This document shows positions 1-39,673 of a stretch of 39,673 bases of DNA, one piece after another (within the stretch, counting starts at the first letter, position 1; every line of letters starts with the position of its first letter). The translations under genes and the position numbers were made by a program. Source of the DNA: an uncultured Acidimicrobiales bacterium (GTDB lineage: Bacteria; Actinomycetota; Acidimicrobiia; Acidimicrobiales; UBA10347); the NCBI GenBank assembly GCA_937941245.1, contig CALDYC010000068.1, positions 1-39,673 of the forward strand. Direction: 5' to 3'. The notes beneath the pieces are model-generated. The model saw nothing but the letters and a program-made list of their open reading frames with translations. It was not told the DNA's origin and made no database searches.

Positions 1-960
1 CTCGCTGACCTGCAGGTGTTCTACATCAACATCGGCGGCGGCGAGCCAATGATCCGCAAGGACTTCTTCGACATTGTCGACCATGCGGTCGCTCGCAATG
101 TGGGCGTGAAGTTTTCGACCAACGGCTACTACATCGACCAAGCGGCTGCCGAACGGTTCGCGGCCAGCGACTTGCTCGACATTCAGATCAGCCTCGATGG
201 CTTCGATCAGGCAACCAACGACGCGGTACGCGGAGACGGCAGCTGGCTCCAAGCACGCACCGCAATGGATCATCTCGCGGCTGCAAACTTTGGTGAGTTC
301 AAGATCAGCATTGTGGCGACTCGCCACAACGTCGACCAGCTCGATGACTACAAGGCGATGGCCGACGACTACGGCGCTCAGCTTCGAGTGACCCGTCTAC
401 GTCCTTCGGGTCGCGGCGTCGACAGCTATCAGGACCTGCGGCTTACTCATCCTCAACAGCAGCAGATCTTCCGCTGGATTCTCGACAACCCCGATGTCTT
501 GACCGGCGACTCGTTCTTCCACCTCAACGCACTCGGCCAGTCGACCGGCGAGGCGTTGCCGGGCCTGAACATGTGTGGCGCTGGGCGCATCGTGTGCCTC
601 ATCGACCCAATCGGCGATGTGTACGCCTGTCCATTCGTCATCCATGACGAGTTCAACGCCGGCAACGTGCGAGATAGCGGCGGGTTCGCCCAGGTATGGC
701 GCGAGTCGTCTCTGTTCACCTCGCTTCGTGAGCCCGGAAGCGCAGGAGCTTGCGCATCGTGCGGCTCCTACGACGCGTGCGGTGGCGGATGCATGGCTGC
801 GAAGTTCTTCACCGGCATTCCGCTCGACGGACCCGACCCTGACTGTGTGTTCGGATACGCCGACGATGCAGTTGCGGCCGCCGCCGGGGCAGTTCCCAAA
901 CCTTCACAGGACCATTCACGACCTGTCCGGCTGAGCACCAAATCTGCGCCTTTGGGCTGA
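1..960 (+). CDS. mftC: Mycofactocin radical SAM maturase MftC (5' end outside window)
   Basis: MftC is a radical SAM/SPASM enzyme. It acts on the C-terminal Val-Tyr of the precursor peptide MftA (held by MftB), doing oxidative decarboxylation and then a cyclising C-C bond. The reading frame is open to the window edge, so the N-terminal CxxxCxxC cluster is missing here. What is visible: the SAM-binding GGGEP motif, the KFSTNG and QISLDG strands, and a SPASM-type cysteine set near the C-terminus (CGAGRIVC, YACPF, CASCGSYDACGGGC, then a last Cys). The ending with DHSR and a short basic tail matches MftC as I remember it from mycobacteria. It converges with mftE, 35 bp away. The start at 16 in the ORF track is an artefact of the edge. 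Identification is very secure from the C-terminal two thirds. Confidence 0.95.
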   Translation, partial: LADLQVFYINIGGGEPMIRKDFFDIVDHAVARNVGVKFSTNGYYIDQAAAERFAASDLLDIQISLDGFDQATNDAVRGDGSWLQARTAMDHLAAANFGEFKISIVATRHNVDQLDDYKAMADDYGAQLRVTRLRPSGRGVDSYQDLRLTHPQQQQIFRWILDNPDVLTGDSFFHLNALGQSTGEALPGLNMCGAGRIVCLIDPIGDVYACPFVIHDEFNAGNVRDSGGFAQVWRESSLFTSLREPGSAGACASCGSYDACGGGCMAAKFFTGIPLDGPDPDCVFGYADDAVAAAAGAVPKPSQDHSRPVRLSTKSAPLG

Positions 961-995
961 ACCCGGCGATCTGACCTGCCCAGCCAACACCACGC

Positions 996-1667
996 TCAGC
1001 CGTTGAGCTGGTCGTGAAGCGACGATGCCAGGGCCCAAAGCAGTGTTCGACCGTGCTCTGCGGTCGCGGTTCTGGGGTCGCCGAGCACCCCTGACGTCGA
1101 CACGGGCTTGATGCCGTGCTTGCGTAGGTCTGGCAAAAGTTCGACGAGCGGACGAACGTTGCCAACCACGTCGGTGGGGTCGCCGACGAGCTCCGGGGCG
1201 ATTGCGAGCATGAGCGATGTCTCGGTCAACCCAGCATGGGCATCGCCGTCTGGCACGACCGGAGCCCAGATCTCGACGGTCCGCCCCTCATCAACCAGCT
1301 GACGCTGGGCAGCTCGAATCGCCTGCACATTTCCGCCGTGCCCGTTGACCAAGACAACCCGGTCGAAGTGGTCCGCAGATCTGACGAGTTCGATCAGCAC
1401 CAGCTTCAGCACGTCCGATCCAATCGACAACGTCCCCGGGAAACCGGCATGCTCGCCGCTTGATCCATAGGCAACCGCTGGAGCTACGGCCATGGTCGAA
1501 TCTTTCGACGCAACCGCTTCGGCAACAGCAATCGCAATGCGGGTATCGGTATCGAGCGGCAAATGCGGGCCGTGCTGCTCGGTCGAGCCAACCGGCACGA
1601 GCAAGGTCATCGCATCGCCGACATCGGGCCATGCCCGGTGACCGAGCGACAGATTGAGTTCGGTCAT
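996..1667 (-). CDS. mftE: Mycofactocin peptidase MftE (creatininase fold)
   Basis: MftE is a creatininase-family metallopeptidase that cuts the modified C-terminal dipeptide (AHDP) from MftA. Visible motifs are STEQHGPHLPLDTDT near residue 30 (metal ligands E and H, then D), VNGHGGN near 110, and DAHAGLTETS near 150. All are expected in the creatininase fold. Its 223 residues fit the family. I chose the ATG at 1667 (MTELNLSLG) over the upstream start at 1712, because the latter would overlap the mftD start and adds a non-family N-terminus. The gene lies on the minus strand between mftC and mftD, both plus strand, whereas in the mycobacterial cluster mftA-F are co-directional. A TACCGT hexamer sits 7 nt before the ATG, so it may be leaderless. 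Confidence 0.93.
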   Translation of the reverse strand: MTELNLSLGHRAWPDVGDAMTLLVPVGSTEQHGPHLPLDTDTRIAIAVAEAVASKDSTMAVAPAVAYGSSGEHAGFPGTLSIGSDVLKLVLIELVRSADHFDRVVLVNGHGGNVQAIRAAQRQLVDEGRTVEIWAPVVPDGDAHAGLTETSLMLAIAPELVGDPTDVVGNVRPLVELLPDLRKHGIKPVSTSGVLGDPRTATAEHGRTLLWALASSLHDQLNG

Positions 1668-1674
1668 CTTTCGG

Positions 1675-1680
1675 ACGGTA
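1675..1680 (-). promoter_or_regulatory. Putative -10 (TACCGT) of leaderless mftE
   Basis: On the minus strand TACCGT (TANNNT pattern) ends 7 nt before the mftE ATG at 1667, the spacing expected when transcription starts on the start codon. No clear -35 is visible. Inferred from sequence only. Confidence 0.35.
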
Positions 1681-1693
1681 GCCGCATTGGGCT

Positions 1694-1699
1694 TAGGCT
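1694..1699 (+). promoter_or_regulatory. Putative -10 (TAGGCT) of leaderless mftD
   Basis: TAGGCT ends 6 nt before the GTG of mftD at 1706. No -35 consensus is visible. It lies 13 bp from the opposing mftE -10, so each promoter's -35 zone would fall on or beside the other's -10. Confidence 0.35.
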
Positions 1700-1705
1700 C
1701 TCGGG

Positions 1706-2875
1706 GTGGCAAATCCGTGGTTTGAATCCGTAGCCGTTGCGCGAGCTCGGGCGAAGAAGCGTCTTCCCCGTTCGGTGTACAGCGCCATCGTTGCTGGTGC
1801 CGAAGCAGGAGTATCGGCGTCAGAAAATATCAGCGCCTTCGATCAGCTCGGTCTTCGGCCAATAACGGCAGGGCAGACGACCGGAGCACCGCTCGACACC
1901 ACCATCATGGGGCAGGCTTCGTCGATGCCGGTCATGATTTCGCCGACTGGGGTGCAGGCCGTTCACCCTGATGGTGAAGTGGCCGTTGCCCGAGCGACCG
2001 CTGCTCGTGGGGTGCCAATGGGTCTGAGCTCGTTCGGAAGCAAACCCATCGAAGACGTGGTCGCCGCGAACCCGCAAACGTTCTTTCAGATCTATTGGGC
2101 CGACGATCGCGACTCGATGTCCGCGCGCATGGAGCGAGCCAAAGCCGCCGGTGCGGTGGGTCTGATCGTCACGCTCGACTGGTCGTTCTCTCACGGACGC
2201 GACTGGGGAAGCCCATCGATCCCCGAGAAGATCGATTTCAAGGTTGCCCTCGAACACGCTCCCGACGTACTCACTCGCCCTCGGTGGCTCTTGAGCTGGG
2301 CAAAGCAAAGGCGTCTGCCTGACCTCGGCGTGCCGAACTTCCCAACCGGCGGAGCGCCAGTACCCGGATTCTTCGAGGCATACGGCGCGTGGATGGGCAC
2401 TCCCCCGCCGACCTGGGACGACATCGCCGGACTCGCTTCGGAATGGAACGGTCCGTTCATGGTCAAGGGCATCGGCCGAGGCGACGAAGCCAAGCGCGCG
2501 GTTGACGCGGGGGCGACCGCAATCTCAGTCTCGAACCACGGCGGCAACAACATCGACAGTTCGCCAGCTCCGATCCGGGTGCTTCCAGAAGTGGTCGCCG
2601 CAGTTGGAGACCAATGTCAGGTGATGATGGACGGCGGTATCCGTCGAGGCAGCGATGTCGTCAAAGCTCTTGCGCTTGGCGCCGAAGCCGTCATGCTCGG
2701 ACGGGCCTATCTCTGGGGCCTGGCCGTCAACGGACAAGGCGGGGTCGAGAACGTGCTCGACGTGATCCGTGGCGGAATCGACGCAACCATGCGCGGTCTG
2801 GGTAAGAGCTCGCTCGATGAGCTCTCACCGGACGACGTGGTCATCCCCCACGATTTCTTCCCACCCGCTACCTGA
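1706..2875 (+). CDS. mftD: Mycofactocin FMN dehydrogenase MftD
   Basis: MftD belongs to the FMN-dependent alpha-hydroxy-acid dehydrogenase family. It oxidatively deaminates AHDP to premycofactocin, giving the redox-active alpha-keto amide. The 389 residues form a TIM barrel. The N-terminus (KKRLPRSVYSAIVAGAEAG) is typical of the MftD branch rather than lactate oxidases. FMN and catalytic motifs are visible near the C-terminus: SVSNHGGNN (catalytic His), DGGIRRGSDVVKALALGA and AVMLGR. The GTG start at 1706 gives MANPWFESV, the expected family N-terminus, and no Shine-Dalgarno is seen in front of it. It is followed after 4 bp by the SDR gene, so the two are probably cotranscribed. Confidence 0.94.
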   Translation: MANPWFESVAVARARAKKRLPRSVYSAIVAGAEAGVSASENISAFDQLGLRPITAGQTTGAPLDTTIMGQASSMPVMISPTGVQAVHPDGEVAVARATAARGVPMGLSSFGSKPIEDVVAANPQTFFQIYWADDRDSMSARMERAKAAGAVGLIVTLDWSFSHGRDWGSPSIPEKIDFKVALEHAPDVLTRPRWLLSWAKQRRLPDLGVPNFPTGGAPVPGFFEAYGAWMGTPPPTWDDIAGLASEWNGPFMVKGIGRGDEAKRAVDAGATAISVSNHGGNNIDSSPAPIRVLPEVVAAVGDQCQVMMDGGIRRGSDVVKALALGAEAVMLGRAYLWGLAVNGQGGVENVLDVIRGGIDATMRGLGKSSLDELSPDDVVIPHDFFPPAT

Positions 2876-2879
2876 CCAG

Positions 2880-3656
2880 GTGAGTACGGCGCTGGTGACC
2901 GGGGCCGCCCGCGGTATCGGCGCGGCTACAGCCCGGCGTCTGAGCGCCGACGGTCACCGGCTGGTTCTCGTCGACCGCTGCAGCGACGACCCGCGGCTCG
3001 ACTATGCCCTCGGCACCCGAGCCGAATTGTCTGCGCTGGCTGACGAGATCGGCGCAGTGGACATCGAGGGCGATGTGTCTTCGTCTGCCGTCTGTGAGCG
3101 AGCGGTCGCTGCCGCGGTTGACGTCGGAGGCAGTCTCGACATTGTTGTTGCAGGTGCTGGCGTGATGGCCGGGGGCGTCCCACTCTGGGAGCTGAGCGAC
3201 ACCGCGTTCACGGCGATGCACGAAACGAATGTCCTTGGCACGCTCGCACTCGTGCGAGCGGCGATCCCAGCCATGTTGGCCCAACCCGAACCGCGCCGCG
3301 GCCGCTTTGTCGCGATTGCGTCAGCTGTTACCTGCAAGGCAACTCCGTCGCTCGGCGGCTACGCCGCGACCAAAGCCGCGGTCACGAGCTTGGTCAGCTC
3401 ACTTGCTGCCGACCTCGCCGACACCGGGATCACCGCCAACGTCGTCTCACCGGGGTCAACCGCGACCGACCTGCTCGATTACAGCGCTCGCGTATATGGG
3501 CTGACCAACGCCGATGAGTTTGCTCAGCACCACATCAACCGGCAGCTCGTAGGACCCGACCAGCTCGCCGACGCCATCGCCTGGTTATCTTCGCCGCAGG
3601 CCGATGCGGTCACCGGCATCGTGCTTCCGGTCGATGCAGGCATGTCGGCCAAGTGA
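2880..3656 (+). CDS. Mycofactocin-coupled SDR-family oxidoreductase
   Basis: A short-chain dehydrogenase of 258 residues. It has the nucleotide-binding TGAARGIGAA at residues 6-16, the NAG-like AGAG strand, and the catalytic Ser and YAATK. Mycofactocin-dependent SDRs hold a non-exchanging NAD(H) that is recycled by mycofactocin. They carry a short insertion after the first beta-alpha unit, and here DDPRLDYALGTRAEL fits such an insertion. The ORF-track start at 2769 reads through the end of mftD in another frame. The GTG at 2880, 4 bp after the mftD stop, gives the correct Rossmann N-terminus. Direct coupling to mftD supports a role as a mycofactocin-linked alcohol dehydrogenase, but the substrate cannot be read from sequence. 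Confidence 0.85.
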   Translation: MSTALVTGAARGIGAATARRLSADGHRLVLVDRCSDDPRLDYALGTRAELSALADEIGAVDIEGDVSSSAVCERAVAAAVDVGGSLDIVVAGAGVMAGGVPLWELSDTAFTAMHETNVLGTLALVRAAIPAMLAQPEPRRGRFVAIASAVTCKATPSLGGYAATKAAVTSLVSSLAADLADTGITANVVSPGSTATDLLDYSARVYGLTNADEFAQHHINRQLVGPDQLADAIAWLSSPQADAVTGIVLPVDAGMSAK

Positions 3657-4927
3657 CCGACCGACAGAAGCGACCGCCGCTCCCCTCAAGCATCAGACTG
3701 CTGCTGTTCGCCATGGCGACAGGCAGCTTCTCGGTATCGATGCTGCTGACGGTCGTCGGACTACAGGTCTTTGCCATTACTGGCCGCGAGCTGGACCTTG
3801 GGTTGCTGGGCATCGCCGAATTTCTGCCGATTCTGCTGCTCACCCCGTTCACCGGGTCAATCGCCGACCGGTTCGACCGACGATTCGTCTACGCCGGCGG
3901 GCTGATGATCGGTATCGCCGCAAGCGTCATGCTCGCAATACATGCAACGATCGATGACCGTTCAGCTCTCCCGATCCTGGGTTTCGTTGCGATCTACGGC
4001 GTCGGGCGAGCCGTCGGCACACCGGCCGGCCGGTCGTTGCCGATTGACCTGGCCCCCGACGGAATGATCGAGCGGGTGGTCGCTTTGCGATCGCTGACCT
4101 TCCAGATCGCACTCATCTCGGGCCCACTGATCGGAGCGCTCGCCAACCGAACATCTCTGGTCTTGCCGTTTCTAATCGTGATCGCTGGCCAAGCGGTAAC
4201 CGTCGTCTCGCTCAGCTTCGTTCCCTCGCCCGGGACCGAGCGACTCACCACACGACCAGGCCCCCTGCAGGCAGTGCGCGACGCCCGCAACGGTCTGCGG
4301 TTCATTCGGGAAACACCGGTCGTGTTCGGCGCGATCTCTCTTGACCTGTTCGCGGTGTTGTTCGGCGGGGCAGTCGCGCTGCTTCCCGCCATTGTCGAAA
4401 AGCGGCTCGGCTTCGAAGACGTCGACCTGGGCGTTGGCATATTGCGCGCGTCGATTGCTGCCGCAGCGGCAGTGACCGCGCTTCTGCTCTCGATTCGCCC
4501 GCTCACTCGGCGTGTCGGTCACGGACTATTCACCGTCGTTGCCGTGTTTGGTCTCGCGACCATTGCGCTCGGCGTCGTCCGAAGCTTTGCTCTGGCGATC
4601 GTCGCGGTAGCAGTGCTAAGCGCTGCGGATCAGGTGAGTGTGTTTATCCGCTCGAGTTTGGTTCCGCTTGCCACTCCCGAAGCCATGCGCGGCCGAGTGA
4701 TGGCTGTAGAGAACGTCTTCATCGGCGGTTCGAACGAGCTCGGTGCATTCGAATCAGGTGCGACTGCGGCGTTGTTCGGCCTCGGCCCGGCCGTGGTCAT
4801 TGGTGGCCTCGGCACGCTGGTGGTTGTCGTGCTCGGCAGTCTGCGCTTCCCGGAATTGTTGCGGGTTGACCGTTTCAGCGACGTTCGACCAGCGCAGGTG
4901 TCTGGCTCAGGTGACCAGGTCCCGTAG
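3653..4927 (+). CDS. MFS exporter (EntS-like)
   Basis: A 424-residue major facilitator superfamily protein with about 12 hydrophobic segments. The loop 2-3 signature is seen as GSIADRFDRRFV near residue 70. The N-terminal half resembles the MFS_3/enterobactin-exporter branch. It starts GTG in a 4-bp overlap with the SDR stop, so it is translationally coupled to the mycofactocin-linked genes. It could export or import a substrate or product of the mycofactocin pathway, but that is inference from position. Its last 21 bp overlap the end of the convergent membrane gene. Confidence 0.82.
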   Translation: MTDRQKRPPLPSSIRLLLFAMATGSFSVSMLLTVVGLQVFAITGRELDLGLLGIAEFLPILLLTPFTGSIADRFDRRFVYAGGLMIGIAASVMLAIHATIDDRSALPILGFVAIYGVGRAVGTPAGRSLPIDLAPDGMIERVVALRSLTFQIALISGPLIGALANRTSLVLPFLIVIAGQAVTVVSLSFVPSPGTERLTTRPGPLQAVRDARNGLRFIRETPVVFGAISLDLFAVLFGGAVALLPAIVEKRLGFEDVDLGVGILRASIAAAAAVTALLLSIRPLTRRVGHGLFTVVAVFGLATIALGVVRSFALAIVAVAVLSAADQVSVFIRSSLVPLATPEAMRGRVMAVENVFIGGSNELGAFESGATAALFGLGPAVVIGGLGTLVVVVLGSLRFPELLRVDRFSDVRPAQVSGSGDQVP

Positions 4928-5275
4928 GTCAATGACCATCAGCGCGACCAGCAAAACGATGATGCCAAGGTTCAACGCGCTAATCGGCCACTTGTATTGG
5001 TGATCTGCGCGATGGAAACGCTTAATGCTGAACACGTTCGACGCAATGGCGATCAGCCCAACGATGAGCCCGATTGTCGAACCGATGCCCGACGCAATGC
5101 CAACGACTGGAGCGACGAACGGAAATACGACATAGGTCAGCATGCAGCGCACACCAGAAATGACCATTGACTGCGAGAAAACTCGTTCAGCGTCGCTCGA
5201 AGCAGGAGTGACGACAGGCGTTGAGCCCGGGGTAGAAACAACATCGGTCACGGACGGAACGGTAGCGGCATCCAC
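4907..5275 (-). CDS. Conserved small membrane protein, function unknown
   Basis: A protein of about 122 residues. A Thr/Ser/Pro-rich N-terminus of about 35 residues is followed by three probable membrane helices, with the conserved-looking stretches VRCMLTYVVFPFVAP and RFHRADHQYKWP between them. I recall similar mycobacterial membrane proteins but can give no function. The ORF track starts at 5425, deep inside the upstream gene. GTG at 5275, 28 bp after the preceding stop at 5304, is a more likely start, though the exact codon is uncertain. It lies directly downstream of the FNR fusion on the same strand and may share its transcript. Confidence 0.65.
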   Translation of the reverse strand: MDAATVPSVTDVVSTPGSTPVVTPASSDAERVFSQSMVISGVRCMLTYVVFPFVAPVVGIASGIGSTIGLIVGLIAIASNVFSIKRFHRADHQYKWPISALNLGIIVLLVALMVIDLRDLVT

Positions 5276-5303
5276 GATTCCAGCCGCATCGGGAACCGTG
5301 CTT

Positions 5304-7058
5304 CTACCAGTATTCCTCGAAGTGGATGTTGCCGGGCCTGCCGCGTCGATCGAGCGTGAACCCACGGTCGACAAGTAGCTCGGTGACTCCGACGACCTCG
5401 GGCCACTGGTCCTCATCCCCGTCACTTTCAGGAAGCCCGATCATCGCCGGATTCCCGCACAAGAAGACATCAGTGTGTGCCGGGTCGAGCGGGACCCCGA
5501 ATTGTTCGTTGAACGCGTCGTTTCGAATGACATCCTGCAGATACGTCTTCGGGACGTCATCCTCACGAGTCGGCAGTGGCATGTAGTGATAGTGGTCGTA
5601 CCGCTTCTCGAGTTCTCGGTGCTCGGCCAGGTACCCGAGATCGCTCCATTGACGCACAGTTACGGCTGAGATGATCGGACCGTGGTGGCCCTTGCGCAGG
5701 AGCTGGTTGACCATGGCGTTGTGTGGCGCTTCGCCGGTTCCGGTCGACAAGAAGATGCACGTCCGGCCAGGATCGACGACCGGCGCCAAGGTGTAACGAC
5801 CAGCCACCTTTGACCCAAGGAAGATTCGGTCACCTGGGCGTTTCAACGCAAGGCGTGGCGTGAGCCCCGGCACATTGTCCTCGCTCGGGTTGACGAGGAC
5901 GATGTAGAACTCAAGTTCATCGGTGTCGGTATCGACTGTCAGGTAACCACTCGTATCGAGGATCGAGTTCGAGATCGAATACGACCGCCGAACCATCTTG
6001 AGCCACTTGTCGTCGAGGTCGACGTCGATGGCGTCGTCGATGCGCGACTCCCAGTAGCCCAACCCAAGCGTGGCGTACTGGCCAGGAAGATGCGACGTAT
6101 CACCATGATCCGGCTTCACGTTCAACCGCCACAGGTCGGTGTGCGTTGGCTCGAACTTCGTGATTGTTGCGTTGTAATAGTGCTCAGCAAGTTCATCGGC
6201 CAGTGTCGTATCGCGGCTCCAAGACCGAACGCCAGCTGGTTCGACCGTGCGGTCAGGAAATCGAGCCTCGGCGATTCGCGGCCACAGGTCGGGCCCAAAT
6301 GCGCCGTGCATATCGATCGTCTCGGCCTTACCCGAAAACAACAGGACCGAGTCCGATGCTCGGGCTCGTTCGGTCACTCCGAGTTCATCAATGCGAGCTG
6401 GCGCTCGACTGGTCGCAAACACCACATGGTCGAACTCGAGATCGGGTGTGTGGCGATCACTGAAGTACGCGATCGGGTAGCCGTTGCGCTCCCCGATCTG
6501 CGACGGACTGGAGCGGTACAGGACAGTGGCCCGTCGTTCGCGTTCCAGCGTTGCCAGAATGCGACCTGCTACGGGCGACAAACGGGCGGGGTCCATGCCG
6601 TCGGCGGCTAGCACCACACCGGCACCTCGCTTGGCGAGTTCCATGGTTAGCTCGACTGCGTGATCGCTCACGCCGATCACCATCACATCGGCGTCGATCG
6701 CAATCGCTGGTGGTAGGTCAACCGACACGCGGTCACCGGGCACGACCGGAATCGGGGGCTCGCTCTCGGGTTCAACTTCGCGTTCCGCAATCACACACGC
6801 CGTAGCGACACGGGTCCGGCGGTCGGTCACAATCGTGACCAACCCGGTTTCTGGGTCAACGTCGACGCTCGAGACGATTTCGCCGAACGTCACCGACAAC
6901 TCGTTCTCACTGATGACGTCAGGCATGAGCACGGTCTGACCGCGTTCGATGAGGTGGACACGTTCGACACCAGCGCGGCGCGCCGCCTCGGCGACCGACA
7001 GTCCGCCAGCAGTCGCGCCGATCACGATCAGGTCATGTGAAGTGGTATCGGTGGCCAT
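5304..7058 (-). CDS. Fusion: disulfide-reductase-like FAD domain + ferredoxin-NADP reductase
   Basis: A 584-residue two-module flavoprotein. Residues 8-290 resemble pyridine nucleotide-disulfide oxidoreductases, with IVIGATAGGLSVAEAARRAG (first dinucleotide fold), DVMVIGVSDHAVE (second fold, GxGxxG lost) and VVFATSRAP in place of ATGxxPN. No CxxxxC redox pair is visible. Residues 295-584 are a plant/bacterial-type ferredoxin-NADP reductase: RRSYSISNS at about 357-365 (FAD, RxYS), STGTGEAPHNAM at about 438-449 (NADP), FLCGNPAMI at about 532-540, and a C-terminal EYW like the aromatic end of E. coli Fpr. The C-terminal half is thus probably active, delivering NADPH electrons to ferredoxins or flavodoxins. 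The ATG at 7058 gives a clean Rossmann start; the track start at 7118 adds 20 atypical residues. The FNR fold is secure, the role of the N-terminal half is unknown. Confidence 0.85.
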   Translation of the reverse strand: MATDTTSHDLIVIGATAGGLSVAEAARRAGVERVHLIERGQTVLMPDVISENELSVTFGEIVSSVDVDPETGLVTIVTDRRTRVATACVIAEREVEPESEPPIPVVPGDRVSVDLPPAIAIDADVMVIGVSDHAVELTMELAKRGAGVVLAADGMDPARLSPVAGRILATLERERRATVLYRSSPSQIGERNGYPIAYFSDRHTPDLEFDHVVFATSRAPARIDELGVTERARASDSVLLFSGKAETIDMHGAFGPDLWPRIAEARFPDRTVEPAGVRSWSRDTTLADELAEHYYNATITKFEPTHTDLWRLNVKPDHGDTSHLPGQYATLGLGYWESRIDDAIDVDLDDKWLKMVRRSYSISNSILDTSGYLTVDTDTDELEFYIVLVNPSEDNVPGLTPRLALKRPGDRIFLGSKVAGRYTLAPVVDPGRTCIFLSTGTGEAPHNAMVNQLLRKGHHGPIISAVTVRQWSDLGYLAEHRELEKRYDHYHYMPLPTREDDVPKTYLQDVIRNDAFNEQFGVPLDPAHTDVFLCGNPAMIGLPESDGDEDQWPEVVGVTELLVDRGFTLDRRGRPGNIHFEEYW

Positions 7059-7151
7059 GGTCCATTCTGGAGGCACCGACCGCTTCACTCGCAGAGCCAG
7101 CGAACCAAAGATTGTCACTTGTTCTGAATCAGCTGAAGAGGTGACGTCGGG

Positions 7152-8069
7152 TCACGCCCGTCTCGAAGCAAGCAACGCGCCAACAAACGTCAGCGGCGCG
7201 CCGACCAACGCCAAGGCAGCAACGTGGTCGCCGCGCAACGTTATGCCGAGGGCCAACGACACAACCGGGACTAGGTAAGTGATGAATGATGCACGCAGAG
7301 CACCAACCCGGCCGACGAGCGTGGCCATAATCCAGTACGCACAGCCGGTACCGATGGCGCCCAGAACCAGCACCGAGGCAGTCGCTGCGACGTCAGGTTG
7401 GTTGCCGCCAAGGTCACGCAAAGCAAACGGGATGACCGCGACAGTGGCGATGCCGAGCATATTGCTCATCGTGACGATGGCCCCGTACTTTGACTGCAGA
7501 GGTGGGGCAATGTTAATCGCCACGCCGTAACAGCAGGTCGCGGCCAAGATGAGCACGACCCCTTTAGCTTGGGAACTTCCCTCGCCAGCTGAGCCGAGCG
7601 CAATCAGCAAAATGCCGAGGAACCCAATCACCACTCCCGTCATCTGACGCCAGCTTGGAGTGACTTTGACGAGGGCAACCGACACGACAGCGACAAGCAC
7701 CGGCGTTGCGCCATTGAGCAAACCGGCAACCGCCGAGTTCACCCATTGTTGGGCAATCGGGAACAATGAAAAGGGTATGGCCACCCACACCAGAGCGAGC
7801 AGCACCATTGGCCTGCGGTCTGACGAATCGATGCGAACCTTGCGACCCATCGCCACTCGAATTGCCCACAGTGTCAGAGCGCCGGAGCCGACACGCAACA
7901 AGGTGACCATTGCCGGGGTGTATCCCTCGAGCGAGTAGGCAATCAGCAGAAACGACGCTCCCCAGATCAGCGATACACCACCAAAGAGCGCCCAATCGGT
8001 CGGCGAGAAGTGATCCGGGTTCTTCGCATCGGTTGCGGTGAACAATCCGTCAGTCTTGGCACTCGTCAT
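7152..8069 (-). CDS. EamA/DMT-superfamily transporter
   Basis: About 305 residues with ten hydrophobic segments in two EamA repeats (GGVSLIWGASFLLIA near the N-terminus, GAIGTGCAYWIMATLVGRVG in the second half). DMT exporters of this type carry metabolites such as amino acids across the inner membrane; the substrate cannot be told here. The start at 8069 (MTSAKTDG) overlaps the end of galM by 20 bp; an alternative ATG is at 8096. It is the last gene of the five-gene overlapping operon DUF2889-azlC-azlD-galM-eamA. A role in efflux beside AzlCD is plausible but inferred. Confidence 0.85.
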   Translation of the reverse strand: MTSAKTDGLFTATDAKNPDHFSPTDWALFGGVSLIWGASFLLIAYSLEGYTPAMVTLLRVGSGALTLWAIRVAMGRKVRIDSSDRRPMVLLALVWVAIPFSLFPIAQQWVNSAVAGLLNGATPVLVAVVSVALVKVTPSWRQMTGVVIGFLGILLIALGSAGEGSSQAKGVVLILAATCCYGVAINIAPPLQSKYGAIVTMSNMLGIATVAVIPFALRDLGGNQPDVAATASVLVLGAIGTGCAYWIMATLVGRVGALRASFITYLVPVVSLALGITLRGDHVAALALVGAPLTFVGALLASRRA

Positions 8070-9045
8070 CGGCGGTCGTGGTGCTCCCGAAGTCATAGGT
8101 CGTCGTTGAACTCCAACGCTCGCCAGGGCGAAGCGTACAGTCTCCGAAGTCCCGACGATTCGGCATATTCGGCAACCCGTGAGTTTCGAGTGCGACTGCG
8201 CCAATCCCCGGCTGCAGATGCGCGCCGGTATAGACCTGCACACCGTCCTGATCGGTCGAGATCACCAGTCGACGCCCGTTCCGGTGCGACAGGCGAATCT
8301 GGTCTGGGCGATCGTTGTCGAGCACAAAGCAATGATCAAAGTGCGCGGTCTGCGGCGGGTGCGTCGCACCCAGTGATGTTCCAGAACGCAGGTCAAACCG
8401 CGTGCCGTCGACAGTCGCGGGAGGACCCGAGACTGGCACGAGACGGTCGTCGACCATGACGACCCGCCGGGCACAGACCTGTAGGTGGTGGTCGAGCAAG
8501 GTCGACGGTTCGCCGAGGTTCCAGTAGGTGTGATTCGCGATGTTGATCGGGGTCGGGGCCGTTGTCATCGCCGAATATGAAATCGTCAGTCGGGCGGCGT
8601 TCAGTTCGAATCGCGCCGAAATGTCGGCTGTGCCTGGGTACCCGTTCGCGCCATCCATGCTTCGGGTCGACAGCGTGACGACTCCACCGTCAGATGTCTC
8701 GACGCTAGAGCCCGACCAGACATGCGTCTCGATCGAGTTCGGACCGCCGTGGAGTTGCACGTCGCCTTCGTTGGTGATGAGTTCGTGCAGATGACCGTCG
8801 ATCATGATCGACGCGGGCCAGACCCGGTTTGCTACCCGCCCGATCGTCGCTCCGTGATAGCCATCCGCAGTCCCCTGATACCCAACGGTGACCTCTGCTG
8901 GGCCGCGACCGTCTCGCAGCTTGACCGACGCAACGTGAGCGCCGTAGCTCGCCAAAGTGACAGCCATCGCCTCGCTTGCGAGCTTCCACCCGGGGCAAGC
9001 CGGTCGGCCATTGTTGAGATCGACCATGGTCCGCGTGATCGTCAT
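8050..9045 (-). CDS. galM: Aldose 1-epimerase (galactose mutarotase)
   Basis: A 331-residue GalM-family protein that interconverts alpha and beta anomers of aldoses in the cytoplasm. Family motifs are visible: GRVANRVW, NEGDVQLHGG (sugar-binding His), NIANHTYWNLG (catalytic-His HxYWN segment), FDHCFVLD, YTGAHLQP and LETHGLPNMPNR (catalytic Glu in LETxxLPxxPN). The track start at 9129 adds a non-family N-terminus. ATG at 9045 overlaps the azlD stop as ATGA and is preferred. ATG at 9027 (MVDLNNGR) is a second option. Why a mutarotase should be coupled to amino-acid exporter genes is not clear. Confidence 0.9.
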   Translation of the reverse strand: MTITRTMVDLNNGRPACPGWKLASEAMAVTLASYGAHVASVKLRDGRGPAEVTVGYQGTADGYHGATIGRVANRVWPASIMIDGHLHELITNEGDVQLHGGPNSIETHVWSGSSVETSDGGVVTLSTRSMDGANGYPGTADISARFELNAARLTISYSAMTTAPTPINIANHTYWNLGEPSTLLDHHLQVCARRVVMVDDRLVPVSGPPATVDGTRFDLRSGTSLGATHPPQTAHFDHCFVLDNDRPDQIRLSHRNGRRLVISTDQDGVQVYTGAHLQPGIGAVALETHGLPNMPNRRDFGDCTLRPGERWSSTTTYDFGSTTTADDECQD

Positions 9046-9341
9046 GACACCAACCGGGCGATCGCAGTTACCGCCATTGCGATCAACACAATCACCATGA
9101 ACGGAAGCCGACGCCATGTCGCAACACACGCTGCGAGCAGCCCCCAGGCGCGGGCGTCGAGCACCAACGACGTATCGCTTTCGAATGTCTGCAACATGAT
9201 CACGGCGGCGAAGAGCGCCGGCGGCATAAGCAGCACGGCCTGACGAAAAAGCGGGGTGCCGAAGCGGTCCCCGGCGACGACACCGACGAGTTTGAGTAGG
9301 TAAGCCCCTGCAGCAAGGGTCAGCACGGCGACCCAGCTCAT
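9042..9341 (-). CDS. azlD: AzlD-family branched-chain amino acid export subunit
   Basis: A 99-residue protein with about four hydrophobic segments, including a YLLKLVG stretch typical of AzlD N-termini and PPALFAAVIMLQ. AzlD is the small partner of AzlC in exporters of branched-chain and related amino acids. The ATG at 9341 overlaps the azlC stop by four bases (ATGA). The track ORF start at 9608 is an in-frame extension across azlC and is not real. Confidence 0.88.
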   Translation of the reverse strand: MSWVAVLTLAAGAYLLKLVGVVAGDRFGTPLFRQAVLLMPPALFAAVIMLQTFESDTSLVLDARAWGLLAACVATWRRLPFMVIVLIAMAVTAIARLVS

Positions 9342-10051
9342 GTGACGCCCTCGACGCCCGCCGGTCCCGTAGGGCGGTGGGAACGACGCTGTACGGCTAG
9401 GGCCGGTCCAACGGCAAGCGCCGCAAGCAGCACCGGAAGCCCAGCCGGAGTAAATGGCACCGCGAGCAGCGCGATTGCCGCTGCCAACACTGCCGCAACC
9501 TGTCCTGGCTTGGTGACGATATGCGGCCCAATCAACGCAACAAACGAGGCTGGGAACGCCGCATCGAGGCCCCAGACGGCGGGCTCGCCAACAACGTCGC
9601 CGAGCCAAACCCCGCCCGCGGTGCCGAGGTTCCAGAACAGATATACGGCAAGTCCAGTGACCCAGAACGCGTCACGCGAGTCGTCAATGTTGTCCTGTGC
9701 AAGGGACATGGCGGTCGACTCGTCGATGACCAGTTGCGAAGCCGCGGCTCTGCGGACCGCACCGGGGCCGAGGATCGGGCTCATCCGCATGCCATACATG
9801 GCATTTCGAGCCCCGAGTAGCAACGCCCCGGTAACAGCCGACACGGCCGAGCCTCCGCTTGCGACAACGCCGACAGCTAAGAACTGCGACGCTCCCGTGA
9901 ACACGAGCAACGACATCGCCATCGTGCGTGCTGGGCTTAGCCCCGCACTATCAGCGAGCACCCCGAAGGTGACGCCGACGACACCGACTGCGACGCCGAG
10001 CAGAATCGAATCGCGACGGTGAGAGCTTGTCGATGCCGGCGAATTGCTCAC
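9338..10051 (-). CDS. azlC: AzlC-family amino acid exporter permease
   Basis: About 237 residues with the AzlC signature LLVFTGASQFLAVG near residue 55 and a following LLGARNAMYGMRMSP segment. It is an integral inner-membrane protein that forms an exporter with AzlD, encoded next in the operon. I prefer the GTG at 10051 (MSNSPAS), which overlaps the DUF2889 stop as GTGA. The track start GTG at 10060 would add three residues and cannot be excluded. Confidence 0.9.
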   Translation of the reverse strand: MSNSPASTSSHRRDSILLGVAVGVVGVTFGVLADSAGLSPARTMAMSLLVFTGASQFLAVGVVASGGSAVSAVTGALLLGARNAMYGMRMSPILGPGAVRRAAASQLVIDESTAMSLAQDNIDDSRDAFWVTGLAVYLFWNLGTAGGVWLGDVVGEPAVWGLDAAFPASFVALIGPHIVTKPGQVAAVLAAAIALLAVPFTPAGLPVLLAALAVGPALAVQRRSHRPTGPAGVEGVT

Positions 10052-10686
10052 TCGTACCACTCGTCTGGATTACGTCCGAGCGAAACCATGCGCTCGGTGA
10101 TCCAGAGCGGTGGGGTCCGATGCTCTCCGGAACGAACTGCCTCGACGTGGGGTCCCGTCTCGTCCCAAACATGGCAGGTGTTCAGGTTCGCTGCAATGCT
10201 CATCTCGATCGATTCAGCATTGCGGCGCATGGGTTCGCCCGACTCTCGTTGCTTGACAATTCGCATGGACCACAGCGATTGAATGATGACCGGCGCCATG
10301 GCCTGCAGAAGCGCAGTGGTGTGGGTGCAGCCTCGTGGTCCTCCGAACATCTCACGTACTTGGCGTGTGAATCCTCGCGCGACGTTCAGCCCGATCAACT
10401 TCTCGTAGTGCGTCACAATCGACGGACAAGTCTCGCCGGGGTGGGTGATGAACTCGACCTTCGCCGCCACGATCGTCATTGCGCCGAGTTCGATGTCAAG
10501 TGTGACCTGCATTTGATGGATTTCGAGCGGATCGGGGTCATGTTCGATGTACATGCCCGCAGGTTTGGTATCGCGCACCACGCCTATGGCCCGCAACAGA
10601 TCGCCTGCCTTGTAGACCTGCGTGTCGTAGTTGCGGGTGTGCAGCAGCGTCAGTTCGTCGTCGATGATTTCCATTGTCGGTGTCAT
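10048..10686 (-). CDS. DUF2889 family protein
   Basis: 212 residues matching the DUF2889 family as I know it: an acidic first strand, LRAIGVVRDTKPAG, EHDPDPLEIHQM, FGGPRGCTHTTALLQAMAP near residue 115, and a C-terminal segment with HVW and HVEAV. The invariant-looking GGPRGCTH suggests a metal or ligand site, but the biochemical role is unknown. It heads the overlapping operon with azlCD, galM and eamA. The start may be ATG at 10686 or the in-frame ATG at 10674. A strong 11-bp inverted repeat lies just upstream. Confidence 0.8.
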   Translation of the reverse strand: MTPTMEIIDDELTLLHTRNYDTQVYKAGDLLRAIGVVRDTKPAGMYIEHDPDPLEIHQMQVTLDIELGAMTIVAAKVEFITHPGETCPSIVTHYEKLIGLNVARGFTRQVREMFGGPRGCTHTTALLQAMAPVIIQSLWSMRIVKQRESGEPMRRNAESIEMSIAANLNTCHVWDETGPHVEAVRSGEHRTPPLWITERMVSLGRNPDEWYE

Positions 10687-10690
10687 ATCT

Positions 10691-10730
10691 CGCTGCGACC
10701 CATGTCGCCAACTTCGCCGGGGTCGCAGCG
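10691..10730. promoter_or_regulatory. Inverted repeat in the DUF2889/NUDIX divergent intergenic region
   Basis: Perfect 11-bp arms CGCTGCGACCC and GGGTCGCAGCG (10691-10701 and 10720-10730) are separated by 18 bp in the 75-bp gap between two divergent genes. It could be a paired operator, or a hairpin in the NUDIX leader. There is no T-tract, which argues against a terminator. Confidence 0.5.
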
Positions 10731-10761
10731 CGTCGTTGTTCGCTGTGGCATCGTCTCACGC

Positions 10762-11283
10762 ATGCGATTCACGCCTGTTGTCGGCACGCTTGGCTACCTA
10801 TGGGATCGCGATCTTGATCAGGTGCTTTTGATTCGACGCAATGCGCGCACTGACGACGACCACTTCGGCAAGGTCAACGGACTTGGCGGCAAAGTCGAAC
10901 CCGATGAGGACATTGTCTCGTCGATGCGCCGAGAGCTGTTTGAGGAAGCCGGCGTCAGCGCTGACCAGATGGCGTTGCGGGGCACGCTCACGTTCACCAA
11001 CTTCGGACCCAAGCGCGAACAGTGGCTCGTGTTTGTCTTTCTCATCACCGAATGGTCCGGGGAGCTGCTTGCCAGCAACGCCGAGGGAACGCTCGAATGG
11101 GTCCCTCGGCGAGTGTTGCTTGGGGCATGCGAGGGTGATGAATCTGCGGTCCGAACCTTGCCGATGTGGCCAGGAGATCGCCACTTCGTCCCGCTGGTGT
11201 TCGATGGCGACGAAAGGTGCTTCCACGGCACCATGCCTTATGACGGTGACGCTCCCCTGGCCTGGGGCCACGTTCGCCTGTGA
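10762..11283 (+). CDS. NUDIX hydrolase (8-oxo-dGTP diphosphatase-like)
   Basis: A 173-residue MutT/NUDIX protein. The NUDIX box is visible around residues 37-59 as GKVEPDEDIVSSMRRELFEEAG, matching Gx5Ex7REUxEExGU. The downstream FTNFGPKREQWLVFVF and the HFVPLVFDGD region resemble the MTH1/MutT branch that cleans oxidised purine nucleotides. The ATG at 10762 gives MRFTPVVGTLGYL, a normal beta-strand start. The track start at 10027 is a long in-frame shadow across the DUF2889 gene. Its 3' end overlaps the convergent glycosyltransferase by 46 bp. Confidence 0.88.
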   Translation: MRFTPVVGTLGYLWDRDLDQVLLIRRNARTDDDHFGKVNGLGGKVEPDEDIVSSMRRELFEEAGVSADQMALRGTLTFTNFGPKREQWLVFVFLITEWSGELLASNAEGTLEWVPRRVLLGACEGDESAVRTLPMWPGDRHFVPLVFDGDERCFHGTMPYDGDAPLAWGHVRL

Positions 11284-12245
11284 GTCACCAGCGCTCCGGC
11301 AACGCCCAGCTCATCAAGTAGCGACTGGGTCCGGCTGAGGTCGCCTATCAACGCGATCGTGTTCGACATCGATTCAGAACCCGGCTGTGAGGCAGCGGTC
11401 ACTGGTGGTTGTCTATTGGTCGCAGCGAGAGGATCAGCTCGTCGCCGCACCGTCTCGCTAAGCGGGATCACGACCGAGCCCAACATCGGAGCGATTGGTC
11501 TGAGCCGAAGCCGAGCGATGTCGACAAACATCCGCACCGGCGTGAGCGGGCGAATCTTCGAACCGGTGACATGTTTCCAGACCACCGGGTATTCAACGAC
11601 CTCGAAACCCGTCGCCAGTACCGAACGGAGAATTTCGACGTCAAACGCGAACCCATCGACCTGCGATCCGGCGAACACCAGGCGAGCCAGCGGACCCCGG
11701 AAAACTTTCGCACCGCACTGGGTGTCGCTGATATTTGTTCCGGCAGCGAATCGCACCAGCTGGTTGAACGCCTGACCCATCAGACCGCGCACAATCGGTG
11801 ATCCCGAAACCGTTGATTCAGCAAGGTGTCGAGATCCAAACACCGCTCCGACGGTTGGGTGCTGTCGCAGTTCATCGATCATTGCATCGACCCCCACGAG
11901 GTCGGTGGCGTCATCCGCGTCGACGAATCCAACGACGTCGCCGGCTGTAGCCACAACACCAGATCGAACGGCCGCGCCCTTGCCAAGGTTGCGCTCATGC
12001 GAGATGACGACCAGGCGATCAAACGAGTCAGCTCGTGATTCGGCTATTGCTCGAGTGTTGTCCGAGCTGCCATCGTCAACCACGATGATTTCAGCTGATC
12101 GGCTCCGGACTAGTCGGGCCAGCGAGTCCAAAACGAAACCGATGCGGTCCTGCTCGTTGAACGCCGGAACAACGATCGACAGGTCCAAGTTCGCGGTGTC
12201 GGAACCGCGCGGAATCCAGATTGGGTGTTCAACAGGCGCTGGCAC
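11238..12245 (-). CDS. GT2 glycosyltransferase (dolichyl-phosphate mannose/glucose synthase-like)
   Basis: A 335-residue family 2 glycosyltransferase. The GT-A fold is seen as LDLSIVVPAFNEQDRI (residues 21-36), IIVVDDGSSDNT, HERNLGKGAAVRSGV, and the metal-binding FVDADDATD near residue 110. This arrangement is typical of Dpm1/Alg5-like enzymes that load a sugar onto polyprenyl phosphate. The last 60 residues after the catalytic domain are low-similarity and run antisense to the end of the NUDIX gene. It is shorter than MftF and lacks MftF features I know, so I do not call it the mycofactocin glycosyltransferase. Start codon is GTG at 12245. Confidence 0.85.
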   Translation of the reverse strand: MPAPVEHPIWIPRGSDTANLDLSIVVPAFNEQDRIGFVLDSLARLVRSRSAEIIVVDDGSSDNTRAIAESRADSFDRLVVISHERNLGKGAAVRSGVVATAGDVVGFVDADDATDLVGVDAMIDELRQHPTVGAVFGSRHLAESTVSGSPIVRGLMGQAFNQLVRFAAGTNISDTQCGAKVFRGPLARLVFAGSQVDGFAFDVEILRSVLATGFEVVEYPVVWKHVTGSKIRPLTPVRMFVDIARLRLRPIAPMLGSVVIPLSETVRRRADPLAATNRQPPVTAASQPGSESMSNTIALIGDLSRTQSLLDELGVAGALVTHRRTWPQARGASPS

Positions 12246-12293
12246 TGCGATCAGTCTGTCAGCCGCACGGCGGCTTTCAGCAGACCCAGAGCC

Positions 12294-14267
12294 TCAACCG
12301 CGTTCGACCAATTCCGGGTCCGCAACCACGCCATCGTTCGCCGTGCGGCTTTCGGACCCAAACCCGGCCCGAGCGAAGAACTGCCCCTGTGCCAGCGGGA
12401 CACCGATCGACCGGAGCAAGTTGACTTCAGCCGCAGAGTCGATGCCCCGAGCGATCACCGCAACCCCGGCTCGATGTAGGTACTTGGCCATCACCATGAC
12501 CATGCTGCGCACTCGATCATCGGAGCCGACGCGGCCGATGTAGTTCTGGTCGATCTTGACTTCATCGATTGGTAGGTCACTGAGGACATGCAACGATGCG
12601 AAGTCGCGCCCGAAATGGTCGAGCACGACGGTCGCCCCGAGCTTGCGGGCGGAGCGAAGTAGCGGGAGGACCAGCTCAACATCCCGGGTCAGCGTTGCCT
12701 CGTCGAACTGCAATCGCAGCCCTACCAACGGTCGCGACGCTGTGGTCTCAGAGCACCGATGCAGTAGCAGACGAAGCTGCGGCAGGCTGATATTGACGCC
12801 GACGCCGATTTCTGAACCGGTTTCGCGTCGCCACTGCTCCACCCGGTCAATCGTGAGGTCGAGGACAGACTCGAGTAGTCCACTTCGTCGGGCGGCCTCG
12901 ATACATGTCGCTTGTTGGACGATGCCGTCACGTTCCCACCAAACCACGGCTTCGGCGGCGACCACCGAGCCCGTCGTTATGTCGTACTCGGGCTCGATGC
13001 GAATATCGATCTGGTCGCTCTCGAGAGCGTCGCGAAGCTCAGCCTCGGTCGACAGGTACTGACGTCGAGCGTCGCGAGCAGTGTCGCCTGCGGCGACGAT
13101 TCGGTTGCGTCCTTGTTGCTTGGCTTCGAACAGAGCCGTGTCAGCCAGTCGGTACACCTCTTCGGCACGATCGCCATGCATCGACATCGCCATACCTATC
13201 GACACCGTGATCAGGACCTCGCGACCTTCAACCGCAAAGGGCTGCGATACGGCCTGCACCAGTTGATCGGCGATTGCTCGGACAACATATTCGTGACGGA
13301 TGTTCGGCAACATGACCACAAGTTCGTCGCCACCGACTCGTGCAAGCATTGCACCATCAGGGATCACGTTCTTGAGTCGTTCTCCGACTCGACGCAGCAG
13401 CTCATCGCCGGCAGGGTGGCCGAGCGAATCGTTGACCGACTTGAAATGGTCGAGGTCAAGAAACAACAGCCCGACATGCTCACCGACTTGCTGGGCTTCG
13501 GACACCGAGATTTCGAGTTGGTTCTGGAGTAGCTCGCGGTTCGGTATGCCGATGAGTTGGTCATGGGTGGCGCGGTAGTTCAGTTGTTCGTTGAGTTTGG
13601 TCAGTCGCCCCTGATCGACCCTTGTCTGCTCGACCAGCAGGTCGCTTCGCTGGCGGAGTTCTTCGCGTTCAAGCACTCGCTTCTGACGTTGAGCACCAAG
13701 GATGACTGCCAAGATCGCGCAATAGGCGAGGATTCCAGCTGCCCTGCTGACCAGACCATCGGCCATCACGACATGCACGAAGCTGGGCACACCGGCAACG
13801 ATCAGCACGCAGAGCGTGAGCGATTGACTCGCGCTGCCTGCGGAAACGGCCGCTGCCACCAGCACGCAACCGATCCCGGCGGAGGCGACGAGTCGGGCAT
13901 CGACGGTTTCGGGTTGAGCGACGGCCAGAAACGCGACCCACGGCAACCCAAGCGGGACCGTCGACACAAGAAACATCGTCTGGGTCGGTGAACGACTTTT
14001 GTTGGCCGGTCGCAACCACAGGTAGTGCAACAGAACAAAGAGCACGTTGAGCGCGGTGATCACGACGAGCCAGCGTTGCAGCGCAGGCTGGACGCTTTGG
14101 TCCCAGATCAGCGCGCTTAGTACCGCTGCTCCGGACATGTTTCCCAGTGCAAGAGTCGGCACCCGACGCAGCGTTGCGTCAGTCACTGCCTGACGAACCG
14201 ACCCGGGATCCGGTGTCGGGCAGTCGGCTGGCGCTGCCGCCGAGTCTGCAATACCGGGTTCGCTCAT
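12294..14267 (-). CDS. Membrane GGDEF protein with degenerate EAL domain
   Basis: 657 residues from ATG 14267, which has a GAGGG-type ribosome site. Residues 35-192 hold about six membrane helices, 193-232 a coiled coil, 233-395 a GGDEF domain, and 408-640 an EAL domain. The GGDEF site reads GGDEL (312-316), with metal and substrate residues DLDHFKSVND intact, so cyclic-di-GMP synthesis is likely. No RxxD inhibitory site precedes it. The EAL domain is heavily altered. EAL reads EAV, the ExxE segment reads QFDE, the DDFG pair reads DHFG, and the AEG motif reads ARG. Asn492 and Lys571 remain. The EAL half is therefore probably not a phosphodiesterase and may only bind ligand. The track start at 14429 is rejected because it runs into the divergent promoter region. 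Confidence 0.88.
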   Translation of the reverse strand: MSEPGIADSAAAPADCPTPDPGSVRQAVTDATLRRVPTLALGNMSGAAVLSALIWDQSVQPALQRWLVVITALNVLFVLLHYLWLRPANKSRSPTQTMFLVSTVPLGLPWVAFLAVAQPETVDARLVASAGIGCVLVAAAVSAGSASQSLTLCVLIVAGVPSFVHVVMADGLVSRAAGILAYCAILAVILGAQRQKRVLEREELRQRSDLLVEQTRVDQGRLTKLNEQLNYRATHDQLIGIPNRELLQNQLEISVSEAQQVGEHVGLLFLDLDHFKSVNDSLGHPAGDELLRRVGERLKNVIPDGAMLARVGGDELVVMLPNIRHEYVVRAIADQLVQAVSQPFAVEGREVLITVSIGMAMSMHGDRAEEVYRLADTALFEAKQQGRNRIVAAGDTARDARRQYLSTEAELRDALESDQIDIRIEPEYDITTGSVVAAEAVVWWERDGIVQQATCIEAARRSGLLESVLDLTIDRVEQWRRETGSEIGVGVNISLPQLRLLLHRCSETTASRPLVGLRLQFDEATLTRDVELVLPLLRSARKLGATVVLDHFGRDFASLHVLSDLPIDEVKIDQNYIGRVGSDDRVRSMVMVMAKYLHRAGVAVIARGIDSAAEVNLLRSIGVPLAQGQFFARAGFGSESRTANDGVVADPELVERG

Positions 14268-14377
14268 GCCCTCTACATCGGACGCCCGGCCAGCTTCATG
14301 AGCCACGGCGCGCCGATACCCCAGCAGAGATACGTCAATGGGACCTGTCGCGTTGTTCAGCACCGAGTTGGTTTGCC

Positions 14378-14383
14378 TATTGT
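14378..14383 (+). promoter_or_regulatory. Putative -10 (TATTGT) of leaderless nitroreductase gene
   Basis: TATTGT ends 6 nt before the GTG at 14390. A TTGTTC lies upstream at a long 19-nt spacing. Same arrangement as at mftD, the LLM gene and metY. Confidence 0.35.
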
Positions 14384-14389
14384 GGACTC

Positions 14390-14848
14390 GTGCACACAAC
14401 ACTGTTTGATGATCGGCCCTATGGCGCAAGCCCTACCGAGTGGGTTCGCAATCAGGTGGCCGAGTATGAGTCGTCGAACGGCACCGCCGGCAACACCCTG
14501 CGAGATTCGGGATTGCCCGTCATCATCATGACCACCATTGGCCATCGCAGCGGGCTCGTTCGCAAGGTGCCGCTGATGCGAGTGGAACACCAAGGGGTCT
14601 ATGCGATCGTCGCGTCACGGGGCGGGGCTGCGACGCATCCCGGCTGGTACTACAACCTGGTTGCTGAGCCACGGGTCGCCATTCAAGATGGTCCGGCACC
14701 ATTTACGGCGACGGTCCGCCAAATCGATGGCGACGAGCGGTCACAGTGGTGGACGCGTTGCGTCGAGGCATTTGCTCCCTACGACGAGTACCGCAAGAAC
14801 ACCGAGCGCACCATTCCAGTCTTCCTCGCAGAACCATTGACTGCCTAA
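14390..14848 (+). CDS. Deazaflavin (F420)-dependent nitroreductase family protein
   Basis: 152 residues of the DUF385/Ddn family, a split-barrel fold that uses coenzyme F420H2 to reduce quinones or nitro compounds. Visible family motifs: TTIGHRSGLVRKVPLMRVEHQG (the GxxSGxxRxxPL segment), IVASRGGAATHPGWYYNL (the SxGGxxxxPxWxxNL F420-binding region) and the C-terminal PYDEYRKNTERTIPVFL. The GTG at 14390 (MHTTLFDD) gives a normal N-terminus for the family. The track start at 14147 reads antisense into the GGDEF gene. No ribosome site is present, consistent with leaderless translation. Confidence 0.9.
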   Translation: MHTTLFDDRPYGASPTEWVRNQVAEYESSNGTAGNTLRDSGLPVIIMTTIGHRSGLVRKVPLMRVEHQGVYAIVASRGGAATHPGWYYNLVAEPRVAIQDGPAPFTATVRQIDGDERSQWWTRCVEAFAPYDEYRKNTERTIPVFLAEPLTA

Positions 14849-14890
14849 CCGGCCGCTAGATGACGAGCACCTGTCTGGGCCCGAGACGAA

Positions 14891-17275
14891 TCAACGAATC
14901 GACACCACGTCGCTATCCGAGAGCGACGTGCGGATATCGACATCGGCGAGCGGAACGACGTCTGGACAGAATCGCAACGAGGCCTGTTCAAGCGCGGCCT
15001 TGACCTCGACCATCACAGCCGAAGCGTCGGTGTCATCGCATTCAACGACAACCGAGTCGTGCACGGTCTGTACCGGCACGGCATTGCCGAACTGCGCGAG
15101 CCGCTGCCGTAGACCTGCATACGCAACCAGCATGATGTCGGCGACGCCTCCTTGAATTGGCGCGTTGCGCCACGCGTTAACCATCGCCCCAATTCGTTCC
15201 CGCGCAGCGCGCGCAAGGAACGGTTCTACGACATCGGCGCCGACCCTTTGGATCGCCGACTCGACGAACAGCTGGCGTTGATCACGGTCGACAAGAACCC
15301 GTTCAATGTCACGGCGCTCGAGCGGAGCGGTCCGAGACGTCAGGCGGATCTCGTGGTCGGCCTCGAACGCCGCTCGAGCGCGAACAATCGAAGCCTCGGG
15401 TGACGCAATCAGCGCTTCGATCGCAGCCAGAAGCACCCGATCGATATGCACGTTGAACTGCTGACGTCGACCGGCAACGGTGCGGCTCGCGAACACGAAC
15501 GGGCTGCCATCGCTGTGCAGCGCCACCGCCGCGTGGTGCCCGAGGATCCAACGAATCGTGGCCGCATCGCGTCCATCGATCGCCGGATCGCTGACGGCGT
15601 CAACCACTTCGTCCGCAGTTGGCCATCGTCGCTGCTCCGACCGGAACTGGCGACGAAATGCGTGCACCGAACCGAACCCGCGAGAGAGCCGCAACGTCTG
15701 CTTCCAGTCGATCTCCGACGATCGCCGTTGGGTGGCTCGAATTTCGGCGATCCGCTCATTGGCCCATTCGTCGGTTCCCGGGTAGGTCGCCCGGTACTGA
15801 CGCAACAGGTCCCGACCCTCGTTCAGACTCGTCGGCGAGCCGTTAGCGGTCAGAGACCGCGCCAGCGCCGCCGCGCCTGTGCCATAGGCAATGCCGAAGT
15901 TGAGTGCCTTAGCGATCTGACGCAGCTCAGCCAGTCTCGCCGGGTCCTCAGATACAAGCGCCGCCGGGTCAAACCGGAACATCGTCGCTGCGGTCGTCGT
16001 GTGCACGTCATCACCGCGTGCGAAGGCGGCGCGAAGGGCCGCGTCGTCGGACACCTGGGCGAGGAAGCGCAGCTCGGCCTGGCTGAGGTCCGCGTGCACG
16101 AACACCCGCTTAGCGTCTGCGGGCCGAACGAAGGGCTTCATCAGTGGTGTGAAATTCTGTGCGTTCGGATTGCGACTTGCTAGCCGGCCAGTATTGGTGC
16201 CGACGACCTGCAGATACTGCGGATGCAAACGGCCGTCATCACCGATGTGATCGCGAATCGACTCGCCATACGTCGACAAGATCTTGGCTGCATTTCGAAA
16301 CGCCAGCAGCGCGGCACTCAGCTCACCGCCGATCTCTCGCAACACCGACGCCGTCACCGAATCGCCGTCGCGCAACAGCCTGGGTGTGCGGTGACGCGAC
16401 GCTGTCCATGCTCGTACCTGGTCAGGCGACCACGTGTTCAACGCGTGTCGAACCTGCTGGTCAGACGCCGGGTTCCAGGTCGGCTCTACGACGTCATCGA
16501 ACAGTGTCCCCTGACCTCCGCCGGTTAGAGCTGCCAACTCAGACAGCGACACCCGGTGCCGGGCCGCGACTGCTGCGAGCTCACCTTCCCACCCTGCCCA
16601 GTCAAAGGGAAGCCCCGATCGTTCCATCTGATCGAGAAATGGGCGAGCCGCATTCTCGATCTCGCAGATCTCATCGAGTCCAGCCTGGGCCACCACAGCC
16701 CGAACCGCATCGCCGACCCACAGTGTCTCGACCGCGTCCGCAGCTGCGTAAGCGATTTGGTCAGATGTCAGGTCATCGTCTCGGGTATAGGACAGCTGGA
16801 CGGTGCCCTTGCCGTCAGCCACCAGCCCGAGGTAGTGCTCAGTCGCCCAAGCCAGGCCATGAAACCAGGTGAACCCGCTTTGCCCTTGATGCACCAGCGC
16901 GTCGGCAAGCTGCACGTCGAACCACACCAAATCAGACGTTGTGTCAGCTGTCGACCACACCGCAGCATCGAGTACCCGAGCATCGAACGATGCGTTCCAC
17001 GCGTCGGCAGTGACACCGGCAAGGACTGGTGCGAGCAGAACCGGGTCAACGTCGCGCGCGTCGACGACAAAGGCACGCTCGCTCTGATCCCGTGCGCGGG
17101 TAGCTACCGACATCACTCGAAGCTCACCCGCCCCGGGCGGGCCAATCGGCACCTCGGTGTCGATCGCAACCCGCTCAGCGGCCGCCAATGCCTGAGCCAG
17201 ATCAGCGATCTGATCAGAAGTGTTGATGAAGGTGACCGGTACCGATGCTGGATCCGGCGGCTGCATCTCAGCCAT
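14891..17275 (-). CDS. Bifunctional 3'-5' exonuclease / family A DNA polymerase
   Basis: 794 residues, PolA-like but without the 5' nuclease domain. The exonuclease is intact: ExoI DTE at 39-41, ExoII NASFD at 94-98, ExoIII YAAAD at 176-180. Polymerase motif A is DLSQAELR (Asp396), the O-helix is RQIAKALNFGIAYG (Arg452, Lys456, Phe460, Tyr464), and motif C is TVHDS (Asp740). In motif C the usual Glu after Asp is Ser. Residues about 545-700, between the O-helix and the NAPIQGGVAD segment, are much longer than in E. coli Pol I. Such proteins exist in many Actinobacteria beside a normal PolA and are presumed to serve repair or damage tolerance. It converges with the nitroreductase gene. Confidence 0.93.
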   Translation of the reverse strand: MAEMQPPDPASVPVTFINTSDQIADLAQALAAAERVAIDTEVPIGPPGAGELRVMSVATRARDQSERAFVVDARDVDPVLLAPVLAGVTADAWNASFDARVLDAAVWSTADTTSDLVWFDVQLADALVHQGQSGFTWFHGLAWATEHYLGLVADGKGTVQLSYTRDDDLTSDQIAYAAADAVETLWVGDAVRAVVAQAGLDEICEIENAARPFLDQMERSGLPFDWAGWEGELAAVAARHRVSLSELAALTGGGQGTLFDDVVEPTWNPASDQQVRHALNTWSPDQVRAWTASRHRTPRLLRDGDSVTASVLREIGGELSAALLAFRNAAKILSTYGESIRDHIGDDGRLHPQYLQVVGTNTGRLASRNPNAQNFTPLMKPFVRPADAKRVFVHADLSQAELRFLAQVSDDAALRAAFARGDDVHTTTAATMFRFDPAALVSEDPARLAELRQIAKALNFGIAYGTGAAALARSLTANGSPTSLNEGRDLLRQYRATYPGTDEWANERIAEIRATQRRSSEIDWKQTLRLSRGFGSVHAFRRQFRSEQRRWPTADEVVDAVSDPAIDGRDAATIRWILGHHAAVALHSDGSPFVFASRTVAGRRQQFNVHIDRVLLAAIEALIASPEASIVRARAAFEADHEIRLTSRTAPLERRDIERVLVDRDQRQLFVESAIQRVGADVVEPFLARAARERIGAMVNAWRNAPIQGGVADIMLVAYAGLRQRLAQFGNAVPVQTVHDSVVVECDDTDASAVMVEVKAALEQASLRFCPDVVPLADVDIRTSLSDSDVVSIR

Positions 17276-17298
17276 GCCTGATCATCGGGATCGACAGA

Positions 17299-17649
17299 TC
17301 AACGCACCGCCAAGAAAATCATGTAGAGCACAACTACACCGAACATCACTGCCGCGGGAATGGCCTTTTTGCCGTCATCGCCTGCTCGGGCGTGTGCCAT
17401 CAACGCGGCGAGCGTGAGCGACGCCAGACCAACGCCAGTAGCGTGTCCGACCCATTCAATCTTCGTCCAGATGAGACCAACGACCACACCGATGGCCCCG
17501 AGGAGCTCGGCGGCCCCGATGAGACGGAACTCGGTACTGGTGTAGCCAAGCCTTTCTCGGGCGCGATCGAGGTCCACAATCTTTGCGACGCCACCACCAG
17601 CGAACACAACAGCGACAACTATTCCGACGATCCAAGCAACGATATTCAC
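17299..17649 (-). CDS. DoxX-like integral membrane protein
   Basis: 116 residues with four hydrophobic segments. The first holds VVFAGGGVAKIVD and the second IGAAELLGAIGVVVG; both patterns are typical of DoxX_2-type proteins. The function of such proteins is poorly defined; some are linked to thiosulfate/quinone or redox stress. Start is GTG at 17649 with a good GGAGG ribosome site 6 nt upstream. It lies upstream of the polymerase on the same strand, 23 bp away, and may be cotranscribed. Confidence 0.82.
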   Translation of the reverse strand: MNIVAWIVGIVVAVVFAGGGVAKIVDLDRARERLGYTSTEFRLIGAAELLGAIGVVVGLIWTKIEWVGHATGVGLASLTLAALMAHARAGDDGKKAIPAAVMFGVVVLYMIFLAVR

Positions 17650-17728
17650 GGTGATCCTCCGGCCTCAGGGCAGCAAATGACCACCGCAACCTAGCCGAGT
17701 GTCCTCGCTCGCCGTCAAAGTCGACCGG

Positions 17729-17734
17729 TACGGT
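17729..17734 (+). promoter_or_regulatory. Putative -10 (TACGGT) of leaderless LLM gene
   Basis: TACGGT ends exactly 6 nt before ATG 17741. No Shine-Dalgarno is seen between them. Sequence-only inference. Confidence 0.35.
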
Positions 17735-17740
17735 GGTTTC

Positions 17741-18751
17741 ATGATCGTCCGGCTCAGTGTCGTTGACCAGTCCCCGATTCCGGCGGGCTACACGGCAGCG
17801 CAGGCCCTGGCCAACACGATCGACCTGGCGCAACGTTGCGAAGCGTTTGGTTACCACCGTTATTGGCTCGCCGAGCACCACAGCAGCAACGCGCTCGCGG
17901 GCTCTGCCCCCGAGATCCTGATCGGTCGAGTTGCCGCTTCAACATCGCACATTCGAGTTGGCTCGGGCGGCGTCATGCTCACCCACTACTCGTCATACAA
18001 GGTGGCTGAACAGTTCGCCATGCTCGAGGCCCTGTTTCCGGGGCGCATCGACCTCGGGCTTGGACGGGCACCGGGTTCGGACCAGGTAACTGCAGCTGCG
18101 CTCGCCAAGGGCCCCGGCGCCTTGTCTGCCGAGCACTACCCCGCGCAGGTCATCGAACTGGCGAACTACCTGCAAGACCGACCCGATCAGAGCGGTCCGT
18201 TCCGTGGTGTTCGGGCAACTCCGACCAACGGCATTCCACCCCAACTGTGGATCCTCGCGTCGAGTAGCGGAAGTGCATCAATCGCCGCTCACCTTGGTCT
18301 GCCGCTGGTATGGGCTGAGTTCATCGCACAACACGACGGAGCACCGATCGTCGATGCCTATCGCCGTGAATTCCAGCCGTCAGAGCTGTGTCCCGAACCG
18401 CGGGTCATGCTGGCGACGACCGCCATCGCCGCCGATACCGAAGAGCACGCTTCGTACCTGGCGACCAGCGTGAAACGATGGCGTCTGCTCGGCCTACAAG
18501 GTCCGATCCCCGAGCCGACCGACGCCGACGCACCACTGACCACGAATCCTCTGCACGTCACCCCGCGGCCAACCAAACCGCTGCTGTCAGGGACAGCCAC
18601 ACACGTGCGCGACGAGCTCGAACAGCTAGCCGAGCGCTACCAGACCGAAGATGTGTTCGTCATCACGATCACCCACGATCATCAGGCTCGGGTTCGAAGC
18701 TACGAGCTGCTGGCGCAAGCGTTCCAGCTCACCAATCGATCTGCAGCATGA
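17741..18751 (+). CDS. LLM-class flavin-dependent oxidoreductase (MsnO8-like)
   Basis: 336 residues of the bacterial luciferase-like TIM-barrel family. The N-terminus (LSVVDQSPIPAG), YHRYWLAEHHSS near residue 45, RVGSGGVMLTHYSSYKVAEQF and the PGRIDLGLGRAPGSD segment are characteristic of the MsnO8 branch. The flavin may be FMN or F420; the sequence alone does not settle it. The ATG at 17741 is preferred over the track start at 17699, because homologous N-termini begin with this strand. Its stop overlaps the rimK-like start by four bases (ATGA), so the two are translationally coupled. No substrate can be named. Confidence 0.88.
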   Translation: MIVRLSVVDQSPIPAGYTAAQALANTIDLAQRCEAFGYHRYWLAEHHSSNALAGSAPEILIGRVAASTSHIRVGSGGVMLTHYSSYKVAEQFAMLEALFPGRIDLGLGRAPGSDQVTAAALAKGPGALSAEHYPAQVIELANYLQDRPDQSGPFRGVRATPTNGIPPQLWILASSSGSASIAAHLGLPLVWAEFIAQHDGAPIVDAYRREFQPSELCPEPRVMLATTAIAADTEEHASYLATSVKRWRLLGLQGPIPEPTDADAPLTTNPLHVTPRPTKPLLSGTATHVRDELEQLAERYQTEDVFVITITHDHQARVRSYELLAQAFQLTNRSAA

Positions 18752-19950
18752 AACTCGGGCTTCTGTCACGAGCTCCGCAGAGCTACAGCAGTCAGCGCTT
18801 GGTCGCTGCCGCCGCGGACAGAGACGTCGAGGTTTCAATCTATGACACTCTTCGATTCGCCATCGACCTCAGTCGAGATGATCCCAAGATCACCTACCGC
18901 GGAATCGACATCGAGTCAGTCGATGCGATCTTGCCTCGCATCGGCGCCACGATCACGTTCTACGGCATCGCCGTCGTCAGGCAGTTTCAGGCAATGGGCG
19001 TCTACACGCCGAACACCTGCGATGCGATTGCGAACAGCCATGACAAGTTGCGGGCGATGCAAATACTGTCGCGACACGAGATTGATGTGCCGGCAACCAC
19101 GTTTGTTCGAGAGCGAGCTGATATCGCCCCAGCCATCAGCCGTGTTGGTGGCGCTCCCGTCATCATCAAGACGCTTGAGGGCACGCAGGGTGTCGGCGTG
19201 ATCCTCGCTCCCGACTTCACGGTCGCAGAGGCAGTGGTCGAAACCCTGCACAGCACCAACCAGAACGTCTTGATTCAGCGGTTCGTTGCCGAGAGCCGAG
19301 GTAGCGACATTCGCGCATTCGTCGTCGGCGAACGCGTTGTTGCCGCCATGCGGCGCACCGCCACCGGCGACGAGTTCCGCTCAGACGTGCAGCGTGGCGG
19401 GACGATCGAGAGCATCGCTTTAACGGCCGAACAGCGAGACGTGGCGTTGCGAGCCGCTCAGGCCATGGGCCTGACCGTGTGCGCAGTTGACATGCTTGAG
19501 AGCGACCACGGTCCGCTGGTGATGGAGGTGAACTCTACACCCGGCCTGCAGGGCATCGAGCAAGCGACAGGTCTCGACGTCGCCGGCGCGATCGTTGATC
19601 ACATCGTGTCAAACGTGTCGTTCCCAGACCTCGACGTCCGACAGCGGTTGGGCAAGGCCGCAGGCTACGGCGTCGCCGAAATCCACGTCGACCAAGGAAC
19701 ATGGATCGAGGGGATCACCCTCGCCGAATCGGGCCTGCGCGGCCGTGACATCACCGTGCTCGTAATCGAAAATGCATCGGGCGTCGTCCCGAACCCACAA
19801 AGTGATCATGTGCTGACCGCCAACGACCGGCTGCTGTGTTTCGGTCGCCTCAATGCCATGCGTGAACTCGCACCCGTCCGCCGCGCCCGCAGGCGTCGCG
19901 TCGCCCAACTACCCGTGGACCCTCTTTCTGTAGATACCGGTCCGGAGTAA
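18748..19950 (+). CDS. rimK: RimK-family alpha-L-glutamate ligase with C-terminal RCK_C (TrkA-C) domain
   Basis: 400 residues. The first 290 closely follow E. coli RimK, an ATP-grasp ligase that adds glutamate to the C-terminus of ribosomal protein S6: MKLGLLSRAPQSYSSQRL, ILPRIGATITFYGIAVVRQF, KTLEGTQGVGVILA (ATP loop), AFVVGERVVAAMRR, FRSDVQRGG, and the Mg-binding LVMEVNSTPGLQGIE. The extra 100 residues include GVAEIHVDQGTWIEGITLAESGLR and LTANDRLLCFGRL, a typical RCK_C/TrkA-C ligand-binding domain, which E. coli RimK lacks. RCK_C domains elsewhere bind small ligands, in some cases cyclic di-AMP, so allosteric control is plausible. S6 is not proven as its target. The ORF-track start at 18388 is a shadow across the LLM gene. 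Confidence 0.9.
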   Translation: MKLGLLSRAPQSYSSQRLVAAAADRDVEVSIYDTLRFAIDLSRDDPKITYRGIDIESVDAILPRIGATITFYGIAVVRQFQAMGVYTPNTCDAIANSHDKLRAMQILSRHEIDVPATTFVRERADIAPAISRVGGAPVIIKTLEGTQGVGVILAPDFTVAEAVVETLHSTNQNVLIQRFVAESRGSDIRAFVVGERVVAAMRRTATGDEFRSDVQRGGTIESIALTAEQRDVALRAAQAMGLTVCAVDMLESDHGPLVMEVNSTPGLQGIEQATGLDVAGAIVDHIVSNVSFPDLDVRQRLGKAAGYGVAEIHVDQGTWIEGITLAESGLRGRDITVLVIENASGVVPNPQSDHVLTANDRLLCFGRLNAMRELAPVRRARRRRVAQLPVDPLSVDTGPE

Positions 19951-19953
19951 CCC

Positions 19954-21117
19954 ATGCCCAAGTCCTCGAACAACGCCAACCCGCGTGCGGCAGCCGACGT
20001 ACCCAAGACCGGGACAAAGTCCTCGGCCAACACCAGAGCGAAGACCGAACCGGCGAAGACCAAACGCTCCAGCGCCACAGGCGCTTCAACGCCGGCTACC
20101 AATCGCCGTCGAGCACCCTTCACCGTCGCTGGCCATCAGGTCACAGCTGGCCGGCGCATGCGGATCGAACTACCGATCGGCAATCTGATGAGTGGAACCC
20201 CGGTTGCGCTGCCGTTGATCGTGGTCCACGGAAAACATGACGGTCCAGTCGTGTGGATGAGTGCAGCGATCCACGGAGACGAGATCTGCGGTGTTGAGAT
20301 CATTCGTCAGGTACTCGATCAAATCAATGCTCCGTCGCTGCACGGCACGATCATCGCCGCGCCGGTTGTCAACGTGCATGGCTTCAACACCAACGACCGG
20401 TATCTGCCCGACCGTCGGGACCTCAACCGGTGCTTCCCTGGTTCGTCCCGTGGCTCGCTTGCGAGCCGCATCGCGAGCCTGTTCATGACCGAGGTCGTCA
20501 GCCGAAGCGACATCGGTATCGATCTGCATACTGGCTCGGATTTGCGAACCAATCTGCCGCAGATTCGTTGCGACATCGACCATGCGCCAACGCTCGCTAT
20601 CGCTCGGGTGTTTGGGGCGCCAATCGTGGTCGATGCTCGGTTACGAGATGGTTCATTGCGCCAGGCCGCTGTCGAGGCTGGCAAGGTCTCACTGCTGTTC
20701 GAAGGCGGCGAAGCATCGCGCTTCGACCCGGCCGCGATTGCGGTGGGCGTCGCCGGTGTCATTCGGTCACTAAATCATCTCGGCCTGACAGACCTGCCGG
20801 TTCCGGTAGCCGATGCGCCACTGTTCTCTCGCCAGACATGGTGGAGCCGGGCATCGCGCAGCGGCATCGTGCATCTCGACGCCCGGCTAGGGGATCAGGT
20901 CACCAAGGGCGACCGTCTTGCGGCGATTTATGACCCGTTCGGCAAGGTACTGGGCGAAGTCAAGTCAAAGTACGACGGTGTTGTCCTCGGCCACACCCAG
21001 GCGCCCTTGGTCAATCGGGGCGACGCAATCTCTCATGTCGCACGCATTATGGCCGAGCCCCCCACGCCCGGGTGGGCGGTGCCGGGCAGCATTGACGGCG
21101 AAGAAGCTGTCAGCTAG
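19954..21117 (+). CDS. Succinylglutamate desuccinylase/aspartoacylase (AstE/AspA)-like metallohydrolase
   Basis: 387 residues, starting 3 bp after rimK with a GGAG ribosome site. Residues 1-56 are a disordered, Lys/Ala/Ser/Thr/Arg-rich basic tail. The catalytic part follows: AAIHGDEICG (zinc His and Glu), DRRDLNRCFPG (substrate Arg and Asn), and GIDLHTG (third zinc ligand). The C-terminal 100 residues form a lipoyl-like barrel (GIVHLDARLGDQVTKGD and onward). The family cleaves N-acyl amino acids or amide bonds at glutamate/aspartate. Next to a glutamate ligase, it may trim or recycle glutamyl groups, which is inference. AstE of arginine catabolism is unlikely, since no ast genes are nearby. 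Confidence 0.85.
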   Translation: MPKSSNNANPRAAADVPKTGTKSSANTRAKTEPAKTKRSSATGASTPATNRRRAPFTVAGHQVTAGRRMRIELPIGNLMSGTPVALPLIVVHGKHDGPVVWMSAAIHGDEICGVEIIRQVLDQINAPSLHGTIIAAPVVNVHGFNTNDRYLPDRRDLNRCFPGSSRGSLASRIASLFMTEVVSRSDIGIDLHTGSDLRTNLPQIRCDIDHAPTLAIARVFGAPIVVDARLRDGSLRQAAVEAGKVSLLFEGGEASRFDPAAIAVGVAGVIRSLNHLGLTDLPVPVADAPLFSRQTWWSRASRSGIVHLDARLGDQVTKGDRLAAIYDPFGKVLGEVKSKYDGVVLGHTQAPLVNRGDAISHVARIMAEPPTPGWAVPGSIDGEEAVS

Positions 21118-21175
21118 CCGACGTCATGCGGTCGCAACCGGCTCGGCACCCAAGCATCGGGCCGCCCATCAACGC

Positions 21176-21550
21176 TCAGGCGAACAACGCAGCCGCAGCC
21201 TGTGAATCGAGATACTCATCGGCACGGGTGATCTGCCCCTGATCGTTGAACCACATCACCACGCAGATGTCGAGTCGGATCTCGTGTCCATCGGGGCGGG
21301 TAAACACCACGTCGTGGATCTCGGTCGCGCTGTCGGTTCCGACGACTCGCCGTGGGTTGTCATAGCGCAGGGTGGTTCCGTCTGCGGTCAAGCGAGCCAG
21401 GCCCGGCACAGCTTCGTCGATGGGAACGTCTCGACCGACCACGTTCTGTCGAATGACCGCGTCGGCTGAGAAGTGGGCGCGAAAGCCCGTCCAGTCACCT
21501 CGCTCCGCGCAGGCAAATACTGCGCTCATCGTTTCTTCGAGAGCTGGCAT
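21176..21550 (-). CDS. SnoaL-like / NTF2-fold protein
   Basis: 124 residues from ATG 21550. The pattern is that of a SnoaL-like cone fold: a helical N-terminus (MPALEETMSAVFACAERGDWTGFRAHFSADAVI), mid strands with DVVFTRPDGHEIRLDICVVMWF and the ending GQITRADEYLDSQAAAALF. Members include isomerases, dehydratases and many proteins of unknown role; none can be assigned here. The track start at 21625 adds a Cys/Arg-rich piece that is probably not translated. It lies just downstream of the DM13 gene (25 bp) on the same strand. Confidence 0.8.
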   Translation of the reverse strand: MPALEETMSAVFACAERGDWTGFRAHFSADAVIRQNVVGRDVPIDEAVPGLARLTADGTTLRYDNPRRVVGTDSATEIHDVVFTRPDGHEIRLDICVVMWFNDQGQITRADEYLDSQAAAALFA

Positions 21551-21575
21551 GGTCGAGGCTCCAATCACAGGCGGA

Positions 21576-22394
21576 TCACAGCGCGTCGAGTGGCGCCGCG
21601 TTGAACGCAACACCGAATCGCACACACCAGATCACGAGGGTGTCATATTCGCCAAGATCAGTGCCGGCCGGAACTTCGTAGTTCTGAGATCCCACGTTTC
21701 CCTTGAGGTCACCGAGGTCAATGAAGTCGTCGTCGAACAGCGAAGGGTCGCCGTCGGCTTCGGCTCCGCGGACCAGGTACACGTTCAGGTCGGGGCCGTT
21801 GTCGATGCTGAAATCGTCTTCGAACCGCACAAACGTCTGCACGCCGTCGGTCAACACGTTGACGGTGCCGACACCTTGATGATCGTGGTTAACGATGCTG
21901 CCGCGGGCGCTGTTGACCACCTGCGGCTCTGGTGGTGCCGTCGGTTCGGGTGTTGGTTGCGGCACCGAAGATGGCTCTGCAGCTGGCGGCGCCGTCACGT
22001 CTGACCCCGACACGAGATCAGAGACCGGGTCCGCTGGCGCCTGGGCAACAGCCGTCTCGTCAGACGCTGGAACCGCGTCGGCGGTGACCACTGTTTCGGG
22101 CTCAGCAGCTGACGAGGTTGCGGCTGGATCTGTGACCACAACCGCAGCTTGGTTCACCGGGTTCGCATCGGCCTCAGTCGCTGGCGCAGCGGCAGCGGCG
22201 AACGGCGATGCTTCGCTCACGGTGTCGTCGATGAACAGCGTATGCACCCCAAAGAAACCGATTGCGACCCACACGAGAGCAGCCAACCCAAGGATCGACC
22301 CAACCCCGACGGCGAGCGAATTGCGTTTGATGAAAGAGATCATGGCGTCGAAACCCGCCATTTGGTCTTGGTATTTCGACCTGGTGATGAACAC
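21576..22394 (-). CDS. Membrane-anchored DM13-domain protein
   Basis: 272 residues in three parts. A cytoplasmic N-terminus leads to one membrane helix at about 27-49. A long Ala/Pro/Thr/Glu-rich linker spans about 55-160. A C-terminal DM13 domain follows (about 163-268): GSIVNHDHQGVGTVNVL, VRFEDDFSIDNGPDLNVYLV, DFIDLGDLKGNVGSQNYEVP and VIWCVRFGVAFNAAPL. DM13 is a small beta fold with one conserved Cys, proposed to take part in extracytoplasmic redox or electron transfer; the Cys is present in VIWC. The start could also be ATG at 22361 (MAGFDAM). The domain should face the outside of the cell. Confidence 0.88.
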   Translation of the reverse strand: MFITRSKYQDQMAGFDAMISFIKRNSLAVGVGSILGLAALVWVAIGFFGVHTLFIDDTVSEASPFAAAAAPATEADANPVNQAAVVVTDPAATSSAAEPETVVTADAVPASDETAVAQAPADPVSDLVSGSDVTAPPAAEPSSVPQPTPEPTAPPEPQVVNSARGSIVNHDHQGVGTVNVLTDGVQTFVRFEDDFSIDNGPDLNVYLVRGAEADGDPSLFDDDFIDLGDLKGNVGSQNYEVPAGTDLGEYDTLVIWCVRFGVAFNAAPLDAL

Positions 22395-22439
22395 GAGCGA
22401 AACACGAGCGCAAGAGCGATGCGTTGGCTCACCGAAACG

Positions 22440-23315
22440 TCACCGCTTGGGTGGGCGCAACATCAGAGCCGGCGTCGACGCCACGTACCGCTGGTAGGCC
22501 GGCTCATCGCCCCAACGCTTGGTGCCTCGTCGTTCAAGCATGGGGATACCGCTGATTCGAGTGATCAGAACAAACACGAACACCGGCGAGATCAAAGTGA
22601 GGTAACGCCAACCTCCCATAGACGGAAGCGCAATCAGCGCAATGCCTACCCAGAGGGTGATCTCGCCGAAGTAGTTGGGGTGTCGTGACCAGGCCCACAG
22701 GCCCGTCGAGATGAATCGCCCCTTGTTCGCCGGGTTCGCCTTAAAGCGGGACTTTTCAGCATCGGCCCGAACCTCGATGCCAAAGCCGATCAGCCAGACC
22801 ACGGCCCCAACGACCGTGAACACGCCAACCGACTGATCTTCGGCTGCCGCGATCGCCGTCCACGCAGCGCATGCAGTGACCGACACCCACAACCCTTGCA
22901 ACGACCACGTCTGCAGAAACAAGAGAAAGTCAACCCGGAGCTTGGCGAACCTTGCGTCTTCGCCACCGTCGGCGAGAATACGCCGGAACAAGAATGACCC
23001 CAGTCGAGCAGCCCAGATCCATATCAGTATCGCCAACAGCCACTGCACGACCTGGTCTGCTCCCGAAAGCACCAACGCCAACCCGGTGACCGCGAAATAG
23101 GTCAAGCTTCCGGTGAGGTCAAAGAACTTTTCGGTGCGGGCAAACCATGCCGGCACAAAGACGATCCAGTTGATGGCGAACGCGGCGATCACACACCAAA
23201 CGATGATCGGCACTCGGCCAGCTCGCAGGCTGCCATCGCTTGCCGCAAGAGCGATCAATCCAGCGACCGCTACGGCAACGATCGAACCGAATAGCGCTGA
23301 TAGACGTGGGTTCAT
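22440..23315 (-). CDS. DUF1295 membrane protein (steroid 5-alpha-reductase-like)
   Basis: 291 residues with about seven membrane helices. The C-terminal third has the signature of DUF1295 and isoprenylcysteine methyltransferase/5-alpha-reductase-type proteins: EVRADAEKSRFKANPANKGRFISTGLWAWSRHPNYFGE, and later ERRGTKRWGDEPAYQRYVASTP. These enzymes use a cofactor at the RHPNYFGE segment, but reaction and substrate are not known for DUF1295. ATG at 23315 gives a hydrophobic first helix. 45 bp separate it from the DM13 gene. Confidence 0.87.
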   Translation of the reverse strand: MNPRLSALFGSIVAVAVAGLIALAASDGSLRAGRVPIIVWCVIAAFAINWIVFVPAWFARTEKFFDLTGSLTYFAVTGLALVLSGADQVVQWLLAILIWIWAARLGSFLFRRILADGGEDARFAKLRVDFLLFLQTWSLQGLWVSVTACAAWTAIAAAEDQSVGVFTVVGAVVWLIGFGIEVRADAEKSRFKANPANKGRFISTGLWAWSRHPNYFGEITLWVGIALIALPSMGGWRYLTLISPVFVFVLITRISGIPMLERRGTKRWGDEPAYQRYVASTPALMLRPPKR

Positions 23316-23411
23316 CTATGCATCTTGTCGCGGTTTGCCGTGCACCGGCCAGCCGAACCTCACACTCGGCACGGCGTCGACGGCGTTCCATCGCGAGTTC
23401 GACAAAAACGA

Positions 23412-23446
23412 CTCAGGAGCGCATGCACAAGGCACACGCTCCTGAG
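23412..23446 (-). terminator. Rho-independent terminator downstream of DUF2853 gene
   Basis: On the minus strand a perfect 10-bp stem CTCAGGAGCG / CGCTCCTGAG with a 15-nt loop is followed by TCGTTTTTGTC. It begins 34 bp after the DUF2853 stop codon. The stem plus T-run is a classic intrinsic terminator. Confidence 0.85.
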
Positions 23447-23480
23447 AATCAGAACTTGATCCCACCGAGGGGAAGCTGAG

Positions 23481-23819
23481 TCAGACGTAAACCGACTCTT
23501 TGCCGAGGTCCTTCACGAGCAAGTAGTAGAACACGGGGCGCATCTTGTTGCGGCGGCTCTTGCCAATCTTGGTGACAGCCTTTGCGAGTGCCTTGTCAAG
23601 TGCTGGGCCGTCTGCGCAGCCCAACTTCTTGATCAGCAGGTTCTTTTTGATCGTCTCAAGCTCGCTCTTTTGAGCAGCGGCGACGAGTGATGCATCGCGG
23701 TTGTACAGCGATGGACCAAGCGATTTAGCGATCGCTTCGAGAAGCGGACGGTCAACGCCGATCTTCTGCTCTTTCATTTGGACGATGCAACGCTCAATGA
23801 CGTCGTCAAATTTGCTCAT
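23481..23819 (-). CDS. DUF2853 family protein
   Basis: 112 residues matching DUF2853: MSKFDDVIERC, AKSLGPSLYNRDASLVAAA, KKNLLIKKLGCADGPALDKAL, IGKSRRNKMRPVFYYLLVKDLGKESVYV. The family is small, soluble and Lys-rich, with no known activity. The start is secure: AAGGAG lies 7 nt before the ATG. It is monocistronic, with its own terminator at 23412-23446. Confidence 0.9.
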   Translation of the reverse strand: MSKFDDVIERCIVQMKEQKIGVDRPLLEAIAKSLGPSLYNRDASLVAAAQKSELETIKKNLLIKKLGCADGPALDKALAKAVTKIGKSRRNKMRPVFYYLLVKDLGKESVYV

Positions 23820-23893
23820 GATGTGTCTCCTTGGGATGTGTTATCCCGCCTGATGCCAAAACCCTAATCGGATCGACCGGAGCAAGTGCGGTA

Positions 23894-24403
23894 TCAACGT
23901 CGATTGGGCTGTTGCACCGACTGGGCGAGCGCGTCGAGGCGAGCCTCGAGTTCCTGCGCTCGACGCGACGATCGCTTTCGCCGGTCTACGAACGCAGCAG
24001 ACATCGTGCCGCACCTCGCCAGTGCCTCGTTGTCTCCGGAGAGCTTCGGGACCGGTAACGCTTCAGGTTGCTGATCATCAGCGGCGATCTCGACTTCGCC
24101 GACTGGCGAAACAGTTGCAGCGACCGCGGCCACAGGCTGCTCGCGCCCATTGCGCCTGGCGTGGGCCATCTGCGCGACCATGGCTGCGATCTCGGCTTCG
24201 TCTGGGACAACAACCTGCAATCGCCGATTGCCACGGCATCGGCTGGCAGGCGACGGAGCCGCCACCTCACTCGCAAACCCCTGCAGGCTGTCGGCTCTGT
24301 GGCTGTGATCGGCCATGGGTGACGAGGTCGAGGCCACCTCGATGAGGAAGCTCGCAAACGAAAGTTCGTCTGCGACCCGGTCAGATACTGTTTGGTCGCC
24401 CAT
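23894..24403 (-). CDS. Hypothetical protein, Ala-rich with C-terminal coiled coil
   Basis: 169 residues, no family recognised. It starts at ATG 24403 with a GAGGTG ribosome site close upstream, which supports translation. The middle is Ala/Val/Pro-rich (EAEIAAMVAQMAHARRN, then AAVAATVSPVGEVEIAADD). The end is a basic, helical stretch (RRKRSSRRAQELEARLDALAQSV) that could form a coiled coil. It occupies most of the 675-bp space between DUF2853 and the small 24494 gene. Overlapping plus-strand ORFs are poorer candidates. Function unknown. Confidence 0.5.
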   Translation of the reverse strand: MGDQTVSDRVADELSFASFLIEVASTSSPMADHSHRADSLQGFASEVAAPSPASRCRGNRRLQVVVPDEAEIAAMVAQMAHARRNGREQPVAAVAATVSPVGEVEIAADDQQPEALPVPKLSGDNEALARCGTMSAAFVDRRKRSSRRAQELEARLDALAQSVQQPNRR

Positions 24404-24493
24404 ACACCTCTATCGGCAGGATCGTGACCGACTTGACCCCAGCTGGGTCAATCGCTACAACACCACACGAAATCGCGACAACGAACCAACACC

Positions 24494-24691
24494 ATGGCCA
24501 AAACCCCACGAAAGCTGAAGCGAGCTCGGTCTCGCCATGCAAAGTCCTGCGAGGGCAAGCAGGCACACCGTTCCAAGAAGGAAGCCCAAGACACCGCCAC
24601 CAAGCTCCGGTCCGAGCGCGGTCGACGCAATCTGGTTGCGTACAACTGCCAAGAGTGCGGGAAATGGCATCTGGGCAACAAGGCCCGCTGA
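24494..24691 (+). CDS. Small basic zinc-finger-like protein
   Basis: 65 residues, Lys/Arg-rich. A Cys at residue 19 is followed by GKQAHRSKKEAQDTATKLR, then a C-terminal YNCQECGKWHLGNK with a CxxC and a nearby His, so one zinc could be held by two or three Cys and the His. Similar short proteins with a final CxxCxxWHLT-type tail occur in phages and actinobacteria without a known role. Likely nucleic-acid binding, from charge alone. No ribosome site is obvious before the ATG. Confidence 0.6.
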   Translation: MAKTPRKLKRARSRHAKSCEGKQAHRSKKEAQDTATKLRSERGRRNLVAYNCQECGKWHLGNKAR

Positions 24692-24763
24692 GCTGCGCTC
24701 AGTCTCACCGCAGCGGTTATTGACGGTGAGCCACACACGGCACACGCGATATCTTGCACGCCA

Positions 24764-25690
24764 ATGCCCCACGGACTTCAGGCAACCAATCTTCACAAGC
24801 ACTTCGGAGCGATCCAGGCACTGAATGGATTGTCACTCGCCGTCGAGCCAGGACAGCTGATCGGCTTCCTCGGTCCGAATGGGGCTGGCAAGACCACCAC
24901 CATGCGGGCAATTGTCGGGTTGACATCGGTCGACGACGGGTCAATCACGTGGAACAACACGCCAGTCACCACCGAGGACCGCAAACGAATCGGCTACATG
25001 CCGCAGGACCGGGGGCTTTACCCACGCATGAAGGTGCACGAGCACATTACGTTCATCGGTCGGCTGGCGGGGCTTGCCCCCAACATCGCCGACCGTCGGG
25101 CCGAGCAATGGTGCGAGCGGGTTGGCCTGTCGGATCGGAGCGACGACCTCATCCAAGAGTTGTCGACCGGTAACCAGCAGCGGGTACAGCTCGCTGTTGC
25201 GCTGGTTCACGAACCTGAACTTCTCATTCTCGACGAACCCTTCGCTGGGTTAGATCCAGTTGCGGTGTCCATGCTCAGCGATGTCATGCACGAACAAGTC
25301 GCTCGCGGCACGAGCGTGATCTTTTCGAGCCATCAGCTCGATCTCGTCCAGGACCTCACCGAACAAGTGACGATCGTCGCAAACGGCACAACCCAGGCGA
25401 CCGGACACGTCACTGAACTGCGAGAGCGTTCACCGGTACGCAAGCTGCGTATCGATTGGCGAGAACCTGCACCCGATTGGCGCCCCGACGGCGCTACCCG
25501 CATCGAAACCGGCACACCGTCATTGGCGACTCACACGACCACGTTCGAGCTCCCGGCCGACGCAGATCCAGCAGCCCTCATCGCACAGGCCAGCACCCAC
25601 GGCGCGATCGCCTCGGTGACCTACGAGCCACCACCACTTAGCGATGTATTCCTCGGGCTCGTGGGCGAGCCGATTGGTTCGGCGACGTGA
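24764..25690 (+). CDS. ABC transporter ATP-binding protein (NatA-like)
   Basis: 308 residues. Walker A is GPNGAGKTT (about 42-50), the Q-loop is in YMPQDRGLY, Walker B is LLILDEPFAGLDP, and the switch His is in FSSHQLD. The signature reads LSTGNQQRVQLA rather than LSGGQ, as in several NatA/DrrA-type exporter ATPases. The last 80 residues form a DrrA-type C-terminal domain. It is coupled to the permease that follows with an overlap at TGATG. Substrate is unknown: sodium, drugs or lipids are options in the family. TATCTT lies 8 nt before the ATG. Confidence 0.92.
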   Translation: MPHGLQATNLHKHFGAIQALNGLSLAVEPGQLIGFLGPNGAGKTTTMRAIVGLTSVDDGSITWNNTPVTTEDRKRIGYMPQDRGLYPRMKVHEHITFIGRLAGLAPNIADRRAEQWCERVGLSDRSDDLIQELSTGNQQRVQLAVALVHEPELLILDEPFAGLDPVAVSMLSDVMHEQVARGTSVIFSSHQLDLVQDLTEQVTIVANGTTQATGHVTELRERSPVRKLRIDWREPAPDWRPDGATRIETGTPSLATHTTTFELPADADPAALIAQASTHGAIASVTYEPPPLSDVFLGLVGEPIGSAT

Positions 25691-26880
25691 TGCGGTCCCA
25701 GTGGATCGAAGTTGCACGACGCGAGATCACAACCCGCGGGCGAACCAAGGCATTCAGAATCGTCACCGCCTTTATCGCACTCGCTGCGATTGCAGGGCCG
25801 GTCGTTGCTGCGCTGTGGCCCGAAAGCGACGGCGCGCTGCGCGACGTTCAGCTAGCGGTGTCTGTCGATGTCGACAACGCCTTTATCGATCGGCTTGATG
25901 TACTCGTCGAAGGTCGCCTGAACGTCTCAATCGACACCGTGAACGACCCGAGCGAGCTCGAGCGCGTGGTTGCGAGCGGCAGTGCAGATGTTGCGGTCTT
26001 GAGTGGACCTGAATTGTTTTGGCGTCGGAACGTCGATACCGAACTCGATGCATTGATCCGAGTAGCGCTCAACCAGGCTGAGACGCTCGAACGTGCCCAA
26101 CAAGCCGGAATCGACGAGCAGACGTTGACGTCGGTCCTCACGCCCACGCAGGTCCCCGAGCGATTCAGCAACCCAAGCGACACCACGAACAATTTCCGCG
26201 ACGCCATCACCTTTGCCGGGCTGTTGATCGCGTTCATGGTCCCACAGGTATTCGGCCAACTCACGTTGATGAGCGTGGTTGAAGAGAAGTCGACCCGGGT
26301 CATTGAGGTGCTACTCAGCCATATCCGGCCGAGTTCGTTGCTCGCTGGCAAGGTGGCGGGCATTGTGGTGCTTGCGCTGATTCAGGTCGGGCTGCTGATC
26401 GGTGGACTGTTCGCTGGTCTGGCGTTGACCTCGGCCGTCTCGGTTCCATCGTCGGTATGGCAGTTCATCCCGATTCTTGGCGTTGGGTTGGTGTCGGGGC
26501 TTTTGATCTACACCACGTTGTTTGCCCTGTTCGGCTCATTGATTTCGCGTATGGAAGATGCCTCGCAGGTGATCATGCCGCTCTACATCCCGCTCTTTGT
26601 CGGCTATTTCGTCGGACAAAGCGCGATCATCGGCAGCGCCAATTCATTGCTACCTCGTATTCTCACGTTCGTGCCGTTGACAGCTCCCATGCTTTTGCCG
26701 GTTCGAGTTATCCAAGGTGGCATCGCGCCATGGGAGGTCGCGGTGTCGATCCTGTTGATGGCCGCGTGTGTGGTCGGTTTGCTGCGACTTGCTGGCCGCG
26801 TGTACGAGGTCACGTTGCTTCGGACCGGCTCGCGAATCAGCTGGCGAGATCTGTTCAGCTCGATGCGGGCCGCAAACTAA
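25690..26880 (+). CDS. ABC-2 type permease (NatB-like)
   Basis: About 396 residues. A cytoplasmic start (SQWIEVARREITTRGRTKAF) leads to helix 1 at about 20-42. A large outer domain of about 120 residues follows, then five membrane helices. The second helix is followed by VVEEKSTRVIEVLLSHIRPSSLLAGKVAG, the signature loop of NatB/ABC-2 exporters. It starts on the ATG at 25690 (TGATG overlap) or on the GTG at 25687, with little difference. Partner of the preceding ATPase. Confidence 0.9.
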   Translation: MRSQWIEVARREITTRGRTKAFRIVTAFIALAAIAGPVVAALWPESDGALRDVQLAVSVDVDNAFIDRLDVLVEGRLNVSIDTVNDPSELERVVASGSADVAVLSGPELFWRRNVDTELDALIRVALNQAETLERAQQAGIDEQTLTSVLTPTQVPERFSNPSDTTNNFRDAITFAGLLIAFMVPQVFGQLTLMSVVEEKSTRVIEVLLSHIRPSSLLAGKVAGIVVLALIQVGLLIGGLFAGLALTSAVSVPSSVWQFIPILGVGLVSGLLIYTTLFALFGSLISRMEDASQVIMPLYIPLFVGYFVGQSAIIGSANSLLPRILTFVPLTAPMLLPVRVIQGGIAPWEVAVSILLMAACVVGLLRLAGRVYEVTLLRTGSRISWRDLFSSMRAAN

Positions 26881-26892
26881 TGACCATCGCCC

Positions 26893-26910
26893 CGAGGTTC
26901 ACGAACCTCG
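26893..26910. terminator. Short perfect inverted repeat between convergent genes
   Basis: CGAGGTTC-AC-GAACCTCG forms 8-bp arms, about 12 bp after the permease stop and overlapping the last codons of the convergent CoA-binding gene. It has no T-run on either strand, so termination is only a guess. Confidence 0.35.
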
Positions 26911-27378
26911 ACGGCGGCTAGAGATAACACCGGTATCGAAACCGGCCAGGTGCAGGCCACCGGCAAAGCGAGCGTGTTCGATCTTGGTGCATCGGTCCAT
27001 CACCACGCTCATGCCGGCGGAACGGGCGATATCTGCAGCAGGTTCGCTGACAATGCCGAGTTGGAGCCACAGGCATCGGGAGCCGACGGCGACCGCCTGC
27101 TCAGCGATGGTCGGGCAATCTTCGGCGCGCCGGAACACATCGACCATGTCCGGCACAACCGGAAGTGCATCGAGCGACGGATAGCACGGGATCCCATTGA
27201 TCTCAGTCTCGTTGGGGTTAACCGGATACAAGTCGTAGTCACAAATCGACGAAGCCAAATACGTGAGCACAAAATTGCTCGCACGCGATGGGTTCGCCGA
27301 GGCACCGACGATGGCGATCGATGTGGTGTCGTCCAGGATCTGTCGGCGTTCTGAAGCGCTTGGTGCCGTGTTGCTCAT
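26899..27378 (-). CDS. CoA-binding domain protein (YccU-like)
   Basis: 159 residues of the CoA_binding_2 family, a Rossmann fold like the N-terminal domain of succinyl-CoA synthetase alpha. Visible motifs: SIAIVGASANPSRASNFVLTYL (glycine-rich loop), YDLYPVNPNETEINGIPCYPSLDALP, VDVFRRAEDCPTIAEQAVAVG, LWLQLGIVSEPAADIA and VMDRCTKIEH. These small proteins bind CoA or a related nucleotide but have no assigned reaction. The start is ATG 27378. The track ORF continues to 28089, but that part is antisense to the lipoprotein gene and is rejected. Confidence 0.9.
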   Translation of the reverse strand: MSNTAPSASERRQILDDTTSIAIVGASANPSRASNFVLTYLASSICDYDLYPVNPNETEINGIPCYPSLDALPVVPDMVDVFRRAEDCPTIAEQAVAVGSRCLWLQLGIVSEPAADIARSAGMSVVMDRCTKIEHARFAGGLHLAGFDTGVISSRRRGS

Positions 27379-27385
27379 CGGGCCA

Positions 27386-27411
27386 GTGTTGCTCAGATTC
27401 TGACGCAACAC
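27386..27411. promoter_or_regulatory. 26-bp near-perfect palindrome in divergent CoA-binding/lipoprotein region
   Basis: GTGTTGCTCAGA-T-TCTGAcGCAACAC has 12-bp arms with one extra C. It sits 8 bp before the CoA-binding start and 26 bp before the lipoprotein start. The GTGTTGCTCA half also occurs at 27368-27377. A shared operator is the simplest reading. Confidence 0.5.
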
Positions 27412-27436
27412 ATCCCAAACGGGGCAAACTCTCCAC

Positions 27437-28246
27437 ATGTTCAGGATCTCCCATTTGTTGTGCGCCGTCGTGTCCCTTCTGGCGCTTGTTACCGCATGTT
27501 CAGCTGCGCCCTCGATTGAAATCGCTGACGAATTCTCTTCTTCCGACACCGCCGCTTCGGACTCCGACCCCGATCCGGGTGAGTCGACTGCGGGCGAGCC
27601 AGAACTCGATCCTGGCGATGCTGACCAAGACCCAACCAGCACCACCGACGCTGCCGCTTCCGGAAGCACTGACAACGATGACGATGACGCAGTGGCAGAC
27701 CCAAACCGCGAAGAGACCAACGCGGGGGAACCTGCTGCTAGCGCCGCTGACGACCAACTTGGCGACGGCGACGCGAGCAAAGTCGACGATGCTGCGACCG
27801 TGCCCACCGGCGACAACGTGGCTTCACTCGTCACCGACTGCGAATCGACCGCCACCGAATCAACCGCCACCGAATCGACCAGCGCCGGGGCCATCAGCGC
27901 CAGGGCTACCAGCGATATGGCCTGCGACATCTTGTTGTCGATCTCTATGCCCGACAGCGACCTCGAAGCAATCGCTCTTGGCTGCGGCGGTCGCGGTGCG
28001 GCGTTCGACTCGTTCTGCACTGAAGGCATCGAGGTTGCGGGCCCCGACTCGATCTGGTTCAGCGACGACAGCCCCGGCATTGGCGACATCGTCGCCGGGT
28101 GCGAGGCCGGCGATATGACCTCGTGCGACTTCCTGTACTTTCGCTCTGACTACGACAGCGAACTTGAGCAGGTCGGCAATAGCTGTGGCGGCAGAATCGA
28201 CATCGCTATTCCTGACTGTCGCACCGCCCTAGCGACCCAAAGCTGA
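27437..28246 (+). CDS. Acidic secreted lipoprotein, unknown function
   Basis: 269 residues. The N-terminus is a lipoprotein signal (MFRISHLLCAVVSLLALVTACS) with the lipobox VTAC and lipidated Cys at 21. Residues 25-160 are a strongly acidic Asp/Glu/Ser/Thr/Pro/Ala linker with a short TEST/TATEST repeat. The C-terminal 110 residues contain eight Cys: two CGG sites (LGCGGRG, SCGGRID) and pairs such as CEAGDMTSCDFLYFRSDYDSELE. These look like a small disulfide-rich domain made of two related halves. I recognise no named family. It should sit on the outer face of the membrane. Divergent from the CoA-binding gene. Confidence 0.8.
   Translation: MFRISHLLCAVVSLLALVTACSAAPSIEIADEFSSSDTAASDSDPDPGESTAGEPELDPGDADQDPTSTTDAAASGSTDNDDDDAVADPNREETNAGEPAASAADDQLGDGDASKVDDAATVPTGDNVASLVTDCESTATESTATESTSAGAISARATSDMACDILLSISMPDSDLEAIALGCGGRGAAFDSFCTEGIEVAGPDSIWFSDDSPGIGDIVAGCEAGDMTSCDFLYFRSDYDSELEQVGNSCGGRIDIAIPDCRTALATQS
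27842..27880 (+). repeat. 15-bp tandem repeat inside lipoprotein linker
   Basis: Two full copies and one partial copy of GAATCGACCGCCACC (second copy with G to A at the sixth base) encode ESTAT repeats in the linker. The unit length is a multiple of three, so copy-number change would keep the frame. Confidence 0.75.
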
Positions 28247-28271
28247 TTCGCCGGCCGTTCAGGTCACCGGT

Positions 28272-29558
28272 TCAGCTGACGGCGGATGCCAGGGCCCGAT
28301 CGAGGTCCCAGATCAGGTCATCGAGGTCCTCGAGTCCGACCGACAACCGAATCATGTCCGTGCCGACCCCCGCGGCCTCGAGTTCAGCGTCGCTCATTTG
28401 TTGGTGGGTTGTAGACGCGGGGTGAATCACCAACGTTCGGGCATCGCCAACGTTCGCCAGGTGGCTGACCAAAGTCAGACCCTCGATGAACCTCCGTCCT
28501 GCTTCTCGGCCGCCCTTGACCCCAAACGTGAAGATCGCACCGGCGCCATTCGGTAGATACTTCGCTGCGAGCGACCGGTACGGCGACGCTTCGAGGTCGG
28601 CGTGAGCCACCCAGCCAACTCGGGGATCGTCATCGAGCCAGCGGGCAACCGCTTGGGCATTGGCCACGTGGGCATCCATGCGCAGGCCAAGTGTTTCGAG
28701 ACCCTGCAGCAACAAGAACGAGTTGAAAGGCGACAACGCTGCGCCGACGTCGCGCAGCTGCTCTGACCTCATCGCGGTACAAAACGCATACTCGCCGAAA
28801 TTCGCATGCCACCGCAGCCCGTTGTAGGACGGAATCGGTTCGGTCATCCGAGGGAAACGGCCCGAGGACCAATCGAATGTTCCAGCTTCAGCGACCACTC
28901 CTCCGATTGTCGTGCCGTGGCCGCCGATGAATTTGGTGGCCGAGTGCATGACGATGTCGGCACCCCATTCCATCGGCCGACAGAGCCATGGCGTTGCAAA
29001 GGTCGAGTCCGTCATCAGCGGAAGCCCATGGCTGTGCGCAACATCGGACAGCAGTTCAAGGTCTGCGACCGCGCCCGAGGGATTTCCAATAACTTCAGTA
29101 AACAGCACCCTGGTGTTTGGCCGAATCGCTTCTGCGAACGCCTCTGCATCGGTATTGGCCACGAAGGTCGTCTCGACACCGAGTCTCGCCATTGTGATGT
29201 TGAGCAGTGTGTGGCTTCCTCCATAGATCCCAGCAGCAGCAACGATGTGATCCCCAGCACCGCACAGAGTCGTGAGCGCTAAAAAAGTTGCTGCCTGGCC
29301 GCTCGCCGTAGCTACCGCCCCGATTGCGCCTTCGAGGCTGGCCATGCGTTCTTCGAACGCAGCCGTCGTTGGGTTAGAAATACGGCTGTAAATCGTGCCG
29401 TACTTTTGCAATGCAAACAGGTCCGCTGCGTCGGCAGTGTCTTCGAACACGAAACTTGTTGACTGATAGATCGGCACCGCCCGAGCGCCGGTCGCCGAGT
29501 CCGGCTGCCCCCCTGCATGCAAGCTCCGTGTCTTGAATCCGAACGTGCGGTCAGTCAT
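28272..29558 (-). CDS. metY: O-acetylhomoserine sulfhydrylase
   Basis: 428 residues, Cys/Met-metabolism PLP family. MetY makes homocysteine from O-acetylhomoserine and sulfide. The N-terminus FKTRSLHAGGQPD, YSRISNPTTAAFEERMA, the SGQAATFLAL stretch, MTDSTFATPWLCRP and the PLP-lysine site SATKFIGGHGTTIGG are typical. Length (about 430) and the extended KYGTIYSRISNPT loop fit MetY rather than MetB or MetC. Methionine gamma-lyase remains a weaker alternative. The start ATG 29558 lies 14 bp after the HAD stop; the track start at 29681 is inside that gene. A TACGTT box lies 6 nt before the ATG, so it may be leaderless from its own promoter. Confidence 0.9.
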   Translation of the reverse strand: MTDRTFGFKTRSLHAGGQPDSATGARAVPIYQSTSFVFEDTADAADLFALQKYGTIYSRISNPTTAAFEERMASLEGAIGAVATASGQAATFLALTTLCGAGDHIVAAAGIYGGSHTLLNITMARLGVETTFVANTDAEAFAEAIRPNTRVLFTEVIGNPSGAVADLELLSDVAHSHGLPLMTDSTFATPWLCRPMEWGADIVMHSATKFIGGHGTTIGGVVAEAGTFDWSSGRFPRMTEPIPSYNGLRWHANFGEYAFCTAMRSEQLRDVGAALSPFNSFLLLQGLETLGLRMDAHVANAQAVARWLDDDPRVGWVAHADLEASPYRSLAAKYLPNGAGAIFTFGVKGGREAGRRFIEGLTLVSHLANVGDARTLVIHPASTTHQQMSDAELEAAGVGTDMIRLSVGLEDLDDLIWDLDRALASAVS

Positions 29559-29564
29559 GGCTCC

Positions 29565-29570
29565 AACGTA
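29565..29570 (-). promoter_or_regulatory. Putative -10 (TACGTT) of leaderless metY
   Basis: On the minus strand TACGTT ends 6 nt before the metY ATG, in the 13-bp gap after the HAD stop codon. GGAG is also present but only 2 nt from the ATG, too close for a normal ribosome site. Confidence 0.35.
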
Positions 29571-29571
29571 G

Positions 29572-30378
29572 TCAGACGCCGAGCACGTTCTCGATGTAGC
29601 CGGCCACACCGTCGTCGTCATTGAGGTCAGCGATGACGTCCGCAGATGCCCTGACGGCTTCGGTTGCATTGGCCATCGCAACTGCTGTCCCGGTCCAGCT
29701 GAACATACCGAGATCGTTCAGACCGTCTCCGAACGCGATCGTGTCGGCGGCGGCAACGTCGAGATGCTCAGCGAGTTCGCGCAAAGCAGGGCCCTTGTCG
29801 ACGCCGGCAGCGACGACCTCCACGACCGGAAAGCCGCCGTGGACTGCGTCGACCCGGTCGTCAACGAGACGCTGCACATCGCGGTCGAGGGTGTCGAGAT
29901 CGTCGCTTGCACGGTCAAAGAGTGCCAACCGTGTCACGACCTCAGACCGACGTCGTCGTTCGTCCAACGCATCGAGGTATGTGGTGACCGGCGCTGCTGG
30001 AGGCACCCGCTCGGCGAAGCCGTCCTCTTGCAACACACCTGACGGCGTGTCGAGGGCTATGCCGAGATCTGGCCGAGCTGAGCGCAGCACCGTGATCACT
30101 CGGTCAATGATCGCGACGGGCACAGTCACCGAGCGCAGCACCTCACCTGTGCTCATGTCGATGGTGTCGGCACCGTTGCCCATCACCACGAAGTCGACCG
30201 GCCCGACGAGCTCCAACGTCTCGTGTCGGATGGCCAACGGACGTCCGGTTGCCATCACGACGGTGACTCCGGCAGCTCGAAGCCGTTGCAACGCCTTCTG
30301 GGTGCGGTCACTGCATGTGTGGTCAGACCTCAGCAAGGTTCCATCGACGTCGAAGGCGGCAAGAACCGGGAGCACCAT
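29572..30378 (-). CDS. HAD-superfamily phosphatase, Cof type
   Basis: 268 residues. HAD motif I is FDVDGTLLRSD at residues 9-19 (nucleophile Asp and acid Asp), motif II is MATGRPL, motif III includes the VDKGPALRELAEHL lysine, and motif IV is IAFGDGLNDLGMF. The large type IIB cap lies between motifs II and III. Family members hydrolyse sugar phosphates, FMN and related compounds; specificity is not readable. ATG 30378 is chosen because the track start at 30750 runs over the divergent FAH gene. TAGCTT lies 7 nt upstream. Confidence 0.9.
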   Translation of the reverse strand: MVLPVLAAFDVDGTLLRSDHTCSDRTQKALQRLRAAGVTVVMATGRPLAIRHETLELVGPVDFVVMGNGADTIDMSTGEVLRSVTVPVAIIDRVITVLRSARPDLGIALDTPSGVLQEDGFAERVPPAAPVTTYLDALDERRRRSEVVTRLALFDRASDDLDTLDRDVQRLVDDRVDAVHGGFPVVEVVAAGVDKGPALRELAEHLDVAAADTIAFGDGLNDLGMFSWTGTAVAMANATEAVRASADVIADLNDDDGVAGYIENVLGV

Positions 30379-30385
30379 GGCGCCG

Positions 30386-30391
30386 AAGCTA
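30386..30391 (-). promoter_or_regulatory. Putative -10 (TAGCTT) of leaderless HAD gene
   Basis: TAGCTT on the minus strand ends 7 nt before the HAD phosphatase ATG, with no ribosome site between them. Confidence 0.3.
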
Positions 30392-30440
30392 CCGCGTTCG
30401 GCCGATCCAGCTCTTGGTGATTCGGGCGAGCTCGTGAGTC

Positions 30441-30456
30441 TGGTTGACTTCAACCA
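30441..30456. promoter_or_regulatory. 16-bp palindrome touching the FAH start codon
   Basis: TGGTTGA-CT-TCAACCA is a perfect inverted repeat whose last base is the A of the FAH ATG. Seven-bp arms with a 2-bp centre fit a dimeric repressor site better than an RNA hairpin. Confidence 0.45.
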
Positions 30457-31289
30457 TGCGCTTCCTCGGCTTCGACAACGGCACCAACCACATGATTGGA
30501 GTCCCACGCGGCGACCAGATCCACGAGTTGTGCTCCATTGACGAGTTCTACGACGATCCGTCAAGATGGCAGACGACGACGCCGCGGACCCCAGGCATCG
30601 ATTTGGTCGATGTGCGACAGATTCCGCCGGTGCCGAAAACAGCACGGGTGCTCTGTCTGGGCCTGAACTACGCATCGCACATCGCCGAGACCGGCCGAGA
30701 ACGCCCCGGTGCCCCGAACATTTTTGCCCGGTGGTACGCATCGTTGTCATGTGACGGCGACGAGGTCCCAGTACCGCCAGGTGACACCCGCTTCGATTGG
30801 GAATGTGAGCTCGCGGTGATCATCGGGGCCCCGCTGCGGCAGGTGGGCGCAGCTGACGCCATGGATGGCGTGCTCGGCTATACCTGTTTCAACGACATCA
30901 GCGCCCGGGGATATCAACGCCGGACCCCGCAATGGGCGCTTGGGAAGAACGCAGACCGGTCCGCTCCGATCGGTCCCCACGTCGTCAGTGCGGACGAGTT
31001 CGGTGATCCCTACGGGCGTCAAATCAGCACTCGAGTCAACGGTGTGACCCGACAGAACGGTTCTACCGACATGATGTTGTTCACCATCGCCGAAACGATC
31101 GAGTTCATCACCGCCTGCACCTCGCTCGCACCCGGCGACGTCATCGCTACTGGCACCCCATCGGGCGTCGGCGACAAGATGGATCCGCCTACCTACCTCA
31201 CTGCCGGAGACCTGGTCGAGGTCGAAATTGACGGTATCGGTGTGTTGCAGAGCAAGATTGTCGACACACCAACAACGGGAGTTCACTAA
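30456..31289 (+). CDS. Fumarylacetoacetate hydrolase (FAH) family protein
   Basis: 277 residues. The FAH catalytic core begins near residue 65 with ARVLCLGLNYASHIAETG. Metal ligands are seen in WECELAVIIG and CFNDISARGYQR, and the end has VIATGTPSGVG. Family reactions include C-C bond hydrolysis and decarboxylation of aromatic breakdown products; the substrate is open. The ATG at 30456 is chosen. The track start is a TTG at 30444. The stop overlaps the next gene by one base (TAATG), so it is an operon with the quinone reductase. Confidence 0.88.
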   Translation: MRFLGFDNGTNHMIGVPRGDQIHELCSIDEFYDDPSRWQTTTPRTPGIDLVDVRQIPPVPKTARVLCLGLNYASHIAETGRERPGAPNIFARWYASLSCDGDEVPVPPGDTRFDWECELAVIIGAPLRQVGAADAMDGVLGYTCFNDISARGYQRRTPQWALGKNADRSAPIGPHVVSADEFGDPYGRQISTRVNGVTRQNGSTDMMLFTIAETIEFITACTSLAPGDVIATGTPSGVGDKMDPPTYLTAGDLVEVEIDGIGVLQSKIVDTPTTGVH

Positions 31290-32263
31290 TGCGAATCTGG
31301 CAGGTCCACGAAATCGGCGACCCGTGGGACAACCTGCAGCTGGACGAGGTCGATGCACCAGTGGCTCGCGACGACGAAATCGTGATCGACGTCGAAGCAT
31401 GCGGCGTGGCGTTTCCAAATGTGTTGCAGGCCCAGGGCAAATACCAGGTCAAGATGACGCCGCCGTTCTCACCGGCAACTGAGGTCGCGGGAACCGTGGC
31501 ATCGGTCGGTAACCAGGTGAGCGGGTACCGCGTCGGCGACCGCGTCATGACCATGAGCGGCGCAGCGATCGCTGACCAGACCCGGGCAAAGGCCGACCAG
31601 GTGTTCTCGATTCCCGATGCGTTGAGCGCATCGCAGGCAACCGCATTGCTCGTCAACTACACAACAACCTGGTTCGCTTTGCACGAACGGGCCACATTGC
31701 AGCCTGGCGAGACGGTGCTGATTACCGCTGCCGCTGGCGGGGTTGGCAGTGCGGCAATCGATTTGGCCAAAGCCCAAGGTGCCACCGTCATTGCCGTTGC
31801 TGGTGGGCCCGACAAGGTTGCCCTCTGCCGCGAGATCGGTGCCGATCATGGCGTGGACTACCGGGCAACACCTGACTTTGTCGACGAGGTCCGCGAGCTT
31901 TCGGGTGGAGGCGTTGACGTCTGTTACGAGGTCGTGGGTGGCGACACGTTCCACCATGCCCGGCGCACTATGGCTTGGGGTGGTCGATTGCTGATTGTCG
32001 GCTTCGCCGGAGGCACCATTCCCGATTCGCCAATGAATCACGCATTGCTCAAGAATTACTCGATCGTCGGGGTGCACTGGGGTGCTTCGATCGCCCGAGA
32101 TCCGCAGTCGCTCGTGCGCCAACAACAGGCCCTGAGCGACCTTGCCAATGCCGGCAAGATCTCGCCTGCGCTCCACCCGCCGTACACGTTCGACGACGCT
32201 CCACAAGCGTTTTCGGATCTTGCGAACCGCAAGACCACGGGCAAAGTCGTCGTTCAACTCTGA
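31289..32263 (+). CDS. NADPH:quinone oxidoreductase-like MDR protein
   Basis: 324 residues of the medium-chain dehydrogenase/reductase superfamily, zinc-free quinone reductase branch. Seen: GVAFPNVLQAQGKYQVKMTPPFSPATEVAGTV (substrate-domain start), LITAAAGGVGSAAIDLAKAQGA (NADPH fold, AxxGGVGxxA), VCYEVVGGDTF, and HPPYTFDDAPQAFSDLANRKTTGKVVVQL at the end. No zinc cysteine cluster is present. It is coupled to FAH and may act in the same catabolic step series, which is inference. Confidence 0.9.
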   Translation: MRIWQVHEIGDPWDNLQLDEVDAPVARDDEIVIDVEACGVAFPNVLQAQGKYQVKMTPPFSPATEVAGTVASVGNQVSGYRVGDRVMTMSGAAIADQTRAKADQVFSIPDALSASQATALLVNYTTTWFALHERATLQPGETVLITAAAGGVGSAAIDLAKAQGATVIAVAGGPDKVALCREIGADHGVDYRATPDFVDEVRELSGGGVDVCYEVVGGDTFHHARRTMAWGGRLLIVGFAGGTIPDSPMNHALLKNYSIVGVHWGASIARDPQSLVRQQQALSDLANAGKISPALHPPYTFDDAPQAFSDLANRKTTGKVVVQL

Positions 32264-32312
32264 CGTTCGACCTAGCGGCTGATCGTCGAGCGATCAAACG
32301 CCAAAACGCGCA

Positions 32313-32356
32313 AACGCCGCCCCCGCCAACCGAATTCGGCTGACGAGGGCGGCGTT
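32313..32356. terminator. Hairpin terminator between convergent quinone reductase and fasciclin-OmpA genes
   Basis: Arms AACGCCGCCC (32313-32322) and GGGCGGCGTT (32347-32356) give a 10-bp stem. The 24-nt loop itself holds the palindrome CCGAATTCGG (32330-32339). It lies in the 104-bp gap between two stop codons. On the minus strand the stem is followed by TGCGCGTTTTGGCGTTTG, and on the plus strand by GACGAAAAGG. Confidence 0.65.
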
Positions 32357-32367
32357 GACGAAAAGGA

Positions 32368-33891
32368 TCAGCCAGCTTCGGTGAACTCGATGCGGCGATT
32401 CGCTTGCTTGTCAGCGTCGGTGAGCTCGGGGTCCACCAACAGTGCGGTTTCGCCGTAGCCGGTCTCGGTCAACGTCTCGGCGTCGACTCCTTGGCCAACC
32501 AAGTAGTCGCGTACCGATTCGGCACGGGCCTGGCTGAGTGCCTGGTTGCTGGCGGCGTCGCCATCAGAGTCGGTGTGCCCACCGATTTCAACGATCGTTC
32601 CGGCAGGCAGGTTCTTCAGCACTGCGGCGGCGTTGTTGAGGATGGTGGCCGACTCAGGACGGATCACGGCGCTAGAAACATCGAACTGGATTGGCTCGAG
32701 AGCGACCAATTCGTTGAGTGAACGCAGCTGCAGATCGGTTGGTACGAGCAGTCCATCGATGATGTGCACGATGCCGTTGTCGGTCTGCAGGTCTGCGGTG
32801 ATGACATTGATGCCACCGGGAAGCGTGTTGTCGCCGCTGATTGCCAGCGTGCGACCGCTCAGCGTCTCGAAGCGGGCTCCGGGAACGACCTCAGAGGCAG
32901 GGATCTCGCCGGCGACGACGTGGTACAGAACCGTGCTCTGAACGTCGGCCTCGTCGAAACTGGCCAGCGACTCGCCGGCTGCCTCGACTGCAGCGTTATT
33001 CGGAGCAAAGACCGTGAACGGACCAGCGTCAGGGTCGGCCAGCGTGGTGTCAAGACCGAGCTGGGTGACCAGAGCGGTGATGGACGACAGGTCGGCGGTC
33101 TCACCCGCCAGGCTGGCGATCGTCACAGGATCTGGAACCGGAGTCGGTTCTGGCGTTGGATCAGGTACCGGAGTTGGCTCTGGCGTTGGTTCCGGAGTCG
33201 GAGCTGGAGCCGCAGCCTCTTCAATCTCTGGCTCTGGTGTTGGCTCAGCTTCGGCCACCTCAACAGGAACCGGAAGCACGCCATCGATTGTGTGCACGAT
33301 GCCGTTTGCGGTCTCGATGTCGGCGTCTTCGATTTCGACGGCACCGTTGATCAGTTCATCGTCATCGAAGGTGAGTTCGTACCCGTCGATCGTGGTGACC
33401 GTTCCCTCATCGAGAAGTTCGCTGAGGGTGTACTCACCCTCGACGATGTGGGTGACTGCAGCCGACGATGCGTCGTCATCGCTGAAGTCATCAATTACGT
33501 CATCGACGTCATCGACGTCCATGCTGTCGCCCAGGTCGTCCCAGGCACCATTGGTTGGAGCGAAGACGGTGTAGGGGCCTGCGGACTCGTTACCAAGGTC
33601 GCTGTTGATCTCGGCCCGTTCGAACAAGGTGTCGGTGCGTGAAAGGTCACCGTCGTCGCTCAACACCTCATCGATTGTGAGATCGGCTGTTGCGGCACCA
33701 CCGAGGCCGGCCGCCCCGGCCGCGCTGTCGGCCAAATCGCCACATCGAGAGCCGAAGAAGAACAATCCGGCAAGGATGGCGACTACGGCCAAACCGAGCC
33801 AAAGAATTTGTTCGTCCGAGGAGCGACCCCATTCAGGGACCAGCTTGTCGCGATCGTCGCCACCGGCGAAGCTGTCGTCGTCATATGTCAT
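32368..33891 (-). CDS. Membrane-anchored fasciclin-fasciclin-OmpA fusion protein
   Basis: 507 residues. Residues 1-28 are an acidic cytoplasmic start and 29-47 a membrane helix. FAS1 domain one spans about 68-208 (YTVFAPTNGAWDDL, IVHTIDGVLPVP) with a very acidic insert (DVDDVDDVIDDFSDDD). 215-256 is a Pro/Thr/Glu linker. FAS1 domain two is about 258-386 (FTVFAPNNAAVEAAG, LYHVVAGEIPASEVVPG, GIVHIIDGLLVP). The OmpA domain is 395-507 (IQFDVSSAVIRPES, IGGHTDSDGDAASNQALSQARAESVRDYL, GYGET, ANRRIEF), with the peptidoglycan-binding Asp and Arg present. OmpA should bind peptidoglycan while FAS1 domains mediate adhesion or protein contacts. No clear ribosome site. Confidence 0.92.
   Translation of the reverse strand: MTYDDDSFAGGDDRDKLVPEWGRSSDEQILWLGLAVVAILAGLFFFGSRCGDLADSAAGAAGLGGAATADLTIDEVLSDDGDLSRTDTLFERAEINSDLGNESAGPYTVFAPTNGAWDDLGDSMDVDDVDDVIDDFSDDDASSAAVTHIVEGEYTLSELLDEGTVTTIDGYELTFDDDELINGAVEIEDADIETANGIVHTIDGVLPVPVEVAEAEPTPEPEIEEAAAPAPTPEPTPEPTPVPDPTPEPTPVPDPVTIASLAGETADLSSITALVTQLGLDTTLADPDAGPFTVFAPNNAAVEAAGESLASFDEADVQSTVLYHVVAGEIPASEVVPGARFETLSGRTLAISGDNTLPGGINVITADLQTDNGIVHIIDGLLVPTDLQLRSLNELVALEPIQFDVSSAVIRPESATILNNAAAVLKNLPAGTIVEIGGHTDSDGDAASNQALSQARAESVRDYLVGQGVDAETLTETGYGETALLVDPELTDADKQANRRIEFTEAG
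33134..33193 (-). repeat. 30-bp tandem repeat encoding Pro/Thr/Glu linker
   Basis: Two 30-bp units (33134-33163 and 33164-33193, a few mismatches) encode the ten-residue PDPTPEPTPV-type unit between the two fasciclin domains. Shorter related pieces follow to about 33207. The in-frame unit could let linker length vary between strains. Confidence 0.8.
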
Positions 33892-34019
33892 CGAGTGAGA
33901 GCCCTTTGATGCTGTGCGTACAGGTATGCGGTCTTTCGACGCACCAGCTTGCCCGAAAGTCGCGCCGTTGAGCTACTTGATGCAAGATCCGTTGCACTTT
34001 GCCCTGTCAGACTGAGCTT

Positions 34020-34415
34020 GTGTCGAACCAACGGAACGCTACGAACGCCCATCTTCTTTCGCCGGACGTTCCCGCAGATTGCGACCTTTGCACAGCAGCC
34101 CGCTTCACCCATTGGTATCACGAAGACCACATCTGCTGGGTCGCCGATTGCGAAGCATGTGCGGTCCCCATGGTGGTCTGGAAGCGCCATGGCACCGATC
34201 CCTCACCAGGCGATATCGATCACATGATCGCTGCGCTCACGGCTGCAGCCCAGACGCGTTTCGGGATCGAACCGTTCAGCGTCGACCGCGATATGCGAAC
34301 GATTCCTGATCATTGGCATGCTCATGCCCGCGACGAACAGTGGTGGCCGCTTCGGTTTGAGCGGTACATGTCCCGCTACACCGGTATCGGGACCGAACGG
34401 GTTGAGAGGACTTGA
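34020..34415 (+). CDS. HIT-like protein with two CxxC pairs
   Basis: 131 residues from GTG 34020. CDLC at 21-24 and CEAC at 44-47 could bind zinc. The C-terminal part has DHWHAHAR, which matches the histidine triad HxHxH of HIT nucleotide hydrolases. The strand YHEDHICWVADC and the VVWKRHGTDPSPGDIDHMIAALTAAA helix fit a HIT half-barrel with its helix. HIT proteins cleave nucleoside phosphoramidates and dinucleotides. I would place it as a diverged HIT member with moderate confidence. An ATG-type start is not available nearby; the track's 33999 start adds seven residues. Confidence 0.6.
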   Translation: MSNQRNATNAHLLSPDVPADCDLCTAARFTHWYHEDHICWVADCEACAVPMVVWKRHGTDPSPGDIDHMIAALTAAAQTRFGIEPFSVDRDMRTIPDHWHAHARDEQWWPLRFERYMSRYTGIGTERVERT

Positions 34416-34419
34416 GTGG

Positions 34420-34668
34420 TTAGTCGTCTTTCAAGGCAACGGCGTTTGGGGTTACGTTCATCTTCGGCTCGTAGGCCGCAGCGACAACTCCTGTTGCCTC
34501 ACCTTGCTGGCTCACCCGCAGTTGAGCAGCGCATGCAGTGCATGGCCCATAGAACTCGGCCGCTACAACCTGGTTACAGCGCGGACACGGGAATGCCGTG
34601 AGATCGAACGCCTGATCCCGGGCCGGAAACACGATTGGTTCTCGCGGCGCTGCCGGTGGGTTGCTCAT
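34420..34668 (-). CDS. Small zinc-ribbon protein linked to DUF3501
   Basis: 82 residues. A Pro-rich start (MSNPPAAPREPIVFPARDQ) leads to FPCPRCNQVVAAEFYGPCTACAAQLR, a zinc ribbon with two CxxC knuckles 15 residues apart. A 35-residue tail follows. The ATG at 34668 overlaps the DUF3501 stop by four bases (ATGA), so it is the last gene of the iron-sulfur/DUF3501 operon. I know no name for it. Convergent with the HIT-like gene, 4 bp apart. Confidence 0.75.
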   Translation of the reverse strand: MSNPPAAPREPIVFPARDQAFDLTAFPCPRCNQVVAAEFYGPCTACAAQLRVSQQGEATGVVAAAYEPKMNVTPNAVALKDD

Positions 34669-35222
34669 ACCGAGAGGTCCAGGGCCAGCGCGGCTTGCTG
34701 GTCGCTGGTCAGTGCCACTTCGCAAGCCAAGTCGGCAAAGTCGGTGCCGACCGACACCGGTGTGCGCCCGGCGACGGCGAAACGCAGGTACTGCACTGCG
34801 CTGATTCGATCGTCGCCTACCTGTGCGGGATCAAACGAGGCATAGACCTTGTCGCCATTGTCGAGAACGACGTAGAGGTAGTCCTGAAGTCCGAGCCATT
34901 GGGTGAGTAACGGTTTGCGATCTGCTTCGTTCTCGATACCGATCAGCAACACACAGCCGAGGTCACCTGGGTCGCCCAGGATCGAGTTGTATGTCTCGAT
35001 CTCGTTGAGAATGTCCGCCTCGCGAACTATGCGCTCGGTTCGAATGATCTCCTGGATCTGATACCGGAGCGTCTCTCGGTTCTCGAAGAGGAACGTGAGG
35101 TATTTGTTGAGGTGTACCCGCCGAAGCTCTTTCGCTGCGAAGACCTTTTCGCGGGTGATTGCGCGAGTGTCCTCGTAGGTGGCGTAGTCAACAATTTCGC
35201 TTCGTTCAACAAGTCTGGCCAT
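34665..35222 (-). CDS. DUF3501 family protein
   Basis: 185 residues matching DUF3501: an N-terminal helix with YEDTRAITREKVFAAKELRRVHL, then FLFENRETLRYQIQEIIRTERI (the family hallmark) and EIETYNSILGDPGDLGCVLLIGIENE. Function is unknown. The family is repeatedly found beside a rubrerythrin and a CCG-domain iron-sulfur protein, as here, so a role in peroxide or redox homeostasis is likely. GAGG lies 7 nt before the ATG, and the gene follows the iron-sulfur gene by 17 bp. Confidence 0.85.
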   Translation of the reverse strand: MARLVERSEIVDYATYEDTRAITREKVFAAKELRRVHLNKYLTFLFENRETLRYQIQEIIRTERIVREADILNEIETYNSILGDPGDLGCVLLIGIENEADRKPLLTQWLGLQDYLYVVLDNGDKVYASFDPAQVGDDRISAVQYLRFAVAGRTPVSVGTDFADLACEVALTSDQQAALALDLSV

Positions 35223-35239
35223 GGTGAATCCTCGTCTGA

Positions 35240-36607
35240 TCAGGCGGTTGCGGTGGGTTCGGTGGTGATCGGCGTCGGGAAGCCGTCGGGCTCATAGGCA
35301 CGGGCTAGCACGCTCATGGGGTGCATAGGCTTGCGTCCGGCGTGCTGTTGGAACTGGATCGCTGCAAGTGGACACTCGGTGGCCCAAACCTCGGACTTTT
35401 CAACGGATTTGAGCCCGTCGAATGCCTTTTTGCCGATGCGCACGGACACTTCGTATCCCTCAAGTTTCATCGCATAGGTGCCGTCGTGACCGCAGCACTC
35501 CATCGTCATCTTGGTCTTGACGCCAGGGATCTTCTTGATCAGATCTCGGCCCTTGAAGCCCACCGCCTGGGCTCGCAGGTGACACGGAGCGTGATACGCG
35601 ACTTCGTCGCCCGGTGTCGACTTGAAGTCGCTGTTGAATCGGTTCTCGTCACGCAGTTCCCACAGAAATTCAGCGGGATCGCTGGTGGCTTCGGCGATCT
35701 CGGCAACGGCTTGTCTGTCTTCGGTCGCCGCAATTTCGGACCATTCGCGTCGCAGCATCATGGCGCAGGTCGGGTTGATTGCCAGGACCCGCTTGCCGGC
35801 CCGCACATGCGGGATCAGCCGCTCGACGTTGTGCGCAATATTCGCTCGGGCCTTGTCGAGGTCCCCAGACTCCCATGCGGGCATGCCACAACACAGCAGA
35901 CCCTTCTCGCATGTCAGCTCGACACCGTTGTGTTGCATGACGGCAACGGTGTCGTGACCGATCTCTGGTTCGTTGTGTTCGACAAAGCAGGTCTGGAACA
36001 GCACCGCCTCGCCAGTTGTCGGATCGTCGCTGATCAGACCTTGTTTTTGCGCCCACTTCTCAAAGTTCTCTTTGGCGAACTCGGGCAGCAACTTGTCGCG
36101 GTGGATACCGATCGATTTTTCGACAACGATGCGGGCGGGGCCCTGTTTGTTCACCCAGTTGGCGAGCCCGCCGGTCGCTCGGACGGCGACCCCGAGCCGA
36201 TCCGGGTCACCAAGAAGCTTGTCTCGCTTTGAGACCCCTTCGACTCGCGCTCGCTGGGCCTTGAATCGGTGGACCATGCGGGGGAAGTCGAGCTGATATT
36301 CGTGCTCGTCGCGGACGGTGTACGGGCATTGCACTTCGCAGAGCTTGCACTGGAAGCACTCGTCCATAACCTGGCTGGTTTCGGCGGCGGTGACTTTGGT
36401 GACGTCGCCGTCGTGTCGATCGTCGAGGAAGGAAAACAGCGACGGAAAACTGTCGCAGTATTTGAAGCACATACGACAGCCGTGGCAGATCTCGAAGGTT
36501 CGAGTGATCTCTTTTTGGAGCGCGGCCGGGTCCCAATAGACAGGGTCGGCCGTGTCGTAGCTCAAGCCGTCAGTCGGCGAGTAGGAGATCGGTCCGTCAG
36601 ATGCCAC
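35240..36607 (-). CDS. CCG-domain iron-sulfur oxidoreductase (GlpC/HdrD-like)
   Basis: 455 residues. Two [4Fe-4S] ferredoxin motifs, CHGCRMCFKYC (about 41-51) and CFQCKLCEVQCP (about 84-95), precede two CCG domains: TCFVEHNEP to GLLCCGMP, and APCHLRAQAVG to ECCGHDGTYAM. This is the layout of the anaerobic glycerol-3-phosphate dehydrogenase subunit C and heterodisulfide reductase D. CCG domains can hold a noncubane cluster that handles disulfides. Here the neighbours are rubrerythrin and DUF3501, not GlpAB, so electron transfer for peroxide reduction is likelier than glycerol metabolism. Starts GTG at 36607 with GAGGAA upstream. Confidence 0.87.
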   Translation of the reverse strand: MASDGPISYSPTDGLSYDTADPVYWDPAALQKEITRTFEICHGCRMCFKYCDSFPSLFSFLDDRHDGDVTKVTAAETSQVMDECFQCKLCEVQCPYTVRDEHEYQLDFPRMVHRFKAQRARVEGVSKRDKLLGDPDRLGVAVRATGGLANWVNKQGPARIVVEKSIGIHRDKLLPEFAKENFEKWAQKQGLISDDPTTGEAVLFQTCFVEHNEPEIGHDTVAVMQHNGVELTCEKGLLCCGMPAWESGDLDKARANIAHNVERLIPHVRAGKRVLAINPTCAMMLRREWSEIAATEDRQAVAEIAEATSDPAEFLWELRDENRFNSDFKSTPGDEVAYHAPCHLRAQAVGFKGRDLIKKIPGVKTKMTMECCGHDGTYAMKLEGYEVSVRIGKKAFDGLKSVEKSEVWATECPLAAIQFQQHAGRKPMHPMSVLARAYEPDGFPTPITTEPTATA

Positions 36608-36710
36608 GGTTCCTCACAGAGTTCGGGGTTCGATGATCAGGTAGTTCAGGCAACCACGCGCAACCAAGGTGGCCCAGCGCGCATTGTGACTCGGGCCGAG
36701 ATATGGCAAA

Positions 36711-36750
36711 AGGGGCGCCGCTGGCACACTTTCTGCCCGCAGACGCCCCT
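36711..36750 (-). terminator. Possible terminator/attenuator after rubrerythrin gene
   Basis: On the minus strand AGGGGCG (36750-36744) and CGCCCCT (36717-36711) form the base of a hairpin. The stem extends imperfectly inward and is followed by TTTTGCC. It lies 22 bp after the rubrerythrin stop and before the iron-sulfur gene, so it could lower downstream expression. Confidence 0.55.
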
Positions 36751-36772
36751 CTCACAAAATCATGCGTGGTGT

Positions 36773-37192
36773 TCAGCCAAGGGTGTCGAGCATTTCCTGG
36801 AAGCGCCCGGCGTGAGCCTTTTCGGCCTTGGCGAGAGTTTCAAACCAGTCGGCGATTTCGGTGAAACCTTCGTCGCGTGCGGTGGCCGCCATACCTGGGT
36901 ACATCTCGGTGTACTCGTGGGTCTCGCCAGCAACGGCTGCTTTGAGGTTCTCTTCGGTGTCGCCGATTGGCTCACCTGTTGCCGGGTCGCCAACGACCTT
37001 GAGGTAGTCGAGGTGGCCGTGGGCATGGCCGGTTTCGCCTTCGGCGGTTTCGCGGAAGTTTGATGCGATTGCTGGATAGCCCTCGATGTCAGCAACCTTT
37101 GCGAAATAGAGGTAGCGACGGTTGGCCTGGGACTCGCCAGCGAAGGCGGCCTTGAGGTTCTCGTGGGTTCCGGTTCCTGCCAGATCGGTCAT
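36773..37192 (-). CDS. Rubrerythrin-type diiron protein without rubredoxin domain
   Basis: 139 residues. The four-helix bundle carries the diiron ligands: [15 protein letters not shown] (first Glu), [13 protein letters not shown] (ExxH-type), [17 protein letters not shown], and [12 protein letters not shown] (second ExxH). Rubrerythrins reduce hydrogen peroxide. The usual C-terminal rubredoxin domain (CPxCG) is absent, so electrons must come from a separate protein, perhaps the iron-sulfur protein encoded next. ATG 37192 has an excellent AAGGAG ribosome site 5 nt away. The track start at 37351 is not supported. Confidence 0.92.
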
Positions 37193-37210
37193 GCGAACTC
37201 CTTGGTGATC

Positions 37211-37231
37211 GTGGAGATGTTCGCTCTCCAC
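37211..37231. promoter_or_regulatory. Inverted repeat overlapping rubrerythrin promoter
   Basis: Arms GTGGAGA and TCTCCAC with a 7-bp centre. On the minus strand a TACTGT -10-like hexamer (37235-37230) overlaps the repeat edge by two bases, so a bound regulator would block the start point. Candidate operator for the redox module. Confidence 0.45.
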
Positions 37232-37360
37232 AGTAGCTGTGCGCTGATTGCCATCGGCCCAGCGAACGGGAGATTTTTTCGTTGATGACGCGTCGCGCCG
37301 TTCGCCGGGATCAAGAACGCGGGTGCGCAGCAGCACTACCCTCAAGGCCATGGAGATGTC

Positions 37361-37660
37361 ATGTATCCAACGGTGACGATCCGTCAGCGTGATCGAGCAG
37401 TTCTGTACGTCACGATCGTCGAGCCTCTGATGATCGGCAGAGACTGTGATGGCCTGCTTTTGGCCGACGAGAAGATCTCACGGCAGCATGTACGACTCAC
37501 GCCGCAGGGCAACAACCTGCTCGTTGTTGACCTCGGAAGCACGAACGGCAGCTTCGTTGACCGAGTGCGGGTGACCGGCGAAACGCTGATGACTCCGGGC
37601 ATCGATCTTCAGATCGGCGACACCATCATCCGCGTCGAAGCGGTGCCGCACGCTGTATAG
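37361..37660 (+). CDS. FHA-domain protein
   Basis: 99 residues, nearly all one FHA (phosphothreonine-binding) domain: MIGRDCDGLLLADEKISRQHVRL and NNLLVVDLGSTNGSFVDRVRV. The Arg of GR, SRxH, and the NG pair that contact phosphothreonine are all present. It is a stand-alone adaptor, so its partner kinase or target must be elsewhere. GGAG lies 5 nt before the ATG at 37361. An 8-codon ATG reading frame (37350-37376, MEMSCIQR) overlaps the start in another frame. Confidence 0.88.
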   Translation: MYPTVTIRQRDRAVLYVTIVEPLMIGRDCDGLLLADEKISRQHVRLTPQGNNLLVVDLGSTNGSFVDRVRVTGETLMTPGIDLQIGDTIIRVEAVPHAV

Positions 37661-37702
37661 CCGCCTTCGTCGAATCGTCGAATCTGACGGCCGATCAGTT
37701 GG

Positions 37703-37897
37703 TTATTCAGTCAGTTCGATTGCGTACTCGGGGCAGTTGTCGACACAAAGTTGTGCCTTTTCGTGCAACTCAGCGGGAACCTCTCCGTCGACAAGCAGCA
37801 CCGCGTAGCCCTCATCGTCGACATCGAACAGCTCGGGGGCGAGCATGTAACAACGGTTGTGCCCCTGGCAGAGTTCTCGGCTGTACTTGATCTTCAT
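37703..37897 (-). CDS. P450-associated ferredoxin (CxxHxxC type)
   Basis: 64 residues. The cluster motif CQGHNRC has His where a fourth Cys would be, and CVDNCPEYAIEL supplies the remaining ligands. This is the 3Fe-4S-type ferredoxin found beside P450s in mycobacteria and Streptomyces. It lies 35 bp downstream of the P450 on the same strand, with GGGGAGA before the ATG. It should deliver electrons to the P450. A reductase partner could be the FNR fusion at 5304-7058, which is a guess. Confidence 0.92.
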   Translation of the reverse strand: MKIKYSRELCQGHNRCYMLAPELFDVDDEGYAVLLVDGEVPAELHEKAQLCVDNCPEYAIELTE

Positions 37898-37932
37898 CGG
37901 TTCTCCCCTGGTGACTCTGGATACACGTTAGG

Positions 37933-39156
37933 TCAGCGGGTGACGCGGATAGGAAGTTCGCGAGGCCCACGGATCTGGCCGGTCGAGAACCGCACGGCTT
38001 CGGGGTCAACAAGTTCGAATTCATCGATGCGTTCAACAAACACGTCGAGGGCAACGGCGAGTTCCATGCGGGCGAGGTTCGAGCCGAGACATCGGTGAAT
38101 GCCCAATCCAAACGCACCGTGGCGGTTCTTTTGACGGTCGATGATGAACGTGTCGGCATCATCGAAAGCTTCGGGATCACGGTTCGCAGCCGGAAATGGA
38201 AGTAGGACCCAGTCGCCTTGCTTCATCGGGCATCCACGAAGTTCATGATCCTGGGCAACCAGCCGAGCCATCGTCACCGGCGCATAGAAACGAAGGAACT
38301 CTTCCTGGGCGAACGGCCGGATCTCAGGTTCGTCCCGATACCGCTTGAGGTCATCGGGGTTCTGAGCCAGATGCCACAACGACGAGCCGATCGCCGACCA
38401 CGTAGTGTCGATACCAGCGATCAGCAGCAGGATCACCGTTCCCCGGACGTGTTCATCTGACAGTTTTTCGCCGTACAGCTCGACCCGCAGCAGGTGGTCG
38501 ATCAAGTCGCCTTCGGGTTTCGGGTCGGCCTTGTGCTTGTCGATCTGGGCATCGAGGTAGACCTCGATGCTGTCTTCGTCGGCGACGTCATGGTCGACCG
38601 GGTTCTCGACGATTTGATGAATGAAGCGTCGGAAGATGTCGCCGTCTTCGGGTGGTAAACCCAGCATTTTGGCAATGACTCGCACCGGGATGCTCTGGGC
38701 GTAATCGACAGCTGCGTCAAACACGCCGTCGTTGGCCTGGGCCTTGGCGAGTGCATCGTCGAGCAAGTCGTTGCAAAACTGGCGAGCAAACGGTGTGATC
38801 TCGTTGATTACCTTTGGCGCAAATGGGGCCAGAAGCAGCCGACGAGCGTCAGCATGAAACGGCGGGTCGCTCGTGATCGGAGGGGCACCGCCGATGGGCG
38901 CCGGCATCGATTCGTCCTCGACCGCCGATACGACGACTCGTTGACTGGTGTAATTGCCGTCGTCGTTCGCAGCGATTGCCGCGATGTCGTCGTGGCGCGT
39001 CGGGAGCCACATGCCACCAAACCGTTCCGAATGAGCGACCGGACAGGTCGTTCGCAGCTCGTCCCAGATTGCGGGAGCGTTCGCTCCGTAATCGGGATGA
39101 GAGTGATCAAAGTCAGTGGCCCAATCGGCTACCGGTTCCTTGACAAGATCTTCCAT
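37933..39156 (-). CDS. Cytochrome P450
   Basis: 407 residues, bacterial class I P450. The I-helix oxygen-activation motif is LLIAGIDTTWSA, the K-helix ExxR is EEFLR, and the heme loop is FGLGIHRCLGSNLAR with the Cys thiolate. The B-helix region (FGGMWLPTRHDDIAAIA) and ITSDPPFHADARRLL are typical of soluble CYPs. The ATG at 39156 has GGGGAAG upstream; the track start is a TTG at 39168 and less likely. Substrate unknown. The operon with the ferredoxin is clear. An inverted repeat lies 21 bp upstream of the start codon. Confidence 0.95.
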   Translation of the reverse strand: MEDLVKEPVADWATDFDHSHPDYGANAPAIWDELRTTCPVAHSERFGGMWLPTRHDDIAAIAANDDGNYTSQRVVVSAVEDESMPAPIGGAPPITSDPPFHADARRLLLAPFAPKVINEITPFARQFCNDLLDDALAKAQANDGVFDAAVDYAQSIPVRVIAKMLGLPPEDGDIFRRFIHQIVENPVDHDVADEDSIEVYLDAQIDKHKADPKPEGDLIDHLLRVELYGEKLSDEHVRGTVILLLIAGIDTTWSAIGSSLWHLAQNPDDLKRYRDEPEIRPFAQEEFLRFYAPVTMARLVAQDHELRGCPMKQGDWVLLPFPAANRDPEAFDDADTFIIDRQKNRHGAFGLGIHRCLGSNLARMELAVALDVFVERIDEFELVDPEAVRFSTGQIRGPRELPIRVTR

Positions 39157-39176
39157 CGGCTTCCCCAATAACGTCG

Positions 39177-39193
39177 GCTATTGGCACAATAGC
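39177..39193. promoter_or_regulatory. Inverted repeat upstream of P450, possible operator
   Basis: GCTATTG-GCA-CAATAGC, a perfect 7-bp-arm palindrome. It is nested inside wider CCCAAT (39164-39169) and ATTGGG (39198-39203) arms whose centre is offset by about 1.5 bp. The 17-bp length and its place in the 118-bp gap suit a TetR-type regulator. Confidence 0.45.
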
Positions 39194-39274
39194 GCCGATT
39201 GGGACACCGACGGCACTGGTTTCGCACAACGCACGCATGCCCGATGGATGCGTCGTTGCCTCAGAGCCGCCGGT

Positions 39275-39673
39275 TCAGGCGACAGATTCGATGAGGTCAG
39301 ACGAACTGATCGCGAAGTCGCCGTCGACCTCATCGACGACGACCACACTTCCTTCGGCGTACTCGCCTTCGAGTAGTGCCATCGCCATCTTGTCGCTGAG
39401 TTCACGCTGGATGACCCGCTTGAGAGGCCTGGCCCCAAAGGCAGGGTCGTAGCCGCGTTCAGCGAGCAGCGCCCTCGCAGCCTCGGTTACTTCGAGATGC
39501 AATTTGCGCTCCCCAAGTCGCGATTCGAGACTCTGCAACTGGATGGCGACAATGCGTTCGAGGTGATCGACGCTCAGCTCGTCAAACCGCACGATGTCAT
39601 CGATGCGGTTCACAAACTCGGGCTTGAAATAGTCGCGAGGATCGATGGGCAAGTTGCTCGTCATGATGAGCAC
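39275..39673 (-). CDS. clpB: ClpB/Hsp100 AAA+ chaperone, C-terminal part (cut by window edge)
   Basis: The last 132 residues of a ClpB-family disaggregase, open to the right edge. Seen: LIMTSN (sensor 1), FKPEFVNRIDDIVRF (arginine-finger region), RGYDPAFGARPLKRVIQREL (sensor 2, GARPLKR) and a beta-rich end. The segment between TSN and FKPEF is only about 8 residues (LPIDPRDY), where E. coli ClpB has roughly 25. I believe such shortened forms exist in actinobacteria, but the full gene is needed. ATP-driven protein disaggregation in the cytoplasm. Confidence 0.88.
   Translation of the reverse strand: MLIMTSNLPIDPRDYFKPEFVNRIDDIVRFDELSVDHLERIVAIQLQSLESRLGERKLHLEVTEAARALLAERGYDPAFGARPLKRVIQRELSDKMAMALLEGEYAEGSVVVVDEVDGDFAISSSDLIESVA

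Follow-up and report, generated by a model that had tools for sequence, protein, structure and literature searches.

In Mycobacterium, the mycofactocin (mft) biosynthetic genes form one operon controlled by MftR (PMC8728441), arranged as mftR / mftABCDEF (rv0691c / rv0691a-rv0696 in M. tuberculosis). In the pathway MftE releases the cyclised core, which MftD oxidises directly afterwards (PMC8728441). Two kinds of described promoter are also relevant to the locus reported here. In M. tuberculosis, leaderless transcription is marked by a TANNNT hexamer just before the start codon, divergent promoters often lie in close juxtaposition, and both genes of one leaderless divergent pair, prpD (Rv1130)/Rv1129c, are induced together (PMC3898074). 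The bidirectional promoters of Warman and colleagues share one -10 element, with starts most often 18 bp, and also 10 or 23 bp, apart; in Escherichia coli, five of the five tested showed no competition at basal activity, and competition appears only on strong activation of one direction (PMC12825309). Our literature search for mycofactocin papers mentioning Acidimicrobiia found none.

We have analysed an mft locus from an uncultured Acidimicrobiales bacterium (UBA10347) in which mftE is inverted. The window is the whole of contig C68 (CALDYC010000068.1; 39,673 bp), and the source genome is a MAG that is 71.5% complete (2.68 Mb, 158 contigs). The features of the locus are:

1..960, plus strand: mftC, radical SAM maturase, 5' part missing at the contig edge (TIGR03962, 472 bits, cut-off 265, profile 54-338)
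961..995, no strand: gap of 35 bp separating the stop codons of the convergent mftC and mftE
996..1667, minus strand: mftE, mycofactocin peptidase of the creatininase family, ATG at 1667 (TIGR03964, 279 bits, cut-off 172; start by genus conservation)
1675..1680, minus strand: predicted leaderless -10 of mftE, TACCGT, 7 nt before the ATG (6/6 genus members have a TANNNT ending 6-7 nt from the start; genome-wide enrichment)
1681..1693, no strand: spacer of 13 bp separating the two -10 hexamers (42-68 bp in relatives)
1694..1699, plus strand: predicted leaderless -10 of mftD, TAGGCT, 6 nt before the GTG (hexamer, distance and GTG identical in 6/6 genus members)
1706..2875, plus strand: mftD, FMN-dependent pre-mycofactocin synthase, start GTG (TIGR03966, 626 bits, cut-off 471)
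2880..3656, plus strand: mycofactocin-coupled SDR oxidoreductase (TIGR04504, 291 bits, cut-off 250)
3653..4927, plus strand: MFS transporter (TIGR00900 match under the curated cut-off; linked to mftD in three relatives)

Mycofactocin genes of the genome

The contig opens inside mftC, of which 319 aa of product are left, and MftC, MftE and MftD are adjacent and each score above the NCBIfam curated cut-off, which identifies a mycofactocin biosynthetic cluster. Of the genes listed, only mftE is on the minus strand, convergent with mftC and divergent from mftD, as the initial annotation had read it. The same annotation took MftD for a dehydrogenase, but MftD is pre-mycofactocin synthase, an FMN enzyme, and does not belong to the mycofactocin-dependent dehydrogenases. 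Only 4 bp separate mftD from the SDR gene, and the latter shares 4 nt with the MFS gene, so these three genes probably form one transcript. Two other proteins are encoded further along the window, one of 604 aa with a pyridine nucleotide-disulphide oxidoreductase-type domain and a ferredoxin reductase-type NAD-binding domain (5304-7118), and a 794-aa family A DNA polymerase with a 3'-5' exonuclease domain match (14891-17275).

MftA, MftB and MftF are encoded on another contig of the same genome (C100), where mftB (85.6 bits) and mftF (335.7 bits) run in opposite directions and a complete MftA ending IDGMCGVY sits between them. Since relatives join both blocks in the order mftF(-) mftA(+) mftB(+) mftC(+) ... 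mftE(-) mftD(+), the window very probably carries the remainder of the C100 cluster, a linkage suggested by synteny. The biosynthetic genes are those of Mycobacterium, and MftE and MftD match the same equivalog models; the differences are the inversion of mftE, the divergence of mftF from mftA and mftB on a separate contig, and a predicted leaderless promoter in front of each of mftD and mftE. The cluster is thus not a single co-directional operon of the mycobacterial type, given the inversion of mftE and the opposition of mftF to mftB.

Geometry and promoters of the mftE/mftD gap

The initial annotation had bounded mftE at 1712, which is a mechanical TTG start overlapping mftD; in every genus relative the mftE start codon lies 6-7 nt past the hexamer, and this conservation places the start at ATG 1667. 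From that ATG the distance to the mftD start is 38 bp, and TACCGT and TAGGCT stand 13 bp apart, 7 and 6 nt before their respective starts, in agreement with the earlier measurements. If each start codon is taken as the transcript start, the predicted starts are 39 bp apart and each -10 falls in the -35 region of the other promoter (at -31 to -26 and -32 to -27), so that by geometry the overlapping footprints of the earlier proposal also stand.

To place these hexamers, we surveyed 847 kb of the bacterium's own genome, covering 730 genes found by simple ORF calling, a start set that includes errors. In 7.0, 3.2 and 2.6% of these genes, a TANNNT ends 6, 7 or 8 nt, respectively, ahead of the first ATG/GTG, compared with mostly 0-0.5% at other distances; a smaller gene sample gave the same peak, with ∼0.1% before internal ATG/GTG codons. 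No -35 consensus was visible in 131 leaderless-like promoters of the genome, among which both mft hexamers score in the normal range. No -35 element was found for mftE or mftD (the best candidate has 3/6 matches), and no Shine-Dalgarno-like motif precedes mftD. Both genes thus have the form of leaderless TANNNT promoters, with 6-8 nt to the start, no -35 consensus and no need of a Shine-Dalgarno sequence, and the two hexamers are credible leaderless -10 elements from which start sites can be predicted. Tight pairs of this kind occur elsewhere in the genome: among 133 divergent pairs sampled, 11 are doubly leaderless, two of them spaced more tightly than mftE/mftD (hexamer gaps of -7, -2, 13 [mftE/mftD], 24, 34, 45 bp and upwards).

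A close likeness is to prpD/Rv1129c, which also has TANNNT -10 elements, no -35 consensus, start codons at the transcript 5' end and close divergent starts (PMC3898074). There, however, the starts have been mapped and expression of both genes rises in starvation, whereas here the starts are predicted and both genes are biosynthetic. As at the bidirectional promoters of Warman and colleagues, two polymerases could not bind at once and competition would be possible (PMC12825309). Unlike those promoters, the mftE and mftD hexamers are separate, with 13 bp between them, rather than a shared -10, and the predicted starts are further apart.

Two other divergent pairs of the genome have predicted leaderless -10 elements in close contact. 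On contig C92 (L248:12392-12418, CACGCTAGCCT), an enoyl-reductase-like SDR gene and an MshC-like class I synthetase (ligase) gene have overlapping -10 elements, an arrangement kept in all four genus members checked (L248, L260, L261 and L262). We see that pair as a stronger candidate than mftE/mftD for a true bidirectional leaderless promoter, and it offers a model of a conserved interlock within the genus; the mftE/mftD interlock is not conserved in the same way. On contig C86 (L246:6696-6716), the predicted -10 elements of an MscS-like channel gene and of a gene for a 410-aa protein without Pfam match overlap or cross.

Conservation within the genus

In all six genus genomes mftD is preceded by exactly TAGGCT, 6 nt and GTG, and mftE by a TANNNT hexamer (TACCGT, TAGCGT, TAGCGT, TAACGT, TACGAT and TAACCT) and 6 or 7 nt. 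For both genes the exact distance from hexamer to start is thus preserved across six species against a background of changing sequence, and we regard this as the strongest evidence that both hexamers are functional. The order mftC(+) mftE(-) mftD(+) recurs in three other genus assemblies, two of which carry inserted genes between mftC and mftE: a TauD-like dioxygenase in both (L149:8673-9473 and L151:5381-7992), together with an MttB-like trimethylamine methyltransferase homologue in L151. In G397, mftE opposes mftC and mftD is on another contig. Both G397 and G399 have mftE and mftD on different contigs, which shows only that the immediate upstream neighbours are other genes and not that the distance is large, yet both genes retain their own promoters. 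In these two genomes (loci L150 and L143), mftE seems to follow a same-strand gene whose C-terminus is, by eye, cytochrome P450-like, instead of facing mftD.

The spacing between the two promoters varies. Among the four genus members with linked mftE and mftD, only this species has the 13-bp interlock, and the hexamer gaps of the other three are 42, 52 and 68 bp; the intergenic gap is 38 bp here, compared to 66, 77 and 93 bp in the relatives. Because the MftD tree, ((window,G398),(G396,G395)) with genus support 100/99, pairs the window with G398, whose hexamer gap is 68 bp, and places the other two together, the simplest reading would be a contraction on the branch of this species rather than expansions elsewhere, on a tree of few branches and four linked members.

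MftE itself is far more divergent, only 51-56% identical between this genome and the genus (L143, L149, L150, L151 and L152) compared with 80-87% for MftC and MftD. In the MftE tree the genus does not come out as a single group, although the test does not reject one origin (p-AU 0.39). We considered replacement of mftE by horizontal transfer and set it aside on that result; fast evolution suffices, because MftE diverges strongly between other close pairs also (70% identity where MftD is at 95%).

Gene order across the Acidimicrobiia

Outside the genus, linked mftD and mftE run in the same direction in 14 sampled genomes and divergently in four, which represent four families (f2, f10, f31 and f37) and have 112, 119, 219 and 703 bp between tblastn match ends. 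The divergent order thus recurs in the class. The comparison of mft gene order proposed in the initial annotation accordingly finds the inversion in three further genus assemblies and divergent mftE/mftD in four additional families. In many relatives mftE carries a leaderless -10 even where it is co-directional behind mftD. The one-direction order that served as the baseline for the earlier reading holds for the mycobacterial operon, but it is a poor baseline within the Acidimicrobiia, where mft order is fluid.

Interpretation of the interlocked promoters

We think it likely that mftE and mftD-SDR-MFS are two independent leaderless units, each with a TANNNT -10 element ∼6-7 nt before the start and no required -35. 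In this genus an mftE cassette with its own promoter lies in inverted orientation between mftC and mftD, and in this species the intergenic DNA would have contracted from something like 66-93 bp to 38 bp. This would have brought the -10 elements to 13 bp apart, each where the -35 of the other promoter would be, and they could approach so closely without loss because the promoter class shows no -35 requirement. On one DNA molecule, RNA polymerase could then occupy only one of the two promoters at a time, with mild mutual interference expected, and mftE and mftD would be made together, feeding consecutive mycofactocin steps. Neither promoter appears to depend on the other, because only this species has the interlock and each promoter is retained in genomes where mftE and mftD lie on different contigs. 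The interlock gives the impression of a chance result of compact gene order, not of a switch for turn-taking.

The initial annotation had proposed that the two genes are transcribed in alternation, and the data above leave this unsupported. An interlock selected as a device, in which mftE and mftD alternate, keep a fixed ratio or show less noise in that ratio owing to steric exclusion, would agree with the geometry, which sets each -10 within the footprint of the other polymerase, and with the finding that competition at E. coli bidirectional promoters can constrain output and cut noise if one of the two directions is strongly active (PMC12825309). We nonetheless judge it unlikely. The interlock is missing from the three sister species that share the divergent order (42-68 bp between hexamers), and the promoters outlast separation of the genes. 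Because MftE and MftD act consecutively, it is hard to see what would be gained if their transcripts took turns. Alternation is further weakened because steric exclusion spans one initiation event only, the E. coli promoters tested do not compete at basal activity, and the divergent leaderless genes prpD and Rv1129c of M. tuberculosis are co-induced (PMC3898074). The effect of mutual exclusion at mftE/mftD would depend on promoter strength. A narrower form, in which the contracted region provides fixed-ratio or noise-limiting control of MftE and MftD in this one species, selected to match the consecutive steps, seems to us quite unlikely.

Two further explanations would remove the interlock or the inversion altogether. 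The mft promoters are predicted from sequence only, so the hexamers could be chance matches, with transcription starting further upstream inside the opposite gene and giving a normal leader; this is very unlikely given the exact spacing preserved for both genes amid changing surroundings in six species, the genome-wide TANNNT peak at the same distance and the lack of a Shine-Dalgarno-like motif before mftD. Misassembly or a MAG chimera might be suspected in an incomplete MAG whose contig begins inside mftC, and the initial annotation had itself named an inversion unique to a misassembly as grounds for abandoning its reading. The same order in the three other genus assemblies, and the opposition of mftE to mftC in G397, exclude such a unique artefact, and we regard this origin of the inversion as scarcely credible. 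We thus retain the reading of two independent leaderless units.

Implications

The mycofactocin cluster is not a fixed operon, and its genes have been freely rearranged in the Acidimicrobiia; the mftE/mftD locus is a clean example of a modular mft cluster with predicted leaderless promoters. Since mftE and mftD appear to have their own leaderless promoters in this genus, operon regulation by MftR should not be carried over from mycobacteria. The hexamer gaps of 13, 42, 52 and 68 bp form a natural spacing series of the same two promoters, which may serve as a test bed for polymerase interference at -35-independent leaderless promoters.
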